Shown here in pieces: positions 1 to 64,000 of a stretch of DNA of 64,000 bases (positions within the stretch are counted from its first letter, which is position 1; every line of letters begins with the position of its first letter). This DNA comes from Oceaniradius stylonematis. GTDB taxonomy: Bacteria; Pseudomonadota; Alphaproteobacteria; Rhizobiales; Rhizobiaceae. The notes beneath the pieces are model-generated. The model worked only from the letters and a program-made list of their open reading frames with translations. It ran no database searches and was not told where the DNA came from. A program made the translations under genes and the position numbers. The stretch covers positions 228,614 through 292,613 of the forward strand of contig NZ_QFWV02000007.1 of NCBI RefSeq assembly GCF_003149475.2, in the 5' to 3' direction.

Positions 1-22
1 GCCGCCTCCGCCGCGCGGCGGT

Positions 23-2674
23 TTACTCATCTGCAGCCGCCGAGGCGGCGGTCTTGGCCTTGCCGGCGGGTTTCTTCTTCGGCGCCGGCTTCTTTTTGGC
101 CGCGGTCTTCTTCTTGGCGCCCGACGGGCCGGCCACCTTCTTGCCCGCCTTTTCGGCGCGCGCGGCGATCAGTTCGACGGCCTTCGCCAAATCGACGCTC
201 ATCGGATCGGTGCCCTTGGGGATCGTCGCATTGATCTTGCCGTGCTTCACGTAAGGGCCATAGCGCCCGTCATGCACGGTGATCGGCCCGCCCACTTCCG
301 GATGTTCGCCCAGTTCATTCAAAGCCGCCGGGGCCGACCGTCCGCGCCCGCCGCCCTTGGCGGCTTTTTCGGCGATCACGGTGACGGCATGGTTCAGCCC
401 GATCGTGAAGACGTCCTCGACGCTTTCGAGGTTGGCATAGGTCCCGTCATGCAGGACGAACGGGCCGTAGCGTCCGATGCCGGCCGAGATCATCTTGCCC
501 GTTTCGGGATGCGCGCCGACATCGCGTGGCAGAGCCAGCAGCGCCAGCGCCTTTTCATGATCGATCTCTTCGGGCTTCCAGCCCTTGGGCAGGCTGGAGC
601 GCTTGGCCTCCTTGCCTTCGCCGCGCTGGACGTAAGGCCCGAACCGGCCGGTGCGCAGCGTGATGTCCTCTTCGGTGAACGGGTCCTTGCCGAGCACTTT
701 CGGCCCGTCGGCGAACGCGTCGGCATCGCCATTGCCTTCCTGGCCGAGCTGGCGCGTGAAACTGCATTCGGGATAGTTTGAGCAACCGACGAACGAGCCG
801 AACTTGCCGAGCTTCAGGCTGAGTTTGCCGGTCCCGCATTTGGGGCAGATGCGCGGGTCCGATCCGTCCTCGCGCGCCGGGAAGACGAGCGGTTCGAGCC
901 GCTCGTTGAGCGCGTCGAGCACGTCCGTGATGCGCAATTCCCTGGTCTCATCCACATGGGCCGAGAACTCGCGCCAGAAATCGCGCAACACGTCCTTCCA
1001 GGCCAGCTTGCCGTCGGAGATCAGGTCGAGCTTCTCTTCCAGCGAAGCGGTGAAATCGAACTCGACATAGCGCTCGAAGAAATCCTGCAGGAACGCCGTG
1101 ACGAGCCGTCCCTTGGGTTCAGGCACCAATGCGCGCTTTTCAAGCCGCACATAATCACGGTCCTTCAGGGTCGAGACGGTCGCCGAATAGGTGGACGGCC
1201 GGCCGATGCCGATCTCTTCCATCTTCTTGATCAGCGAGGCCTCCGAATAGCGCGGCGGCGGCTCGGTGAAGTGCTGGGTCGCCTCGATCGAGTCGCGTGC
1301 GCAAGCCTCGCCCTGCCGCATGGCGGGCAGGCGCTTGTCGTCGTCGCCATTGTCGTCGTCGGCGCGCTTTGAATCGTCCTTGTGCTCTGTATAGGCGGCA
1401 AAGAAGCCCTCGAACTGGACCACCGAACCGGTCGCGCGCAGTTGCGCCTGCTTGCCATCGCCTGCCGCGGTGATCTCGACGGTGGTCCGTTCCAGCCGCG
1501 CCGACTCCATCTGGCTGGCGATGCCGCGCTTCCAGATCAGATCGTAAAGCTTGAACTGCTCGTCCGTCAGCGTGCTGCGAATGTCGTCCGGCGCGCGGTC
1601 GAAATCGGTCGGCCGCACTGCCTCGTGTGCTTCCTGCGCGTTCTTTGCCTTGGAGGAATAGTGCCGGGGCTTGTCGGGCACGAATTCGCCGCCGAACCGG
1701 CTGCCGATCGCCGCGCGGGCGCCATCGATGGCTTCTGGCGCCATCTGCACGCCGTCGGTCCGCATATAGGTGATCAGGCCCGCCGTTTCGCTGCCCAAAT
1801 CGACGCCCTCATAGAGTTTCTGGGCGATCTGCATGGTTCGCGCCGGCGCAAAGCCGAGCTTTGCCGAGGCTGCCTGCTGCAGCGTCGAGGTGGTGAAGGG
1901 CGGCGGCGGGTTGCGGCGGACGGGCTTGGCCTCGACCGATGTGACCGAGAAGGCCGATGCCTCGAGCATGGCCTTTATGGTGTTCGCCGTTTCGCCGTCG
2001 CGCACGCCCATCTTGGTCAGCTTTTCGCCGTCGAACCCGGTCAGGCGGGCAACGAACGGCGCATCGGCCGCCGTCTTGAGATTGGCCAGGATCGACCAGT
2101 ATTCCTCGGGCTTGAACTGTTCGATCTCGGTTTCCCGGTCGCAGACAAGACGCAGCGCCACCGACTGCACCCGCCCGGCGGAGCGTGCACCGGGCAGCTT
2201 CCGCCAAAGGACGGGAGAGAGCGTGAAGCCGACAAGATAGTCGAGCGCGCGCCGCGCCAGATATGCGTCGACCAGCGGCCCGTCGATCTCGCGCGGGTTG
2301 GCAATCGCATCGAGCACCGCCGCCTTGGTGATCGCGTTGAAGACGACCCGCTTGACCGGCTTGTCCTTGATCGCCTTTTTCTTGTTGAGCACTTCCAGCA
2401 CGTGCCAGGAGATCGCCTCGCCCTCGCGGTCGGGGTCGGTCGCGAGAATAAGGCCGTCGGCCGACTTAACGGCGGCGGCGATCTCGTTGAGCCGCTTGTT
2501 GGACGCCGTGTCGACCTGCCATGACATGGCGAAGTCTTCGTCGGGCTTGACCGAACCGTCCTTGGCCGGCAGGTCGCGCACATGGCCGAACGAGGCCAGC
2601 ACCTTGTAGCCGGACCCCAGATATTTGTTGATGGTTTTCGCCTTGGCGGGCGATTCGACGACGACGACTTCCAT
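23..2674 (-). CDS. topA: DNA topoisomerase I (TopA)
   Basis: Type IA topoisomerase that relaxes negative supercoils by single-strand passage. The 883-residue product opens with the Toprim motif VVVVESPAKAKT, has the acidic LATDPDREGE motif at about residues 78-87, and the active-site tyrosine at about 303 in ITYMRTDG. A four-cysteine zinc finger lies at about 610-637 (CPKC...CSNYPEC). The tail is rich in lysine and alanine and probably binds DNA nonspecifically. The open frame extends upstream to 2809, but the ATG at 2674 is chosen because the Toprim strand begins immediately after it. In related bacteria topA often follows dprA; here a small plus-strand gene lies between them. Confidence 0.97.
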   Translation of the reverse strand: MEVVVVESPAKAKTINKYLGSGYKVLASFGHVRDLPAKDGSVKPDEDFAMSWQVDTASNKRLNEIAAAVKSADGLILATDPDREGEAISWHVLEVLNKKKAIKDKPVKRVVFNAITKAAVLDAIANPREIDGPLVDAYLARRALDYLVGFTLSPVLWRKLPGARSAGRVQSVALRLVCDRETEIEQFKPEEYWSILANLKTAADAPFVARLTGFDGEKLTKMGVRDGETANTIKAMLEASAFSVTSVEAKPVRRNPPPPFTTSTLQQAASAKLGFAPARTMQIAQKLYEGVDLGSETAGLITYMRTDGVQMAPEAIDGARAAIGSRFGGEFVPDKPRHYSSKAKNAQEAHEAVRPTDFDRAPDDIRSTLTDEQFKLYDLIWKRGIASQMESARLERTTVEITAAGDGKQAQLRATGSVVQFEGFFAAYTEHKDDSKRADDDNGDDDKRLPAMRQGEACARDSIEATQHFTEPPPRYSEASLIKKMEEIGIGRPSTYSATVSTLKDRDYVRLEKRALVPEPKGRLVTAFLQDFFERYVEFDFTASLEEKLDLISDGKLAWKDVLRDFWREFSAHVDETRELRITDVLDALNERLEPLVFPAREDGSDPRICPKCGTGKLSLKLGKFGSFVGCSNYPECSFTRQLGQEGNGDADAFADGPKVLGKDPFTEEDITLRTGRFGPYVQRGEGKEAKRSSLPKGWKPEEIDHEKALALLALPRDVGAHPETGKMISAGIGRYGPFVLHDGTYANLESVEDVFTIGLNHAVTVIAEKAAKGGGRGRSAPAALNELGEHPEVGGPITVHDGRYGPYVKHGKINATIPKGTDPMSVDLAKAVELIAARAEKAGKKVAGPSGAKKKTAAKKKPAPKKKPAGKAKTAASAAADE

Positions 2675-2914
2675 GGATGATCCATTCCGGAAAAAGGCCA
2701 GCGCGCAGGGCGCGGCGGGCATGGACATGGCGGCATGAAGGCGCCGGGTCAAGGGCGGACGCGGCGTTTTGTATCTCCCGACGGCCTGTCGGCGTGCGGG
2801 AAAATACACGCTTTACGAGTATAATTTCCGGAGTATCGCTTGTTTTGCAACTTATGGTGATCTATCTTCGCGCCAAGCCGCTTTTTTCTTTCCGCGTCGC
2901 GCCAGGAGCATTCA

Positions 2915-3118
2915 GTGCCAGACAATCATCGCGAAACGCGTGCCGACAGACTTGGCTATATTCAGTCGATGCTCGGTCAATTGCGGACGATGGCCGAGGC
3001 CGAGCGTTGCGACCTTCTGACCTACCTGATCGAGATGGCCTATATCGAGGCCAGCGATGCCATGCGCGGCCAGCAGCCGTCACGGGGCGGGGACAAGAAG
3101 CGAGACACGGTTGCCTGA
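2915..3118 (+). CDS. small conserved-looking protein of unknown function
   Basis: A 67-residue protein with a GTG start at 2915 and a good ribosome binding site (AGGAG at 2904-2908). The central part (DRLGYIQSMLGQLRTMAEAE, then CDLLTYLIEMAYIEASD) is predicted helical and resembles short hypothetical proteins I recall from other alphaproteobacteria; no function is known to me. It has no signal peptide or membrane segment. It lies on the opposite strand from its neighbours topA and dprA, and its last 39 bases overlap the 3' end of dprA. The spacing of the Shine-Dalgarno and the protein-like composition favour a real gene over a shadow frame. Confidence 0.7.
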   Translation: MPDNHRETRADRLGYIQSMLGQLRTMAEAERCDLLTYLIEMAYIEASDAMRGQQPSRGGDKKRDTVA

Positions 3119-4246
3119 ATGCCGCTCGATGCGGCCGGCAAGGTCCAGTTCCATGATGATCAGGAACATCTGCGGTGCGCCCAGCCCCGCTTCGACAATC
3201 AGTTCATCGACTGCCACCGGGGTCGGTCCCAAAAGGGCCAGCACCTTCTCGCGCGCGTCGTCGTCGGGCGGCAATGCCATCATCGCGGTCAACTCCATGG
3301 GCGCTGGCGGCGGCTGGTAGAACTCGGCGGCCGGATCGAGCGGGCTGATCGCTTCGATCACGTCGTCGGCCGACCGTACCAGCGTGGCGCCGTCGCGTAT
3401 CAGCGTGTTGGTGCCGTGTGCACGCGGATCGAGCGGTGAGCCGGGAACCGCAAGGACGAGCCGCCCCAGTTCTCCGGCCAGCCGCGCCGAAGTCAGCGAG
3501 CCGGACCGTGCGGCGGCTTCGACGACCACCAGCGCCATCGACAGGCCGGCGATCACGCGGTTGCGGCGTGGAAAGTCCTTGGCGCGGGGCTGCCAGCCAA
3601 ACGGCATCTCCGTGATCGAGCAACCCTTGCCCTCCCGCTCGATCCGCGCCAGCAGATCGACGTTCTCGGGCGGGTAGGGCTTGTCGGGGCCGCCGGCCAG
3701 GACCGCGATTGTTCCCGTCGCAAGCGCCGCCTCGTGCGCCGCACCGTCAATGCCGCGGGCAAGGCCCGAGACGATGGCGTGCCCCTGTTCGCCCAGCTCC
3801 GAAGCCAGGCGGCGCGCCATGGTCAGCCCGGCCATCGACGCGTTGCGCGAGCCGACGATCGCGACGGCAGGGGCGTGGAGGATGCTCGTTTCGCCGGTCA
3901 CCGTCACCAGCGGCGGTGCCTGGTCGGCAAGACGCAAGAGCGGCGGATAGTCCGGCTCGCCGATGCCGATCAGGCGCGCGCCATGGGCGGCGATGGCCTC
4001 CAGCTCGGCCGCAGCTTCCTCTTCGGACGGAATGTGCGGGTGGCGCCGGCGCCCACCGCGCGTCGACAGTTCCGGCAGCATGGCGAGAGCCTGTTCGGCC
4101 GACCCGCAATGGTTGATCAGGTCACGGAAGGTGGCCGGCCCGACATTTTCCGCGCGCCAAAGGCGCAGCCATGCCAGCCTCTGCCGGTCCGACAACACGA
4201 AGCGAACCGCCTGCGGCTCGGTATCGGCCTGGCCGTCCTCCGGCAC
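3080..4246 (-). CDS. dprA: DNA-processing protein DprA (Smf)
   Basis: DprA binds incoming single-stranded DNA and loads RecA during transformation; it is also kept in many bacteria not known to be competent. The 388-residue product has an N-terminal helix-hairpin-helix-like part, a Rossmann-fold core with AIVGSRNAS, SGLARGIDGAAH and FPRRNRVIAGLS, and a C-terminal winged-helix-like end. The GTG at 4246 is preferred because GGGAGA lies 6-7 bases upstream and it starts just after the plsY stop at 4260. The frame is open further, to an alternative start at 4309 that would overlap plsY. It is probably cotranscribed with pyrB, pyrC-like and plsY. Confidence 0.93.
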   Translation of the reverse strand: MPEDGQADTEPQAVRFVLSDRQRLAWLRLWRAENVGPATFRDLINHCGSAEQALAMLPELSTRGGRRRHPHIPSEEEAAAELEAIAAHGARLIGIGEPDYPPLLRLADQAPPLVTVTGETSILHAPAVAIVGSRNASMAGLTMARRLASELGEQGHAIVSGLARGIDGAAHEAALATGTIAVLAGGPDKPYPPENVDLLARIEREGKGCSITEMPFGWQPRAKDFPRRNRVIAGLSMALVVVEAAARSGSLTSARLAGELGRLVLAVPGSPLDPRAHGTNTLIRDGATLVRSADDVIEAISPLDPAAEFYQPPPAPMELTAMMALPPDDDAREKVLALLGPTPVAVDELIVEAGLGAPQMFLIIMELDLAGRIERHSGNRVSLLVPAP

Positions 4247-4259
4247 GCCTGGTCTCCCG

Positions 4260-4868
4260 TCATCCCTTTTGGCCGATCCGGCTCTCGGTGCCCTCGCGCA
4301 GCCGCGCAATATTGGCGCGATGCTTGAAGAACACCAGAGCGGTCAGGCCGACATAAAGCCAGCCCAGCATGTTTTCGCCAAGGATGAACAAAGTCAATGT
4401 GGCCACGCAGACGCCGACAAGCGCGGCCAGCGACGAATAACGCGTGATGAAAGCCGTCAGCAGCCATCCGGCGGCGAACGGCAACAGAACCATCCAGGAA
4501 TAGCCCAGCGATATACCGGCGAAGGTCGCAACGCCCTTGCCGCCGCGAAAGCCCAGCCAGACGGGGTAGAGATGGCCGACAAAGGCGCCGAACCCCGCCG
4601 CCATCGCCGCCTCGGTGCCGAAGGCCTTGGCGATGAGAACCGGCGCCAGCCCCTTGAGCGCATCGAGCAGCAGGGTCAGCGCGGCAAGGCCCTTGTTGCC
4701 GGTGCGCAGCACATTGGTCGCGCCGATATTGCCCGAGCCGATCGATCGTATGTCGCCCAGCCCGGCCAGGCGCGTCAGAATCAGGCCGAACGGGATCGAG
4801 CCGCACAGATATCCGCCGACAAGCGCAGCCAAAGCGGTCAGAAGGCTGAATTCACCGATCGTGTCCAT
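4260..4868 (-). CDS. plsY: glycerol-3-phosphate acyltransferase PlsY
   Basis: Integral membrane enzyme that transfers the acyl group from acyl-phosphate to glycerol-3-phosphate, the first step of phospholipid synthesis. The 202-residue, strongly hydrophobic product has the family motifs: [12 protein letters not shown] near residue 19, [17 protein letters not shown] around 46-62, and [21 protein letters not shown] in the middle. An ATG at 4868 follows GGGAGG by five bases; a GTG one codon upstream is the alternative. It lies between pyrC-like and dprA on the same strand, an arrangement common in related genomes. Confidence 0.95.
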
Positions 4869-4892
4869 CACATCCTCCCGGCGCGGTGCCGA

Positions 4893-6191
4893 TCATGCCG
4901 CAAAGACCGTGCGTCCGGCAACGACGGTTCGCACCGAGCGCCCGGTCAGGCGGGCTTCGTCGAAGGCGGTGTTTTTCGACAGCGACCGCAATTGCGCCGC
5001 ATCGAGAACGAAGGGCTCGTCGATATCGATGACGGCGAAATCCGCCGGCGCACCCGGGCGCAGCGTGCCGGCATCGAGCCCGAGCCGGCGCGCAGGCGCG
5101 GTGCTCATCGCCTCGATCAGGCGCGGCAGCGGCACGTCGCCCGAATGATGCAGGCGCAGCGCCGCGCTGAGCAGCGTCTCGAGGCCGACCGCGCCGTCCT
5201 CGGCCTCGGCGAAGGGCAGGCGCTTGGTGTCGACATCCTGCGGGTCGTGGTCCGAGCAGATCGTGTCGAGCGTGCCGTCATTGAGAGCGGCGATCATCGC
5301 CTGCCGGTCGTCTTCGTGGCGCAGCGGCGGCGACAGTTTGAAGAAGGTCCGGTATTCGCCGATATCGTTCTCGTTCAGCGTCAGATGGTTGATCGACACC
5401 CCGGCCGTCACGTCAAGCCCGTCGGCCTTGGCCCGGCCGATTGCGTCGGCGGCTGGCGCGCACGAAATCTTCGCCGCATGATAGGCCGCGCCGGTCAGGC
5501 GGGCAAGGCGCAGATCGCGGTCGAGCGGCAGGAGTTCGGCTTCGCGCGGGATGCCGGGCAGCCCCAGAAGGCTGGCGAACAATCCTTCATTCATCACGCC
5601 CGCGCCGGCCAGATCGGCGTCGCGCGTGCAATGATCGATCACCGCGTCGAAATCGCGCGCATAGGTCATCGCGCGCCGCATTACCGCGGCATTGGCGATG
5701 GTCTTGCGGCCCTCGGTGAACATGACCGCGCCCGCACCGCGCAGATTGCCCATTTCGGTCATTTCGGCGCCGCCAAGGCCGATGGTGATCGCCGCCGCCG
5801 GATGGACACGCACGGCGCCGGTTTCGCGCGCCGTGCGCAGCACGAATTCGACCAGCGCGACATCGTCGATGACCGGGCTCGTGTCCGGCATCATCACGAT
5901 CGAGGTGACACCGCCCGCCGCCGCCGCTTCGCAGGCCGACGCAATCGTCTCGCGATGCTCGCCGCCCGGTTCGCCGATATGGACGCGGTTGTCGACGAGG
6001 CCCGGCACGATGGTCAGCCCGGTGCAGTCGATGCGTGTCGCACCGTCCGGCAATCCCTGGTTGCGCGCGCCCGCACCGGAGGCGGCGATCACGCCGTCGG
6101 TGACGATCAGCGTGCCGGTCTCGTCGATGCCGCGCGACGGATCGACAATGCGGGCATTGTCATAGACCGATGTTCCGGTGGCGGGCGTCAT
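4893..6191 (-). CDS. pyrC: dihydroorotase-like protein, probably non-catalytic (PyrC')
   Basis: This 432-residue member of the dihydroorotase/amidohydrolase family has a start that overlaps the pyrB stop as ATGA. Dihydroorotases normally carry D-x-H-x-H metal ligands at the end of the first barrel strand; here the segment reads [14 protein letters not shown], so the first histidine is arginine (residue 69). The usual SDDG-type aspartate region is replaced by MFTEGRKT. A later SDHDP aspartate motif remains. The loss of ligands resembles the pseudo-dihydroorotases that act as structural partners of aspartate transcarbamoylase. Enzymatic activity is therefore doubtful, and a separate active enzyme may be encoded elsewhere in the genome. 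Confidence 0.88.
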
Positions 6192-7150
6192 GGCGCCACC
6201 GCCTCGTTCCGGCGCGGATCGAGCAGCGCTTTCATCACCGCCATGCGCACGGCGACGCCCATCTCCACCTGTTCCTCGATCACCGACTGCGGCCCGTCGG
6301 CAATCTCCGAGGCGATCTCCACCCCGCGGTTCATCGGCCCCGGATGCATGACCAGACAATCGGGCCTGGCATGGGCGAGCTTGGCCGCATCGAGCCCGTA
6401 ATGGCGGAAATATTCGCGCACGGACGGCACGAACCCGCCGGCCATGCGCTCGCGCTGAAGGCGCAGCATCATGACGACATCGGCGTCGTGAATGCCGTCC
6501 TCCAGCCGGACATGATGTTCGGTGCCCATCTCTGCAATCCCCGCCGGCATCAGCGTCGAGGGTCCGACGGCGCGCACCCGCGCGCCCATCGTGTTCAAAA
6601 GGATGATGTTGGAGCGCGCGACGCGGCTGTGCAGGATGTCGCCGCAGATCGCCACCGTCAGCCCGTCGAGCCGCCCCTTGTGACGCCGGATCGTCAGCGC
6701 GTCGAGCAGCGCCTGGGTCGGATGTTCGTGCGCGCCGTCGCCGGCATTGATCACCGCGCAGCCGACCTTGCGGGCAAGCAGCGCGGCGGCGCCGGCAGCG
6801 CCGTGACGGATCACCAGAATGTCCGGATGCATGGCGTTCAGCGTCATCGCCGTGTCGATCAGCGTTTCGCCTTTTTTGACCGAGGACGAGGCGACCGCCA
6901 TGTTCATCACATCGGCGCCGAGCCGCTTGCCGGCCAGTTCGAACGAGGCCTGGGTGCGTGTCGAGGCTTCGAAGAAAAGGTTGATCTGCGTCAGCCCGCG
7001 CAGCACGGCCTTCTTCTTTTCGCGCTGGCGCGAGATATCGACGGCTTCGTCGGCCCGGTCGAGCAGGGTTGCGATGTCCGGATAGTTGAGCCCGGCGATC
7101 CCCAGAAGGTGCCGGTGGCCGTACAGAGGGTGGTCTGCGGATGCTGTCAT
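6188..7150 (-). CDS. pyrB: aspartate carbamoyltransferase catalytic subunit (PyrB)
   Basis: Condenses carbamoyl phosphate and aspartate to N-carbamoyl-aspartate, the committed step of pyrimidine synthesis. The 320-residue product has the carbamoyl-phosphate loop [11 protein letters not shown] at about 61-71, [12 protein letters not shown] in the middle, and [12 protein letters not shown] near the C-terminus. The ATG at 7150 gives the usual family length; the frame continues to 7228 but that part looks non-coding. No pyrI regulatory subunit is adjacent. The stop overlaps the start of the dihydroorotase-like gene, fitting an obligate PyrB-PyrC' complex as known from other bacteria. Confidence 0.96.
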
Positions 7151-7278
7151 GCTGAATGTGCCGCTTAAGCGCAATCGGTGCCGGTCGCAAGCGAGCGGGC
7201 GCGCGATCACAGCTTTTTGGGTGCCCATTCGCAGTGTGCGGCCGATGGGCTAGGCTGCAGCCGACAACCGGAATCACC

Positions 7279-8934
7279 ATGCGGGATGCTGCCGTGAACA
7301 CCTCGCCGACCCATGCCGTCACCAATCAGCCGCCGCCGCGCGCCGGCGGCAACGCCTATCGCGACGATGCGCTGCTTCTGGCCCTGACCAAGGCGATGAG
7401 CGGCGAGACGGTGCGCGAACTGGACCAGATCGGCCGCTATGTTCTGGCGCCGGAAGCGCTCGATCTGGCGCGTCTTGCCAACGAATCCCCGCCGCGTTTG
7501 AGGACCCATGACCGCCAGGGACGCCGCATCGACCAGGTCGAATTCCATCCTGCCTGGCACGCGCTGATGCGGCGCTCGGTCGGCTGGGGCCTGTCCAGTT
7601 CGGTCTGGGAGGAAGTGCCGCGCAAGGCCGGCAATGCCCATGCCACGCGCGGCGCGCGGTTTTTCATGATGGCGGGGCTCGAAACCGGCCATCTGTGCCC
7701 GCTCACCATGACCAGTGCCGCCATGGCCGCGCTGATGGTCTCACCGCAGCTTGCGCGCGAATGGGGCCCGCGCCTGATGACCCGCCAATATGACAGCGCC
7801 AACCGCGCACCGGTCGAAAAGGCCGGCCTTCTGATCGGCATGGGCATGACCGAAAAACAGGGCGGCAGCGACCTGTCGGATCTTTCGAGCCGCGCCGAAC
7901 CCGCCGGCAACGGGCTCTACCGGCTGACCGGCCACAAATGGTTCATGTCGGCTCCCATGTGCGATGCCTTCCTCATGCTGGCGCGTACGGCAAACGGCAT
8001 ATCGTGTTTCCTCGTGCCGCGTTACCTGGCCGGCGGCGAGCGCAACGGCCTTGCCTTCCAGCGCCTCAAGGACAAGCTCGGCAACCGGTCCAACGCGTCG
8101 TCCGAGGTCGAGTTTTCCGGCGCGATCGGCCAGCTTGTGGGTGAAGAAGGCCGCGGCATCAGGACGATCCTCGAAATGGTCACGCTGACCCGCCTCGATT
8201 GCGCGCTGGCCTCGGCGGGCCTCATGCGGTCGGGGCTCGCCGAAGCCGTCCATCATGCCCGGCATCGCAAGGTGGCCGGCGGCGCGCTCGTCGACAAACC
8301 GCTGATGACGCGGGTTCTTGCCGACATGGCACTCGATGTGGCGGCGGCGACGGCCCTGTCGTTCCGGCTGGCGCGCTCGTTCGATGGCGCCGGCGGCGAT
8401 GCGGCCGAAGGCGCCTTTGCCCGGGCGATGACGCCGGCAATCAAATACTGGGTCTGCAAGACCGCGCCGCCACTCCTCGCCGAGGCGATGGAGAGCCTTG
8501 GCGGCAATGGCTATGTCGAGGAAGGCATTCTGGCCCGGCATTTTCGCGAGGCTCCCGTCAACGCGATCTGGGAGGGCTCGGGCAACATCATGGCGCTCGA
8601 CGTCATGCGCGTTCATGCGCGCTCGCCCGAAACGTTCGATGCCATCGTCGACGGCCTGTCTCACGATCTGGGCAAGGCCGGCACGCGCACGATCGAGGTG
8701 GTGCGGGCGGCACTGGCGCTGGCCGCGCGCGACGAAGGCGCGGCCCGGATCGCCACCGAACAGCTGGCGCTGGCTGCCGCCGCCGCCGAGTTGCGGCGCC
8801 TGGGCATGGGCGCGCTCGCCGATGCGTTTGCCGAGACCCGGCTTGGCGGCGCCTGGCGGGCAACTTACGGCATGCTGGACGCGCGGTTCGACGCGCGCGC
8901 GATCCTTGACGCGCTCTATGTCCCGGCCAGTTGA
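7279..8934 (+). CDS. AidB-like acyl-CoA dehydrogenase family protein
   Basis: A flavin-dependent acyl-CoA dehydrogenase homologue of 551 residues. The long N-terminal region and motifs such as GMGMTEKQGGSDL, GHKWFMSAPMCDAF, and EAMESLGGNGYVEE followed by REAPVNAIWEGSGN match the AidB subgroup, linked in E. coli to the adaptive response to alkylating agents, better than chain-length-specific dehydrogenases. The ATG at 7279 is taken as start; a GTG a few codons on is possible and the frame is open upstream to 7156. Its 3' end overlaps the convergent AEC transporter gene by 19 bases. No ada or alkB neighbour is visible, so a DNA-protection role is inference only. Confidence 0.88.
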   Translation: MRDAAVNTSPTHAVTNQPPPRAGGNAYRDDALLLALTKAMSGETVRELDQIGRYVLAPEALDLARLANESPPRLRTHDRQGRRIDQVEFHPAWHALMRRSVGWGLSSSVWEEVPRKAGNAHATRGARFFMMAGLETGHLCPLTMTSAAMAALMVSPQLAREWGPRLMTRQYDSANRAPVEKAGLLIGMGMTEKQGGSDLSDLSSRAEPAGNGLYRLTGHKWFMSAPMCDAFLMLARTANGISCFLVPRYLAGGERNGLAFQRLKDKLGNRSNASSEVEFSGAIGQLVGEEGRGIRTILEMVTLTRLDCALASAGLMRSGLAEAVHHARHRKVAGGALVDKPLMTRVLADMALDVAAATALSFRLARSFDGAGGDAAEGAFARAMTPAIKYWVCKTAPPLLAEAMESLGGNGYVEEGILARHFREAPVNAIWEGSGNIMALDVMRVHARSPETFDAIVDGLSHDLGKAGTRTIEVVRAALALAARDEGAARIATEQLALAAAAAELRRLGMGALADAFAETRLGGAWRATYGMLDARFDARAILDALYVPAS

Positions 8935-9851
8935 GCGGTGATCGCCAGAACGGCGGGGATCGACAGGAAGGCGATGGCCGTTTGCACGGTCACGGCAGCC
9001 GCATAGGCTTCCGCGTCGCCGCCCATCTCGCGCGCCAACACATAGCCGTTCATCGCCGTCGGCACGGCGGCGCACAGCGCCAGATAGTGCAGCTCGAGAC
9101 CGTCAATGCCCATCAGGATCGCCAGCCCGATCATCAGCACCGGCAGGACGGCAAGCTTGAGGACGGAGGGTGCGATGACGGCCCATCCGGTCAGCATCCG
9201 CACATTGCCCTTCAGGCCGGCGCCGATGGCCAGTAGACCCATGCCGAGGGCGGCACGACCGACCAGATGCAGTGCGTCCATGATCGGGCCGGGCAGGGGG
9301 AAGGGCAGCAGCCGGACGATGATCGCCAGCGCCGTGCCGACGATAAGCGGGTTTACGGCGACTTTGCGCAGCGTCGCGCCAAGGCTCGGCTTGGCGTTGG
9401 TGAACCATGCGACCACCGAGACCGTCGCCACATTGATAGGGATGATCACCACCGCCATGGCGAGCGCGACCATGGCCGCGCCTTCGGGCGGAAACAGCTT
9501 TTCGGCAACGGCGAGCGCGATGAAGCCGTTCCAGCGGATCGATGCCTGAAAGACCGATGAGTAGGTCGGACGCGACAGGCCCTGCCGGCGCAGCAGCGGC
9601 CACAATGCGAGCGCCAGGAACCCCAGAACCGTCACCGCCGCCAGAAGGACAAACATCGCCGTGCCGAGCGACAGTCCGGAAAAGTCGGCGCGCACGATCG
9701 TGGTGAACAACAGCACCGGATAAAGGACGTAGAACCCCATCCGGTCGAGGCCGCGCCAGAAGTCTGGCTGGAAAAGGGGCAGGCGTTTCAAGCCATTGCC
9801 GGCGAAGATGAGAATGAAGATCGGTGCGATGGAGGCGAAGATGGCGGCCAT
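8916..9851 (-). CDS. AEC family transporter (auxin efflux carrier-like permease)
   Basis: A 311-residue integral membrane protein with about ten hydrophobic segments in two halves, as in the AEC family, which includes malonate and other organic-anion permeases. The N-terminus (MAAIFASIAPIFILIFAGNG) is a membrane segment rather than a cleaved signal. Substrate cannot be told from sequence. The gene converges on and overlaps the acyl-CoA dehydrogenase gene at its 3' end. It is divergent from the DUF6105 gene across a 158-base intergenic stretch that holds an inverted repeat. Confidence 0.88.
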   Translation of the reverse strand: MAAIFASIAPIFILIFAGNGLKRLPLFQPDFWRGLDRMGFYVLYPVLLFTTIVRADFSGLSLGTAMFVLLAAVTVLGFLALALWPLLRRQGLSRPTYSSVFQASIRWNGFIALAVAEKLFPPEGAAMVALAMAVVIIPINVATVSVVAWFTNAKPSLGATLRKVAVNPLIVGTALAIIVRLLPFPLPGPIMDALHLVGRAALGMGLLAIGAGLKGNVRMLTGWAVIAPSVLKLAVLPVLMIGLAILMGIDGLELHYLALCAAVPTAMNGYVLAREMGGDAEAYAAAVTVQTAIAFLSIPAVLAITAQLAGT

Positions 9852-9935
9852 GATGGCCGCTCCTTACGCCTCGGTGCCGTTTCCCGCAACGCATGCCGAG
9901 TCGCCCCCGAGAGGGTCCGCGGCGCGTTAACCCTA

Positions 9936-9953
9936 ACAAATGGTTTCATTTGT
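9936..9953. promoter_or_regulatory. inverted repeat ACAAATG-N4-CATTTGT, candidate operator
   Basis: Perfect 7-bp arms with a 4-base centre, lying in the divergent intergenic region 83 bases before the AEC transporter start and 56 bases before the DUF6105 start. A TTAACCCTAAC stretch adjoins it. The symmetry and position fit a dimeric repressor or activator site acting on either gene. The binding protein is unknown and no regulator gene adjoins. Confidence 0.4.
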
Positions 9954-10009
9954 CTGTCGCGTTGCGCTGATCGATAGTGCCATGGGCACAAGCGACGGGC
10001 GGAGAGCGG

Positions 10010-10351
10010 ATGCGCTATGTATTTTGGTTCTGGTTTGTGCCCATGGGTTTCCTGTGGAGCTGGTTTTTCCTGTCGTATCACGACATCAGCTTCGGCCTGC
10101 GCTTCTTCTCCCGCCAGACCCATGACCTCGTCTTTCTGATCTATGGCCATGTCTTGGGCATGGAAAAGGACGTCGTCGTCCAGCTCCTCGTCAAAGCCTG
10201 CATCGTCGACACGTTCCTGATCATGGGCATCCTCGCCTTCCGGCGCCGGAAGGCGATCCGCGCATGGTGGCAGGAGCGGCAGGCTGGCGGCCCGGCGCCG
10301 ACGCCCGTCCAAGCGAAGGCGGCTGATCAGATCGTTGCGCCGGCCGAATAG
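10010..10351 (+). CDS. DUF6105 family membrane protein
   Basis: A 113-residue protein with two hydrophobic segments (about residues 2-20, rich in Trp and Phe, and about 65-80) around a conserved-looking middle ([17 protein letters not shown]). The pattern matches the short DUF6105 proteins I recall from Rhizobiales; function unknown. The ATG at 10010 follows GGAGAG closely; a longer start at 9977 is less likely. Its 3' end overlaps the convergent ruvX gene by 25 bases. Confidence 0.8.
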
Positions 10352-10803
10352 AGCCTGTCCAGAACACCTTGCAGAATGAAGGCGGCCGCGGCCGAATCGA
10401 TGCGCTCGCCGCGCTTTTTCCGGCTCATGTCCTGGTCGATGAGTGCGCGCTCGGCGGCGACCGTCGACAGCCGCTCGTCCCAGAACGCATGGGGCAGGGC
10501 GATCCGGCTCGCCATGTTGCGGGCGAATGCCCGGGTCGATTGCGCGCGCGGGCCTTCGCTTCCATCCATGTTGACCGGCAGGCCCAATATGATCGCCCCC
10601 ACATTGTCCTTGTCGAGTTGCGCGGCCAGCGCGCTCACGTCCGCGGTGAACTTCTTGCGGCGGATGACGGGCCGGGGATGGGCGAACGAAAGCCCGGCAT
10701 CAGACACCGCAATGCCGATGGTCTTCGTACCCAGATCGATCGCGGCCAGCGTCTGGCCCTTTTCGAGCCCTTCGGCGATGGCTTCGATGGCGGTTTCCGG
10801 CAT
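10327..10803 (-). CDS. ruvX: Holliday junction resolvase-like protein RuvX (YqgF)
   Basis: A 158-residue RNase H-fold nuclease of the RuvX/YqgF family, connected with 16S rRNA 5'-end maturation and proposed to cut Holliday junctions. The acidic-site strand [16 protein letters not shown] is at about residues 19-34, [13 protein letters not shown] in the middle, and the [13 protein letters not shown] stretch near 110. The C-terminal [14 protein letters not shown] helix is typical. It converges with and overlaps the DUF6105 gene and is divergent from the metallo-hydrolase gene. Confidence 0.94.
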
Positions 10804-10880
10804 TTGCGTTCCCGGCGCGATGGACTGTGTCAGGCGCGCTTTCTAGAATGGGCCGGTCCCAATTGCGAGGAGGCAATGCG

Positions 10881-11588
10881 ATGAAGCTCACTTGGTTCGG
10901 CCATTCCGCGTTTCGTATCGATCATGGCGATGCCCACATCCTCATCGACCCGTTCCTGTCGGACAATCCGTCATGGGGTGGCGGCTGGGAGGCGGCTGCC
11001 GACGGCGCAACCCACGTGCTTTTGACGCACGGCCACGCCGATCATATCGGCGACAGTGTCGCTATCCTCAACGCGAGCGGCGCGATGCTGGTCGCCAATT
11101 TCGAGATCTGCCGGTACCTGGTGGGGCAAGGCGCCGACGAGGCGAGCATCAACCCCGGAAACTTTGGCGGAACGGTGGATTGCGGGCCATTCCGGACGTC
11201 GTTCGTCCGTGCCGAACATTCTTCGTCCATGCCGACCGGCGACGGTCAGAACGTCTATCTGGGCAATCCGGGCGGCCTGGTGCTCGCCTTCGACGATGCG
11301 CCGAGCGTCTATCACATGGGCGACACGGACATCTTCTCCGACATGGCATTGATCGACGAGTTCCACCGCCCACAGGTGGGGCTTGTGCCGATCGGCGACC
11401 GGTTCACCATGGGCGCCTCGGCCGCCGCGCTCGCCTGCCGGCGCTACTTCAACTTCACGACGGTCATTCCGTGCCATTACGGCACGTTTCCCCTTCTCGA
11501 CCAGACCGCGGACGCGTTTCTCGAAGCGATGGAGGGCGATGCCGAAACGGTGACCGTGCCGGAAATCGGCAAGCCGATCACGCTCTGA
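10881..11588 (+). CDS. UPF0173-type metal-dependent hydrolase
   Basis: A 235-residue metallo-beta-lactamase-fold protein of the UPF0173 group. Visible ligands are [10 protein letters not shown] (HxHxDH motif, about residues 52-61), RAEHSS near the middle, [10 protein letters not shown] and a late CHYGTF histidine. The N-terminus [13 protein letters not shown] is characteristic. The ATG at 10881 follows GAGGAGGC; the frame is open back to 10827. Substrate unknown. It precedes gatC on the same strand but with a 103-base gap. Confidence 0.93.
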
Positions 11589-11691
11589 CGCCGATCGGAT
11601 ACGGAGGACCTCAGGCCCCCGGCGCCCCGTTGCGCCGCCGACCGCGCGCCGTTATAGCGGGGCCAGCACTTTCGATTTCCCGGAGCCATCG

Positions 11692-11979
11692 ATGTCCGTC
11701 GATACCGCCACCGTCAAACGTGTCGCCAAGCTCGCGCGCATCCGCGTCAGCGACGATGAAGCTGCCCATCTGGAAGGCGAGCTGAACGCTATTTTGGGCT
11801 TTGTCGAGCAATTGTCCCAGGTCGACATCGAAGGCGTCGAGCCGATGACATCGGTGACCGAAATGGCGATGAAGAAGCGCCAGGACGCCGTCACCGACGG
11901 CGGCAAGGCCGCCGACATCACCGCCAACGCGCCCAATTCGGAAGACAATTTCTTCCTCGTGCCCAAAGTCGTCGAATAA
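11692..11979 (+). CDS. gatC: Asp-tRNA(Asn)/Glu-tRNA(Gln) amidotransferase subunit GatC
   Basis: The small subunit that stabilises the GatCAB complex, which amidates misacylated Glu-tRNA(Gln) and/or Asp-tRNA(Asn). The 95-residue product opens with [17 protein letters not shown], followed by [15 protein letters not shown], and ends with the [10 protein letters not shown] tail that belts around GatA. It lies 26 bases ahead of gatA, consistent with one operon; gatB is about 2.5 kb further on. Confidence 0.95.
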
Positions 11980-12005
11980 CAGCCATTAGCGGGTTTCCCC
12001 GACAC

Positions 12006-13490
12006 ATGACCGACCTGACAAGCCTGACCATTGCCGAGGCGCGCGACCGGCTCGCCGCCAAGGATTTCACCGCCCTCGAACTGACCGACGCCTATCTGGC
12101 GGCGATCGACGGCGCCAACGGTGCCCTGAACGCCTATGTGGCGACGACCCCCGACCAGGCCCGCCGGATGGCTTCCGCCTCCGACGAACGCCGCGCAAGC
12201 GGAACAGTCGGCGCGCTCGAGGGCATCCCGCTCGGCGTCAAGGATCTGTTCGCGACCGATGGCGTCCACACCCAGGCCGGCAGTCACATTCTGGACGGCT
12301 TCAAGCCGCGCTACGAATCCACAGTCACGGCCAATCTGTGGGCCGACGGCGCGGTCATGCTCGGCAAGCTGAACATGGACGAGTTCGCGATGGGCTCGTC
12401 CAACGAGACGTCGTATTACGGCCCCGTTGTCAATCCGTGGCGCGCCAGGGGCTCGAACGTGGATCTGGTGCCCGGCGGCTCGTCCGGCGGCTCGGCCGCC
12501 GCCGTCGCCGCCCATCTTTGCGCCGGCGCCACCGCCACCGATACGGGCGGCTCGATCCGCCAGCCGGCCGCCTTCACCGGCACGGTCGGCATCAAGCCGA
12601 CCTATGGCCGTTGTTCGCGCTGGGGCATTGCCGCTTTCGCGTCCTCGCTCGACCAGGCGGGCCCGATCGCCCGCGACGTGCGCGATGCGGCGATCCTGCT
12701 CAAGTCCATGGCCAGCGTCGACGCAAAGGACACGACCAGCGTCGACCGCCCGGTTCCAGACTACGAGGCGGCGCTTGGTGGTTCGGTGAAAGGCATGACG
12801 ATCGGGATCCCGGCCGAATACCGGATGGACGGCATGCCGCGCGAGATCGAAACGCTCTGGCAGCAAGGCATTGCGTGGCTCAAGGACGCTGGCGCCGAGA
12901 TCAAGCCGATCTCGCTGCCGCACACCAAATATGCGCTGCCGGCCTATTACATCGTCGCGCCGGCGGAAGCCTCGTCCAATCTGGCACGCTATGACGGCGT
13001 CAAATACGGCCTGCGCGTGCCCGGCAAGGACATCGTCGAGATGTACGAGAACACGCGCGCGGAGGGTTTTGGCGCAGAGGTCAAGCGCCGCGTGATGATC
13101 GGCACCTATGTGCTGTCAGCGGGCTACTACGACGCCTATTACCTGCGCGCCCAGAAGGTCCGCACGCTGATCAAGCGCGACTTCGAGACGGTCTTCGGCG
13201 ACGGTGTCGACGCGATCCTGACGCCGGCGACACCGTCCGCGGCCTTTGGCATTGGCGATCAGGACATGGCCGCCGATCCGGTGAAGATGTATCTCAACGA
13301 CATTTTCACGGTCACGGTGAACATGGCCGGGCTTCCCGGCATCGCCGTGCCGGCCGGGCTCGACGGGCAGGGGCTTCCACTTGGCCTCCAGCTGATCGGC
13401 AAGCCGTTCGACGAGGAAACTCTGTTCCGCACCGCGCATGTGATCGAACAGGCGGCGGGGCGCTTTGAACCGGACAAGTGGTGGGGTTGA
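12006..13490 (+). CDS. gatA: Asp-tRNA(Asn)/Glu-tRNA(Gln) amidotransferase subunit GatA
   Basis: The glutaminase subunit of GatCAB, releasing ammonia from glutamine for tRNA amidation. The 494-residue product has the amidase-signature Ser-cisSer-Lys triad: Lys about 79 in [10 protein letters not shown], the glycine/serine loop [12 protein letters not shown] around 157-167, and the nucleophile serine in [11 protein letters not shown] at about 183. Length is normal. It forms a unit with gatC upstream; an HU gene follows after 61 bases. Confidence 0.97.
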
Positions 13491-13551
13491 ACCGTCCAGT
13501 TGAACCTGAATATAGTGGTCGCCACGCTTTCAATAAAAGTGCGACGGGGCG

Positions 13552-13872
13552 ATGAACAAACAAGAATTGATCGATCAGGTTGCCGCAAGCACGGGTCTTT
13601 CCAAGGCTGAAGCAACGGCCGCCGTCGATGCCGTTTTCGCAACCATCGCGCAGGAGATCGCCAGCGGCGACACCGTGCGGGTTCCCGGTTTCGGCAATTT
13701 TGGCGTGGCGGACCGGGCTGCCCGCCAGGGGCGCAATCCCGCGACCGGAGAGCCTTTGGCGATCCCGGCCAGGCGGCTGCCGAAGTTCGGGCCGGCCAGG
13801 ACGCTCAAGGATGCGGTGAACGACGAAAACACCGGCATCATGTCGGTCGGCAAGGGCACGACACCTCCCTGA
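13552..13872 (+). CDS. HU family DNA-binding protein
   Basis: A 106-residue histone-like protein. The N-terminal helical part (MNKQELIDQVAASTGLSKAE) and the central VRVPGFGNFGV beta strand are typical of HU/IHF, and the DNA-binding arm carries the RNPATGE signature at about 63-69. The tail is longer than that of canonical 90-residue HU and ends in an unrelated stretch. It would bend and compact DNA in the nucleoid. It lies just ahead of a membrane-protein gene (19-base gap), so the two may be cotranscribed. Confidence 0.9.
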   Translation: MNKQELIDQVAASTGLSKAEATAAVDAVFATIAQEIASGDTVRVPGFGNFGVADRAARQGRNPATGEPLAIPARRLPKFGPARTLKDAVNDENTGIMSVGKGTTPP

Positions 13873-13891
13873 CATCCGCAAGGGTCCGGAC

Positions 13892-14881
13892 ATGGATTTC
13901 AGCAAGATCGTTGGCCTGTTCGACCGTGAGTTCTTCGTCGGCTATCTCAATCCCGTTCTGATATTCGGGTTTCAGCTGTTCATCATCGGTCAGGTGTTCC
14001 AGACCGACCTTTTGTTCGGTCTGGTCGATGGGCTGGACCAGTTGGTGACGGTTGCCGCGGTCGCGCTGATCGCGGTTTCGCTGTCGGTCACGTTGATGAT
14101 TGCCGGTCCGCTGTCCCTTCTGTTTGTTCAGGGATATGTTCTGGAAGGCGTGACCGACGGCATGGCGCTCATCGCGCGGCACCGTGACCACTATCGCCTG
14201 CGGCTGAAGCCGGCGGTGGAGTTCCAGGAGCGCATCGACAAAGCGCGCGCTACCGGCAAGAAGGAGCCCGCACCGGCCGATCCGGCAGGTCATCAGGCGC
14301 GCATGCGCGAGGCCGTGGAGAACTATCCGGACAATCCGGGTAACTTCCTGCCCTTCATGTTGGGCAATGTCCTGCGGGCGGGGGAAGTGCATCCGCGCGT
14401 TGTCTACGGGCTCGATGCGGTGGGATCGTGGGAGCGCCTGCAACCGCTTTTGCCCGAGGCAATGAGCGCCATCGTCGCCGGCAGCCGGTCGCAGCTTATG
14501 TTCTTCGTCAATCTGTTCCTGCTCAGCCTGGTTTCGTTCGTCGCGCTCGTGTGGCTGTGCTTGCGCGCCGGTGACCTGGAGAGCGGTTTCGTCGCGATCG
14601 CCCTGGCGCTGTTTGGTCTCTGGGCGATCCTGAGGCTGACCCGCCTTGCCGGACGTTCGCACATGCGGTCCGTGGCGGCATGCTACGATCTCTATCGCTC
14701 AAAGCTCGCCGATCAGTTGGGCCTCGCCATGCCGCTGAACGCCAGTGAGGAACGGCAGATGTGGATCGACGTCACTCGCGTGTTCCAATACCGCTCCGCC
14801 AAGGCGTGGGAGCGTCTGGACGCCTATCGAAAATCGCCGGAGCCGGAAGAACCGGACAATCAGGACAAGCCGAAATCCTAG
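13892..14881 (+). CDS. membrane protein of unknown function
   Basis: A 329-residue protein with four likely membrane segments: about 20-37, 50-78, 203-224 and 228-246. A charged soluble loop lies between the second and third (rich in Glu, Lys and Arg) and a C-terminal cytoplasmic tail ends in acidic and proline residues. I do not recognise a family. It follows the HU gene closely and is followed by a strong hairpin. Nothing in the sequence indicates transport or enzymatic motifs. Confidence 0.75.
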   Translation: MDFSKIVGLFDREFFVGYLNPVLIFGFQLFIIGQVFQTDLLFGLVDGLDQLVTVAAVALIAVSLSVTLMIAGPLSLLFVQGYVLEGVTDGMALIARHRDHYRLRLKPAVEFQERIDKARATGKKEPAPADPAGHQARMREAVENYPDNPGNFLPFMLGNVLRAGEVHPRVVYGLDAVGSWERLQPLLPEAMSAIVAGSRSQLMFFVNLFLLSLVSFVALVWLCLRAGDLESGFVAIALALFGLWAILRLTRLAGRSHMRSVAACYDLYRSKLADQLGLAMPLNASEERQMWIDVTRVFQYRSAKAWERLDAYRKSPEPEEPDNQDKPKS

Positions 14882-14899
14882 AGCGGCCACAGGCGCAAG

Positions 14900-14937
14900 A
14901 CCGGGGGCCGAATGCGAAACCGCAATCGGCCCCCGGT
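14900..14937. terminator. strong hairpin between convergent genes
   Basis: Long stem ACCGGGGGCCGA...TCGGCCCCCGGT with only one mismatch lower down and a short loop, placed in the 64-base gap between the membrane-protein gene and the convergent yjhX-like gene. There is no clear run of T on either side, so it may be a Rho-aided or transcript-protecting structure rather than a classic intrinsic terminator. Confidence 0.55.
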
Positions 14938-14945
14938 ATCATCTG

Positions 14946-15200
14946 TCAGCGATTGTCGAGCTGGCTGCGCACGAGGCCAAGCCCGCGCCGCGTGATGCGG
15001 TAGGCGCCGCCATTGAGCGAGCGGATCGCCTTGCGGCGCTTGAGCTTGCGGAACAGGTCGAGATCGAGCCCGGGATAGCGCCACCCCTCGCGGGTGAAGC
15101 AGTCCACATGAACGAAACGCTTGTGAGCCTTGATGGCCTGAATGTGCCCGCCTTGCGCGAGCAGGTGGAGAATGCGCTGTTCGGCGCGTGAAATGTCCAT
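14946..15200 (-). CDS. YjhX-family toxin-like protein (UPF0386)
   Basis: An 84-residue basic protein. The N-terminus MDISRAEQRILHLLAQGG and the C-terminal GAYRITRRGLGLVRSQLDNR closely match the layout of E. coli YjhX, described as the toxin of a YjhX-YjhQ pair. The fold suggests a small winged-helix protein. No acetyltransferase-type YjhQ antitoxin gene adjoins; the nearest GNAT gene is more than 2 kb away on the other strand. Toxin activity is therefore not implied by context, and many genomes carry this family alone. Confidence 0.85.
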   Translation of the reverse strand: MDISRAEQRILHLLAQGGHIQAIKAHKRFVHVDCFTREGWRYPGLDLDLFRKLKRRKAIRSLNGGAYRITRRGLGLVRSQLDNR

Positions 15201-15247
15201 GGTTCTGAGGTCCGGAAATGCGGCCGTCTGGCCGCAGACAAAGGCAA

Positions 15248-15309
15248 GCCGCCCGGCGGGCGGCCGGTTGCTCTCTTGTCTGGCCCTGATCGTCTTGCGA
15301 CGGTCAGGG
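15248..15309. other. two tandem hairpins upstream of the yjhX-like gene
   Basis: Within the 289-base gap between two minus-strand genes, a perfect 8-bp stem (GCCGCCCG/CGGGCGGC, 15248-15264) is followed by an 11-bp stem with a TTGC loop and one G-T pair (15284-15309). Read on the minus strand they would sit in the 5' leader of the yjhX-like gene, starting 48 bases upstream. They could be attenuator or small-RNA structures; no riboswitch family was recognised. Confidence 0.4.
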
Positions 15310-15423
15310 CACTACCGGGTCTCGGTGGAACCGAACATGAAAACTCCTGATGGGCGGGCATATAAGCGCCGGCATCGCGCCTGTAAAGGTGCGCGACCAA
15401 CGTCACGCCGCGGCGGTCAGCAA

Positions 15424-15462
15424 GCAAAAAAAGACCGGGCTCATCGAACGATGAAAGCCCGG
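15424..15462 (-). terminator. intrinsic terminator after the DUF6455 gene
   Basis: On the minus strand a CCGGGCTTTCATCG stem pairs across an AA/TT loop with CGATGAGCCCGG (two-base bulge) and is followed by a tract of eight residues that are all T except one C. It starts 28 bases past the stop of the DUF6455 gene, a classic Rho-independent layout. Confidence 0.75.
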
Positions 15463-15489
15463 CCAGTCGGTTGGGAGAGATGAAACTTT

Positions 15490-15774
15490 CTAGGCGTGTT
15501 GAAGCTTCTCGGCTTCGATATCGTGCTTGAGCCGCTCGAACAGGTCGTGGTTGCGGCAATAGCCGGGCGCCTCTTCGGCTCTGTCATGGCCGGCCAGCCA
15601 CTTCTCGCAGGCATCGGGCTCGGCGCACGTCATGCAGCGGTTGGCGGCGCGGCGCAGCACATTGGCATGATCGGCCCGGCTCTGCAGCGCATCGCGCGCA
15701 TCGACCGTGTCGATCATCTTTTCCATCAGGTCCGCCTTGCGGATCATGCGCCGGTACATGGCCAGAAGAGACAT
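15490..15774 (-). CDS. DUF6455 family small cysteine-containing protein
   Basis: A 94-residue protein with four cysteines in a pattern RCMTC...DACEKW...GYCRN, which fits the DUF6455 proteins common in Alphaproteobacteria. The last cysteines and the NHDLFERL stretch are typical. Metal or cluster binding is possible but unproven. The ATG at 15774 follows AAGGGAG. It is transcribed away from gatB and is followed by an intrinsic terminator, so it is probably a single-gene unit. Confidence 0.82.
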   Translation of the reverse strand: MSLLAMYRRMIRKADLMEKMIDTVDARDALQSRADHANVLRRAANRCMTCAEPDACEKWLAGHDRAEEAPGYCRNHDLFERLKHDIEAEKLQHA

Positions 15775-15957
15775 GGTTGTTACTCCCTTTCGACCAAAAA
15801 TGAGGCGATTCCGGCGGGCCGGCTTTGACTTCGATCAAGCGTTCTGCGCGTGCGGCCTGTGCCCTTCGGTGCGGTGCCGGCCCTTGCGGGCAGGGCCCGC
15901 TTGGACTAACGAGCGGTGTGGATTTCCCTTCCCCGTTTGACCGAGAAACCGACCGAC

Positions 15958-17457
15958 ATGACGCTCGTTGACACACGCACGCCCGATCCCAAACGCCTGA
16001 TCGCCGGCGCCACAGGCGACTGGGAGATCATCATCGGCATGGAGGTGCACGCGCAGGTCACCTCGCAGTCCAAGCTTTTCTCGGGCGCCTCGACCTCGTT
16101 CGGTGCCGAGCCCAACGCCAACGTGTCGCTGGTCGACGCGGCGATGCCGGGCATGCTGCCGGTGATCAACCAGGAATGCGTCCGCCAGGCGGTTCGCACC
16201 GGTCTCGGCCTGAAGGCCGAGATCAACAAGAAGTCGGTCTTCGACCGCAAGAACTATTTCTACCCGGACCTGCCGCAGGGCTACCAGATTTCCCAGTTCA
16301 AGCAGCCCATCGTCGGCGAGGGCACCGTGCAGGTCGCCGTCGGCCCCGACAAGAAGGGCGAGTATGAAGAGGTCGAGGTCGGCATCGAACGGCTGCATCT
16401 GGAGCAGGATGCCGGCAAGTCGATGCACGACCAGCATCCGACCATGTCCTATGTCGACCTGAACCGCTCGGGCGTCGCGCTGATGGAGATTGTCTCCAAG
16501 CCCGACATGCGCTCGGCGGACGAAGCCAAGGCCTATCTGACCAAGCTGCGCCAGATCCTGCGCTATCTTGGCACCTGCGACGGCAACATGGACGAGGGGT
16601 CGATGCGCGCCGACGTCAACGTGTCCGTCCGCCGGCCGGGCGCCGACTTCGGCACGCGATGCGAGATCAAGAACGTCAACTCGATCCGCTTCGTCGGTCA
16701 GGCGATCGAGTACGAGGCCCGTCGCCAGATCGCCATCCTCGAGGATGGCGGCTCGATCGACCAGGAAACGCGCCTGTTCGATCCGGGCAAGGGCGAGACG
16801 CGGTCGATGCGCTCCAAGGAAGAAGCGCACGACTATCGCTATTTCCCGGACCCCGACCTGTTGCCGCTGGAGTTCGACGACGCCTTCATCGAGGAACTGG
16901 CCGCCGGCCTGCCCGAACTGCCCGACGACAAGCGGTCCCGTTTCATGGCCGAGGGCCTGACCGCCTATGACGCCTCGGTGCTGGTCTCCGAAAAGGCCAT
17001 TGCCGACTATTTCGAGCAGGTCGTCGAGGGCCGTGATGCCAAGACGGCGGCCAACTGGGTGATCAACGACCTTCTGGGCGCCTTGAACAAGGCCGGTCAA
17101 ACCATTGACGAGACTCCCGTTTCGCCTGACCAGCTCGGGGCGATCATCGACCTGATCAAGGAAGGCACGATATCGGGCAAGATCGCCAAGGAACTGTTCG
17201 AGATCGTCTGGTCGGAGGGTGGCGATCCGGCTCGCGTCGTCGAGGAACGCGGCATGAAGCAGGTCACCGACACCGGCGCCATCGAGGCCGAGGTCGATGC
17301 CGTCATCGCTGCCAATCCCGACAAGGTCGAGCAGGCCAGGGAAAAGCCGAACCTTGCGGGTTGGTTCGTCGGCCAGGTGATGAAGGCGACCGGCGGCAAG
17401 GCCAACCCGCAGGCCGTTCAGGCGCTTGTGAGGCAGAAGCTCGGGATCGAGGACTGA
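15958..17457 (+). CDS. gatB: Asp-tRNA(Asn)/Glu-tRNA(Gln) amidotransferase subunit GatB
   Basis: The subunit that binds the misacylated tRNA and carries the kinase/transamidase site of GatCAB. The 499-residue product contains [20 protein letters not shown] at about 22-41, the zinc-site region and SVRRPG motif mid-protein, [20 protein letters not shown], and a C-terminal YqeY-like helical domain ending [13 protein letters not shown]. The ATG at 15958 is chosen over an upstream in-frame ATG at 15916 because it matches the usual N-terminus. It is separated from gatCA by unrelated genes. Confidence 0.96.
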
Positions 17458-17565
17458 CATCCGGGCGCGACCCGTAACGGGCGCGCCAAACCTCGCCTCT
17501 TGTCATTTTGACGCATTGTGGCAAGGATGCGCCCGCAAACCGCCCGAGAGGACGAGACACAAGCG

Positions 17566-18054
17566 ATGTGGATCCGCACCGCGTCCACCGAAGACCTCGA
17601 AACGATCTCCGCCATGCTGACCGAGACATGGCATGACACCTACGATCAGATCTATGGCCGCGAAAAAGTGGCCGAACTGACCGGCGCCTGGCATTCGGTG
17701 GCGGCCCTCAAGCAACGCATGAACAAGCCCCGTTCGGAGTTCATCGTCTGCGACGATGGCGCCGAGATATCGGGCATGGCCTATGTCACCCAGGTCGATG
17801 GCGAGACATCCATGCTGCACCAGCTCTATGTGCGCCCGACCACCCAGGGGCAGGGCATCGGCCAGAAGCTTCTGGTCGAGGTCGAGGCCTGCTTCCCCGA
17901 TGTCCGCAAGATCCGCCTCGAAGTCGAGGAAGCCAATGAGCGCGCCGTCAAATTCTATGGCGACAACGGGTTCAAGAAGGTCGGCACGACGCCCGATTGC
18001 GGCGTCAAGGGCTCCGGCATCCCCGCCGTGATCATGGAAAAGGTGATCTGGTAG
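17566..18054 (+). CDS. GNAT family N-acetyltransferase
   Basis: A 162-residue acetyltransferase of the GNAT superfamily. It begins MWIRTASTEDLETISAMLTE, and the acetyl-CoA loop QLYVRPTTQGQGIGQKLL carries the Q-x-x-G-x-G/A pattern at about 85-102. The C-terminal strand (FYGDNGFKKVG) completes the fold. Acceptor substrate is unknown. It lies 108 bases downstream of gatB on the same strand and is the last gene before an A+T-richer stretch. Confidence 0.9.
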   Translation: MWIRTASTEDLETISAMLTETWHDTYDQIYGREKVAELTGAWHSVAALKQRMNKPRSEFIVCDDGAEISGMAYVTQVDGETSMLHQLYVRPTTQGQGIGQKLLVEVEACFPDVRKIRLEVEEANERAVKFYGDNGFKKVGTTPDCGVKGSGIPAVIMEKVIW

Positions 18055-18245
18055 CGAGCCGGGCGATTCGCGGTTTTTCTGCGCCAGTAACGATCAGATG
18101 TATTGGACGCTGACGCTTTTTCCACAGCGTTGATCGTGCATTTTTCAGAAGATTCAAAGAACTAGAAAAGTGTTGCGAAGATTCCGCGTCAGCCGTTGAT
18201 CGATATTCGATATGTGCTCAAATCACCAAGTGAGCGGGGCTACAT

Positions 18246-19118
18246 ATGATCAACATTGCCAGAATTGTTCCGATTGTCTTTTTTCTAAGCGCGTGCAACG
18301 CCAACTTTCAAATCCCGTCAATCCAGTACGCTGACGATGATTACATAATCGGTCGAGCTGGTTGGATTTTTGGGGTCGATTGTCCAGAACAGGAGATGAA
18401 CGGGGCAGAACGGTGTCCGGAAAGGTATGCACCGAAACCAAGGACGATCGGTGAGATCAAGAGGCACGCCGAGCAGATCAACGGAATGAACGCGATTATA
18501 CCAGCGGCGAATTCAGCCGAACAACAAGGCAATGGTGTCGGGTCAGTCACCAGTGCCTCAGAAGTGCTGGTTGACAGCACTTTGCGCAATTCGGTTCAAA
18601 CACTTCTGATGATGCACGCAGATGAAGTCTGCAGCAATTATCAGTACCGATTGCTTGGCACGGTGGTTGGTGCGCGGATCGGCGCAAACGCGTTGGACCA
18701 GGCTATCGGGTTGCTGGCAGGCGTTGTCACAGGTTCCCTTGCGAGTGAGTTTCTCGGGCAAGTGCGTGGGGCGTTCAGCTCATCAGCTGGTTTTCTCGAT
18801 GACGACTTTCTGAAAGCCTCCTTTTTCTTGAGAGAGTTCGAAGGTGTTCAAAAGCGCAAGCGCATCATGAAGAGCATAATATTGGTTGCTCAAAGCTATC
18901 CGCTGAAAGCACCCGACCCCGCCGTTGGTAAGGTCAACGAAAGATACTCGATGATGGAAGCGATATCAGACGCGGCAGCATATCACCGGATATGCGACAT
19001 CGGATATATCTTGGCGGCAGGAAGCGAGCTCGACAATGCACAAAAACACCTGTTTGCTTGGCGCTTCAGCGGCGAATTTAGCCAAATGGCCCGCGCTGGC
19101 GATCTTCCGGAGAACTAA
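18246..19118 (+). CDS. putative lipoprotein of unknown function, atypical composition
   Basis: A 290-residue protein with a short hydrophobic N-terminus ending in a lipobox-like FLSAC, so it is probably exported and lipid-anchored. It contains further cysteines (CPEQ, CPERY, CSNYQ, CDIGY) and a hydrophobic Gly/Ala-rich segment at about 140-165 (GTVVGARIGANALDQAIG). I recognise no family. The gene and its upstream 180 bases are visibly richer in A+T than the surroundings: the first 60 bases around the start contain 24 G+C. Codon choice also differs. Horizontal acquisition is a reasonable inference. No mobile-element gene adjoins. Confidence 0.7.
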   Translation: MINIARIVPIVFFLSACNANFQIPSIQYADDDYIIGRAGWIFGVDCPEQEMNGAERCPERYAPKPRTIGEIKRHAEQINGMNAIIPAANSAEQQGNGVGSVTSASEVLVDSTLRNSVQTLLMMHADEVCSNYQYRLLGTVVGARIGANALDQAIGLLAGVVTGSLASEFLGQVRGAFSSSAGFLDDDFLKASFFLREFEGVQKRKRIMKSIILVAQSYPLKAPDPAVGKVNERYSMMEAISDAAAYHRICDIGYILAAGSELDNAQKHLFAWRFSGEFSQMARAGDLPEN

Positions 19119-19143
19119 AGGTCTGTAGCAAAAAATCCCGCAC

Positions 19144-19563
19144 TCACCACTCCATCAGTGTTCCGCCGTCCGGATCGTAGACCTGCACCACCGCGCATTC
19201 GATCAGATAGGGCCGCGCGTCGCGGTCGCACAGCGCTTCGCCCACATTTCGGGCAATCTGTTCGTCCGGCAGACCGCACACCACCTCGTGCCAGTGCGGG
19301 CCTTCGGAGTGCTGCAGGAAGACATCGACGCTGAAGCCCGCCGGCTCGCACCAGTTGGTCCTGATGCAGTCTTCCTTGAGCGCGCCCGATTCCATGCATT
19401 GCGCCACCGCCTTGCCGAACGCTTCCTCCATCGTCGCGCCAATGGCCACGCCGCTGCCCTGTTCGGGCGCCTGAACGAAGGCGATGCCATCGGCAAGGGC
19501 CGGCGTGATGGCCAAAAGGCCGGCGAATGCTGTGCCAACAAGCGTTTTGGTCCGGGCGGTCAT
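19144..19563 (-). CDS. exported protein of unknown function
   Basis: A 139-residue protein with a clear Sec signal peptide (MTARTKTLVGTAFAGLLAIT, cleaved after ALA). The mature part contains several cysteines that could form disulfides (CMESG, DCIRTNWCEP, VVCGLP, LCDRD, ECAVV). The ATG at 19563 gives the signal peptide; the frame extends to 19593. I do not recognise the family. It converges on the lipoprotein gene and is divergent from the DM13 gene. Confidence 0.75.
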   Translation of the reverse strand: MTARTKTLVGTAFAGLLAITPALADGIAFVQAPEQGSGVAIGATMEEAFGKAVAQCMESGALKEDCIRTNWCEPAGFSVDVFLQHSEGPHWHEVVCGLPDEQIARNVGEALCDRDARPYLIECAVVQVYDPDGGTLMEW

Positions 19564-19655
19564 GGACGTCTCCTCAATGTGATCGGCGCGCACTGTTCGC
19601 GCGCACCATAGCGGCCTAAGGTGACGGCGCGAACTGATCCTTTGAGGAAAACGCC

Positions 19656-20147
19656 ATGCGCCGGTTTCTGGCGATCGCCATCCCCGTCTTCGCGCTGGGC
19701 TTTGTGTGCGGCGCGGCGGCCTGGTACCTGTTCTCGCCGCTGATCATCGATGAGGTCGTCTCCGAGGAACTGCCGGCCGGGCTGGTCGTCACGGAGGTCG
19801 CCAGCGGCCAGTTCCGGGACGCCGACCGCGCCCATCGCGGCACCGGCAATGCGCAGCTTCTTGAAACGGGGACCGGCGCGCATCTTCTGCGCTTCACAGA
19901 ATTCGAGGTCACCAATGGTCCCGATCTCGAAGTGTGGCTGGTCGCCGAACCCGATCCGCAAACGTCAGGCGATGTGACCGCCAGCCAGTGGCTGTCGCTG
20001 GGCCAGCTCAAGGGCAATGTCGGCGACCAGACCTATGTGATCCCGGAAGGAACCGACATTTCCGCCTATGGCTCGGTCGTCATCTGGTGCCAGCAGTTTT
20101 CGGTGCTGTTCTCTCCTGCAACGCTCGAATTTGCGACGGAAGGCTGA
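19656..20147 (+). CDS. DM13 domain-containing protein
   Basis: A 163-residue protein with an N-terminal membrane anchor or signal (about residues 4-28) and a DM13 domain covering about 45-155. The domain shows AHRGTGNAQLLETG, LRFTEFEVTNGPDLEVWL and the conserved cysteine in VVIWCQQFSVLFSPATL. DM13 domains are thought to have a redox role outside the cytoplasm. It is followed after two bases by the DUF427 gene and probably cotranscribed. Confidence 0.88.
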   Translation: MRRFLAIAIPVFALGFVCGAAAWYLFSPLIIDEVVSEELPAGLVVTEVASGQFRDADRAHRGTGNAQLLETGTGAHLLRFTEFEVTNGPDLEVWLVAEPDPQTSGDVTASQWLSLGQLKGNVGDQTYVIPEGTDISAYGSVVIWCQQFSVLFSPATLEFATEG

Positions 20148-20149
20148 CA

Positions 20150-20530
20150 ATGTCCGAGACGATCATCCGCAATCCCGGCAATCGCGATCATCTCGCCCGA
20201 ATCCGGCCGCTCGGCCGGACGGTGACCGTGACGTCGGGTGGAGCGACGCTAGCCCGGTCGGACGCCGCGTTCGTCCTCGCCGAGGAAGCACCCCGGTACG
20301 GCAAGCTGCCCGAGGTCATCTACATTCCGTCCGCCGATGTCAGCGGGCTGACGCCCGTCGAAGGCAAGTCGACCCATTGTCCGCTGAAGGGAGACGCGTC
20401 CTATCTCGCCCTTGATGGCAGGGAGGTGGCATGGACCTATGATCGCTGCATCGACGGAGCGGACGTGCTGTCGGGCTACATTGCCTTCTATGCCGACCGG
20501 GTGGCGATCGAGACGCAAAGCGCGGCCTGA
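20150..20530 (+). CDS. DUF427 domain-containing protein
   Basis: A 126-residue soluble protein of the DUF427 family. Recognisable features are EEAPRYGKLPEVIYIPSADV, THCPLKGDASYLAL around residue 75, and a final AFYADRV. The family has a beta-rich fold and no firmly known role. The ATG at 20150 lies three bases past the DM13 gene stop, so the pair is probably translated from one message. Confidence 0.9.
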   Translation: MSETIIRNPGNRDHLARIRPLGRTVTVTSGGATLARSDAAFVLAEEAPRYGKLPEVIYIPSADVSGLTPVEGKSTHCPLKGDASYLALDGREVAWTYDRCIDGADVLSGYIAFYADRVAIETQSAA

Positions 20531-20610
20531 CGCCGGATGCCTCCCTTCGTCCCTCTTGCAATGCGTTTTGTGCGGCGCCATAACCGCGCCAGACGGACAA
20601 GGCGAACCCG

Positions 20611-21009
20611 ATGAAAACCTTCCTGACGCAATTCTTCACATGGTGGAACGGCCAGACGCTGGGCACGCGTTTTTTCACCTGGCGCCATGGCACGCGGGTC
20701 GGCGAGGACGAGTTCGGCAATGTCTATTACACCGGCGGCAGCGATGCCGATGGCGCCACGCGGCGCTGGGTGATCTATAATGGCTACGCCGAAGCGTCGA
20801 GCGTTCCGCCCGGATGGAGCGGCTGGCTGCATCACCGCGTCGACACGCCGCCCAGCGAGGAAGACTATACGCCGCGCGAGTGGCAAAAGCCCCATCTGCC
20901 CAACCTGACCGGTTCGTCCGCCGCCTACCGGCCCAAGGGCTCGATGCTCAATCCCGAGACACGGCCCGTCACCGACGGCGATTACGACGCCTGGACCCCG
21001 GGCAGCTGA
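20611..21009 (+). CDS. NADH:ubiquinone oxidoreductase subunit NDUFA12-like
   Basis: A 132-residue homologue of the mitochondrial complex I accessory subunit NDUFA12 (B17.2), found in Alphaproteobacteria. Diagnostic stretches are GTRFFTWRHGTRVGEDEFGN, RRWVIYNGYAEAS, and WSGWLHHRVDTPPSEEDY followed by REWQKPHLPNLTG. It would dock on the peripheral arm of complex I. It lies away from any nuo operon, as is usual, and upstream of the DUF2155 gene on the same strand. Confidence 0.95.
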   Translation: MKTFLTQFFTWWNGQTLGTRFFTWRHGTRVGEDEFGNVYYTGGSDADGATRRWVIYNGYAEASSVPPGWSGWLHHRVDTPPSEEDYTPREWQKPHLPNLTGSSAAYRPKGSMLNPETRPVTDGDYDAWTPGS

Positions 21010-21079
21010 CCCGACCGCTCCACTGGTTAATCAATTATTGACCCTGTTTTGGCCATAAGCGGCGGTTAGCCCGCGTGCC

Positions 21080-21538
21080 ATGAAGAGAAGCGCATCGATG
21101 AATCGCCGGGGACCGGTCCGATCGGGATTGAAGCGGCTTGTGCCGGCACTGATGCTGGGCATGCTCGCCACGTCTGCCGCTGCCCAGCAGGCCGGTGAAC
21201 CGGCGGCCAAGACGGCCAATCCGGTCGCCGAGTTTTCCGGCATCGACAAGATCACCGGCCGCATCATCACGTTCGACGTCTACATCGACGAGACGGTGCA
21301 GTTCGGCGCGCTGCAGATCACGCCGCGCGTGTGCTATTCGCGCGCCCAGAATGCGCCGCCCGGTTCGTCCACATTTGTCGAGGTCGATGAGATCACGCTC
21401 GACCGGAAGATCCGCCGCATCTTCTCGGGCTGGATGTTCGCCGACAGCCCCGGCCTGAACGCCATAGAACACGCGGTCTATGATGTGTGGCTGAAGAGCT
21501 GCAAGGCCGAATCGGACGTTCCGCCGCCGCAGTCCTGA
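21080..21538 (+). CDS. DUF2155 domain-containing exported protein
   Basis: A 152-residue protein with a signal peptide (cleavage likely after TSAAA) and a DUF2155 domain. The FSGIDKITGRIITFDVYIDE, QFGALQITPRVCYSR, and FSGWMFADSPGLNAIEHAVYD stretches are typical of this family, often encoded next to NDUFA12 in Alphaproteobacteria. Two cysteines (CYSR, SCKAE) could form a disulfide. Function is unknown; the location is periplasmic. Confidence 0.9.
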   Translation: MKRSASMNRRGPVRSGLKRLVPALMLGMLATSAAAQQAGEPAAKTANPVAEFSGIDKITGRIITFDVYIDETVQFGALQITPRVCYSRAQNAPPGSSTFVEVDEITLDRKIRRIFSGWMFADSPGLNAIEHAVYDVWLKSCKAESDVPPPQS

Positions 21539-21554
21539 GCCATTTCAGCGCGGT

Positions 21555-22172
21555 TCAATCGAACCTGGCGGTGCCGACGAGCGCCTCCGCAAGCATATGC
21601 TCATATTCGGCGCGCGGCACATCCACCGCTCCGAAACGCCTGAGATGATCGGTGGTGAACTGCGTGTCCAGCAGCGCAAAGCCGCGCTCCTTCAGGCGTT
21701 CGACCAGATGCACGAGGCAGATCTTCGAGGCATCCGGGCGGCGCGAGAACATGCTCTCGCCGAAAAAGGCCCGGCCCAGGGATACGCCGTAGAGACCGCC
21801 GACGAGCTGGTCGTCGTCCCACGCTTCCACCGAATGGGCGTGGCCGAGCCTGTGCAGGTCCGTATAGAGCGACAGGATCGTTGCGTTGATCCACGTCTTG
21901 CGGCGTCCGGGCGCCGGCTCCGCGCAGGCGCGGATCACCGGGCCGAAGGCGGCGTTGAAGGTGACATGATAGCGCGCCTGCCGGACGGTCTTGGCAAGGC
22001 TCCTCGGCACATGAAACCGGTCGAGCGGAATGATGCCGCGCATCTCCGGCTCGACCCAGTAGAGCGTCGGATCGCCGGCGTCCTCGGCCATCGGAAACAG
22101 CCCGACCGAATAGGCTTTCAGCAGCACCTGCGGCGTGATACGGCCCTCGCCATTGCCGTCACGCCCGATCAT
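21555..22172 (-). CDS. aat: leucyl/phenylalanyl-tRNA--protein transferase (Aat)
   Basis: Adds Leu or Phe from aminoacyl-tRNA to proteins with N-terminal Arg or Lys, marking them for ClpS/ClpAP (N-end rule). The 205-residue product shows [63 protein letters not shown] and the C-terminal [16 protein letters not shown] stretch. It is the last gene of a minus-strand series after accC, with a 44-base gap. Confidence 0.96.
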
Positions 22173-22216
22173 CGGATCCGCCGTCGGCCGATTGGAGGCG
22201 GGGTAGCGCGCACGCG

Positions 22217-23569
22217 TCAGGTGTCTTCCGCCTGCCGGGCGAGATATTTTTCCAGCCAGTGGATGTCATAGTCGCCATTGGCGATGTCCGGGTTTTCCAC
22301 CAGGTCCTGAAACAGCGGCAGCGTCGACGAAATCCCGTCGATGACGAACTCGCCCAGCGCGCGCCGCAGCCGCATCATGCATTCGACGCGGTTGCGCCCA
22401 TGCACGATCAGCTTGCCGATCAGACTGTCATAATAGGGAGGGATCGCATAGCCGGCATAAACGCCCGAATCGACGCGCACGCCCAGGCCGCCCGGCGTAT
22501 GGTAATGGCTTATCGTGCCCGGCGAGGGCATGAAGGTCCGCGGATCTTCGGCGTTGATACGGCATTCGATGGCATGTCCGTTGAAGCTGATCTGCTCCTG
22601 TGTCGCCGATAGGCCTGCGCCGGAGGCGACGCGCATCTGTTCGTGGACCAGATCGATGCCGGTGATCGCCTCGGTCACCGGATGCTCGACCTGCAGCCGC
22701 GTGTTCATCTCGATGAAGTAGAATTCGCCGTCCTCGTAGAGGAACTCGACTGTGCCCGCGCCGCGGTAGCCCATCTCCGCCACCGCATTGGCGCAGATCA
22801 TGCCGATCCGGTCGCGCGCCTCGGCGTTCAGCGCCGGCGAGGTCGCTTCCTCCCACACCTTCTGGTGGCGGCGCTGCAGCGAACAGTCCCGCTCGCCCAG
22901 ATGGATGGCCTTGCCGTCTCCGTCGCCGACGATCTGCACCTCGATATGGCGCGGCTTGTCGAGATATTTCTCGATATAGACCGCATCGCTGCCGAAGGCG
23001 GCTCCCGCCTCGGTCCGCGCCGTGTCCAGAGCCACCGAAAGTTCGGCCTCCGACCAGGCGACCTTCATGCCGCGCCCGCCGCCGCCGGCCGCCGCCTTGA
23101 TGATCACCGGATACCCGATCTCGGCCGCAATGCGCTTGGCCTCGGCAATTTCCGTCACGCCGCCGTCCGAGCCCGGCACCACGGGAATGCCGAACTTGGC
23201 TGCCGTGCGCTTGGCCTCGATCTTGTCGCCCATGATCGAGATGTGGTGTGCGGTCGGGCCGATGAAGGTAATGTTGTGCGCTTCGAGGATTTCGGCGAAC
23301 TTGGCGTTTTCCGACAGGAACCCGTAACCCGGATGCACGGCGTCCGCGCCGGTGATTTCGCAGGCGGCGACGATCTGGTGGATGTTGAGATAGCTGTCGC
23401 GCGACGGGGGCGGTCCGATGCACACGCTCTCGTCGGCGAGACGCACATGCATGGCGGTTTCGTCGGCCGTCGAGTGGACCGCGACGGTCGGAATGCCGAG
23501 CTCCTTGCAGGCACGCAGGATGCGCAGCGCGATCTCTCCGCGGTTGGCGATCAGGACCTTGTTGAACAT
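22217..23569 (-). CDS. accC: acetyl-CoA carboxylase biotin carboxylase subunit (AccC)
   Basis: Carboxylates the biotin on AccB using ATP and bicarbonate, the first half-reaction of fatty acid synthesis. The 450-residue ATP-grasp enzyme begins [20 protein letters not shown], has the glycine-rich ATP loop [14 protein letters not shown] at about 159-172, and [14 protein letters not shown] near 288-301. Length is the family norm. It starts 15 bases after the accB stop, so both subunits are made from one message. Confidence 0.97.
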
Positions 23570-23584
23570 GGGTTTCGCCCGCGC

Positions 23585-24064
23585 TTACTGGATGACCAGA
23601 AGCGGCTGGCCGAATTCGACCGGTTCGCCATCTTCGATCAGAATGTCCGTCACCGTGCCGGTGCGCGGCGCGGCGATCTGGTTCATCACCTTCATCGCCT
23701 CGATGATCAGCAGCGTTTCGCCCTCGGTGACATTGGCGCCCACCTTGACGAACGGATCGGATTCGGGCGCGGGCGCCAGATAGGCCGTTCCGACCATCGG
23801 CGCGGGCACCGCGTTTTCATGGCTGGCCGCCGGCGCCGCCGCGGGTTCCGGCGTGACCGAAGGCGTCGCGGCGGGGTGGGCAGGCGCTGCGGCCGCCGGA
23901 GCCGGCATCGCAGCATGGGCGAAAGCCTGCGGCGCAGGCTCGCGGCTGACGCGGATGCGCATGTCGCCCTGTTCGACCTCGATTTCGGTCAGGTCGGTCT
24001 CGTTCAGGATTTGCGCCAGATCGTTGACCAATTGCTTGTCAAAGGCTGTTTTCTTGTCAGACAT
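23585..24064 (-). CDS. accB: acetyl-CoA carboxylase biotin carboxyl carrier protein (AccB)
   Basis: Carries biotin between the carboxylase and transferase halves of acetyl-CoA carboxylase. The 159-residue product has an N-terminal helical part, an Ala/Pro-rich flexible linker (about 43-87), and a biotinyl domain with EAMKVMN; Lys 125 is the biotinylated residue. The ATG at 24064 follows AGAGGA; the open frame runs further to 24244 but that part lacks family similarity. It lies between aroQ and accC. Confidence 0.96.
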   Translation of the reverse strand: MSDKKTAFDKQLVNDLAQILNETDLTEIEVEQGDMRIRVSREPAPQAFAHAAMPAPAAAAPAHPAATPSVTPEPAAAPAASHENAVPAPMVGTAYLAPAPESDPFVKVGANVTEGETLLIIEAMKVMNQIAAPRTGTVTDILIEDGEPVEFGQPLLVIQ

Positions 24065-24116
24065 GTTGTCCTCTTGTGCCCCGTGCGCGTGTGCCCGCGC
24101 GTGTCGAAAGTACCGC

Positions 24117-24560
24117 TTAAGCGCCGTCCGGCGTCTCCGCAAGGGCGCGGATCGCCAGCAGATAGCCATCGGTGCCCAGCCCGACGATCGTGCCCCTGCA
24201 GACCGCCGACAGCATGGACCGGTGCCGGAAACGCTCGCGCGCATGAATGTTGGAAATGTGCACCTCGATCACCTCGGCGTTCGATCCGGCGATTGCGTCG
24301 CGCAGGGCGATCGAAGAGTGCGTGTATGCGCCGGGGTTGAAGACGATCGAGATGCCGGCCAGCCCCGCTTCCTGCACCTTGTCGACAAGCGCGCCCTCGT
24401 GATTGGACTGAAAGTGCGAGATTTCCAGCCCAAGTTCCGCGCCGAGGCGCTCGCACTGCGCGTTCAGATCGTCGAGCGTCTGGTCGCCATAGACCTCCGG
24501 TTCCCGCTTGCCGAGCAGGTTCAGATTGGGTCCGTGAAGGATCAGAACATGTTTGCCCAT
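24117..24560 (-). CDS. aroQ: type II 3-dehydroquinate dehydratase (AroQ)
   Basis: Converts 3-dehydroquinate to 3-dehydroshikimate in aromatic amino acid synthesis. The 147-residue dodecameric-type enzyme has LHGPNLNLLGKREPEVYG with the catalytic tyrosine at 24, SNHEGALVDKVQEA, FNPGAYTHSSIALRDA and VEVHISNIHAREFR-like residues with the catalytic histidine. It lies directly upstream of accB-accC, an order found in many Alphaproteobacteria. Confidence 0.96.
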   Translation of the reverse strand: MGKHVLILHGPNLNLLGKREPEVYGDQTLDDLNAQCERLGAELGLEISHFQSNHEGALVDKVQEAGLAGISIVFNPGAYTHSSIALRDAIAGSNAEVIEVHISNIHARERFRHRSMLSAVCRGTIVGLGTDGYLLAIRALAETPDGA

Positions 24561-24692
24561 GGCGCCGTCAGCCCCGATTGCCGTCAGGACTGACTAGTCG
24601 CGGGCGCAACCCACGGCAAGCCCCGGGCCGGCGGCGAAAGGTCGGAGACGCCGAAAACCACACGTTTCTCGCGCGATCGGCGGCCTGGCGGG

Positions 24693-25448
24693 TCAGTTCG
24701 TTGCATCGCGGACACTGGCGATCGTGTCGCGCAGCGTCCGTTCGCCGAGCGCGCCGGGAACCATCTGGTCGCCGATGACATAAGACGGTGTTCCGGTGAT
24801 GCCCAGCGCCTCGGCCAGAAGATAGGTGGTCTCCACCGAGCGCGCGTTTTGCGGGTTGGCCATTTCCCGGCGCAGCGCCGCCTCGTCGGCGCCGAGCGCG
24901 ACGGCGATCCGCACCGCCGCCTCTTCGTTGGCGCGGCCGTCGACATTCATGAGCTGCTCGTGGAACGCGGCATAGCTTTGCGGCATCAGCCGGTTGAAGG
25001 CCAGCGCGACCATGTGGGCGGCCTGCGAATCCTCGCCCAGGATCGGGAATTCCTTCAGCACGAAACGCAGGTTCGGATCGGTTTCGATCAGCGCGTTCAT
25101 GTCTTCCATCGCACGCCGGCAGAAGCCGCAATTATAGTCGAAGAACTCGACGATTGTGACATCGCCATCGGGGTTGCCGAGCACCGGGTCCGCGGGATGG
25201 CGAAACAGATCGTCGGCCGCCGACGCGATCACATCCTTGCGCCGCTGGTCCTCCTCGGCGGTTCGCTGCGCTTCCAGCGCTTCCTGAACCTCGATCATCA
25301 CCTCGGGATTGGCGAGCAGATAATCGCGCACGATTTCGCCGATCTCGGTGCGCTGTGCCTCATCGAAGCTTTGCGCCCACGCCGGTGTGAGGGGCAGGGC
25401 CACGCACAGGGCAAGAGCGGCGATGGCTTGAACGGCAAATCGGGGCAT
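24693..25448 (-). CDS. DsbA family thiol:disulfide oxidoreductase
   Basis: A 251-residue periplasmic thioredoxin-fold protein. It has a signal peptide (MPRFAVQAIAALALCVALPL, cleaved near AWA), a helical N-terminal segment, the active site CGFC at about 107-110 in FFDYNCGFCRRAMED, and the cis-proline motif TGTPSYVIG. The N-terminal extension and CGFC are typical of the ScsC/Com1-like DsbA group. The ATG at 25448 is chosen for the signal peptide. It lies 34 bases downstream of the M48 protease gene. Confidence 0.92.
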   Translation of the reverse strand: MPRFAVQAIAALALCVALPLTPAWAQSFDEAQRTEIGEIVRDYLLANPEVMIEVQEALEAQRTAEEDQRRKDVIASAADDLFRHPADPVLGNPDGDVTIVEFFDYNCGFCRRAMEDMNALIETDPNLRFVLKEFPILGEDSQAAHMVALAFNRLMPQSYAAFHEQLMNVDGRANEEAAVRIAVALGADEAALRREMANPQNARSVETTYLLAEALGITGTPSYVIGDQMVPGALGERTLRDTIASVRDATN

Positions 25449-25482
25449 TGGAAAACCTTGGGTTGGCGTGCCGCGCCGGGGT

Positions 25483-26841
25483 TCAGCGCGGCAGGCGGAA
25501 ACGGTGAATGTCATCGGCACGCAGCCATTGCGGTGCGCCTTCGTTAAAGCGTCTTTTGGCGCGCGCGGCAAACCGGCGCGCCTCCTCATAGCGTCCGGCG
25601 TGGAAGTTGGCTTCCGCGGTGGCCAGTTCCGCCTCGCCGGTCGCGCCGAGCCGGCCATAGGCCATCGCCAGGTGCTGGTAGGCGCGCGGATTGGCCGGAT
25701 CGAGCGTGATCGCCACTTCCAGTTCGCCGATGGCGCGCCGCAGATTGGCCTCGCCGCCGGCCAGCACCAGCGCATGGCCGAGCGCCACCTGCATGGTTGG
25801 CGCGTTGCCGCCGGCGAGCCGCACCGCGCGGCCGAACGAATCGACCGCGCCCTGCGCATCCTGGGCGCGCAGCAGGATTTCGCCTCTGGCCTCATGGAAG
25901 TAGGGATCGTTCGGGCTTTCGGCGATCAGCTGGTCGATGATCGGGACGGCGGCACGCGGCGATCCGTTCAGGAAGGTCGACAGCGCCTTGCCGTATCGCG
26001 CCGCCTGCGATCCCGGATTGTCGCGGAAACGGCTTTCCACCGCGCCGGGCCCGTAGCTGTAGGCGAGGATTTTGGCGCGTGCCCGGTCGTGACGGCGCTG
26101 CAGGGCGGCGCTGTCGGTCTTGTTGAAATGCGGGCTCTCCTTGGCGATCGTTTCCAGGGCCACGCGGCGCTCGCGGGGCAGGGGATGGCTGATCCGGTAG
26201 GGGTTGATCTGCCGGCCGGCAAGGCTCAGTTCGCGCTCGAAGCGGTCGAACGTGGTCAGGAGCCCCTTCGACGACTGCCCGGTCCTGTTCAGATAGTCGA
26301 CCGCTGCCCGGTCGGCGGCCAGTTCCTCGGTGCGCCGGTATGACAGAAGGCCGCGCTGCGCCGCCTCCGCGCCGCCCATCGCGATGCCGCCGCCGGCGCC
26401 CACCGCATCGCGATTGCCCGACAGGCCGCCGGCGATTGCCGCGCCGACGCCGAGCACGGCGGTGACGGCGGCAATGGTCTGCGCCCGGTCGATCTGCTGA
26501 CGCAGGCGGTCCTGATGGCCGCCGGCCAGGTGTCCGACCTCATGGGCGATGACGCCGATGATCTCGTTGGGTGTCTCGGCCTGCACGATGGCGCCGATAT
26601 TGATGAAGATCTTGCGGCCGGAAACGAACGCGTTGAACGAGCGCTGGTTGACCAGAACGATGTCGGTGCGGCTGCGCTTGACGCCGGCAACCCGAAGGAT
26701 CGGTTCGGCATAATCGGCGAGCAGCGCTTCGATCTCGGCATCGCGCACGATCGGCACGCTTCCCGATTGCGCATGCGCCGGCAAAACGCCCGCCAAAGCG
26801 AAGCACAAGGCGATCAGCGCTGTGGCAAGACGACCGGCCAA
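25483..26841 (-). CDS. M48 family metalloprotease with TPR-like repeats (BepA/YfgC-like)
   Basis: A 452-residue exported zinc protease. After a signal peptide (to about residue 24) the catalytic domain carries HEVGH at 100-104 and the third ligand in RTEELAADRAAVDYL. The C-terminal half (about 260-440) consists of helical TPR-like repeats. This is the domain order of BepA, which monitors outer-membrane protein assembly. It begins a minus-strand run with dsbA, aroQ and accBC, so it may belong to an envelope-quality function shared with DsbA. Confidence 0.92.
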   Translation of the reverse strand: MAGRLATALIALCFALAGVLPAHAQSGSVPIVRDAEIEALLADYAEPILRVAGVKRSRTDIVLVNQRSFNAFVSGRKIFINIGAIVQAETPNEIIGVIAHEVGHLAGGHQDRLRQQIDRAQTIAAVTAVLGVGAAIAGGLSGNRDAVGAGGGIAMGGAEAAQRGLLSYRRTEELAADRAAVDYLNRTGQSSKGLLTTFDRFERELSLAGRQINPYRISHPLPRERRVALETIAKESPHFNKTDSAALQRRHDRARAKILAYSYGPGAVESRFRDNPGSQAARYGKALSTFLNGSPRAAVPIIDQLIAESPNDPYFHEARGEILLRAQDAQGAVDSFGRAVRLAGGNAPTMQVALGHALVLAGGEANLRRAIGELEVAITLDPANPRAYQHLAMAYGRLGATGEAELATAEANFHAGRYEEARRFAARAKRRFNEGAPQWLRADDIHRFRLPR

Positions 26842-26890
26842 GGTGTCCCACTTTCCGTTTTCGATTGCGCGGAGCGGACAAATGCCCTAC

Positions 26891-26904
26891 CGGCGGTACC
26901 GCCG
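26891..26904. promoter_or_regulatory. 14-bp perfect palindrome in divergent intergenic region
   Basis: CGGCGGTACCGCCG lies about 50 bases before the M48 protease start and 76 bases before the aminotransferase start. It could be an operator or an mRNA hairpin. High G+C makes such palindromes less surprising here, so support is weak. Confidence 0.25.
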
Positions 26905-26979
26905 TTTGCGCATCAATAACAGCGAAAACATGGCGGTTCACGTGAATTTCAATAGCCCGCATCAAGGTTCGGTGCACCC

Positions 26980-28119
26980 ATGATCCGGATATCGCAGCGC
27001 GGCACGGTCGCCCCCTTTTACGCCATGGACGTGCTGGCCGAAGCCAACCGTCTGGCGGCCGAAGGCAAGCCGGTCCTGTCTCTGGCGGTGGGCCAGCCGG
27101 GCGCGCAGGCGCCCGAAGCGGTGCGCAGGGCCGCCGCGAACGCGGCCATTACGGCGCGTTTGGGCTACACGGACGCGCTGGGCCGGCTCGAAACCCGTCA
27201 GGCCATTTCGGACCATTATCGCGACCAGTACGGCATCGCCGTCCCGGCAAGCCGGATCGCCGTCACCACCGGCTCTTCGGCGGGCTTCTCGCTGGCCTTT
27301 CTCGCGCTGTCGGAGCCGGGCGGCCGTGTCGCCATAGCCTCGCCCGGCTATCCCGCCTATCGCAACATCATCAAGGCGCTGTCGCTCGAAGCGGTCGAAC
27401 TGCCGATGAAGGATGGCGATTTCGATCTCGATGCGCTGCTTGCCGCCCATGCGGAAAAACCGATCGACGTGCTGCTGCTGGCCAGTCCTGCCAACCCCAC
27501 CGGCGCGGTGATCCAACGCGATGCGCTGGGCGGGATCGTCGAAGCGTGCCGCGATGCCGGCATCGCCTTCATCTCCGACGAGATCTATCACCGGCTTCGC
27601 TACACCGGCGACGATGTCACCGCGCTCGCCTTCGGCGACGATGCGGTCGTCATCAACTCGTTCTCCAAATATTACTGCATGACGGGCTGGCGCATCGGCT
27701 GGATGGTGCTGCCCGAAGCGCTTGTGCGCCCGGTCGAGCGGCTGGCCCAGAGCCTTTACATATGCGCGCCTGACCTGTCGCAGATCGCCGCGGCACGGGC
27801 CTTTGCGTGCACTGACGATTACGAAGCGATCAAGCAGGGCTATGAGGCCAACCGCAAGCTGTTGCTGGAGCGATTGCCGAAGATGGGCATCGGCTTTGCC
27901 GCGCAGCCGGACGGGGCGTTCTATGCCTGGTGCGACGTCTCGCGGCACACCAACGATTCAATGGATTTCGCGCGCCGCATGCTTGCTGAAATCCACGTGG
28001 CGGCGACACCTGGCGCCGACTTCGACCTGTTCGAGGGCGAGCGGCACATGCGGTTTTCCTACGCCGGCCCGACCGAAGCGATTGCCGAGGCGCTGGACCG
28101 GATCGAGGCCTGGCTCTAG
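26980..28119 (+). CDS. PLP-dependent class I/II aminotransferase
   Basis: A 379-residue fold-type I aminotransferase. Lys 230 in NSFSKYYCMTGWRIGW is the Schiff-base lysine; ASPANPTGAV (about 168-177) and SDEIYHRL (Asp 200, Tyr 203) bind the cofactor, and HMRFSYAGPTEAI carries the carboxylate-binding arginine. The amino-acid specificity cannot be told; aspartate/aromatic or alanine-type are likely. It is transcribed alone, divergent from the M48 gene, and ends at a terminator shared with rne. Confidence 0.92.
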   Translation: MIRISQRGTVAPFYAMDVLAEANRLAAEGKPVLSLAVGQPGAQAPEAVRRAAANAAITARLGYTDALGRLETRQAISDHYRDQYGIAVPASRIAVTTGSSAGFSLAFLALSEPGGRVAIASPGYPAYRNIIKALSLEAVELPMKDGDFDLDALLAAHAEKPIDVLLLASPANPTGAVIQRDALGGIVEACRDAGIAFISDEIYHRLRYTGDDVTALAFGDDAVVINSFSKYYCMTGWRIGWMVLPEALVRPVERLAQSLYICAPDLSQIAAARAFACTDDYEAIKQGYEANRKLLLERLPKMGIGFAAQPDGAFYAWCDVSRHTNDSMDFARRMLAEIHVAATPGADFDLFEGERHMRFSYAGPTEAIAEALDRIEAWL

Positions 28120-28144
28120 ATCGCCGATAGGACCGTCCAGGAAG

Positions 28145-28182
28145 GAAAAACCGCGCTCAACCAGTGGGTTGGCGCGGTTTTC
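28145..28182. terminator. bidirectional intrinsic terminator between aminotransferase gene and rne
   Basis: AAAAACCGCGC pairs with GCGCGGTTTT around a TCAACC/GGTTG inner stem and a short loop. Flanking A and T tracts give each strand a T run after the stem, so it can end both the plus-strand aminotransferase transcript and the minus-strand rne transcript. Confidence 0.75.
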
Positions 28183-28206
28183 GGAATCGGAAGCGCAGGC
28201 CCGCGA

Positions 28207-30804
28207 TCAGAAGAAGCTCTTGCCGCGCGCCCACCATCCGGCCCGCTTGGGCTTTTCGTCGTCCGACTTGTCCGTTTCGGATACGACGACCGGTTCCACA
28301 TCGAGATTGAGATTGGCGGCTGTCGCCCGCTTGCGCGCAGGCGTTTCTTCCGCTTCGCTCCCCGATGCCGCATCGCCGTCGGCGTCGTCATTGGCCGGCG
28401 CCGGCACATCCTCGGCAGTGACCGAGCTGCCCTCCGGGGCGCTGTCGACGGCTTCGACGACATCGGCGGCCTGTGTTGGCTCGCCAGCCTGCTCGGCGAC
28501 CGGTACGCTTTCCTGTGATGTTTCCGGCGCATCGGATTCCGTGTCGGTGTCCTGACGCGCTTCGGCACTTGCCTGTTCTTCGGTCTTGCTATGCGCTTCG
28601 GCAGCGATCAGGTCGGCCAGCGGCCCGACCGGTTCGGCATCCGGAATGCGCGGGCCGCGGTCGCGCCGGTTGCGACCGCCGCGGCGGCCCCTGGACCGCC
28701 GCTTGCGCCGCCGCCCGCCCGATTGCTCGTCGTCATCCTCGCCGTCGTCGGCGGCGTCCGCACGGCTTTCGGCACCGTCGTCCTCACCGTCCTTGTCGCG
28801 TCCGCGACGGCCGCGCCGTCGCTTGCGGCGCGGACGGTCCTCGTCTTCTTCGTCCGTGGTCTCGACCTCGACGTCGACCGCTGCAACCGCGTCCTCATCG
28901 TCGTCTTCGTCAAGACCGATGCCGATGGCCGGGCTTTCGATCTTCGGCAGATCGGAAATCGCGCCCTTTTCGATGGCGAACATCTCCGCGCCGATGTCAT
29001 CGTCCATCTCGATGGTGATCTTGACGCCGAACCGGCCTTCCATCTCGACCAGCGTGTCGCGCTTGTTGTTGAGAACGTAGAGCGCCGTCGCCGCCTGGGT
29101 CCGCACCGTCACATGGTGCTTGGAGTTTTTCAAAAGATGCTCTTCCAGCGACCGGATCACATGCAGCGCCACCGATTGCGGCGAGCGCACATAGCCGGTG
29201 CCGTTGCAGGCCGGGCACACCGACATCGTGCTTTCCAGAACCGAGGCGCGCATCCGCTGGCGGCTCATCTCCAGAAGGCCGAAATGCGAGATGCGGCCGA
29301 CCTGGATGCGGGCCCGGTCGTGCTTGAGGCAATCCTTGAGTTTCTTTTCCACCGCCCGGTTGTTGCGGTTCTCGTCCATGTCGATGAAGTCGATGACGAT
29401 CAGGCCGGCAAGGTCGCGCAGGCGCAGCTGCCGCGCCACTTCCTCGGCCGCTTCCAGGTTCGTGGCGAGCGCGGTCTCCTCGATCGAGTGCTCGCGGGTC
29501 GACTTGCCGGAGTTGACGTCGATGGCGACCAGCGCCTCGGTCTGGTTGATGATGATGTAGCCGCCCGACTTGAGCGTCACCTGCGGCTGGATCAGCTTGT
29601 CGAGCTGCGCTTCGATGCCCGTGCGCGCCAGGATCGGCGCGGTTTCGCGCCACGGCTTGACCGCCTTTGCCTGGCTCGGCATCAGCATCTTCATGAAGTC
29701 CTTGGCTTCACGATAGCCGTCTTCGCCGGCGACGATGATCTCGTCGATGTCCTTGTTGTAGAGATCGCGGATCGACCGCTTGATCAGGCTGCCTTCCTCG
29801 TAGACCAGCGAGGGTGCGCTCGACGACAGCGTCAAGTCGCGCACATTGTCCCAGAGCCGCATCAGATAGTCGTAGTCGCGCTCGATCTCGGCCTGGGTGC
29901 GGTTGGCACCCGCCGTGCGCAGGATGACGCCCATGCCCTTGGGCACATCGAGCTTGCGGACAAGGTCCTTCAGCCGCTTGCGGTCGGACACGGTGGTGAT
30001 CTTGCGCGAAATGCCGCCGCCGCGCGCCGTGTTCGGCATCAGCACGGAATAGCGGCCGGCCAGCGACAGATAGGTGGTCAGCGCCGCGCCCTTGTTGCCG
30101 CGCTCTTCCTTGACGACCTGCACCAGAATCACCTGGCGCCGCTTGATCACTTCCTGGATCTTGTACTGGCGTCGCGAGGGACGTCGGCGCGGGCGGCTCT
30201 CCTCGAGCGCATCGTCTTCGCCGACATCCTCGAAATCGCTGTCCTCGTCATCGCCGTCATCGGAGGCCGCGGCATCTTCCGAGACGGTATCGCCATTGTC
30301 TGCGCGTGCGGCCCGCGCATCGCCGCCATCCTCATCCTCATCCTCGTCGTCGAGTGCGGCGAGGATGTCGTCCATCGCAACCGGCTCGGCGTCCGGCACC
30401 TGTGTCTCGCGGCGTTGGGACTTCCCGTTTCGACGCCCCCGGCCGCGGCGCCGGCGGCCCTTGCGGCCGCGTCCATTGTCGCCATCGTCCTCATCGTCGT
30501 CGAAATCGGTTTCGGCCTGCGCGGCTTCTTCGTCGAGCAGGGCCTGCCGGTCGGCGAGCGGAATTTGGTAGTAGTCGGGATGGATTTCCGAAAAGGCGAG
30601 AAAGCCGTGGCGGTTGCCGCCATAATCGACGAACGCGGCCTGCAGCGAGGGTTCGACGCGCGTCACCTTCGCCAGATAGATGTTGCCGCGTATTTGTTTC
30701 TTGTGCTGGGATTCGAAGTCGAATTCTTCGAGGCGGTTACCTTTGACGACGACTGCGCGTGTTTCCTCCGGGTGGGAGGAATCGATGATCATTCTGTTTG
30801 ACAT
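28207..30804 (-). CDS. rne: ribonuclease E
   Basis: Endoribonuclease of the RNase E/G family that starts mRNA decay and processes stable RNAs, usually membrane-associated and scaffold of a degradosome. The 865-residue product has an S1 domain split by an acidic and basic insertion at about 91-212, as in other Alphaproteobacteria. The 5' sensor/DNase-I-like core has metal-binding Asp 429 in VAIDVNSGK and Asp 472 in VIDFIDMDENR, and the Zn-link CPAC at 530-533. The C-terminal third is low-complexity, with Arg-rich and Glu/Asp-rich blocks likely to bind RNA and partners. ATG at 30804 chosen; frame open to 30963. Confidence 0.95.
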   Translation of the reverse strand: MSNRMIIDSSHPEETRAVVVKGNRLEEFDFESQHKKQIRGNIYLAKVTRVEPSLQAAFVDYGGNRHGFLAFSEIHPDYYQIPLADRQALLDEEAAQAETDFDDDEDDGDNGRGRKGRRRRGRGRRNGKSQRRETQVPDAEPVAMDDILAALDDEDEDEDGGDARAARADNGDTVSEDAAASDDGDDEDSDFEDVGEDDALEESRPRRRPSRRQYKIQEVIKRRQVILVQVVKEERGNKGAALTTYLSLAGRYSVLMPNTARGGGISRKITTVSDRKRLKDLVRKLDVPKGMGVILRTAGANRTQAEIERDYDYLMRLWDNVRDLTLSSSAPSLVYEEGSLIKRSIRDLYNKDIDEIIVAGEDGYREAKDFMKMLMPSQAKAVKPWRETAPILARTGIEAQLDKLIQPQVTLKSGGYIIINQTEALVAIDVNSGKSTREHSIEETALATNLEAAEEVARQLRLRDLAGLIVIDFIDMDENRNNRAVEKKLKDCLKHDRARIQVGRISHFGLLEMSRQRMRASVLESTMSVCPACNGTGYVRSPQSVALHVIRSLEEHLLKNSKHHVTVRTQAATALYVLNNKRDTLVEMEGRFGVKITIEMDDDIGAEMFAIEKGAISDLPKIESPAIGIGLDEDDDEDAVAAVDVEVETTDEEDEDRPRRKRRRGRRGRDKDGEDDGAESRADAADDGEDDDEQSGGRRRKRRSRGRRGGRNRRDRGPRIPDAEPVGPLADLIAAEAHSKTEEQASAEARQDTDTESDAPETSQESVPVAEQAGEPTQAADVVEAVDSAPEGSSVTAEDVPAPANDDADGDAASGSEAEETPARKRATAANLNLDVEPVVVSETDKSDDEKPKRAGWWARGKSFF

Positions 30805-31454
30805 AAGTTTTGTATCCGCCGGGCGGAGCGGCAAGCCGGCACGCCCTTTCGGGGTCGGCCGAGGTTGGCAGTGCACGCGGTGCAGGGACGGAACGGCATT
30901 CGCCGACCGTGCGCCCTTTGCCCGGATTTCTGTTAGTGGCCGTCCGCTGGCGCTCCGCCTCACGCCGCGCCGGGGCGATGTGCCCCGTAACGGGCGGGCG
31001 GTGCGAAAATGTCGAATGTCTCAACGACATGGCGGTCAGCAATTTACCAAACGGGGTCCGCCTTCGGGCGAACCGTGACATGCGCTTCAAGCATGAAGCG
31101 GGAAACAGCGAAGCGGTTTCCGAACAAACCTCGGCGGCGGCAATTGCGACGCGTCGGCAATTCTCTGTTGCGGAAGCGGCACATTCATCGTGCGCCGAAC
31201 CGCTTTGTACAAGTTAGGTTTTTGCCATTGGAACCGCAAGCAGTTTTATTCTGGCACGGCCATCCGGCAGCTCCCACGCAGGAGTTCGGCAATGTCAAAA
31301 ACGACACTCGGGCATGTCGCACACAGCACATGCCCTTGCATATCAGATCGATTAGCCACATATGCCGGCGGTCCGCGATGTGCATCCGAGACGGCTGAAC
31401 AACTGCCCTTGGGACATCATCGACAGCGCGCTGCCATCCATCACCCACGACGTT
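30805..31454. other. long divergent intergenic region between rne and the LuxR-type gene
   Basis: About 650 bases without a convincing gene. The 200 bases nearest rne are G+C-rich, include a short GGGGC-ACATC-GCCCC stem on the minus strand, and are expected to hold the rne promoter and leader. RNase E genes are often autoregulated through their leaders, but no known element was recognised. The half nearer the LuxR gene (about 31,080-31,450) is richer in A+T and probably holds its promoter. Short frames here lack codon bias or motifs. Confidence 0.5.
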
Positions 31455-31470
31455 TTGAGCGCGCGCTCAA
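31455..31470. promoter_or_regulatory. 16-bp perfect palindrome before the LuxR-type gene (lux-box-like)
   Basis: TTGAGCGCGCGCTCAA is a perfect inverted repeat ending 18 bases before the ATG of the LuxR-type regulator. Length and symmetry resemble sites of LuxR-family dimers, so autoregulation is a reasonable guess. It could instead form a hairpin in the mRNA leader. Confidence 0.45.
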
Positions 31471-31488
31471 CCTGATTCGAAAATTGCA

Positions 31489-32232
31489 ATGCCACGCTCC
31501 GCAACGCCAACGCTCGACGATACCAGAAACAGCTACCGCGAACGGGTTGCGCTGTGCACGACGACCTACGACCTGTTGCGCCTGGTCCGTGAAGTCGCCG
31601 CCGAACACGATTTCAAGTTCTTCGCGATTGCCCCGCTGCCGTCGGCGAAGGACGAAAAGCTTGCGCCGCTTGCCGTCTTGACCAACTGGCCCGAGGAGCT
31701 TCTGCGGCGTTACGACGAGTTGGAATTGCTCAAGGACAGCCCGATTTTCGGTGCGTTGCGGGCAAGCACCAAGCCCGTCGTCTGGTCCAACCGAGCCGGT
31801 GCCCGCCATTCGATCAAGGGCCATCCCCGCGAAATCCAGGACATGTTCTGTTCGTTCGGCATGTATGAGGGCGTGCATTTCAGCGTCCAGGAACCTGGCG
31901 GCAAGCGGGGTGCCGTCGGCTTTTCCGGCGACCGACCGCCGCCGGGCGAGGCCGAAATGGCCGAGCTGAACTTCGCCGCAAATTTGATCTACGAGCGCCT
32001 GCTGGAGTTGGACAAGGGTTCCAAACCGCAGAAGACGCAAAAGCTCAGCCAACGCGAAGGCGAGTGCCTGATGTGGACGGCGTCGGGCAAGACGAGCGCG
32101 GAGATCGCCATCATCCTGAAGCTGTCCGAGCACACGGTGAACCATTATCTGACGGCCGCATGCCAGAAACTGGGCGCCACCAATCGTGCCCATGCCGTCT
32201 ACAAGGCCATGCGCGCGGGTTATCTGGACTGA
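31489..32232 (+). CDS. LuxR family transcriptional regulator (VisN/VisR- or VjbR-like solo)
   Basis: A 247-residue regulator with an N-terminal autoinducer-binding-type domain (about 20-165) and a C-terminal LuxR helix-turn-helix (about 185-245: LSQREGECLMWTASGKTSAE ... LSEHTVNHYLTAACQKLG). Tryptophan, tyrosine, aspartate and tryptophan positions of the ligand pocket appear partly kept (NWPEELLRRY, KDSPIF, KPVVWS). No luxI-type synthase is nearby, so it is a solo. Its place at the edge of the flagellar cluster matches VisN/VisR of Sinorhizobium and VjbR of Brucella, which control flagellar genes. There is no clear Shine-Dalgarno before the ATG. It lies 21 bases ahead of the PAS gene. Confidence 0.85.
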   Translation: MPRSATPTLDDTRNSYRERVALCTTTYDLLRLVREVAAEHDFKFFAIAPLPSAKDEKLAPLAVLTNWPEELLRRYDELELLKDSPIFGALRASTKPVVWSNRAGARHSIKGHPREIQDMFCSFGMYEGVHFSVQEPGGKRGAVGFSGDRPPPGEAEMAELNFAANLIYERLLELDKGSKPQKTQKLSQREGECLMWTASGKTSAEIAIILKLSEHTVNHYLTAACQKLGATNRAHAVYKAMRAGYLD

Positions 32233-32253
32233 CGGGCCAGGGGGAGGAGACAA

Positions 32254-32709
32254 ATGGACCAACCGCTGCAATTTGCCGTTCATGACGGTCCGCGACCGGC
32301 ACAGCCCATGGAGCACGTGACCGTCGACGGATCGACGATCCTCGAAGTGCTGGCCCAGTTCGAGCCGTTCGGTCTGTGGCGCATGGATCTGGATACCGGA
32401 CTGGTCTACTGGACCCGCGACATCTACGAGATCCACGAGATCCCCTACCGGGACGGCCCCGTCAACGTGAAGATGGCGATCGACGCCTATCACCCGGATG
32501 ACCGCGGTCTGGTGGTCGATTGCCTCGAAGACGTCGTGGCGCGCAAATCCGGATTTCATTTCGTTCTGCGCATCGCGACCGCCGATGGGCGCTACAAGAA
32601 GGTCAAGGCGGTCGGCAAGTTCCACGTCAACGAAGACGGGCGCGAGGAACTGATCGGTACGTTCCAGGAAGACCCCGGTGGGGTGCGCGGCGTGGTGATC
32701 AAGCAGTAG
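32254..32709 (+). CDS. stand-alone PAS domain protein
   Basis: A 151-residue soluble protein made almost wholly of one PAS fold (about 35-140). The pattern GLWRMDLDTGLVYWTRDIYE, followed by HPDDRGLVVDCLEDVV and FHFVLRIATADGRYKKVKAV, matches the PAS_3 type found in sensor kinases and chemoreceptors. No output domain is attached. It follows the LuxR-type gene by 21 bases (GGGGGAGG precedes its ATG) and is probably cotranscribed, so it may modulate that regulator or another flagellar regulator. Confidence 0.85.
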   Translation: MDQPLQFAVHDGPRPAQPMEHVTVDGSTILEVLAQFEPFGLWRMDLDTGLVYWTRDIYEIHEIPYRDGPVNVKMAIDAYHPDDRGLVVDCLEDVVARKSGFHFVLRIATADGRYKKVKAVGKFHVNEDGREELIGTFQEDPGGVRGVVIKQ

Positions 32710-32727
32710 CGCGACGTGTCTGCCCGA

Positions 32728-33189
32728 TCACGAAAGGGCAGGGGGCGGCCCCGGCGTATGACCGGGCGAGAAGCTGTTGCAATGGAACGCGCGCTCCATC
32801 GTCGCCCGGCTGGCCTTGTGCAGACGCACGGCAGGGGCGCCCGAACCCAGATGCTGGAGTTCGATCGCCGCGTGATCGTCGCGGATGATCAGCCGGACGC
32901 GGGCTTCAAAGCGCGCAGCGGCAATGCTCACCCCGAGCGATACGCTCGGGCGTTCCCCCCAGTCCAGCGACAGGCCGCTGTCCCGGTCGTAGTGAATGAA
33001 GCCGGGCGCGAAATGCAGTTCCGCCGCCGCGGCAACGATCTCGGCCATGTTTGCCTCGCGGCCATTGATCACATGGTCGGCAAAAGTCGCCAGGTCGGTC
33101 AGCCGCAACTCGTCCAGAAGCGGCCGCAGGTGCCTGGCCAATACCTGTTCCAGCGCCATGTGATGCGGGTCGGTCAGCATCGCCGTCAC
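32728..33189 (-). CDS. conserved flagellar-locus protein of unknown function
   Basis: A 153-residue protein whose ATG overlaps the flhB stop (ATGA), making it the last gene of the motA-fliM-fliN-fliG-flhB operon. It has no signal peptide or membrane segment. The middle (FADHVINGREANMAEIVAAA, FAPGFIHYDRDSGLSLDWGE) does not match a family I know, though genes at the same position occur in rhizobial flagellar clusters. Tight coupling with flhB suggests a role in flagellar assembly. It converges on the PAS gene with an 18-base gap. Confidence 0.75.
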   Translation of the reverse strand: MTAMLTDPHHMALEQVLARHLRPLLDELRLTDLATFADHVINGREANMAEIVAAAAELHFAPGFIHYDRDSGLSLDWGERPSVSLGVSIAAARFEARVRLIIRDDHAAIELQHLGSGAPAVRLHKASRATMERAFHCNSFSPGHTPGPPPALS

Positions 33190-34250
33190 GCCTTCTTCTT
33201 GTTCAGGTAGACGATGATCTCGGCCACCGCCTCGAAGAATTCCGGCGGGATCGTCTGATCGATGCCGACCGCCTTGTACATGGCCCGCGTCAGCGGCGGG
33301 TTTTCGTGCACCATCACCTCGTTCTCGGCGGCGATTTCCTTGATGCGCTGGGCGATCAGGTCCTGGCCCTTGGCCACCACGACCGGCGCGGGGTCGGTCG
33401 GCGGGTTGTAGCGCAGCGCGATCGCGTAGTGGGTCGGGTTCGTCAGCACCAGCGTCGCGTTCGGGACCGCGCCCATCATCCGCTTGCGTGCCCGCTCGCG
33501 CGCGACCGACTGCATGCGCGCCTTCATCAGCGGGTCACCCTCGGCCTGCTTGTGCTCGTCGCGGATCTCCTTGTGCGACATGCGCAGATCCTTGAGCCAT
33601 TCGCGGTTGGTCCACAAAAGGTCGGCCACCGCGATCACGGCCATGGCCAGAACCATGGTGAACAAAAGCCCGAACAGGATGCGTGCCACCTGCGCCAGAA
33701 AGATCTCGGAACTGGTGATCGGCCCTTCTGCGAGCACCGGCATGATTCCGCCGGCAAAGGCCACCACACAGCCGCCGGTAAAGGCAATCTTGGCCAGCAC
33801 CTTGAAGAATTCGGCCCAGCCCTTGGCGCCGAACATGCGCTCGAAGCCCTTCTTCAGCGAAATGCGCGACAGTTCGGGCTTGATGCGCTTGAAGACGATG
33901 CGCGGCGGGTTCTGCGCGAACGATCCGGCGAGACCCGCAAAGGCGAGCCCGAGCAGCACCGGCGCCAGAATGACCATGGTGACCTCGAAGTAGCGGGTCA
34001 TGACGGTCATCGTGTCGGCGGTGGTCGCCAGGGAATACTGGCCGGCCCGGTCGAGCAGGATCTCGAGCTGGGTCTTCAGGTTCGCCGTCAGCGCGTTTGA
34101 CGCAAAGCCGATGATCGCGGTGATCGCGGTCAGCGTGAACAGGACCGGCAGTTCCTTGGAGAAGGCAGTCTGCCCCTTTTCGATGGCATCCTGCTTCTTC
34201 TTCTCGGTCGGTTCCTCGGTTTTGCTGTCCTTGTCGTCCTCATCGGCCAT
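33186..34250 (-). CDS. flhB: flagellar export apparatus protein FlhB
   Basis: Inner-membrane component of the flagellar type III export gate that switches from rod/hook to filament substrates after self-cleavage. The 354-residue product has a charged N-terminus (TEEPTEKKKQDAIEKGQ), four membrane segments (about 33-52, 88-112, 152-174, 188-212), and the cleavage motif NPTH at 271-274 in a cytoplasmic domain. Located 17 bases after fliG. Confidence 0.97.
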   Translation of the reverse strand: MADEDDKDSKTEEPTEKKKQDAIEKGQTAFSKELPVLFTLTAITAIIGFASNALTANLKTQLEILLDRAGQYSLATTADTMTVMTRYFEVTMVILAPVLLGLAFAGLAGSFAQNPPRIVFKRIKPELSRISLKKGFERMFGAKGWAEFFKVLAKIAFTGGCVVAFAGGIMPVLAEGPITSSEIFLAQVARILFGLLFTMVLAMAVIAVADLLWTNREWLKDLRMSHKEIRDEHKQAEGDPLMKARMQSVARERARKRMMGAVPNATLVLTNPTHYAIALRYNPPTDPAPVVVAKGQDLIAQRIKEIAAENEVMVHENPPLTRAMYKAVGIDQTIPPEFFEAVAEIIVYLNKKKA

Positions 34251-34267
34251 GGCCGGTCACCATGCCG

Positions 34268-35266
34268 TCAGTCGCGCTTGGGCAGCGCGATGCGGCCCTC
34301 GGAGGCCAGCTTCATGGCGAGTTGGGCGATCGACTTGCGCGCATCCTCGATCGCCGCCGGCGTGTCCTGCCCGCCGCCCGACAGTTCGGATTCGATCATC
34401 TTGCGCGCCCGCTGGCTGATCGAGGACAGAACGGCCTCCTTGAGGTCACCATCGGCACCGCGCAATGCGCGCACAAGTAGGTCGCTCGGCAGTCCGTCGA
34501 CCACCAGCGTACGGGCGCCGGCTTCCAGCAGCACCAGGTCGTCGAACCGGAACAGCCGCGATTCCAGCGCGGCCAGCTTCTTGGGATCGATCGATTCCCG
34601 CACCTTCTTCATCAGTGTCTCGCTGGCATCCTTCTGCATCGCGTTCATGATCTCGGCGACCCGCATGGGTGCTTCGTCGCTGCCGCCTGCATTCCCCTTG
34701 GCATCCAGCTTGAAGTCCTTGACCAGCGCGTGACCGACATGGGCCAGCCGTTCGCCCGGTATGTCACGCGCGGTCATCATCGCCGTCACGATGGGCGTCT
34801 GCCGTTCGTCGGGCATCGATTCGAGAACGCCGGCCGCCTTGGCCGGAGGAAGTTGCGCCATCAGCGCGGCGACGAGCTGCGGCGGTTCGCTGGCCAGCCG
34901 GCCGACGAGCACCTCATCGTCGACCGTGGCGATCAACTCCCAGGGCGACTTTTTCGGCTCCGCCGGCTTGGCGGGCTCGCCGGGCGCCTCCGGTTCGTCC
35001 TCGGGCAGCGAATCGTCCATGATCGCGTTGATCGCGTCGCGGCTGTCGATGATGCCCGATCCCTCGACGAATGCCGCCTCGAACTCGCTGACCAGCGCAT
35101 CGACGTCGGTCTGCGGCAGGTTCTTGAGCGTGTGGCCCGCATCGATCATGCGGCGCAGTTCATCGCCCTTGAAGTATTTCAGCAATTGCTTGGCACGCGG
35201 CTTGCCCATCGCGATCAGCACGGCGGCCGCCTTCTGCGACGTGGACAATGTGTAACGCTGCTGCAT
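34268..35266 (-). CDS. fliG: flagellar motor switch protein FliG
   Basis: Rotor protein that touches the MotA stator and generates torque. The 332-residue product has the N-terminal FliF-binding part (KAAAVLIAMGKPRAKQLLKY), an armadillo-like middle, and a C-terminal domain with the charged FRFDDLVLLEAGARTLV helix near 245-265, then LSSISQRARKMIESEL. An Asp/Glu/Pro-rich linker sits near 90-110. Fourth gene of the motA operon. Confidence 0.96.
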   Translation of the reverse strand: MQQRYTLSTSQKAAAVLIAMGKPRAKQLLKYFKGDELRRMIDAGHTLKNLPQTDVDALVSEFEAAFVEGSGIIDSRDAINAIMDDSLPEDEPEAPGEPAKPAEPKKSPWELIATVDDEVLVGRLASEPPQLVAALMAQLPPAKAAGVLESMPDERQTPIVTAMMTARDIPGERLAHVGHALVKDFKLDAKGNAGGSDEAPMRVAEIMNAMQKDASETLMKKVRESIDPKKLAALESRLFRFDDLVLLEAGARTLVVDGLPSDLLVRALRGADGDLKEAVLSSISQRARKMIESELSGGGQDTPAAIEDARKSIAQLAMKLASEGRIALPKRD

Positions 35267-35288
35267 GATCTGCTAAGCCCCGGTCAAG

Positions 35289-35669
35289 TCAGGCAAACAC
35301 GTTGGTGACCTTGAAGGCGAACCGGTCCGGCTCTTCCTCGGACACCTGCATCTGTCCGGTGGCGACCTTGACCCCGTTGACGAAGATGTCGATGGGATCG
35401 CCGACCCGGCTGTCGAGCGGGATGGTCGTACCCTTCTGAAGGGCGTTCAGTTCGGCAACGGACAGTTCGGCGCGACCGATGACGGCCTGCACCTCGAGCG
35501 GGATCTCACGCAGCGTGCGCGAAAGGCCCGCGGTCGTTGCCTCATTGTCCTTGTCGACCACGTCCTGCAGGTCGTTGATCGCCTTTTCGAGCGCGTCGTC
35601 CGGGTCCAGCTTCGTTTCGTCTTCGGCCTCGACGAACGCGATATGTTCTTCTTCGGCGGCATCGGCCAT
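35289..35669 (-). CDS. fliN: flagellar motor switch protein FliN
   Basis: C-ring protein. The 126-residue product has an acidic N-terminus and a SpoA domain (about 50-125) with IPLEVQAVIGRAELSVAELN, and LDSRVGDPIDIFVNGVKVATGQ. The ATG at 35669 is one base after the fliM stop; the longer frame to 35825 reads through fliM and is not used. It forms the bottom of the switch with FliM. Confidence 0.96.
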   Translation of the reverse strand: MADAAEEEHIAFVEAEDETKLDPDDALEKAINDLQDVVDKDNEATTAGLSRTLREIPLEVQAVIGRAELSVAELNALQKGTTIPLDSRVGDPIDIFVNGVKVATGQMQVSEEEPDRFAFKVTNVFA

Positions 35670-35670
35670 G

Positions 35671-36615
35671 TCATTGACCCCCTTTGATCGTGTGTTGGTG
35701 GGCATGCGCGCGCAGGGCGGCGGCGATCGGCGCGATCGGCCCCTGGATGCGCACGGCGTTGGCGTGGCCGACCCGGCCGATCTGCGTCGTGAACAGATCG
35801 CGGCCCTTGGCACGCAGGACGGCATCTCCGCCGGCGGCGGGCGCGCTTTCTATCACATCGCCCGGCTTGAGCCGCGCAACCTCGGCCAGCGTCATTTCCG
35901 CCAGCGGCAGGATCACCTCCACGGCGAGATCGAAATCGGGCACCTTGAACTCGTGGCGCTGGTTCGCGTGCGCCGCGCGCGCTTCGTCGGCGGCAAGCGT
36001 GGCCGAAAGGTCGATCAGAAGCCGGTGCGGCACGTCCAGCCAGCACCATGCACGGTTGACGCCGAACGTGATCGAAAAGGACAGCGTCGCAACCGCGTCG
36101 CCTGTCTCGTCGATCAATGCGGGATCGTCGCCGCGATAGATGTCGACCCGTCCGAACCCGAGCAGCGGCCGGTCGGTCTGCCGCGTCTGCCCGGCGGCGA
36201 CCGCCAGCGAATGCAGAACGCCGATCTCAAGCTGCGAAATCTCTCCTGCCGATGGCGGCATGTCCGCTTCCGGGTCGCAGCCCAGAAGCGCGCCGTTGAC
36301 GAGGCCGGCCGCCTGCCGGTCCAGATGCAGGGCCAGCCGGCACCGTTCCTCGGGATAGTAGAATGTGAAGCCGGCGGTTTCGGCGTTTCCGGCGGGGGGC
36401 TTGCCGGGCCGCGACGGGTCGCTCATCGTCTCGAACGCCATCACCAGATCGGGCGACAGCGTCTGCATGCGCGCCGTCATGTGCGCCTGGAACGCCGTTC
36501 CCAGGCGCTTGATGACGTTCTTCAGCCCGTCTTCGCTGACGCGCTTGCGCAAGATGCGGTCGGCAACGTCGCGGTCCTCCGGCGCCAGATCATATCTGTG
36601 CGCGAGCGTACTCAC
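35671..36615 (-). CDS. fliM: flagellar motor switch protein FliM
   Basis: C-ring protein joining FliG and FliN and, in other bacteria, binding CheY-P. The 314-residue sequence is divergent, as usual in Rhizobiales, but the C-terminal SpoA domain ([29 protein letters not shown]) and the CheC-like middle are visible. The ATG at 36615 overlaps the motA stop (ATGA). Its stop is one base before fliN. Confidence 0.9.
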
Positions 36616-37481
36616 GCCGCCTGGGCCTCATTGGCGCGCCCGGCCTCTTCCTCGACCTCCTCCAGCGAAGGCCGGTAGTAGGCCGAAATCGTCTTGCGGC
36701 CGAACTCCAGCGCCACCTGCGGCATCGAGCCGTTCATGTATGCGATCAGCGTCTGCTTGGCGACATAGTAGAGCCGGATGCCCTTTTCGCGCACGCCCTT
36801 GACCTTGGTCGCAATCGGCCCGACCACCGCATAGGCAAGGAAGATGCCCAGAAAGCTGCCGACGAGCGCCGCCGCGATCAGTCCGCCGAGGATCTCCGGG
36901 CTCTGGTCGATGGCGCCCATCGCCTTGATCACGCCCAGGATCGCCGCGACGATGCCGATCGCAGGCAGTCCGTCCGACGAATTCTGCAGGGCCTGGTAAG
37001 GCTTGAGCTTGTCGCCCTTGATGGTCGCGATTTCCTCTTCCATCAATGCTTCAACCTCGTGTGGGCGCGCATTTCCGACAATGATCAGCCGCACATAGTC
37101 GCAGATGAAATTGGTCAGATCCTCCCGCTCGAGAACCGCCGGGTACTCGGCAAATATGTCTGATTCCTCCGGATTGTCGATATGCCCCTCGACCTCGTTG
37201 CGCGGCTTGGTCTTCAATTCGCGCATCAGCCGGTGGAGCAGCCCGAGCAGTTCCAGATAATCGTCGCTTCCAGGCACCTTGTTGGTCAGCGCTTCCATGA
37301 TCGCCTTGCCGGTGTCCTTGATCGACGACATCGTGTTGGCGACGATGAAGATGCCGACTGCCGCGCCGACGATGATGACCACCTCGAAGGGCTGCCAGAG
37401 CACTTTGACGTAGCCGCCCATGGCCATGTAGCCGCCCAGCACGCAGCCGAAGGTTACAACCAGACCGATGATGATGCCCAC
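36612..37481 (-). CDS. motA: flagellar motor stator protein MotA
   Basis: Proton-channel stator subunit. The 289-residue product begins [20 protein letters not shown] with two membrane segments, has a large cytoplasmic loop (about 60-165) with charged residues that contact FliG, and two more membrane segments around the [20 protein letters not shown] stretch and [15 protein letters not shown]. It opens the minus-strand operon. Its MotB partner lies 15 kb away with motC. Confidence 0.96.
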
Positions 37482-37499
37482 GGGGAACTCCTCTTGAGG

Positions 37500-37515
37500 T
37501 TAACCAAAAGCTAAG
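37500..37515. promoter_or_regulatory. CtrA-box-like site upstream of motA
   Basis: TTAACCAAAAGCTAAG matches the TTAA-N7-TTAA pattern of CtrA sites with one mismatch (CTAA). It lies 19-34 bases before the motA ATG in the divergent region shared with the DUF1217-flgF operon. Binding is an inference from pattern only. Confidence 0.35.
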
Positions 37516-37639
37516 CCGCAAACCTTGCATGAACCTGTGCTGGCGGCGCGCCTCCAGATGGCACGCGCGCGGGCGCGAGCGGAAAGGTTCGCGCAAGAAG
37601 TCTGCGTTAGCCTGCGCCAGTCATGGGCAAGGTGCGGGC

Positions 37640-38425
37640 ATGAATACAACGCTGGTTTCGCTCAATCTGATCACGCGCGACATGGGTGCCAGCATCGAGC
37701 GGCTGGAATCGCGCGCCGATATCCAGCGCGAGGTCGACTACTACAACGAGACGATCGGGACGATCAAAACGCCCGAACAGCTCGTCGGCGACACGCGGCT
37801 GTTCAACTTTGCCATGAAAGCGCACGGGCTTGAGGACATGGCCTACGCCAAGGCCTTCATGCTCAAGGTTCTCAAGGAGGGGCGCGACGCGGACGACGCT
37901 TTTGCCAACACGCTGGCCGATCCCCGCTATCGCGATTTCGCCGACACGTTCGACTTTGCCCGGCACGGCGAGACGGCGACGATCTTCACCAAGGCGCAGC
38001 AGGGTGTGATCGACAAATATCTCGTCCAGACGCTCGAGACCGAAGCGGGCGAAACCGACCAGGGCGTCCGGCTCGCGCTCTACTTCCAGCGCAAGGCGCC
38101 GCAGATCAGTTCCTATTTCGACATTCTGGCCGACCCGGCCCTGAGTCAGGTGGTGCGCACCGCCCTCAGCATTCCCCAGGAAACGGCGGCCATCGACATC
38201 GACAAGCAGGCCGCCATGATGGCCGACCGGCTGCCGCTGTCCGATCTCAAGGATCCCGAAAAGCTCGACGAGCTGGTCGAGCGTTTCGCCAATCTCTGGC
38301 AGGTCCAGAATGGCGGGACCCAGGGCGGCATTCCGCCCGGTTCGCCGGCACAGCTGCTGATGCCGGCCAGTCCGATGGGCATCTCGGCCGACCTGATGCT
38401 GCAGATCGCGCAACTGAGGCGATAG
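37640..38425 (+). CDS. DUF1217 domain-containing flagellar protein
   Basis: A 261-residue protein of the DUF1217 family, encoded in flagellar clusters of Rhizobiales next to flgF. The mid region shows TRLFNFAMKAHGLEDMAYAK, a pattern typical of this family. No signal peptide. The role is unknown but linked to flagella by position. The ATG at 37640 is used; upstream frame to 37529 appears non-coding. Ten bases separate it from flgF. Confidence 0.9.
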   Translation: MNTTLVSLNLITRDMGASIERLESRADIQREVDYYNETIGTIKTPEQLVGDTRLFNFAMKAHGLEDMAYAKAFMLKVLKEGRDADDAFANTLADPRYRDFADTFDFARHGETATIFTKAQQGVIDKYLVQTLETEAGETDQGVRLALYFQRKAPQISSYFDILADPALSQVVRTALSIPQETAAIDIDKQAAMMADRLPLSDLKDPEKLDELVERFANLWQVQNGGTQGGIPPGSPAQLLMPASPMGISADLMLQIAQLRR

Positions 38426-38435
38426 GAGCAGTGCG

Positions 38436-39167
38436 ATGAATGATGGCTTGACGGTTGGCCTGTCCGCCCAGTTGGCGCTGGAAAAGCGCCTGACGACGAT
38501 CGCATCCAACATCGCCAACACGCGCACGGTCGGCTTCCGCGCCGCCGAGGTGAAGTTCGAGGATCTGATAGCGCGCCAGCGGGTCATCGAGGGCGTCAAC
38601 ACGGTGGCCTATGCCTCCGACGGGGCCGAATTCGCCAACACCGGGTCGGGCGCTCTCGAAAAGACCGGTTCGCCGCTTGATTTCGCCATCAATGGCGATG
38701 CCTGGTTCGCGCTGGAAACCCCCGCAGGCATCGCCGTCACCCGCGACGGACGTTTCACGGTCCGTGGCGACGGTGCCGTCGTCTCGCTGGCCGGCCACGC
38801 CGTGCTCGATCCCGGCGGCGCGCCGCTCGAGGTCAATCCGGACGGAGGCCGTCTCGATGTCGGCGCCGACGGCTTCATCCGCCAGGACGGCAATCAGGTC
38901 GGCGCCCTGGGCGTGTTCGCCTATCAGCCCGGCGCGGACTTCGTCCGCCATGGCTATTCCGGCATTCTGGTCGAGGGCGATCCCCAGCCCGTCGTCGATG
39001 CGCCCGATGTGACCATCGTCCAGGGCTATGTCGAGCAGTCCAATGTCGATCCGGTCGAGGAACTGACGCAGCTGATCATGGTGCAGCGCAGCTTCGAGAA
39101 CGCCAATGCGATGATCCGCGACACCGAAGACTCCATGAAAAAGCTGATCGATGCATTCCACCGCTGA
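38436..39167 (+). CDS. flgF: flagellar basal-body rod protein FlgF
   Basis: Proximal rod protein. The 243-residue product has the rod signature LTTIASNIANTRTVGFRAAE, the LDFAINGDAWFALETP motif in the middle and the C-terminal helix VDPVEELTQLIMVQRSFENA. It is exported without a signal peptide by the type III apparatus. Its last 17 bases overlap fliI, suggesting translational coupling. Confidence 0.95.
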   Translation: MNDGLTVGLSAQLALEKRLTTIASNIANTRTVGFRAAEVKFEDLIARQRVIEGVNTVAYASDGAEFANTGSGALEKTGSPLDFAINGDAWFALETPAGIAVTRDGRFTVRGDGAVVSLAGHAVLDPGGAPLEVNPDGGRLDVGADGFIRQDGNQVGALGVFAYQPGADFVRHGYSGILVEGDPQPVVDAPDVTIVQGYVEQSNVDPVEELTQLIMVQRSFENANAMIRDTEDSMKKLIDAFHR

Positions 39168-40509
39168 TCGCGCTCCCGTCGATCTCGACACGCTGGTCGC
39201 CGGGCTCAAGGCCTTGCCGGACCAAGACGCGCTGGTGGCGCATGGCGGCATCGTCACCGCCGTCAGGCCCGACGCCGTGGTGGTCGAAGGCCTGCCGCGC
39301 ACGGCCTGCATCGGCGACATCGTCCGCTTCGGTCCGGCCGCCCGCCGCGCGCTGGGCGAAATCCTGCACATCGAGGCGGGCGAATTCGTCGTTGCGCCCG
39401 TTACCCCGCTCGACCGGCTCTCGGTCGGCGATGTCGCGCTGCATGCCGGCGATGTGGCGCCGGTGCCCGATGCGGGCTGGCTCGGCCGCGTCGTCAACGC
39501 GCTCGGCGAGCCGGTCGACCGGCGCGGGCCGTTGCCGTCCGGACGGGCCGCGGCGCCCTTCGTGCCGTTCGGCGCGCTCGGCCGCGCGCGCGTCACCGAA
39601 CCCTTCAGCACCGGCATCCGGGTCATCGACCTGTTCACGCCGCTTTGCATCGGTCAGCGGTTCGGCATCTTTGCCGGCAGCGGCGTCGGCAAGTCCACGC
39701 TTTTGTCGATGCTGGCGCGCGGCGGCGAATTCGACGCCGTGGTCGTCGCGCTGGTCGGCGAACGGTCGCGCGAGGTGCGCGAATTCGTCGAGGACACGCT
39801 GGGTGAGGAGACGATGGCGAAATCGCTGATCGTCGTCGCGACCGGCGATGAAAGCGCGATCATGCGACGCCGCGCCGCGCCGCTGGCGATGCGGTTCGCC
39901 GAGGCGCTGCGCGACCAGGGCAAGCGCGTCCTGTTCCTGCTCGATTCCGTCACCCGCTTCGCTCACGCGCTGCGCGAGACGGGGATTTCCGCAGGCCAGC
40001 CGCCGGTGCAGCGCGGCTACCCGGCGACCGTCTTTTCCGAACTGCCGATGCTGCTCGAACGGGCCGGGCCGGGCGGCGACAATGGCGGCTCGATCACCGC
40101 GATCGTAACGGTTCTGATCGATGGCGATGACCACAATGATCCCATCGCCGACACGGTGCGCGGCATTCTGGACGGGCATCTGGTTTTGGAACGGGCGATC
40201 GCCGACGGCGGCCGCTACCCGCCGGTCAACGCGCTCGCATCGATCTCGCGGCTGGCGGCCCGCGTCTGGAAACCGCAGGAGGCCGAGCTGGTTGCCGGTC
40301 TCCGGGCGATGATGGCGCGCTTTGAGGAAACCCGCGATCTGCGGCTTCTGGGCGGCTGGAAGCCGGGCAACGATCCGCAGCTCGATCAAGCTGTTACCAC
40401 CGTGCCCCAACTCTACAAGGCGTTGAACCAGACGCCGTCCGATCCGCTGTCGACCGATCCGTTTGCCGAACTTGCTGAGGTGATGCGCAATGAAGCCAGC
40501 CGATCGTAA
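39151..40509 (+). CDS. fliI: flagellum-specific ATPase FliI
   Basis: Hexameric ATPase that helps unfold and deliver export substrates. The 452-residue product has Walker A AGSGVGKST at about 175-183, Walker B in RVLFLLDSVTRFAHALRE, and the F1-beta-like ERSREVREF motif. Length normal. No canonical fliH or fliJ gene adjoins; the next gene encodes an unrelated membrane-anchored protein whose start overlaps fliI by 20 bases. Confidence 0.96.
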   Translation: MHSTADRAPVDLDTLVAGLKALPDQDALVAHGGIVTAVRPDAVVVEGLPRTACIGDIVRFGPAARRALGEILHIEAGEFVVAPVTPLDRLSVGDVALHAGDVAPVPDAGWLGRVVNALGEPVDRRGPLPSGRAAAPFVPFGALGRARVTEPFSTGIRVIDLFTPLCIGQRFGIFAGSGVGKSTLLSMLARGGEFDAVVVALVGERSREVREFVEDTLGEETMAKSLIVVATGDESAIMRRRAAPLAMRFAEALRDQGKRVLFLLDSVTRFAHALRETGISAGQPPVQRGYPATVFSELPMLLERAGPGGDNGGSITAIVTVLIDGDDHNDPIADTVRGILDGHLVLERAIADGGRYPPVNALASISRLAARVWKPQEAELVAGLRAMMARFEETRDLRLLGGWKPGNDPQLDQAVTTVPQLYKALNQTPSDPLSTDPFAELAEVMRNEASRS

Positions 40510-41113
40510 GCCCCGCCGGCGAGGTCCTTTGCGCCGCACATGGCGAACGCTGCGCAAGGCCAGGGCCGGCGACTTCGCCTTCTGGGCTGGCGCGCTGTCG
40601 CTGGCGGCCCTGTCGGCCTATCTGCCTTGGGACGTCTATCTCAATCAGGCGCGCTACGGCCCGCCCGAATTCCAGTTCTCGCGCAGCGGCGAAGTGCCCG
40701 CCGACGTCGTCGCGCTGCAAGAGGGCAGGGCGCCATTGTTCGACATGGTCGCCGAGACCTATGTCGGCGACCCGCCGCCGCGCCCGCTTGACGACCCCGA
40801 TGGCGTCGATCCGTTCACGACGGCGGCGATTCCGCTCGACACGGGCGAAGAGGAAGCCGAGCCCCGGCAGCTGCCGCCCGGTGTCGATCCGATCACCACC
40901 GCCAGCGTGCCTTCGAGCGGGGGTGCGGCCGCCCACAGCTACACGCTTCTCGATGCCGGGCGCGGCCTCGCGCTGATCGCCGACCAGGACGGCATCTATA
41001 TTGTCCGGCCCGGCACGCTTTTGCCCGACGGCCGGCGCGTCTCCGCCATTGTCGGGCGCGGCCCGCACGCGCAGATCGTTCCCGACGACGACACCGAAGT
41101 CCGGCTGGACTGA
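40490..41113 (+). CDS. membrane-anchored flagellar-locus protein of unknown function
   Basis: A 207-residue protein with a highly basic cytoplasmic N-terminus (KPRRRGPLRRTWRTLRKAR), one membrane segment at about 32-48, and a periplasmic part. The latter contains a repeated motif, GVDPFTTAAIP and GVDPITTASVP, separated by an acidic stretch, then a C-terminal compact segment (YTLLDAGRGLALIADQDGIY, RPGTLLPDGRRVSAIVGRGP). No family is recognised. It occupies the place where fliJ lies in other bacteria, but the topology is unlike FliJ. The start overlaps fliI, so it is coexpressed. Confidence 0.8.
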   Translation: MKPADRKPRRRGPLRRTWRTLRKARAGDFAFWAGALSLAALSAYLPWDVYLNQARYGPPEFQFSRSGEVPADVVALQEGRAPLFDMVAETYVGDPPPRPLDDPDGVDPFTTAAIPLDTGEEEAEPRQLPPGVDPITTASVPSSGGAAAHSYTLLDAGRGLALIADQDGIYIVRPGTLLPDGRRVSAIVGRGPHAQIVPDDDTEVRLD

Positions 41114-41154
41114 CCAGCAGATCGCAAGCCACGCGCAAGTCAGCACCGATATCC

Positions 41155-41167
41155 TCACCAATGGTGA
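41155..41167. promoter_or_regulatory. inverted repeat TCACCA-A-TGGTGA before flgB
   Basis: Six-base arms around a single A, ending 9 bases before the flgB ATG and directly against the AAAGGA Shine-Dalgarno. It could be a protein site or a translational structure. Weakly supported. Confidence 0.25.
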
Positions 41168-41176
41168 AAGGATGTC

Positions 41177-41551
41177 ATGATGACACCAGTGCAACTGTTC
41201 GATCTCGCTTCGCGTCAGGCCGACTGGCTGTCGGTGCGGCAGGCTGCCGTGGCCAGCAACATCGCCAACGCCAACGTCTCTTCCTATCAGGCCAAGGACG
41301 TCACGCCCTTCGAGGATCAGATCAAGTTCGCCCAGGTCCGCCTTGAGGCGACCCATGGAACCCATGTCGGCGTTCGCAGGGGTGCGGACGATCCCGGTGC
41401 CCCGCCCGGCGCGGAAATGCGGACCGTCGGCGGTCCCGTGGTGCTTGAGACCGAGCTGGCCAAATCCGGCCAGGTCCGTGCCGGCATGGAGCTCAACACG
41501 GCCATCGTCTCGGCCTTTCACCGCATGACGCTGATGGTCTCGAAGGGGTAG
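41177..41551 (+). CDS. flgB: flagellar basal-body rod protein FlgB
   Basis: Proximal rod subunit. The 124-residue product begins [20 protein letters not shown] with the [16 protein letters not shown] rod motif at about 30-45, and ends with the helix [26 protein letters not shown] precedes the start. It is followed after four bases by flgC. Confidence 0.94.
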
Positions 41552-41555
41552 CCGC

Positions 41556-41972
41556 ATGGATCCGTTGACGACAGCGCTGAAGGTGGCGGGCTCCGGCCTT
41601 CATGCGGAATCGTCGCGCCTGCGCGTCGTGTCCGAAAACATCGCCAACGCCAATTCGACCGGCGACACGCCCGGCGCCGATCCCTATGCCCGCAAGACGA
41701 TCGCCTTCCAGAGCACGGTCGACCGGGCCACGCAGGCCGCCCTTGTCGGCATCAAGGACATCGACACGGACAAGGCTGCGTTCGTCCAGAAATTCGACCC
41801 GTCCCACCCGGCCGCGGACCCGGACGGCTATGTGAAGCTGCCGAATGTCAATCCGATCGTCGAAATGGCCGACATGCGCGAGGCCAATCGCAGCTACCAG
41901 GCCAATCTTCAGGTGCTCAAACAGGCACGTGAACTGATTTCCATGACCATCGACCTGATGAGGGCGCGCTGA
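41556..41972 (+). CDS. flgC: flagellar basal-body rod protein FlgC
   Basis: Proximal rod subunit of 138 residues. Rod signature [14 protein letters not shown] at about 25-38; the C-terminal helix contains [20 protein letters not shown] and [20 protein letters not shown], typical of FlgC. The stop shares a base with the fliE ATG (TGATG), so flgC and fliE are coupled. Confidence 0.96.
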
Positions 41973-42286
41973 TGATCGAGCAGCTTCAAGCGGTCGCCGG
42001 TGCCGGTTCCGTCCGCACCGAACTGGCCCGGCAGGCTTCCGGCGCCGAAACCATCGAAATCGCCGGCGCCGGATCGTTCGGCGACATCCTGCGCGATCAG
42101 ATCGCCGCGACCGTCAATTCGGTCAAGACCGCTGACAGCGCCGCGATGGCCGGCATCAACGGCAAGATGGACACGCGCGCGGTTACCGACGCGGTCATGG
42201 AGGCCGAGCGCAGCCTGCAGGCCGCCGTCGCCATCCGCGACAAGATCGTCACCGCCTATCTCGACATGACCCGCATGGCCATCTGA
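41972..42286 (+). CDS. fliE: flagellar hook-basal body complex protein FliE
   Basis: Connects the MS ring to the rod. The 104-residue product has the FliE C-terminal pattern DAVMEAERSLQAAVAIRDKI followed by VTAYLDMTRMAI. Start overlaps the flgC stop, and 12 bases separate it from flgG. Confidence 0.95.
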   Translation: MIEQLQAVAGAGSVRTELARQASGAETIEIAGAGSFGDILRDQIAATVNSVKTADSAAMAGINGKMDTRAVTDAVMEAERSLQAAVAIRDKIVTAYLDMTRMAI

Positions 42287-42298
42287 GGAGTATCGCGT

Positions 42299-43087
42299 AT
42301 GAAAGCCCTTGCCATCGCCGCCACCGGCATGAACGCGCAGCAGACCAATCTCGAGGTCATTGCCAACAACATCGCCAATGTGAACACGACCGGCTTCAAG
42401 CGGGCGCGGGCGGAGTTTTCCGATCTTCTCTACCAGGTCGAGCGGGTGGCCGGCGTGCCGAACCGGGCCAACGAGAACATCGTGCCCGAAGGCAGCCATA
42501 TCGGTCTTGGCGTGCGCACCGCCGCGATCCGCGAAATCCACCTGCAGGGTGCTTTGAATTCGACCAACAACAAGCTCGACCTGGCGCTGACAGGCGAGGG
42601 CTTCTTCCAGATCGAGGGCGCCGGCGGCGTCACCCACTACACGCGCGCCGGCGCGTTCAACACCAACGCCGAGGGCCAGATGGTCACGGTCGATGGTTAC
42701 ACCGTCGAGCCCGAGATCGTCGTTCCGGAAAACGCCGTCGAGATCGTCGTCAATGAGAGCGGCCAGGTCTATGCGCGCATCGCCGATCAGCTCCAGTTGC
42801 AGGAGCTCGGTCAGATCACGCTTGCCACCTTCTCCAACAATGCCGGCCTCAAGCCGCTGGGCGGCAATCTCTACGCCGAGACCGAGGCCTCCGGCGCCGC
42901 CGTCGTCGGCGTGCCGGGCGATCCCGGCTTCGCGACTGTGCGTCAGGGTTATCTGGAGCAATCCAATGTCGATGCGGTGCGCGAGATCACTGAACTGATC
43001 GCCGCCCAGCGCGGATACGAGATGAACTCCAAGGTCATTCAGGCCGCCGACCAGATGATGTCGACCGTCTCCAACGGCTTGAGGTGA
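42299..43087 (+). CDS. flgG: flagellar basal-body rod protein FlgG (distal rod)
   Basis: Distal rod subunit of 262 residues. Motifs: [37 protein letters not shown] at about 22-38, [15 protein letters not shown] in the middle, and [20 protein letters not shown] then [16 protein letters not shown] at the C-terminus. GAGGAG precedes the ATG. Followed by flgA with a 6-base gap. Confidence 0.97.
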
Positions 43088-43093
43088 TGAAAC

Positions 43094-43555
43094 GTGCGAC
43101 CGGCTGGCTTGATCGCAGCACTGGCATTTTTTCTGCAGGCGGTGGCGCTTCCCGGTGCCGCCGCTGATGCATCGTTCGACTATGCGGTTGTCGAGCGCAT
43201 CGTCTATCCCGGTCAGACCATCGGCATGGACAATGTCGCCGTGCGCCAGCACACGCGCGCCATCCCCGACGACTACCCGGTCGTGCGCACACGGGCGCAA
43301 CTGGCCGGCATGGTCGCCACGCGAACCCTCTTGCCCGGCCGCGCCATCGCACCCGACATGCTGCGCGCCCCGTTCGCGATCAAGCAGGGCGAACTGATTT
43401 CCGTCAGCCTTCAGGAAGGCCCCCTTTCCATCGTCATGAAGGCGATCGCGCTGCAGGACGGCACGATCGGCGAGACGATCCGCGTGCGCAATGCGCATAA
43501 TGGCCGCTCGGTCTGCGCCATCGTGCGCTCGCCATCACTTGCCGAGGTGTGCTGA
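43094..43555 (+). CDS. flgA: flagellar P-ring assembly chaperone FlgA
   Basis: Periplasmic chaperone for FlgI. The 153-residue product has a signal peptide (to about 24, PGAAA) and a SAF-like C-terminal part with TRTLLPGRAIAPDMLRAP and GTIGETIRVRNAHNGRSV. A GTG start is used, with GAGGTGA six bases upstream overlapping the flgG stop. The stop shares a base with the flgI ATG. Confidence 0.92.
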   Translation: MRPAGLIAALAFFLQAVALPGAAADASFDYAVVERIVYPGQTIGMDNVAVRQHTRAIPDDYPVVRTRAQLAGMVATRTLLPGRAIAPDMLRAPFAIKQGELISVSLQEGPLSIVMKAIALQDGTIGETIRVRNAHNGRSVCAIVRSPSLAEVC

Positions 43556-44658
43556 TGATCCGCACGCTGGTCTGCGCCCTGTGTCTCGTCGTCGTGGCGG
43601 CGGTCGATGCGGCGGCGACATCGCGTATCAAGGACATCGCCATCCTCCAGGGATCGCGCGACAACCAGCTGATCGGCTATGGACTTGTGGTCGGCCTTCA
43701 GGGGACCGGCGACAGCCTGCGCAACGCGCCGTTCACCGAACAGTCGATGCGCTCCATGCTTGATACGCTCGGCGTCGCCACGGCCGAGGGCAGGGCGCGG
43801 CTCAAGAACATTGCCGCCGTGATGGTCACCGCCAACCTGCCGGCGTTCGCCACCTCAGGCGCACGGATCGATGTCACCGTCTCATCGCTGGGCGACGCCA
43901 CTTCGCTGGGCGGCGGGCAGTTGGTGATGACGCCGCTGCTGGGGGCCGACGGGCAGATCTATGCGGTTGCACAAGGCTCGGTCTCGATCGCCGGATTTTC
44001 CGCCGAAGGGCAGGCCGAAACGGTGAGCCAGGGCACGCCGACTGCCGGCCGCATTGCCGGCGGTGCGATCGTCGAGCGCGAGGTTCCGGTCAATTTCAGC
44101 CAGGAAGGCGCCTTCCTTCTGCAGCTGCGCAATCCCGACTTTTCGACCGCCGTCGCCGTCACGGACGCGATCAACGCCCATGCGCGGCAGGCCTTTGGCG
44201 CGCCGGTGGCCAAGGAGCTCGATTCGCGCACCGTACGGCTCAACAAGCCCGACGGCATGTCGCCGGCGCGTTTTATAGCCGCGATCGAGAATTTGAGCGT
44301 GCAGACCGATCAGCCTGCCCGCGTGGTGCTCGACGAAAAATCCGGCACCGTCGTCATCGGCGCCGATGTGCGTGTCTCGCGCGTCGCCGTCAGCCATGGC
44401 GCGCTGACCGTGCGGATCACCGAGGCACCCACCATCATCCAGCCCGCACCCTTTTCCGATGGGGTGACGGCGGTCGAGCCGTCGACCTTCATCGATGTCG
44501 ACGAAGAGGGCACGCAGATCGGCACGATCGACGGCGTCGACCTTCAGAGCCTTGTCGAGGGGCTGAACCGTCTGGGCGTGCAGCCGCGCGATGTCATCTC
44601 GATCCTGCAGGCGATCAAGAGCGCGGGCGCGCTGAACGCGGAACTGGTTGTGCAATGA
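43555..44658 (+). CDS. flgI: flagellar P-ring protein FlgI
   Basis: Builds the peptidoglycan ring around the rod. The 367-residue product has a signal peptide and the FlgI signatures RIKDIAILQGSRDNQLIGYG, VVGLQGTGDSLRNAPFT and VMVTANLPAFATSGARIDVT. It ends with GVQPRDVISILQAIKSAGAL. The ATG at 43555 overlaps the flgA stop (TGATG); a GTG two codons upstream is possible. Eight bases separate it from motE. Confidence 0.97.
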   Translation: MIRTLVCALCLVVVAAVDAAATSRIKDIAILQGSRDNQLIGYGLVVGLQGTGDSLRNAPFTEQSMRSMLDTLGVATAEGRARLKNIAAVMVTANLPAFATSGARIDVTVSSLGDATSLGGGQLVMTPLLGADGQIYAVAQGSVSIAGFSAEGQAETVSQGTPTAGRIAGGAIVEREVPVNFSQEGAFLLQLRNPDFSTAVAVTDAINAHARQAFGAPVAKELDSRTVRLNKPDGMSPARFIAAIENLSVQTDQPARVVLDEKSGTVVIGADVRVSRVAVSHGALTVRITEAPTIIQPAPFSDGVTAVEPSTFIDVDEEGTQIGTIDGVDLQSLVEGLNRLGVQPRDVISILQAIKSAGALNAELVVQ

Positions 44659-44665
44659 GGACGCC

Positions 44666-45175
44666 ATGAGAAAGAGACGCCCGGCCAAAGCTGTGCGCAC
44701 ACTGGTCATCGTCTGGGCCGTTGCGGCGCCGGCGGCCATGCCCGTTGCCGTCAACGCCCAGGACAGGGCGCCGGCAGACGTCCAGAACTTCTGTGCCAAC
44801 ATTGTCGATGATGCGCGCGAGCGTCGCTACGCCATCCAGCGCGAGGAATTGGAAACGCTGCGCGCCGATATCGAGGCCAAGATCGTCATCCTGGAAGAAC
44901 GCCGCGCCGCTTACGAGCTATGGGCGCAAAAGCGCGAGGAGTTCGCCGAAGCGGCCAATGAGGGCCTCGTCGCGGTCTATGCCAACATGCGGCCGGACGC
45001 TGCGGCCGTGCGCATGGAGGAACTGCCGGCCGAACTGTCGGCCGCGCTGCTGACCAAACTCAAGCCCCGCGCCTCGGCGGCCATTCTCAACGAGATGTCC
45101 ACGCAGGACGCCGCGCTGATCACCCAGATCATGGCCGCCGTCGGTGATGTCGGCCTTCCGGATGGGGACGGCTGA
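44666..45175 (+). CDS. motE: MotE family protein (periplasmic chaperone for MotC)
   Basis: In Sinorhizobium MotE stabilises the periplasmic motor protein MotC. The 169-residue product has a basic N-terminus and hydrophobic signal (to about 31), a long coiled coil (about 48-100, RREELETLRADIEAKIVILE-like), and a MgtE-N-like end (ELPAELSAALLTKLKPRASA, ILNEMSTQDAALITQIMA). The ATG at 44666 is used; an in-frame start at 44648 overlaps flgI. Stop shares a base with flgH start. Confidence 0.88.
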   Translation: MRKRRPAKAVRTLVIVWAVAAPAAMPVAVNAQDRAPADVQNFCANIVDDARERRYAIQREELETLRADIEAKIVILEERRAAYELWAQKREEFAEAANEGLVAVYANMRPDAAAVRMEELPAELSAALLTKLKPRASAAILNEMSTQDAALITQIMAAVGDVGLPDGDG

Positions 45176-45894
45176 TGACGATGGCCCGAACCCGTCTGCG
45201 CCTGTTCGCCGCCTTGGCCGCGGTGTTTTTGGTCGCCGGCTGCAGCGCCACCAAGGACCTTGGCAGCCCGCCGGCGCTGTCGCCGGTCGGCTCGGGTATC
45301 GACAACCAGTTGCCGCCATCGATGATCGAATCCAAATATCCCGGCCGGCCGCTCAACAAATACTCCACCTGGGACGACCGAACCGCGAGCCTTTTCACCG
45401 CGCGCAAGGCGCTGACGCGCGGCGACACGCTGACCGTCCTCATCGACATTGCCGACCGCGCGCAGCTTCAAAGCGATTCCGAGCGGTCGCGCAGCTCGTC
45501 CCGGTCGTGGAACCTGGGCGCTTCCGGTAACTGGAACGGCACGAGCGGTGCCGCATCCGGCGATGCCAACTTCGGCGGCGACACCGATTTCTCCGGCGAA
45601 GGCGCCACGTCGCGATCCGAGCGGATCGATCTGCGCGTTGCCGCAACCGTCGTGGACGTCCTGCAGAACGGCCATCTCGTCATCCGCGGCACGCAGGAAG
45701 TGCGCGTCAATGCGGAGGTCCGCATTCTGACCGTGGCGGGCATCGTGCGGCCGTCCGACATCGATCCGTCGAACACGATCGCCTATGACCGCGTTTCCGA
45801 GGCGCGCATATCCTACGGCGGCACGGGACATATTTCCGAGGTCCAGCAGCCGGCTTACGGCCAGCAGTTCATCGACCGCATTTCACCGTTCTAG
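45175..45894 (+). CDS. flgH: flagellar L-ring lipoprotein FlgH
   Basis: Outer-membrane ring lipoprotein. The 239-residue product has lipobox LVAGC at about 20-24, YSTWDDRTASLFTARKALTR, GDTLTVLIDIADRAQL, and the C-terminal VLQNGHLVIRGTQEVRVNAE and RPSDIDPSNTIAYDRVSEAR stretches. Starts within the motE stop (TGATG). Confidence 0.96.
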   Translation: MTMARTRLRLFAALAAVFLVAGCSATKDLGSPPALSPVGSGIDNQLPPSMIESKYPGRPLNKYSTWDDRTASLFTARKALTRGDTLTVLIDIADRAQLQSDSERSRSSSRSWNLGASGNWNGTSGAASGDANFGGDTDFSGEGATSRSERIDLRVAATVVDVLQNGHLVIRGTQEVRVNAEVRILTVAGIVRPSDIDPSNTIAYDRVSEARISYGGTGHISEVQQPAYGQQFIDRISPF

Positions 45895-45906
45895 GGCACC
45901 AGCAAC

Positions 45907-46503
45907 GTGGCCGACGCTATCGCCGACGACGAACCGGAAGAGGAGGAGAAGGGCTCATCGCCGCTCATGGCGGTGGTGTTCATTCTTGTCGCCGCGCTTC
46001 TGGCCGGCGGTGTCGGGTTCGGCGTCGGCCAGACGCTTTTCGCGCCGATGATCGCCGGTGCCGACGCGCCCGTCGCCCAGGAGACCGGGCCGCAAGCTCC
46101 CAATGCCGCCGACGGCGGCCAAGGCTCCGATGACGGATATGGCGCCGATGAGGATGGCCACGGCGCGGACAGCGAAACCTCGCTGCGCGGCCTCGACTTT
46201 GCCTCGCTCGAAGTGCTCGAACTCGAACCGATAACCACCAACATCGGCGTTCCATCCGACGTTTGGGTGCGCATGGAGCTGTCGTTGGCCATCGAGCCGG
46301 TCGACGAGGAGGAAGCCATCGATCCGGTGATGATCGAAGCCATTCATGCCGATTTCCTCGCCTACATGCGCACCACGCGGCTGCAATCTCTGGCCCTTCC
46401 CAGCGGGTTCCAGCACATGGTGACCGACCTTGAAAGCCGCGCCGCCCTGCGCAGCGGCGGCATTGTCAAGCGCGTGTTCGTCAAGGCGCTGTTGCTCGAA
46501 TGA
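45907..46503 (+). CDS. fliL: flagellar basal body-associated protein FliL
   Basis: Membrane protein around the stator that supports torque. The 198-residue product has a GTG start, an acidic cytoplasmic N-terminus (DDEPEEEEK), one membrane segment (about 20-40) and a periplasmic stomatin-like domain (LELEPITTNIGVPSDVWVRM...). A low-complexity Asp/Gly linker lies between them (about 55-92). Its stop overlaps the fliP ATG. Confidence 0.9.
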   Translation: MADAIADDEPEEEEKGSSPLMAVVFILVAALLAGGVGFGVGQTLFAPMIAGADAPVAQETGPQAPNAADGGQGSDDGYGADEDGHGADSETSLRGLDFASLEVLELEPITTNIGVPSDVWVRMELSLAIEPVDEEEAIDPVMIEAIHADFLAYMRTTRLQSLALPSGFQHMVTDLESRAALRSGGIVKRVFVKALLLE

Positions 46504-47243
46504 TCCGGATCGCGCCCTTTGTGCTGGTCATGCTCGTTGTCCTCGTCCCGGTGCCGGCCGCTGCGCAGGGGCTGGGCGGATTCGGCCTGCCCGACGAGAT
46601 CGGCGGGCTGACCAGCGCCAACATCATCCAGCTGTTCGGCCTGATCACCGTGCTGGCGATTGCGCCCGGTCTGTTGATCATGGTGACGAGTTTCACGCGC
46701 TTCATCATCGTGTTTTCGATCCTGCGCACCGGATTGGGACTGCAATCGACACCCGCCAACATCATTCTGATTTCGCTGGCGCTGTTCATGACCTTCTACG
46801 TCATGGCGCCGACCTTCGACCGCGCCTGGCAGAACGGCCTTCAGCCGCTTCTCAACAATGATATCCAGGAAGAGCAGGCGCTGTCGGAGATCGTCGCGCC
46901 GTTTCGCGACTTCATGCTGGAGAACACGCGCGACGAGGATCTCGACCTTTTCACCGGGCTCGCGCGCGAACGCGGTCAGGACGTGGTGGTCAACGGCACG
47001 ATCGACATGCGCGTTCTTATCCCGGCCTTCATGATCTCGGAAATCCGACGCGGCTTCGAGATCGGCTTTCTCGTCGTGCTGCCGTTTTTGGTGATCGATC
47101 TGATCGTTGCGACCATCATCATGGCGATGGGCATGATGATGCTCCCGCCCTCGGTCATTTCGTTGCCGTTCAAGATCCTGTTTTTCGTCATGATCGACGG
47201 TTGGAACCTTCTGGTCGGCAGTCTGGTGCGCTCCTTCGTCTGA
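46500..47243 (+). CDS. fliP: flagellar export apparatus protein FliP
   Basis: Pore-forming export-gate subunit. The 247-residue product has a signal peptide, then FTRFIIVFSILRTGLGLQST and PANIILISLALFMTFYVMAP, a periplasmic stretch, and LIPAFMISEIRRGFEIGFLV followed by ATIIMAMGMMMLPPSVISLP. The ATG overlaps the fliL stop (ATGA). It ends the flgB-fliP run before the flagellin genes. Confidence 0.97.
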   Translation: MIRIAPFVLVMLVVLVPVPAAAQGLGGFGLPDEIGGLTSANIIQLFGLITVLAIAPGLLIMVTSFTRFIIVFSILRTGLGLQSTPANIILISLALFMTFYVMAPTFDRAWQNGLQPLLNNDIQEEQALSEIVAPFRDFMLENTRDEDLDLFTGLARERGQDVVVNGTIDMRVLIPAFMISEIRRGFEIGFLVVLPFLVIDLIVATIIMAMGMMMLPPSVISLPFKILFFVMIDGWNLLVGSLVRSFV

Positions 47244-47404
47244 CCGGCCGCATCATTGTCCGGCGCGAACCCGCGCCCTGCAAAAATCTGCGGGGCGCGT
47301 GTTTCAGCGCTTGTTAAGGTCTGGCGGCATATAACCCCGTCAACAGCAGGCGCCGCCATGCGCGGCCGGCATGATGCCCCCCTGCCGTACCGGCTTGCCC
47401 GGAA

Positions 47405-47436
47405 TGTCCCTTGTTTGTTTTGAGTAGAAAGGGACA
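47405..47436 (+). promoter_or_regulatory. flaA leader hairpin enclosing the ribosome binding site
   Basis: Perfect 8-bp arms TGTCCCTT (47405-47412) and AAGGGACA (47429-47436) with a 16-base loop, ending 5 bases before the flaA ATG. The right arm contains the AAGGGA Shine-Dalgarno, so pairing would hide it. FlbT, encoded later in this window, is known in Caulobacter to act on a flagellin mRNA leader. The second flagellin gene lacks this stem. Confidence 0.55.
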
Positions 47437-47441
47437 CTCAT

Positions 47442-48365
47442 ATGTCCAGCTTGATGACCAACGTATCTGCAATGACGGCGCTGAAGTCGCTGCAGCAGAC
47501 CAATTCCGCCCTCGAAACCACCCAGTCGCGCATCGCCACCGGCTTCCGCGTCGCCGAGGCTTCCGACAACGCCGCCTACTGGTCGATCGCAACCACCATG
47601 CGTTCGGACAACAAGGCTCTTGGAACCGTTCAGGACGCTCTGGGTCTTGGCGCGGCCAAGGTTGACGTCGCCTACACCGGTGTCAACAGCGCCATCGAAG
47701 TCGTCGACGAGATCAAGTCCAAGCTCGTTGCGGCCCGCGAGCCGGGCGTTGACCGCGCCAAGGTTCAGGCAGAAATCTCTGAACTGCAGAACCAGCTGAC
47801 TTCCATCGCTTCGTCGGCCGGCTTCAACGGCGAAAACTGGCTGAACGTCGACTCCAGCGTCGCCGGCTACTCGGCCACCGAAAGCATCGTCGCATCGTTC
47901 GACCGCGATGCCGCCGGCGCCGTTTCGGTTGGCACGATCTCTGTCGACAAGTCGACAACGGCTCTGTTCGACGGCAACGCTGCCGCGACCGGTATCCTCG
48001 ATACCGAATTCACCACGACGGGCGCCGGTGCGGTGACGGTCACGGTCGCCAACCTCGACCTGACCGCTGCCAACGTCGACGAAACCGATATCGACGACAT
48101 GATCTCGGGCGTCGAAACGGCGCTGCAATCCATGACCACGGCCGCTTCGGACCTTGGTTCTGCCAAGAAGCGCATCGATCTTCAGAGCAACTTCGTCGGC
48201 AACCTGATGGATGCCGTCGATCGCGGCATCGGCCAGCTCGTCGATGCGGACATGAGCGCCGAATCGAGCCGCCTGTCGGCCCTGCAGGTCCAGCAGCAGC
48301 TCGGCATTCAGGCCATGTCGATCGCAAACGGCAACTCGCAGGCCATCCTGTCGCTGTTCCGCTAA
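47442..48365 (+). CDS. flaA: flagellin (first copy)
   Basis: Filament subunit, 307 residues, exported by the flagellar apparatus. The N-terminal D0/D1 helices (SSLMTNVSAMTALKSLQQTN, TGFRVAEASDNAAYWSIATT) and C-terminal helix (SALQVQQQLGIQAMSIANGN) are rhizobial-type. The central part (about 130-215) is short and varies from the second copy, chiefly by substitution. It has its own promoter region (47244-47404), a leader hairpin, and an intrinsic terminator after the stop. Confidence 0.97.
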   Translation: MSSLMTNVSAMTALKSLQQTNSALETTQSRIATGFRVAEASDNAAYWSIATTMRSDNKALGTVQDALGLGAAKVDVAYTGVNSAIEVVDEIKSKLVAAREPGVDRAKVQAEISELQNQLTSIASSAGFNGENWLNVDSSVAGYSATESIVASFDRDAAGAVSVGTISVDKSTTALFDGNAAATGILDTEFTTTGAGAVTVTVANLDLTAANVDETDIDDMISGVETALQSMTTAASDLGSAKKRIDLQSNFVGNLMDAVDRGIGQLVDADMSAESSRLSALQVQQQLGIQAMSIANGNSQAILSLFR

Positions 48366-48389
48366 CACCAAGCGAGCTCCGCTTGTGGG

Positions 48390-48415
48390 AGGGCCGCCTT
48401 CGGGCGGCCCTTTTA
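48390..48415 (+). terminator. intrinsic terminator after first flagellin gene
   Basis: AGGGCCGCC-TTCG-GGCGGCCCTTTTAT: 8-bp G+C stem closed by a TTCG tetraloop and followed by TTTTA, 25 bases past the flagellin stop. Confidence 0.88.
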
Positions 48416-48716
48416 TGCTGCGTGCGTGAGCCTCGGCACGTTCATGCCGAGCGGGCGTTCAGCCCATAAGTATCTGAAAAAAAATGACTCTCTGCTGCCG
48501 CTGGCCATCTGGCTTGCGGCCGCTTGCGCATGCGCCGTCGCCCTGATTTTCCGCGGGTCGCCCCGTTTAGCTTTTGTTAGCCATTCCTGTTTACCTTAAT
48601 GAAGTGACAACAGACGTGCGTCGGCATTTCCGAGCCGGCGCGGCATGAGGCTACGTCGTCGTACCGGTCGAAAGCCGGGATGTCGCAATGGTGCGGAGTG
48701 TGAGAAGGGGCCTTGT
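48416..48716 (+). other. intergenic region and leader upstream of second flagellin
   Basis: About 300 bases with no gene. An A-rich tract (TGAAAAAAAATGA near 48475) and a TTTAGCTTTTGTTAGCC stretch (about 48559-48575) are followed by a TTTACCTTAATG segment. A TTGTTA element also occurs upstream of the first flagellin (near 47311). This region probably holds the promoter and a leader of 100 bases or more. Exact -35 and -10 boxes could not be assigned. Confidence 0.45.
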
Positions 48717-49646
48717 ATGTCCAGCTTGATGACCAACGTTTCTGCGATGACGGCGCTGCGCGCCCTGCAGAACACCAACGATTCGATTGAGACGACGCAG
48801 GCCCGGATTTCCACGGGTTTTCGCGTCTCCGAGGCGTCCGACAACGCAGCATACTGGTCGATCGCGACGACGATGCGTTCGGACAATTCCGCGCTTTCGA
48901 CCGTTCAGGACGCGCTCGGCCTCGGCTCGGCCAAGGTCGATATCACCTACACCGCTGTCGATTCGGCCATCAAGGTCGTCGACGAGATCAAGTCCAAGCT
49001 GGTGGCGGCCCGCGAGCCCGGCGTCGACCGCTCGAAGATACAGACCGAGATCGACGAACTGCAGAACCAGCTCACCTCGATCGCCACCTCGGCCGCCTTC
49101 AACGGCGAGAACTGGCTGAACATCGATTCGAGCGCCGCCGGCTATTCGGCCACTGAAAGCATCGTTTCCTCGTTCAACCGCGACGCGAGCGGCGCGGTTT
49201 CCGTCGGCACGCTGACCGTCGACAAATCGACCATTGCGCTGTTCGATGCCAACGCCGCTGCGGACGGCATTCTGGACGATGACTCGGTCACCACCGGTGG
49301 CGCCGCCAACGTGGCCGCTTCGGTGTCCAACCTCGACCTGAACACCGCAAACCTGAACGATGCCGACATTGACGGCATGATCACCATCGCCGAGACCGCG
49401 CTTCAGGCGATGACGACCGCCGCCTCCGATCTGGGCTCGGCGCAAAAACGCATCAAGCTGCAAAGCGACTTCGTCGGCACCCTGATGGATTCCATCGAGC
49501 GCGGCGTCGGTCAGCTGGTGGATGCCGACATGAGCGCCGAATCGACGCGCCTTCAGGCCCTGCAGGTGCAGCAGCAGCTGGGCATCCAGGCGCTGTCGAT
49601 CGCCAACGGCAACGCCCAGTCGATCCTGTCGCTGTTCCGCGGATAA
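48717..49646 (+). CDS. flaB: flagellin (second copy)
   Basis: Filament subunit of 309 residues, highly similar to the first copy through the N-terminal 130 and C-terminal 90 residues, with differences concentrated in the middle (about 135-215: DDDSVTTGGAANVAASVSN). The ATG at 48717 matches that of the first copy, with GAGAAGGGG upstream; the open frame to 48645 is leader. It has its own terminator. The duplication agrees with multi-flagellin filaments of Rhizobiales. Confidence 0.96.
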   Translation: MSSLMTNVSAMTALRALQNTNDSIETTQARISTGFRVSEASDNAAYWSIATTMRSDNSALSTVQDALGLGSAKVDITYTAVDSAIKVVDEIKSKLVAAREPGVDRSKIQTEIDELQNQLTSIATSAAFNGENWLNIDSSAAGYSATESIVSSFNRDASGAVSVGTLTVDKSTIALFDANAAADGILDDDSVTTGGAANVAASVSNLDLNTANLNDADIDGMITIAETALQAMTTAASDLGSAQKRIKLQSDFVGTLMDSIERGVGQLVDADMSAESTRLQALQVQQQLGIQALSIANGNAQSILSLFRG

Positions 49647-49678
49647 CCGCGCAGCCATCCCACAATCGTCCTGATCGC

Positions 49679-49707
49679 GGGCCGTCCATGGGGCGGCCCG
49701 TTTTCGC
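49679..49707 (+). terminator. intrinsic terminator after second flagellin gene
   Basis: CGGGCCG stem pairs with CGGCCCG around TCCATGGGG, followed by TTTTC; 33 bases past the stop of the second flagellin gene. Confidence 0.82.
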
Positions 49708-49794
49708 TTTCGGTTCCGCAGCCGGTGGGCCCCTCATCACCTTCGCGCAAGTTTGAACCGGTAGGCTGGGCCCAGTCAGTTCCGGGGATGAGCC

Positions 49795-51426
49795 GTGCCA
49801 GAAAACCTCAAGATGCTCGCCGCCAATCTCAGCGCGCTTGGCCCGCGCCGGCTCATGTTGATGGCCGGCGTCTTCGTTCTTGTCCTGATGGCCGTCGGCA
49901 TCGGCTCGGCATTCCTCAACCGCCCGGCCTACCAGCCGCTCTATGTCGGTCTTGAGCGTGACGATGTCACGCGCATGGGCATGGTGCTTGGTGAGGCGGG
50001 CATCGTCTACGACGTCAACGCCGAGGGAACCGCGCTGATGGTGCCGGCCGGCATGACCGGCCGCGCCCGCATGATTCTCGCCGAGAAAGGTCTGCCGTCC
50101 AGCGCCGGCGCCGGCTATGAGCTGTTCGACAATCTCGGCTCGCTCGGCCTGACATCCTTCATGCAGGAGGTCACGCGCGTCCGCGCGCTTGAGGGCGAGA
50201 TCGCCCGTTCGATCCAGACGATCAGCGGCGTCAAGGGCGCCCGCGTCCATATCGTGATGGCCGAGCGCGGCAATTTCCGCCGCGCCGAACAGGTGCCGAC
50301 CGCCTCGGTCATCATCCGCTTCGATCGCGCCGGTGTTGAAAGCCGGGCCAACGCCGTGCGCCATCTGGTCGCCGCCGCCGTGCCGGGCATGGTCGCCGAC
50401 AATGTGACGGTGCTCGACTCCGCCGGCCGGCTGCTGGCAGCGGGCGAGGACCCGCTGACCAACTCGGCATCGAGCGCCATCGGCATCGAGGCGACGGTCG
50501 AAAACCAGGTTGCCGACGGCATTCACCGCGCGCTCGCCGCAACGCTCGGCGCCGCCAATTTCCGGGTCAGCGTCCAGGCCGACATCAACACCGACCAGCG
50601 GCAGATCGAGGAGACGATCTTCGACCCCGACAGCCGCATCGAACGTTCTGTCCAGATCGTGCGCGCCGAGGATGCGGCGACCGAGCAGCTTGCATCCGAG
50701 CCGGTGACCGTCGAGCAGGACCTGCCCCAGGACGCGCAGGCCGGCGCCGGCGGCGGCAGCACGAACGAGCGCAGCGAGCGCCGTGAGGAAACGACGAACT
50801 ATGAGTTGAGTTCGACGAGAACTGCAACCATATCAAACGGTTACAATGTAGACCGGCTGTCGATCGCCGTCGTCGTCAACCGCGCGCGCTTGGTCGATGC
50901 CGAGGGTCAGCCGCTCAATCCCGCCGCTGTCGAGGAGCGGCTGGCGCAGATCCGGACGGTCGCGGCCGCAGCGGCGGGCATCGTCGAGGATCGCGGCGAC
51001 GTGCTCAACATCACCGCGTTCGATTTCGTGGAAGGCGTGGCCGCCGAGGGCTCGTCGGCGCCCGGCGCGATGGCATCGCTCAACGAGCATCTTGGCACGG
51101 CCATCAACGCGTTTGCCTTCATCGCCGTCATTCTGGCGGTGATCTTCCTGGCGGTTCGTCCGATGATCAACGTGTTGCGTTCGGGCGAATTCGCCCAGCA
51201 GGTGGCGCGGGTCGAGGCAGGCGAAACGCCGCTTCTGGCCAATGAGGGCGCGGGCGGAATTGGCGATGGCAGCGGCGAGGCGCTGGCCGACATGGCCGCC
51301 GAATCCATCCGCTTGAAGCCCGCGCCAGAAGAGCGCCTGTCGCGGATCATCGACATGAACGAAGAGCGCGCCGCGCAAATCCTCCGCCGCTGGCTGAACA
51401 ACGAGGCTGTGTCCAGCGATGCGTGA
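49795..51426 (+). CDS. fliF: flagellar MS-ring protein FliF
   Basis: Forms the MS ring on which the rotor is built. The 543-residue product has a membrane segment at about 22-42, the YscJ-like ring domains (LYVGLERDDVTRMGMVLGEA, YELFDNLGSLGLTSFMQEVT), a periplasmic region with SNGYNVDRLSIAVVVNRARL, a second membrane segment near 438-458 and a FliG-binding cytoplasmic tail. GTG start. It lies between the flagellin genes and motB rather than beside chemotaxis genes as in Sinorhizobium. The stop overlaps the next gene. Confidence 0.96.
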   Translation: MPENLKMLAANLSALGPRRLMLMAGVFVLVLMAVGIGSAFLNRPAYQPLYVGLERDDVTRMGMVLGEAGIVYDVNAEGTALMVPAGMTGRARMILAEKGLPSSAGAGYELFDNLGSLGLTSFMQEVTRVRALEGEIARSIQTISGVKGARVHIVMAERGNFRRAEQVPTASVIIRFDRAGVESRANAVRHLVAAAVPGMVADNVTVLDSAGRLLAAGEDPLTNSASSAIGIEATVENQVADGIHRALAATLGAANFRVSVQADINTDQRQIEETIFDPDSRIERSVQIVRAEDAATEQLASEPVTVEQDLPQDAQAGAGGGSTNERSERREETTNYELSSTRTATISNGYNVDRLSIAVVVNRARLVDAEGQPLNPAAVEERLAQIRTVAAAAAGIVEDRGDVLNITAFDFVEGVAAEGSSAPGAMASLNEHLGTAINAFAFIAVILAVIFLAVRPMINVLRSGEFAQQVARVEAGETPLLANEGAGGIGDGSGEALADMAAESIRLKPAPEERLSRIIDMNEERAAQILRRWLNNEAVSSDA

Positions 51427-52249
51427 GGCGTTTCACGCCCTTCTGCCCGATTTCGGCGACAATGCGGTCCCGGCCCATGGCGCGCCGGCCGCCGCGCCGG
51501 CCGACGGGTTCGTGCCTTTCATCGGGGCATCGCGGCATCCCGCGGCTTTTGACGCGTTCGATGGACCGCATGTCGATGCGCCGCCGCGGGCACCGTCCCC
51601 CGAGTTTGCGGAGCCGGACACGCCGGGTGTGCCCGGCGATGCCGCGGCACTTCAGACCATGCTGTCGGCAGCCTTTTCGGCCGACATGGCGCCGGCGGCG
51701 GATGGGGAAACCATCGCCGGGCAGGCGGCGGCGCCGTCCGATACCGTTGTCTTGACGGAGCCGGAAGCGTCTGCCGTCCAGGATGCTCAGGTCGCGCCGC
51801 CGGCGGCCGATCCCGAACTTCTTGCCCGTGACGAAAGGATCGCCGAACTGACCGCGCGGATCGAAGCGCTGGAAAGCGCTCATGCGGCGGAAATCGCGCG
51901 GCTTGTCGAGCAGGCGGTTCCCGCCATGGCCGACGGAGTGTCCGCGGCCGTCCGGTCATCGCTCGGTTCGGTTCTCGCTCATCCGCTGATGGGCGTCATC
52001 GAGAAATCCTCTGTCGATCGTTTCTGTACGGAGCTGGCGACGATGGTGAAAGCCGGCGAGGGGGTTGCCGTACGCCTGAGCGGGCCGGAGCGCCTTCTTG
52101 AAGCCGTGCGCGAGGGTTGGCCGGAAGGTCTGGCGGCGCCGCAGATGCAGCCGGCCGAAACGGCCGAACTCGTGGCCATCGCCGACACCGCCGTCTTGTC
52201 CACCCGGCTCGAGGAAGCCCGCGCCCTGTTGTTTGGAGGTGGCCGGTGA
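51419..52249 (+). CDS. flagellar-locus protein, candidate FliH-like
   Basis: A 276-residue soluble protein. The N-terminal half is low-complexity (Ala, Pro, Asp). A coiled coil follows (about 137-165, ERIAELTARIEALESAHAAE), then a C-terminal domain with VKAGEGVAVRLSGPERLLEA and ADTAVLSTRLEEARALL. This disordered-coil-domain order and the final strand-helix resemble FliH/YscL, which binds FliI, and no other fliH is seen here. The match is weak and untested. Its ATG overlaps the fliF stop by 8 bases and its stop overlaps the motB GTG. Confidence 0.7.
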   Translation: MREAFHALLPDFGDNAVPAHGAPAAAPADGFVPFIGASRHPAAFDAFDGPHVDAPPRAPSPEFAEPDTPGVPGDAAALQTMLSAAFSADMAPAADGETIAGQAAAPSDTVVLTEPEASAVQDAQVAPPAADPELLARDERIAELTARIEALESAHAAEIARLVEQAVPAMADGVSAAVRSSLGSVLAHPLMGVIEKSSVDRFCTELATMVKAGEGVAVRLSGPERLLEAVREGWPEGLAAPQMQPAETAELVAIADTAVLSTRLEEARALLFGGGR

Positions 52250-53565
52250 GCGCCGCGCAGGACCATCAGGAAATCATCATCATCAAGCGCGGTCATGACG
52301 ATCACGACGATCATCATGGCGGCGCCTGGAAGATCGCCTTCGCCGACTTCATGACGGCCATGTTCTGTCTGTTTCTGGTGCTCTGGCTGGTCAATGCGGC
52401 CAACGAGGAGACCAAACAGGCGGTCGCCAGCTATTTCAACCCGGTCAAGCTGGTGGACCGCAACCGGTCGGTGAAGGGCCTTTACGACGCCCAGGGCATC
52501 CAGGAGGTTGAAGTCATCGACGCCGAGGGCACCGGCTCGGGGGGCGGCGGCGAGACCGACGCGTCCGGCAGCGGGCAGGCCGAAGAGCAGGGCAACCCCA
52601 CCGGCGATGCCGCCTTCTTCGCCGATCCCTATGAGGCGCTTGACCAGATTGCCAGCAGCTTCGAGGCGGGCAGCACCAGCGGGCTGGAACCGCAGAGCGG
52701 CGCCCGGTCCTGGTCCGCCGAGCAGACCGACGCCTCCATCGAGACCTTCTTCGACCCGTTCGCGCCCGAGCGCTGGTCCGACATGCCGCGCGAACCCTTG
52801 TCCGACGCGCCGCTTTCCGAAACCGGCGCGCCGCCGGCGCCCGCGCCCGGCGGGCAGACCGAGACGGCGCTGGCCGATATTGCCGCCGAGACCGAGATGC
52901 AGCCGTCCGAACCCGCACCGGAAGGTGCGCTTCAGGCGGAGCCGGAAGTGGCGATGGAAGCGGGCGAGCCGGTCGAGGCGGAACCCGCCACGGCCGAAGC
53001 AGCCGAGACGGCCGAATTGGCAGCCGAGACCATGGATTCGCCCCAGGCCGATTCCCTGGAAACCGAAACGCCGGAAACGGTGCCTCCAGCCAGTGAGCAG
53101 GCAGCCGAACAGTTGCGTACGGCGCTGACCGAGGTTTTGACAGAGGCGTTCGGCGCCGACAGCGTGCTCGTCGAACAGCTGTCCGTCGAGGCGCAGCCGG
53201 ACGCGATCCTGATTTCGCTGACCGACAATCTGCAGATCCCGATGTTCGAGATCGGCTCGGCCGTGCCGTCGCCGCCGCTCGTCCTGGCGCTCGAAAAGGT
53301 CGGTTCGGTGATCGGCGAAAGGGCTGGCGGACTGCGCATCGAAGGTCATACCGATGCGCGGCCTTTCATCTCGGGCAGTTCCGACAATTGGCAATTGTCG
53401 GCGTCCCGGGCGCAGGCGGCCTATTACATGCTCGTGCGCGGCGGCGTCCCGGAAAACCGGTTCCGCGCCGTGACCGGCCGCGCCGACCGCGATCTTGCCG
53501 TGCCCGGCGATCCGTTCAGCGCCCGCAACCGGCGCATCGACATCCTGCTGGAGCTTGGCTCGTGA
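52246..53565 (+). CDS. motB: flagellar motor stator protein MotB
   Basis: Stator subunit that anchors MotA to peptidoglycan and carries the proton-accepting aspartate. The 439-residue product has a His/Asp-rich N-terminus, one membrane segment (about 33-52) with Asp 34 in FADFMTAMF, a long acidic Ala/Glu/Pro linker (about 85-300), and a C-terminal OmpA domain (LRIEGHTDARPF, NWQLSASRAQAAYYMLVRGG, ARNRRIDILLEL). A GTG at 52246 with GGAGG upstream is used. It is longer than enteric MotB because of the linker. Confidence 0.94.
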   Translation: MSAAQDHQEIIIIKRGHDDHDDHHGGAWKIAFADFMTAMFCLFLVLWLVNAANEETKQAVASYFNPVKLVDRNRSVKGLYDAQGIQEVEVIDAEGTGSGGGGETDASGSGQAEEQGNPTGDAAFFADPYEALDQIASSFEAGSTSGLEPQSGARSWSAEQTDASIETFFDPFAPERWSDMPREPLSDAPLSETGAPPAPAPGGQTETALADIAAETEMQPSEPAPEGALQAEPEVAMEAGEPVEAEPATAEAAETAELAAETMDSPQADSLETETPETVPPASEQAAEQLRTALTEVLTEAFGADSVLVEQLSVEAQPDAILISLTDNLQIPMFEIGSAVPSPPLVLALEKVGSVIGERAGGLRIEGHTDARPFISGSSDNWQLSASRAQAAYYMLVRGGVPENRFRAVTGRADRDLAVPGDPFSARNRRIDILLELGS

Positions 53566-54992
53566 TGGCTCTCGGCACGACACGTCCCGCCATGTGCCTG
53601 CCGCTGGCGGCCGCGATACTGGCCGGCATCGGTCTTCCGGCCCTTGCCGACCTGCCCACGCGCCCGCTCGGCGCGGTGCGGTCGTTGCACCACATACAGG
53701 ACCAGATCGCGCGCGGCGATCCGTCCGCATTCCAGCTCCAGTCCAGTACGTTGCGTGTCATCGACGAACTGTTCGCCTCGCTCGACGCCGACGCGCTGGC
53801 CGATCCGGCCGAACGCCGCGCGGTGCTCGCCTATGCGGTCAGCGGCGGAAATCCGGCGACGTTCGCCCGGCTCTATGACACGCTGGCCCGGCAGTCAGAT
53901 GAAGACGAAAAGGCGCTCGCCGCCGCGATTGCCGGAGCGCTGCTGGACAAATCGGTCAGCGACGAGGCGGCCGCCAGCCCGATGGTGCTCGGCGGCATGC
54001 TCGGCGCCGGTCTTGCCCTGATCAACGGCATCAACGCCGAAACGCCGCAGGAGCAGATCGGCTATCTCCAACAGGTCACGCTTCTGGCGCCGGGTACGCT
54101 GATCGAGGAATCGGCGCTCAGGCGCTTGATGCCGATCTTGTCGCAAGGTCATGATCACAAAGAGTTTTTGACGGCTGCCAGCCGCTATGCGCGAACTTTC
54201 GTCAACTCGCCCTACGCATCGGACTTCGCCGTCTCGCTGGTCAATGGCGGCATCGCGCTGACCCGATCGTCGGACCAGATGCGGCTTGCCGAGATCATCC
54301 GTTTCATGCCGCCGGCCCATCGGCGCAGCATCGTCGCCCGGCAGATGCGGGCTGCCACGATCGATGGCAATTTCGCACTCGTGCGCTTTCTGGAAGCCGA
54401 GTTCGTTGAAGAGATCAAGGCCGGCGAGGCCGCTGCGGCACGCCGCCGGGCGCCTGCCGCCGATCCGGTCGATGCCATGCGCCAGCGTCTTTATGTGCTG
54501 ATGGCCAACATCGCTTCCGCCGACCACGAGGCGGTCGCCGCCGAACTCGACGCGATCGATGCCGGCCAGTTGTCGCCGGCCGACCGGCAACTGCTGGCCG
54601 TTGCACGCAATGTCATCCGCGAAATGACGCGATCCAACCGGCCAGAGCCCGCGCCATCGGCGCCGTCCGGTCAAGATACCGAAACGGCGGCGACAGACAC
54701 CGATGAGGGCGGCGCGCAAGGCGGCCTCGGCCTGCCGATGCAGCCCGATGAGACCGAGGGCGTCAGAACCGTTCTGCCCGGTTATGGCAGCGCCGCACGG
54801 CCCGTCGAGCCGGCCGCGCTTCGGCCGTCGCCCGAGGCCGCGCCGGCGCGCCGCGAGAACGTTGCCGGCGATGCGGCGGCGTCGGGCAATGGTGAAGTCG
54901 AGGCGCTGGGCGACGAACATCGTGCGTTCATGTCCAGCACGCGTGACGTATTGCTGGAAATCGATTCAGTCTTGGAAGGAAGCGGCGGGTGA
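53565..54992 (+). CDS. motC: chemotaxis/motility protein MotC
   Basis: Periplasmic motor protein of Rhizobiales thought to work with MotB. The 475-residue product has a signal peptide (to about 28, GLPALA), an N-terminal LGAVRSLHHIQDQIARGDPS stretch, a helical middle (TLLAPGTLIEESALRRLMPI, RSSDQMRLAEIIRFMPPAHR) and an Ala/Pro-rich C-terminus. The ATG overlaps the motB stop (TGATG). MotE, its probable chaperone, is encoded 8.4 kb upstream. Confidence 0.92.
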   Translation: MALGTTRPAMCLPLAAAILAGIGLPALADLPTRPLGAVRSLHHIQDQIARGDPSAFQLQSSTLRVIDELFASLDADALADPAERRAVLAYAVSGGNPATFARLYDTLARQSDEDEKALAAAIAGALLDKSVSDEAAASPMVLGGMLGAGLALINGINAETPQEQIGYLQQVTLLAPGTLIEESALRRLMPILSQGHDHKEFLTAASRYARTFVNSPYASDFAVSLVNGGIALTRSSDQMRLAEIIRFMPPAHRRSIVARQMRAATIDGNFALVRFLEAEFVEEIKAGEAAAARRRAPAADPVDAMRQRLYVLMANIASADHEAVAAELDAIDAGQLSPADRQLLAVARNVIREMTRSNRPEPAPSAPSGQDTETAATDTDEGGAQGGLGLPMQPDETEGVRTVLPGYGSAARPVEPAALRPSPEAAPARRENVAGDAAASGNGEVEALGDEHRAFMSSTRDVLLEIDSVLEGSGG

Positions 54993-56425
54993 CCCAGATT
55001 GCTGCCAATGCAAAAGCACCCCTCGATGCGGCGGCGATTGCCGAGCGCCAGGGCAACGCCAGGGGGCGGGACAAGGGCGAGGCCGACGGGGAGTTTGCCA
55101 GGCTCGTCAAGGATGCGGGAACCGGAACGCGCAAGCCGGCGCCGGACGCCGCGCACGAAAAGGCCGGGCGCATCGTCCAGAAAACGGGTCAGCCGGAGGG
55201 CCATGGGCCCGATGTGAAGACCGCCGGTGCGGTCGGCGCGCGCCCGCGCGAGACCGCCAAAGAAGGCGAACACGTCGCAGCCGACACCGATCGGACAGCG
55301 GACGGTCTATCCGGTGCGGGTGGATCCGAGACCGGAAACGGGCAGCCGATCCACGTCCCGCGTCCAGCCGGATCGTCGGCCGCTGCCAGGGAAAGCGAGG
55401 CGGCAATAAAACTTCAGGGCTCCGAACAGGCGCCGGAAGCGCAAGCGGCCAGACCGGCTGAGACGAACGGCAATGGACAGACCGACAAGGACGCCGAAAC
55501 CGTTCAGTCTCCCGCCGCCGGTCCCGCGCCGGTCGTCGCGGTGATGGCCGTTGCACCCTATCTGACGGCGCGCACCATCTCGGCCGATATCGCGGCCAGG
55601 CCGGCAGCGCCACAGCCGTCGGCCATCGAGATCGATCGCGTTGCGAGCGCGGAGACCATCGACATGCCGGCGGGCAAGGGGCAGGCGGCATCGTCGAGGG
55701 CGGAAACGATCGACATGGCATTCGCCGCCGGCAAGGGCAGCAGGGAGGGCGGCACCGGCTTCGGCAACGCCCGGACCGGCGCCGGTCAGGCGCCCGCGGT
55801 CAAGTTGGGCGCGGCGTCCGGCGAAGGCCCCGCCATTCCGCCCGCCGGCAGCGCCGCTGCGCCGGCGGGCGGCGAAGCGCGGCCGTCGCAGCCCGTGGTC
55901 GTTCCGCTCGATCTCGGCCGGGCGCTTGCGGGCGAGGGCGATCTGCCCGCATCCATGCGCGAAGCGGTCTCCTCGCACGTCGCCCGCGTGATGGCCGTGC
56001 CGGCCGCGGCCGGGCAGCCGGTTTCCGTCTTGCGCATCCAGCTTCAGCCGGCCCATCTGGGCCAGATCAACGTGACAATGCGCATGTCCGGCGAGCAGAT
56101 GACGGTCACCTTGACGCCCGACAGTGCCTCGGCGGCCCGCGCTCTCGGGTCCGATCAGGAGACGATCGCCACCGTACTTCGAGCGGTTGGCGGCTCGTTC
56201 GCGGGCGCCAACATCGAGATTGCCGGCGAAGGACAGATGCGCACCGGTGGCGACGACACCGCGTCGCGCAGCTTCGAGGGCCGTCAGGGCGACCGGTCCG
56301 GTGAGGGCGGTCGTGGCTCCGCATCGGGTGGTTCGGGCGGTTCGAGCGACGGCATCGAGACCGGCCCCGCCGGCGCCCACAACGGCGCACACCCGTCAAG
56401 CGCCGAGGGCCGAATCATTATCTGA
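54989..56425 (+). CDS. fliK: flagellar hook-length control protein FliK (MotD)
   Basis: Measures hook length and triggers the FlhB export switch. The 478-residue product is mostly low-complexity, Ala/Gly/Glu-rich, with a C-terminal Flg_hook domain (about 345-425) containing SVLRIQLQPAHLGQINVTMR and EQMTVTLTPDSASAARAL. In rhizobia the gene was first named motD. GTG start overlapping the motC stop (GTGA). Last gene of the fliF-motB-motC run. Confidence 0.9.
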   Translation: MTQIAANAKAPLDAAAIAERQGNARGRDKGEADGEFARLVKDAGTGTRKPAPDAAHEKAGRIVQKTGQPEGHGPDVKTAGAVGARPRETAKEGEHVAADTDRTADGLSGAGGSETGNGQPIHVPRPAGSSAAARESEAAIKLQGSEQAPEAQAARPAETNGNGQTDKDAETVQSPAAGPAPVVAVMAVAPYLTARTISADIAARPAAPQPSAIEIDRVASAETIDMPAGKGQAASSRAETIDMAFAAGKGSREGGTGFGNARTGAGQAPAVKLGAASGEGPAIPPAGSAAAPAGGEARPSQPVVVPLDLGRALAGEGDLPASMREAVSSHVARVMAVPAAAGQPVSVLRIQLQPAHLGQINVTMRMSGEQMTVTLTPDSASAARALGSDQETIATVLRAVGGSFAGANIEIAGEGQMRTGGDDTASRSFEGRQGDRSGEGGRGSASGGSGGSSDGIETGPAGAHNGAHPSSAEGRIII

Positions 56426-56428
56426 TGG

Positions 56429-56444
56429 TTAACAGCTCGTTAAC
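56429..56444. promoter_or_regulatory. CtrA-type box upstream of ftcR
   Basis: TTAACAGCTCGTTAAC fits the CtrA consensus TTAA-N7-TTAAC exactly. A third TTAAG follows at 56452-56456, spaced by eight bases. It lies four bases past the fliK stop and about 174 bases before the ftcR ATG. CtrA control of the FtcR/Rem regulator has been described in Sinorhizobium; here it is an inference from pattern. Confidence 0.6.
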
Positions 56445-56617
56445 GCGATCGTTAAGACTTGTCCGAGCCTTGCGGTTCAACGGCCCTTTGCCTTCAGTCA
56501 GCCCGTTTTTCGATTCGTTCCTGAAGTGCAATAGGTAAAAAACAGGGGGGTGAGAGGGGTTTCGGCTGGCCATACCAATAAGTCATCGTTTGGGGACTGA
56601 TTTGGCGGGCAACACAC

Positions 56618-57355
56618 ATGATCGTAATTGTCGACGACCGGCGCGCCGTGCTGGACGCGTATCGGAGCATGTTTTCGCGTATTGGGTATTCCGTTTACGG
56701 GATGAATTCATCGGAAATACAGGACTGGCTTGAGTCGTCACCTTCGGAAGAAGTGCAGACGATCCAGTCTTTCTTGGTTGGACAAACAAACGACGAAGAC
56801 ACGCTGATCAATGCGCTGCGTGCCAAGACGCGCGTGCCGATCATCGCCATGCTCGAGACCGGCTCCCTTGACGAGACCCTGCAGCGCTTCGACATCGGCG
56901 CCGACGATGTGGTGCGCAAGCCCGTCCATGTCCGCGAGATACTCGCGCGCATCTCGGCCATCCGCCGCCGCTCCGAGCAGAGCAAGACCTATATCGACTG
57001 CGGCCGGCTGCGCGTCTTCATGGACGGGCGCGATCCGCTCATCGACGGCAAGCCCTTCCCGCTGCCGCGCCGGGAGCGCCGCGTTCTGGAGTATCTGGCC
57101 GGCAATGGCGAGCGCCGCGCCTCGCGCACCCAGGTCTACAACGCCGTCTACGGCGTGCTCGAAGACCATGTCGAGGAGTGCGTCATCGAGAGCCACATCT
57201 CCAAACTGCGCAAGAAGCTGACCCGCATTCTCGGCGTCAACGTCATCGATTCGCGCCGTTATCTCGGTTACCGGCTTTGCATGGATTCGCTGCGCACGCC
57301 GGTGCCGATCGCCCAGCCCGCCGCAGAGCAGCCTCAGGCAAGTTTGGTCGTGTAA
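56618..57355 (+). CDS. ftcR: flagellar transcriptional regulator FtcR (Rem-like)
   Basis: OmpR-type regulator that activates flagellar genes in Brucella and (as Rem) Sinorhizobium. The 245-residue product has a receiver-like N-terminus (MIVIVDDRRAVLDAYRSMFS) and a C-terminal winged helix (PLPRRERRVLEYLAGNGERR, CVIESHISKLRKKLTRILGV, DSRRYLGYRL). The usual phospho-acceptor aspartate near residue 50 is missing (EVQTIQSFLVG there), while the later KP motif stays (VRKPVHV). It is therefore probably not controlled by phosphorylation. A 192-base upstream region holds a CtrA-type box. Confidence 0.95.
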   Translation: MIVIVDDRRAVLDAYRSMFSRIGYSVYGMNSSEIQDWLESSPSEEVQTIQSFLVGQTNDEDTLINALRAKTRVPIIAMLETGSLDETLQRFDIGADDVVRKPVHVREILARISAIRRRSEQSKTYIDCGRLRVFMDGRDPLIDGKPFPLPRRERRVLEYLAGNGERRASRTQVYNAVYGVLEDHVEECVIESHISKLRKKLTRILGVNVIDSRRYLGYRLCMDSLRTPVPIAQPAAEQPQASLVV

Positions 57356-57358
57356 CCT

Positions 57359-57378
57359 TTCTCGCACAATCGCGAGAA
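57359..57378 (+). promoter_or_regulatory. inverted repeat in the ftcR-flgE gap
   Basis: TTCTCGC and GCGAGAA arms (7 bp) with a 6-base loop start three bases past the ftcR stop, and the right arm runs into the AAGGGGG ribosome binding site of flgE. It could reduce flgE translation or end ftcR transcripts; there is no T tract. Confidence 0.4.
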
Positions 57379-57390
57379 GGGGGTCCGCCC

Positions 57391-58641
57391 ATGAGTCTTT
57401 ACGGTATGATGCGCACCGGCGTGTCCGGTATGCAGGGGCAGGCAAGCAAGCTTTCCACGGTCGCCGACAACATCGCCAACTCCGCGACGACGGGATACAA
57501 GAAGCTCGGCGTCGAGTTCTCGACGCTGGTCGTCAACAATCTTCCCAACAGCCACAATTCTGGCGGCATCGTCACCAATGTCCGCCAGCACGTCTCCCAG
57601 CAGGGCGTGCTGCAGTTCACCAGTTCGGCGCTCGATCTGGCCGTCGATGGCGGCGGCTTCTTCGTTGTCAAGGATCAGAACGGCAGTTCCTTCATGACGC
57701 GCGCGGGCGCTTTCGTTCCCGATGCCGAGGGCCGTCTGGTCAATTCGGCCGGCTATTTCCTGGCTGGTTACAGTTACGAGAACGGCGAACCGGCCGTGAC
57801 CGCCAACAGCCTCGAAGGCACCGAGATCGTCCGCCTGGACAATACGGCAATGGACGCAACTCCATCCCAGTTCGGCACATTCCAGGTGAACTTCCCGTCC
57901 GGTGCGCCCGTCGTCACCGGTACGCTGCCGTCGGCCAACGCCGCCACCTCCGAATTCTCGCAGAAAACCTCGATTCTCGCCTATGGCAATCTGGGCGACT
58001 CCCAACTGCTCGACGTTTACATGACCAAGACCGCGGCCAATACGTGGGAGATCGCGGTGTTCGATCAGTCCCAGGCGGCCGCCGGCACCAACTTCCCCTA
58101 TGGCGCCGGCCCGCTGGCGACCCAGACGGTCACCTTCGACGGCACGACCGGTCAGTTGAGCGGCGCGACCAGCTTCACCGTACCGGTCCCCAACGGCCAG
58201 CCGCTAGAGTTCGACATGACCAACTCGACGCAGCTTGCCACCGACTTCACGGTCGCCGAAGTCAGTGTTGACGGCAATGCGCCCGCGACCGTCAAGCAGC
58301 TCAACATCGGCGCCGATGGCACCGTCTATGCGCAATTCGAGAACGAGACGCTGCGCGCCCTGTTCCGCGTGCCGCTGGCCAATGTCGTCAGCCCCGACCG
58401 GCTGACCTCGCTTTCGGGCAACGTTTTTGTCGCCAATCAGGAAAGCGGCGATGTGCGCCTCGGCTTCCCCGGTGAGGACGAGTTGGGCACGCTGGTCTCC
58501 GGCGCGCTCGAATCCTCGAACGTCGATATCGCCGAGGAATTGACCGAAATGATCCAGGCGCAACGCAACTACACCGCCAACTCCAAGGTATTTCAGACCG
58601 GATCGGAGTTGATGGACGTCTTGTTAACACTCAAGCGTTAA
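57391..58641 (+). CDS. flgE: flagellar hook protein FlgE
   Basis: Hook subunit, 416 residues. Motifs: MSLYGMMRTGVSGMQGQASK, then VADNIANSATTGYKKLGVEF at about 26-45, LDLAVDGGGFFVVKDQNGSS in the D1 domain, and C-terminal ESSNVDIAEELTEMIQAQRN. The ATG at 57391 is chosen because the N-terminal hook helix starts there. First gene of the flgE-flgK-flgL-flaF-flbT-flgD run. Confidence 0.96.
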   Translation: MSLYGMMRTGVSGMQGQASKLSTVADNIANSATTGYKKLGVEFSTLVVNNLPNSHNSGGIVTNVRQHVSQQGVLQFTSSALDLAVDGGGFFVVKDQNGSSFMTRAGAFVPDAEGRLVNSAGYFLAGYSYENGEPAVTANSLEGTEIVRLDNTAMDATPSQFGTFQVNFPSGAPVVTGTLPSANAATSEFSQKTSILAYGNLGDSQLLDVYMTKTAANTWEIAVFDQSQAAAGTNFPYGAGPLATQTVTFDGTTGQLSGATSFTVPVPNGQPLEFDMTNSTQLATDFTVAEVSVDGNAPATVKQLNIGADGTVYAQFENETLRALFRVPLANVVSPDRLTSLSGNVFVANQESGDVRLGFPGEDELGTLVSGALESSNVDIAEELTEMIQAQRNYTANSKVFQTGSELMDVLLTLKR

Positions 58642-58745
58642 CCTTTGGCGTGTCGCGCTTTGTTGCGCGGCTTGCCGGCACATATGCCGCTCAATGATTG
58701 GGATGGGACGACGCCCGAACCGGGAATGTCTGGCAGGTAGATGAA

Positions 58746-60209
58746 ATGACGCTGACAGCGGCCATCAAGATTGCGCAGTCATCGCTGTTCAACGTGTCTC
58801 AGCAGACACAGCTTGCCTCGCGCAACATCACCGATGCCGGCAACGAGGATTATGTCCGTCGCCAGGCGCATGTGTCGACCGCGCCCTACGGCGCCCGCAC
58901 CTACTCGATCGGCCGCGCCGAACAGCCGGCCCTGTTCAAGAGTTCGCTCGCCGCCCTGTCCGACAGTGCCGGCCAGGCGGTGATCGGCGATGCCGCCTCT
59001 CGGCTCCAGACGGCGGTGAACGGCGTCGACAACCAGAATTCGGCGTCGGTCAAGATCGGCGCGCTGCGCGACGCTCTGCAGATCTACTCCGCCGATGCGT
59101 CCAATCCCATTCTCGGGTCATCGGCGATCGATGCCGCCCGCGACCTTGCGCGCTCGATCAGCAGCGCATCGCAGGGCATCCAGTCCTACCGCGCCGAGAT
59201 CGACCGCGACATCGCCGCCGGCGTCGATGATCTGCGCAGCCTGCTCGACCAGTTCGAAACCGCCAACAGCCTGGTCGTCCAGGGCACCCAGCTTCGCACC
59301 GACGTCAACGACGCGCTCGACCAGCGTGATGCGCTGCTCAAGCAGATGTCCGAATATGTATCGATCTCGGTGGTGCAGCGCGACAACAACGACTTCGTGC
59401 TCTACGCCGGCCAGGGAATCACGCTGTTCGAAACGGTGCCCAGAAACATCAGTTTCGACCCGCAGACGGCCTATTCGCCGACGACGACCGGCAATCCCTT
59501 GCGGATCGATGGGGTTCCGCTGACCGTCGGGCAGGGCGCCAACACCTCCGCTTCCGGCAAGCTGTCCGCGCTGATGCAGGCGCGCGACAGTGTCGCCGTG
59601 CAGCAGCAGTCCCAGCTCGACGAGATCGCGCGGGGCCTCGTCGAGACCTTTGCCGAAACCGACCAGATAGGCGGCGGCGCGCCGGCGCAGGCGGGCCTAT
59701 TCACCTATGCCGGCGGCCCCGGCATCCCGCCGGCGGGCACGCTGGTGCCCGGCATGGCCGCCTCGTTGACCGTCAGCGCCGCCTTCGATCCCGAGCAGGG
59801 CGGCGATCCGACGCTTCTGCGCGACGGCGGCGCCAACGGCGCGGCCTATGTCGCCAACACCACCGGCGGCGCGGCCTACTCCGACAATCTGCTGGCCCTT
59901 GTGCAGGGTCTCGACACGCCGCGCGCGATCGATGCGACCGCCGGCATTGCCGGAGACCGCTCTGTCAGCGGCTACGCCGATGCGTCGATCGGCTGGGTGG
60001 AGAATCTGCGCTCGACCGCGAACATGGCCTCGCAGAGCAAGAAGGCGCTGCACGACAAGCTGTCGGGCGACTATCTGGCCAAGACGGGCGTGTCCATCGA
60101 CGAGGAGATGACCAAGCTGATCGCGCTCGAACAGTCCTATGAGGCGTCGGCCCGGATCATGAGCGTGGTCGACCGGCTGTTCGACACCTTGTTCGCGGCG
60201 GTGAGGTAA
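58746..60209 (+). CDS. flgK: flagellar hook-associated protein FlgK
   Basis: First hook-filament junction protein (HAP1), 487 residues. MTLTAAIKIAQSSLFNVSQQ opens the rod-like N-terminal helix, with ASRNITDAGNEDYVRRQA replacing the more usual [15 protein letters not shown]; the C-terminal GVSIDEEMTKLIALEQSYEA followed by SARIMSVVDRLFDTLF is typical. The ATG at 58746 is used. The 104-base gap from flgE contains two GTTAAC elements spaced 14 bases apart. Confidence 0.94.
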   Translation: MTLTAAIKIAQSSLFNVSQQTQLASRNITDAGNEDYVRRQAHVSTAPYGARTYSIGRAEQPALFKSSLAALSDSAGQAVIGDAASRLQTAVNGVDNQNSASVKIGALRDALQIYSADASNPILGSSAIDAARDLARSISSASQGIQSYRAEIDRDIAAGVDDLRSLLDQFETANSLVVQGTQLRTDVNDALDQRDALLKQMSEYVSISVVQRDNNDFVLYAGQGITLFETVPRNISFDPQTAYSPTTTGNPLRIDGVPLTVGQGANTSASGKLSALMQARDSVAVQQQSQLDEIARGLVETFAETDQIGGGAPAQAGLFTYAGGPGIPPAGTLVPGMAASLTVSAAFDPEQGGDPTLLRDGGANGAAYVANTTGGAAYSDNLLALVQGLDTPRAIDATAGIAGDRSVSGYADASIGWVENLRSTANMASQSKKALHDKLSGDYLAKTGVSIDEEMTKLIALEQSYEASARIMSVVDRLFDTLFAAVR

Positions 60210-60213
60210 CCCC

Positions 60214-61257
60214 ATGAAGGTCACGCCGCACGTCGCCACCTATTCAATGTTCAACTCGGTGCGCAACGCAACCGCGTCGATGCAGATCGATCTGGTGCGC
60301 CTGCAGCAGGAAGTGGTGACCGGCAAGCTCGCCGACAGCGGGCTGGTCCTGGGTGCCCGCTCGGAGAACCTGGCTTCGTTCAAGTCGGACATTGCCCAGC
60401 TCAAGCGCATCATCGACACCAATGGCGTGACCGCTTCGCGCCTCGACATGACGCAGACCGCGCTCAGGCAGCTCAACGCGATCTCCGACGATCTGGTCAA
60501 CACGCTCGGCCTGTCGCTGGGCGACGAGGCGCAGAAGAACGTCGTGCTGACGGAGTCGCAGAACGCCATCGAACAGATCACCAGCCTGCTCAACACCCAG
60601 GTCAACGGCGTGCACATCTTCGGCGGCGTGAACACCGCCAGCGCGCCGATGGCGGCCCATACGGGCGGCGCCGGGGAGGCCGCTTTCGACACCGCCTTCG
60701 CAGGCCATTTCGGCTTTGCCAAGACCGATGCCGCCGCTGCCGGCATCACCGCCGCGCAAATGACCGACTTCCTCGAAAACGTGCTCGAGCCGCAATTCAT
60801 GGGCGCCGGCTGGACGACCGACTATTCGTCCGCCACCGACGAGACGATCAACGCGCGCATCGGCATCGACACGGTGGCCAGCGCTTCGGTCTCGGCCAAC
60901 GAGGACGGGTTCCGCAAGCTCATGCTGGGCGCGGTCGTCGCCAAGGAGCTTTATGCCGCGCCGCTGTCGCAGGAGGCGCGTGACACGGCGGCCCTGTTCG
61001 CCATGTCCAGCGCCAAGACCGGCGGCACGGGCATCACCGGTCTCGAGAGCAGCGTCGGCCTGATGGAGAACCGCATCGACCGGCAGAACAAGACCATGAC
61101 CAGCCAGATGGATGTGTTGACACGTCTGTCCGACAATCTCGAAGGGGTCGACCAGTATGAGGCGTCGACCGCGCTGACCAATCTTCTGACCCAGATCGAG
61201 GCGTCCTACGCCACGACCGCCCGCATCCAGCAGATGAGTATTATGCGCTATCTGTGA
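60214..61257 (+). CDS. flgL: flagellar hook-associated protein FlgL
   Basis: Second junction protein (HAP3), 347 residues, related to flagellin. N-terminal helix (TYSMFNSVRNATASMQIDLV, LQQEVVTGKLADSGLVLGAR), ITSLLNTQVNGVHIFGGVNT in the core, and C-terminal TRLSDNLEGVDQYEASTALT with QIEASYATTARIQQM. Four bases after flgK. Confidence 0.94.
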   Translation: MKVTPHVATYSMFNSVRNATASMQIDLVRLQQEVVTGKLADSGLVLGARSENLASFKSDIAQLKRIIDTNGVTASRLDMTQTALRQLNAISDDLVNTLGLSLGDEAQKNVVLTESQNAIEQITSLLNTQVNGVHIFGGVNTASAPMAAHTGGAGEAAFDTAFAGHFGFAKTDAAAAGITAAQMTDFLENVLEPQFMGAGWTTDYSSATDETINARIGIDTVASASVSANEDGFRKLMLGAVVAKELYAAPLSQEARDTAALFAMSSAKTGGTGITGLESSVGLMENRIDRQNKTMTSQMDVLTRLSDNLEGVDQYEASTALTNLLTQIEASYATTARIQQMSIMRYL

Positions 61258-61277
61258 CAAGAGCCAGGAAGGCCATC

Positions 61278-61625
61278 ATGATCCGAGTAAGTTACGCCGA
61301 AATCGAGTCCGATTCCCTTGTTGGTTCGCGTGAGCGGGAACAGCAATTGCTCGACCAGTCCATTGCCCTGATGGATCAGGCGCTCAAGGACGGGCCCAAC
61401 TCGATGGCGACGGTCGAGGCGATGCATTTCACGATGCGGCTGTGGACCCATCTGATGCAGGACCTGGCCGAACCGGAAAACGAACTGCCCGACGATCTGC
61501 GCGCCAGCCTGATCTCGATCGGCATCTGGATCCTCAAGGAGGCCGATGCGGTGCGCATCGGCGAACAGGGATCGATTTCGGAAATCCGCGACATCACGGC
61601 CATCATCCGGGACGGGCTGAAATGA
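61278..61625 (+). CDS. flaF: flagellar biosynthesis regulator FlaF
   Basis: A 115-residue helical protein. In Caulobacter and Rhizobiales FlaF promotes flagellin synthesis or export and acts opposite FlbT. The ATG at 61278 is preceded by GGAAGG. MDQALKDGPNSMATVEAMHF and WTHLMQDLAEPENELPDDLR are typical. Its stop overlaps the flbT ATG (ATGA). Confidence 0.93.
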   Translation: MIRVSYAEIESDSLVGSREREQQLLDQSIALMDQALKDGPNSMATVEAMHFTMRLWTHLMQDLAEPENELPDDLRASLISIGIWILKEADAVRIGEQGSISEIRDITAIIRDGLK

Positions 61626-62077
61626 AGGGCACGTTCAAACTTTTCCTCAAGGCCAACGAACGCGTCTTCATCAATGGCGCGGTGCTGCGGGCCGACCGCA
61701 AGGTCGGCATCGAACTGCTCAACGATGTCGACTTCCTGCTCGAAAACCACGTGCTGCAGGTCGAGGACGCCGACACGCCGCTCAAGCAGCTCTATTTCAT
61801 CATCCAGATCATGCTGATGTCGCCGTCCGAAAAGCCTGCGGCAGCAAAGCTTTACAAGGATTCGGTCAAGGCGTTGCTGGCGACTTTCGACAGCGCCGAG
61901 GTGCTCAACGGCCTCAAGCAGATCGATGTGATGATCGCCGAGGAGCGCACCTTCGAGGCGCTCAAGGCGCTGCGCGCCCTTTTTGAGGTCGAGGCGGGCA
62001 TTCTTGCACGCAAGCGTGGCGAAAGCCTGGGATGCGATAATCCTGCCCAAGAGGACCGACACGCAGCGGCAGGATGA
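61622..62077 (+). CDS. flbT: flagellar biosynthesis repressor FlbT
   Basis: Small protein that regulates flagellin after transcription; in Caulobacter it promotes decay of a flagellin mRNA through its 5' leader. The 151-residue product has LKANERVFINGAVLRADRKV, DVDFLLENHVLQVEDADTPL, KQLYFIIQIMLMSPSEK and a helical C-terminus. ATG overlaps the flaF stop. The hairpin in the flaA leader is a natural candidate target. Four bases separate it from flgD. Confidence 0.94.
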   Translation: MKGTFKLFLKANERVFINGAVLRADRKVGIELLNDVDFLLENHVLQVEDADTPLKQLYFIIQIMLMSPSEKPAAAKLYKDSVKALLATFDSAEVLNGLKQIDVMIAEERTFEALKALRALFEVEAGILARKRGESLGCDNPAQEDRHAAAG

Positions 62078-62081
62078 AGCC

Positions 62082-62480
62082 ATGACCGACGTCAGCGCAG
62101 TTACAGGTGTCCAGGGAACGACCGGCACATCGCAGACCGGCAGTGCCCAGACGGTGGACTATGACGCCTTCCTGAAGCTGCTGACGGCGCAGATGCAGAA
62201 CCAGGACCCCACCGAGCCGATCAGCGACACCGAATACATCGCCCAGCTTGCGTCCTTCTCCAATGTGGAGCAGTCGACCAAGCTCAATGACAAGCTTGAC
62301 TACCTGATCCAGATGACATCGTTCCAGCAGGCCGGCTCGCTGATCGGGCGGACGGTGACATCCGCCGACGGCCTGACCTCTGGCACCGTGGCCGAGGTGA
62401 AGATCCTCAGCCAGGGCACCGTCGCCATTCTCAGCGACGGCACCGAAGTGCCGGTGAGCGCGGGCCTGACCGTCAGCTGA
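62082..62480 (+). CDS. flgD: flagellar hook assembly protein FlgD
   Basis: Hook-capping protein. The 132-residue product keeps the N-terminal FlgD motif DYDAFLKLLTAQMQNQDPTE followed by YIAQLASFSNVEQS, then GSLIGRTVTSADG. It is shorter than enteric FlgD (about 230 residues), lacking the C-terminal FnIII-like domain, as usual in Rhizobiales. The ATG at 62082 is four bases after flbT. Confidence 0.94.
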   Translation: MTDVSAVTGVQGTTGTSQTGSAQTVDYDAFLKLLTAQMQNQDPTEPISDTEYIAQLASFSNVEQSTKLNDKLDYLIQMTSFQQAGSLIGRTVTSADGLTSGTVAEVKILSQGTVAILSDGTEVPVSAGLTVS

Positions 62481-62508
62481 CCGCTCTGCGGCCACAAAAG
62501 GCATCAAG

Positions 62509-62775
62509 ATGGCCGAGGCCGACGTCATTGAAATCGTCCAGCTTGCGATCTGGACGACGCTGGTCACCGCCGGCCCGTCCGTGTTCGCGGCGATGTTTGT
62601 CGGCATTGCGATCGCGCTGTTCCAGGCGCTGACCCAGGTTCAGGAAATCACGCTCACCTTCATCCCCAAGATCGTCGTCATCCTCGTGACGATCTCCTTT
62701 TCCGCCGCCTTCATGGGCGCACAGATCGGCCGCATGACAGAGGTGCTCTACGGCCGCATCCAGACCGGCTTCTGA
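62509..62775 (+). CDS. fliQ: flagellar export apparatus protein FliQ
   Basis: Export-gate subunit, 88 residues with two membrane segments (about 15-40 and 52-72) and the motif IALFQALTQVQEITLTFIPK at about 35-54. It lies between flgD and flhA. Confidence 0.96.
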   Translation: MAEADVIEIVQLAIWTTLVTAGPSVFAAMFVGIAIALFQALTQVQEITLTFIPKIVVILVTISFSAAFMGAQIGRMTEVLYGRIQTGF

Positions 62776-62908
62776 GCCCGGATTTCCGGCTTTTGGGCAG
62801 CAGTTGACCGGCTTGCCGCCAGCCCCGTGCAAGCCCCGGATTCGATGATCGCGGATATGACCGGCGCACGGGTCACGCGCGCTGGACCTCTCGGTCTCGG
62901 AGACGGCT

Positions 62909-64000
62909 TTGGCCAACGTGCAAATCCCGGCGGCATCGGCGCCATCGTCCTACGGCAACGACATCACCTTCGCCATCGGCATCATGATGGTGCTGTCGCT
63001 TCTGTTCCTGCCGGTCCCGGTCTTCATGATCGATGTCGGACTGGCCGTGTCGCTGGCTTTTTCCGTCCTGATCCTGATGGTCGCGCTGTGGATCCCGCGG
63101 CCGCTCGACTTCTCGTCCTTTCCGACGATCCTGCTGATCTCGACCATGCTGCGCCTGTCGCTGAACATCGCGACGACGCGGGCGATCCTGTCGGACGGCC
63201 ATGAGGGCGTCGATGCCGCCGGCAGCGTCATCGCCGGCTTTTCCAGCTTCGTGATGAGCGGCGATTTCGTCATCGGCTTGGTCGTCTTCCTGATCCTGGT
63301 CGTCGTCAACTTCGTCGTCATCACCAAGGGTTCGACCCGCATCGCCGAGGTGGGCGCCCGGTTCACGCTCGACGCCATTCCCGGCAAGCAGATGTCGATC
63401 GATGCGGACCTTTCAGCCGGTGTCATCGACGAAGCCGAGGCGCGCCGCCGGCGCAAGGAGCTCGAAGAGGAAAGCTCCTTCTACGGGTCGATGGACGGTG
63501 CCTCCAAGTTCGTGCGCGGCGACGCAATCGCCGGCCTTCTGATCACCGCCATCAACATCGTCGGCGGCATCATCATCGGCGTTACCCGCCACAACATGTC
63601 GATGGGCGAGGCGGCCGATGTCTTCACCAAACTGTCTGTCGGCGACGGGCTCGTTTCGCAGATCCCCGCACTTGTCGTGTCGCTCGCCGCGGGCCTGCTG
63701 GTTTCCAAGGGCGGCAACCAGGGCTCGGCCGACAAGATCGTGTTCGACCAGCTCGGCAACTATCCGCGCGCCCTGTTCGTCGCCGCCGGCCTTCTGACAA
63801 TCCTCGGCCTGATGCCGGGCCTTCCGGCCGTACCGTTCCTTATGCTCGCCGCCGGCATGACGGCGATCGCCTATCTGCGGCCGCTGTTCCGCTCGGTCGA
63901 AGCCCAAAAACAGCAAAAGGTGATCGACGACGAGGAAGAGGCCAAAAAGCGCGAGACCCGCGATTCCGTCAAGAGCTCGCTCGCCGTGCCGGAAATCCAG
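62909..64000 (+). CDS. flhA: flagellar export apparatus protein FlhA (5' part, runs off the window)
   Basis: Main export-gate subunit; 364 codons are present and the frame is still open at the window end. After a short N-terminus the membrane segments follow ([40 protein letters not shown]), then [20 protein letters not shown] with [32 protein letters not shown] and [20 protein letters not shown], all FHIPEP-family signatures. No in-frame ATG occurs before the first membrane segment. The TTG at 62909, six bases after GGAG (62899-62902), is the best start; GTG at 62918 is an alternative with poor spacing. Confidence 0.95.

Follow-up and report, generated by a model that had tools for sequence, protein, structure and literature searches.

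The stretch of DNA analysed here, called the window below, comprises 64,000 nucleotides of Oceaniradius stylonematis (contig NZ_QFWV02000007.1), and its features of interest are collected in Table 1. A gene for a LuxR-type regulator (Pfam Autoind_bind 3e-22, GerE 6.3e-16) is preceded by a perfect 16-bp palindrome, with 18 bases between the palindrome and the ATG at 31489, and is followed, 21 bases after its end at 32232, by the reading frame of a protein for which PAS_3 (PF08447) is the sole Pfam family (1.8e-8, 35 bits against a curated cut-off of 25.6). The palindrome, the LuxR gene, the PAS-only gene and both gaps are as an earlier note on this DNA had described them. The window's genus is marine and is represented by five species, which are the window's own genome (G000), G199, G173, G099 and G200. 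The start codon of luxR in G199 and G173 aligns with window position 31504, where the window has ACG, and thus the window luxR starts 15 bases further upstream than in these two congeners. Between 30960 and 33300 no sigma-70 promoters and no terminators were found, and Rfam gave no match across the window. One further open reading frame (28591-30801, plus strand) is regarded as spurious, since it has no family and lies opposite the RNase E gene.

Table 1. Positions of the features discussed, counted from the first base of the window
Feature	Position	Strand	Remarks
RNase E gene	28207..30963	-	Divergent orientation relative to luxR, seen in 4 of the 5 congeneric species
Perfect 16-bp palindrome TTGAGCGCGCGCTCAA	31455..31470	none	TTG-N10-CAA, lux-box-like dimensions; candidate operator of the luxR-PAS operon
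LuxR-type regulator, 247 aa	31489..32232	+	Autoind_bind and GerE
Stand-alone PAS protein, 151 aa	32254..32709	+	Next gene after luxR
hyp153, small protein without Pfam family	32728..33189	-	Closes the flhB operon and converges on the pair
flhB-fliG-fliN-fliM-motA	33186..37481	-	Transcription towards the LuxR-PAS pair
TTAA-N7-TTAA TTAACAGCTCGTTAA, presumed CtrA-type full site	56429..56443	none	Upstream of the Rem-like gene
OmpR/PhoB-type response regulator, Rem-like	56618..57355	+	Between fliK and flgE

The genes hyp153-flhB-fliG-fliN-fliM-motA run towards the pair, and the pair therefore borders the flagellar cluster and heads no flagellar operon; of the earlier claim that it stands at the head of the cluster, the flagellar neighbourhood holds and the leading position does not, the flhB operon being convergent with it. 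The gene hyp153 also adjoins flhB in two visNR-bearing genomes. On the plus strand the cluster continues with orf25, flgF, fliI, flgC, flgG, flgI, flgH, fliP, flagellins and fliF, and further with motB, motC, fliK, a Rem-like regulator, flgE, flgK, a second flagellin-type gene, flaF, flbT and flgD. The flagellar cluster of the window is of the rhizobial type. The regulator between fliK and flgE is called Rem-like by its type and place, and orthologues of it are present in all three congeners examined (G199, G200 and G099).

To see how far the pair extends beyond the window, consider first the PAS protein, for which 165 of 199 genomes of the family give a match, mostly weak and in large sensor proteins. 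Thirty loci among these matches were listed, one per genome, and 25 of them (L004-L028) have PAS in a short frame. On the whole, a related LuxR is the gene immediately upstream, in the same orientation, in 18 of the 25 short-frame loci, and, with the window and two congeners removed, in 15 of the 22 outside the genus; at the other 7 of the 25 no LuxR was found alongside, nor was any found at the five long-frame loci where it was sought. The distance from the LuxR stop to PAS is 10-46 nt in the 18 pair loci when the first plausible start is taken. The evolutionary distances of LuxR and PAS are correlated (r is 0.91 for all 18 pairs and 0.84 for the 14 left by thinning), and none of 2000 permutations reaches as high a value; a correlation of this sort is also expected from shared descent alone. 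Among 150 genomes of the order, PAS matches at 1e-15 occur in 14, and those in short frames (G000, G029 and G235) have a LuxR alongside in all three cases, with LuxR and PAS head to head in G235, which belongs to another family. In four genomes of family f40 the frames are of 304-314 aa with a second half that looks PAS-like by eye, and no LuxR was found in the locus. A single clade of all pair LuxRs is rejected in a quick tree of 79 rows (p-AU 0.0017), and the pairing has therefore arisen or been lost repeatedly; in addition, two solos inside the 12-row LuxR clade described below (L053 and L058) have no PAS alongside. The LuxR-PAS unit is real and conserved, and the co-conservation of the two genes in relatives, on which the earlier note had staked its proposal, is borne out by the counts of an upstream LuxR given above and by the thinned distance correlation. 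In the portions of the open-licence literature returned by our searches we found no description of a LuxR with a stand-alone PAS partner, and the unit is a variant of the LuxR-solo kind for which we found no published description.

The palindrome is a weaker guide than the genes. The window contains five perfect 16-bp palindromes, compared with 1.9 expected from independent bases and 3.4 from a first-order Markov model, which makes a perfect palindrome by itself unremarkable; an equally good dyad arises in 4.3% of shuffles of the 215 bases up to and just past the luxR start, and the position 18 bases before the start codon is somewhat unusual. In the 3.58-Mb genome TTGAGCGCGCGCTCAA has one exact copy, the pair's own. 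At the aligned place there are related dyads, CTGACCGCGTGCTCAC in G199 and TTGAACGCATGTTCAG in G173, each of which retains 5 of 8 pairs by our own count, one pair being altered on both sides in G173, and neither of which is the best dyad of its promoter. The lux box is a CTG-N10-CAG dyad before its target promoter, and the form found upstream of luxR is TTG-N10-CAA in G000, CTG-N10-CAC in G199 and TTG-N10-CAG in G173. The dyad is therefore recognisable in three of the five species of the genus, while none was seen in the aligned upstream regions of G099 and G200, so that the conservation in relatives foreseen for it holds only in part. Its distance to the luxR start is 18 bases in the window and 30-32 bases in G173 and G199; such distances fit repression and a leaderless activated transcript equally well. 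With up to three mismatches, the genome has 77 sites, one of them exact, against 40 for the reversed control, and the window has 3 against 1.06 expected, with as many in 6 of 100 shuffles. A degenerate form of the dyad built from the three species has 15 sites in the window against 11.7 expected, and exceeds its reversed control in all five genomes, including the two without a dyad at luxR. We therefore rejected the palindrome as a marker of a regulon and read the excess as probably an effect of sequence make-up.

As for the regulator itself, the positions of the Trp and Asp that contact AHL are those we take from TraR. Aligned with CviR and with the genome's own LuxI-linked LuxR, the window LuxR has Leu at the Trp position and Ser at the Asp position; the two residues are missing in all of 16 aligned LuxRs (Trp 0/16, Asp 0/16), and the LuxI-linked LuxR of the same genome retains both. 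Because both residues are missing, a classical AHL appears unlikely as the ligand of the window LuxR. The genome has one LuxI match, on contig C16 adjoining another LuxR, while the pair lies on C21. The absence of a synthase partner claimed earlier is accordingly right for the surroundings of the pair, where there is no LuxI, and not for the genome, which codes one beside a different LuxR; the word solo is true of the neighbourhood and not of the cell. Structure models were too poor to use (mean pLDDT 41 for PAS and 60 for LuxR, whose DNA-binding part was the most confident).

The affinity of the window LuxR was examined with family models and trees. VisR is its second-best NCBIfam match (NF047403), with 68 bits against a cut-off of 300, and the VisN model (NF047402) gives 54 bits, from the DNA-binding part only, against a cut-off of 250. 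Its BLASTP scores are 75 bits to VisR and 63 to VisN, as against 147-154 to NurR of S. meliloti and to the LuxR encoded upstream of it. A quick tree of 82 rows separates the VisR (support 99) and VisN (100) clades and puts the window with other pair LuxRs, in a 42-row group that includes NurR with support of 87, falling to 18 after three rows were dropped; the quick tree of 79 rows (LG+G4) does not reject the genus joined to either Vis clade (p 0.153 for VisR, 0.352 for VisN). We give more trust to the careful trees, for which the rows were chosen by the analyst. The careful 35-row tree, built with a mixture model, has the window LuxR in a 12-row clade (97/94) made of 10 pair LuxRs, the window included, and two solos, and it rejects the genus joined to VisR (p-AU 0.0033), to VisN (0.0091) and to both (0.0032). 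When four rows were added, two of them long-branched, the 12-row clade was lost while a 24-row group apart from VisR and VisN was kept (83/84). Overall, the careful trees suggest that the window LuxR groups with LuxR-PAS and NurR-like LuxRs, apart from VisN and VisR.

The place of the pair is nevertheless that of visN-visR. In G138 and G195, visN-visR are convergent with hyp153-flhB, in the same place and direction as the pair, and the pair adjoins hyp153-flhB in all five species of the window's genus, down to a LuxR identity of 67%; G200 retains this link even though the RNase E gene is no longer found upstream. In the window's genome neither VisN nor VisR is found over the cut-off, the best match being the window LuxR itself, and no VisR over the cut-off is found in G099 and G173. 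A LuxR search of the five species gives, beyond the window-type and the LuxI-linked LuxR, only matches at an E-value of 5e-6 or worse; for G199 and G200 the LuxR protein was the sole query, their remaining matches being 1.3e-4 or worse, and with this kind of query the VisR-bearing G044 reached 4.8e-11. Among the 199 genomes of the family, at least 39 have VisR over the cut-off, a minimum because diverged VisR genes score lower. In the window's genus, the LuxR-PAS unit came to lie where visN-visR sits in other rhizobia. The earlier suggestion of a LuxR-PAS pair in place of VisN-VisR is supported as regards the slot and the finding of neither VisN nor VisR in the genus; in the careful trees the pair LuxR groups apart from both.

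Twenty flhB loci from other genera were examined, 18 chosen for their low VisR scores and the controls G138 and G195, LuxRs being sought in frames of at least 100 aa with a five-sequence model. In 17 of the 18 low-VisR loci no LuxR was found in the slot (one of these loci, that of G066, is cut off by a contig end about 1.1 kb past hyp153), and G016 has another LuxR beside hyp153; the loss of VisNR does not, then, call for a LuxR there. As for the pair outside the genus, the 16 loci examined (15 genomes, 12-20 kb each) are all without a match to the window's flagellar proteins, which does not support the idea of the pair as a flagellar module in general. The neighbours looked up include YcaO and MscS (G058), an aldehyde dehydrogenase (G010), an Lrp-type regulator with DUF2333 (G116) and an ECF sigma factor (G109, with the same frame cluster in G180). 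A VisR-type gene is present in 8 of these 15 genomes, over the cut-off in G178, G029, G107, G140 and G047 and at 173-196 bits in G116, G046 and G139, and it adjoins flhB in 7 of the 8.

Some relatives of the window LuxR that lack a PAS partner are found near flagellar genes. LuxR and FlhB coordinates were compared by eye among the matches listed and six candidate genomes were then fetched, four of which have a PAS-less related LuxR in or near a flagellar cluster (at least four overall): in G053 it follows fliI at 1.7 kb, in G010 it lies about 0.6 kb from flgF, in G066 it is 3.3 kb beyond fliR, which flhA precedes, and in G135 it is about 7.5 kb from flgK. The fetched loci of G048 and G141 showed no flagella-adjacent LuxR of the window kind. 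All four genomes have low VisR scores, and G010 and G135 each have another LuxR gene, located elsewhere, as the partner of PAS. In the careful tree with four added rows the flagella-near LuxRs belong to the broad non-Vis group, two of them as long branches. These relatives lend some support to a flagellar link of such LuxRs, and not of the PAS protein.

The flagellar promoters of the window were scanned for signs of control by the regulator. At 13 flagellar starts the nearest site to the palindrome agrees in 11 of 16 bases, so that no close copies of the palindrome were seen at these promoters, and loose matches to YTG-N10-CAR number 2 against 2.1 in shuffles; one of these lux-box-type matches is at fliK and the other precedes the Rem-like gene by 21 bases. 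A TTAA-N7-TTAA sequence, which we take to be the full site of CtrA type, has one exact match in the window against 0.02 expected in shuffles, and before the Rem-like gene it is exact in G099 and differs by one mismatch in both G199 and G200. At the Rem-like gene the handle that can be seen would be CtrA-like and not LuxR-like, and it is possible that LuxR control is exerted through a weaker or different site. In Agrobacterium, VisNR are described in passages of PMC4018554 as acting mainly through Rem.

Putting these results together, we regard as the best explanation, and as rather probable, that the luxR-PAS operon is a small sensory unit, made of a LuxR solo of the broad NurR-like group and a soluble PAS protein. 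The short gaps suggest that luxR and PAS would be co-transcribed; the PAS protein may sense a small molecule or a redox state and would act by binding the LuxR protein, and a LuxR dimer would bind the palindrome before its own gene and thereby tune the operon. A flagellar link of the unit is possible, and rests on position, here and in the PAS-less LuxR relatives. LuxR solos are many and their switches mostly unexplained, and a PAS protein encoded right behind one, as in many genera, would offer a ready partner and sensor; the pair can serve as a direct test case in laboratory rhizobia. A bolder version, which we consider rather unlikely, is that the LuxR-PAS pair has displaced VisN-VisR without common ancestry, a PAS sensor standing in for the second LuxR subunit, and that the flagella answer to a cytoplasmic PAS signal, or, more widely, that NurR-like LuxRs have entered flagellar control repeatedly in genomes without VisNR, and once with PAS. 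If the pair does run the flagella, this would be a case of a flagellar master switch giving way, at an unchanged site in the chromosome, to a unit of two proteins unrelated to it.

Two opposite readings of the flagellar neighbourhood have to be weighed against each other. It is quite possible that the neighbourhood is accidental, the pair regulating something else and having been placed here by an ancestral rearrangement of the genus, with CtrA and the Rem-like regulator running the flagella. This would agree with the varied neighbours and the lack of any flagellar match at all 16 pair loci examined outside the genus, with the TTAA-N7-TTAA sequence before the Rem-like gene (exact in two of four species, one mismatch in the other two), and with the convergent flhB operon, which leaves no promoter common to the pair and that operon. 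It is less easily reconciled with a hyp153-flhB link kept in all five species down to 67% LuxR identity, with a location that is the visN-visR slot, and with the recurrence of related LuxRs near flagella in four other genomes. The alternative, conceivable and yet doubtful to us, is a takeover in which the pair now holds the top position in flagellar regulation that belonged to VisN-VisR, acting on the Rem-like gene or on others of the flagellar set, while PAS stands in for the second LuxR of the VisNR complex. It gains from the slot and orientation shared with G138 and G195, from the hyp153-flhB link being kept in all five species, in G200 even without RNase E upstream, and from the finding of neither VisN nor VisR in the genus, and the PAS-less relatives near flagella, all in genomes with low VisR scores, make it a little likelier and the accidental neighbourhood a little less so. 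However, 17 of 18 low-VisR flhB loci show no LuxR in the slot, the 13 flagellar starts have no close copy of the palindrome and loose matches only at chance level, a VisR-type gene is present in 8 of the 15 genomes that carry the pair at another place, the flagella-near LuxR of G010 and G135 is not the PAS-paired one, and the promoter of the Rem-like gene is marked by a site presumed to be of CtrA type.

Two further readings concern the palindrome and the origin of the regulator. The palindrome might serve the genome's own AHL-responsive LuxR as its lux box, which would put the pair under quorum sensing, and the dyad is indeed recognisable in exactly the three species with LuxI (G000, G199 and G173) and not in the two without. 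However, G199 and G173 are the two closest congeners by LuxR identity, and shared ancestry therefore explains this match; moreover, the luxI genes of all three species carry a different conserved dyad, ATCGGAA-N4-TTCCGAT, and nothing was found there that agrees with the palindrome in more than 11-12 of 16 bases. Control through the LuxI-linked LuxR was rejected on these grounds, the luxI dyad being at chance level in the window (2 against 1.9), and we hold this reading to be improbable. Still more improbable is that the window LuxR descends from VisR, with the PAS gene as a late addition. The identity of the slot, the second-best NCBIfam match to VisR at 68 bits and the quick tree (p 0.153) speak for such a descent; against it, the match is far below the 300-bit cut-off, NurR and its neighbour score about twice as many bits (147-154) as VisR (75), and it is rejected by the careful tree (p-AU 0.0033), though not by the quick one.

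It remains to compare the LuxR-PAS sensory unit, as we prefer to read it, with the systems already known. With CviR, RhlR, LasR and TraR the window LuxR shares the domain order and sequence similarity over both domains, while it differs in having Leu and Ser for Trp and Asp and no adjacent LuxI. VjbR and BlxR of Brucella are LuxR-type regulators of flagella, for which we know of no PAS partner; they are likened by description only, as LuxR-type regulators with a flagellar effect. On pSK03 of Rhizobium leguminosarum there is a pair with the same gene order as in the window (WP_017961525 and WP_017961526), 34% identical in LuxR and 33% in PAS over the aligned parts. It differs in lying beside DUF2333 and choline-transport genes, with no flagellar gene in 12 kb, and its LuxR is on a branch separate from the window LuxR in the careful tree. 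The two proteins are annotated only as an HTH regulator and a PAS protein. NurR of Sinorhizobium meliloti is described, in the available portions of the sources, as an HSL-independent LuxR solo (PMC10134790) that activates sinR (PMC9120067). It belongs to the same broad non-Vis group as the window LuxR, with 36-39% identity, and both lack the Trp and Asp of AHL receptors; unlike the window LuxR, NurR has a LuxR upstream and an Mrp-type ATPase gene downstream, with no PAS gene listed alongside, and is not at a flagellar locus. VisN-VisR are given in passages of PMC4018554 as the rhizobial flagellar master regulators, acting through Rem. The window has one LuxR and one PAS protein in place of two LuxR proteins, and this LuxR, a possible flagellar regulator, stands apart from both clades and below both family cut-offs. 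What the two systems have in common is a two-gene unit with a LuxR-type DNA-binding domain, a position and orientation at hyp153-flhB that is matched in two genomes, and an OmpR-type Rem-like gene further on in the window.

The PAS gene is also found on its own. At L012 and L017, which are the same places as L093 and L094, it is retained without the LuxR gene. At L093 the frames on either side of it belong to the Lrp-type cluster and the DUF2333 cluster, and relatives carry the LuxR-PAS pair at the locus matching this one; the arrangement looks as if the LuxR gene had been lost from a former LuxR-PAS locus.

Variant arrangements are also seen. In G235, from another family of the order, the LuxR gene and a short-frame PAS gene are neighbours placed head to head (L191), an order differing from that of the other pairs examined. 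Five homologues of the window-type PAS protein occur in one genome, G021 (frames of 163-300 aa), at least two of them with a LuxR partner. Two species belonging to a single genus carry a gene for an ECF sigma factor immediately 3' of the pair, assigned in the second of them by sequence cluster only.

As for flagellar loci, the slot adjoining hyp153-flhB is held in G016 by a different LuxR-type gene. Among the matches listed, PAS-less LuxRs of the window LuxR's broad group are located in or near the flagellar clusters of four other genomes, and VisR scores are low in all four.

Elsewhere in the window's own genome there is a LuxR-LuxI pair. The dyad ATCGGAA-N4-TTCCGAT 5' of luxI is conserved in all three species with a LuxI match (G000, G199, G173); the LuxI search gave no match in the congeners G099 and G200. 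Within the window, the TTAA-N7-TTAA sequence 5' of the Rem-like gene, a CtrA-type site by its motif, is kept with at most one mismatch in the three congeners examined (G199, G200, G099).

Positions of the features discussed
Feature	Position	Remark
CtrA-type TTAA-N7-TTAA	window 56429-56443	upstream of Rem-like gene; motif match
Different LuxR-type gene	L124 10248-11228	G016
PAS homologues (5)	contigs C1, C8, C25, C2, C12	G021
ECF sigma factor gene	L082 9075-9611	immediately 3' of LuxR-PAS pair
ECF sigma factor gene	L083 9378-9914	3' of LuxR-PAS pair; assigned by sequence cluster only
PAS-less LuxR	L206 14813-15532	G053
PAS-less LuxR	L209 12282-13070	G010
PAS-less LuxR	L208 16697-17518	G066
PAS-less LuxR	L207 10215-10841	G135
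LuxR-LuxI pair	G000:C16:381598-383065 (L002, L204)	counterparts in G199 (L203), G173 (L205)
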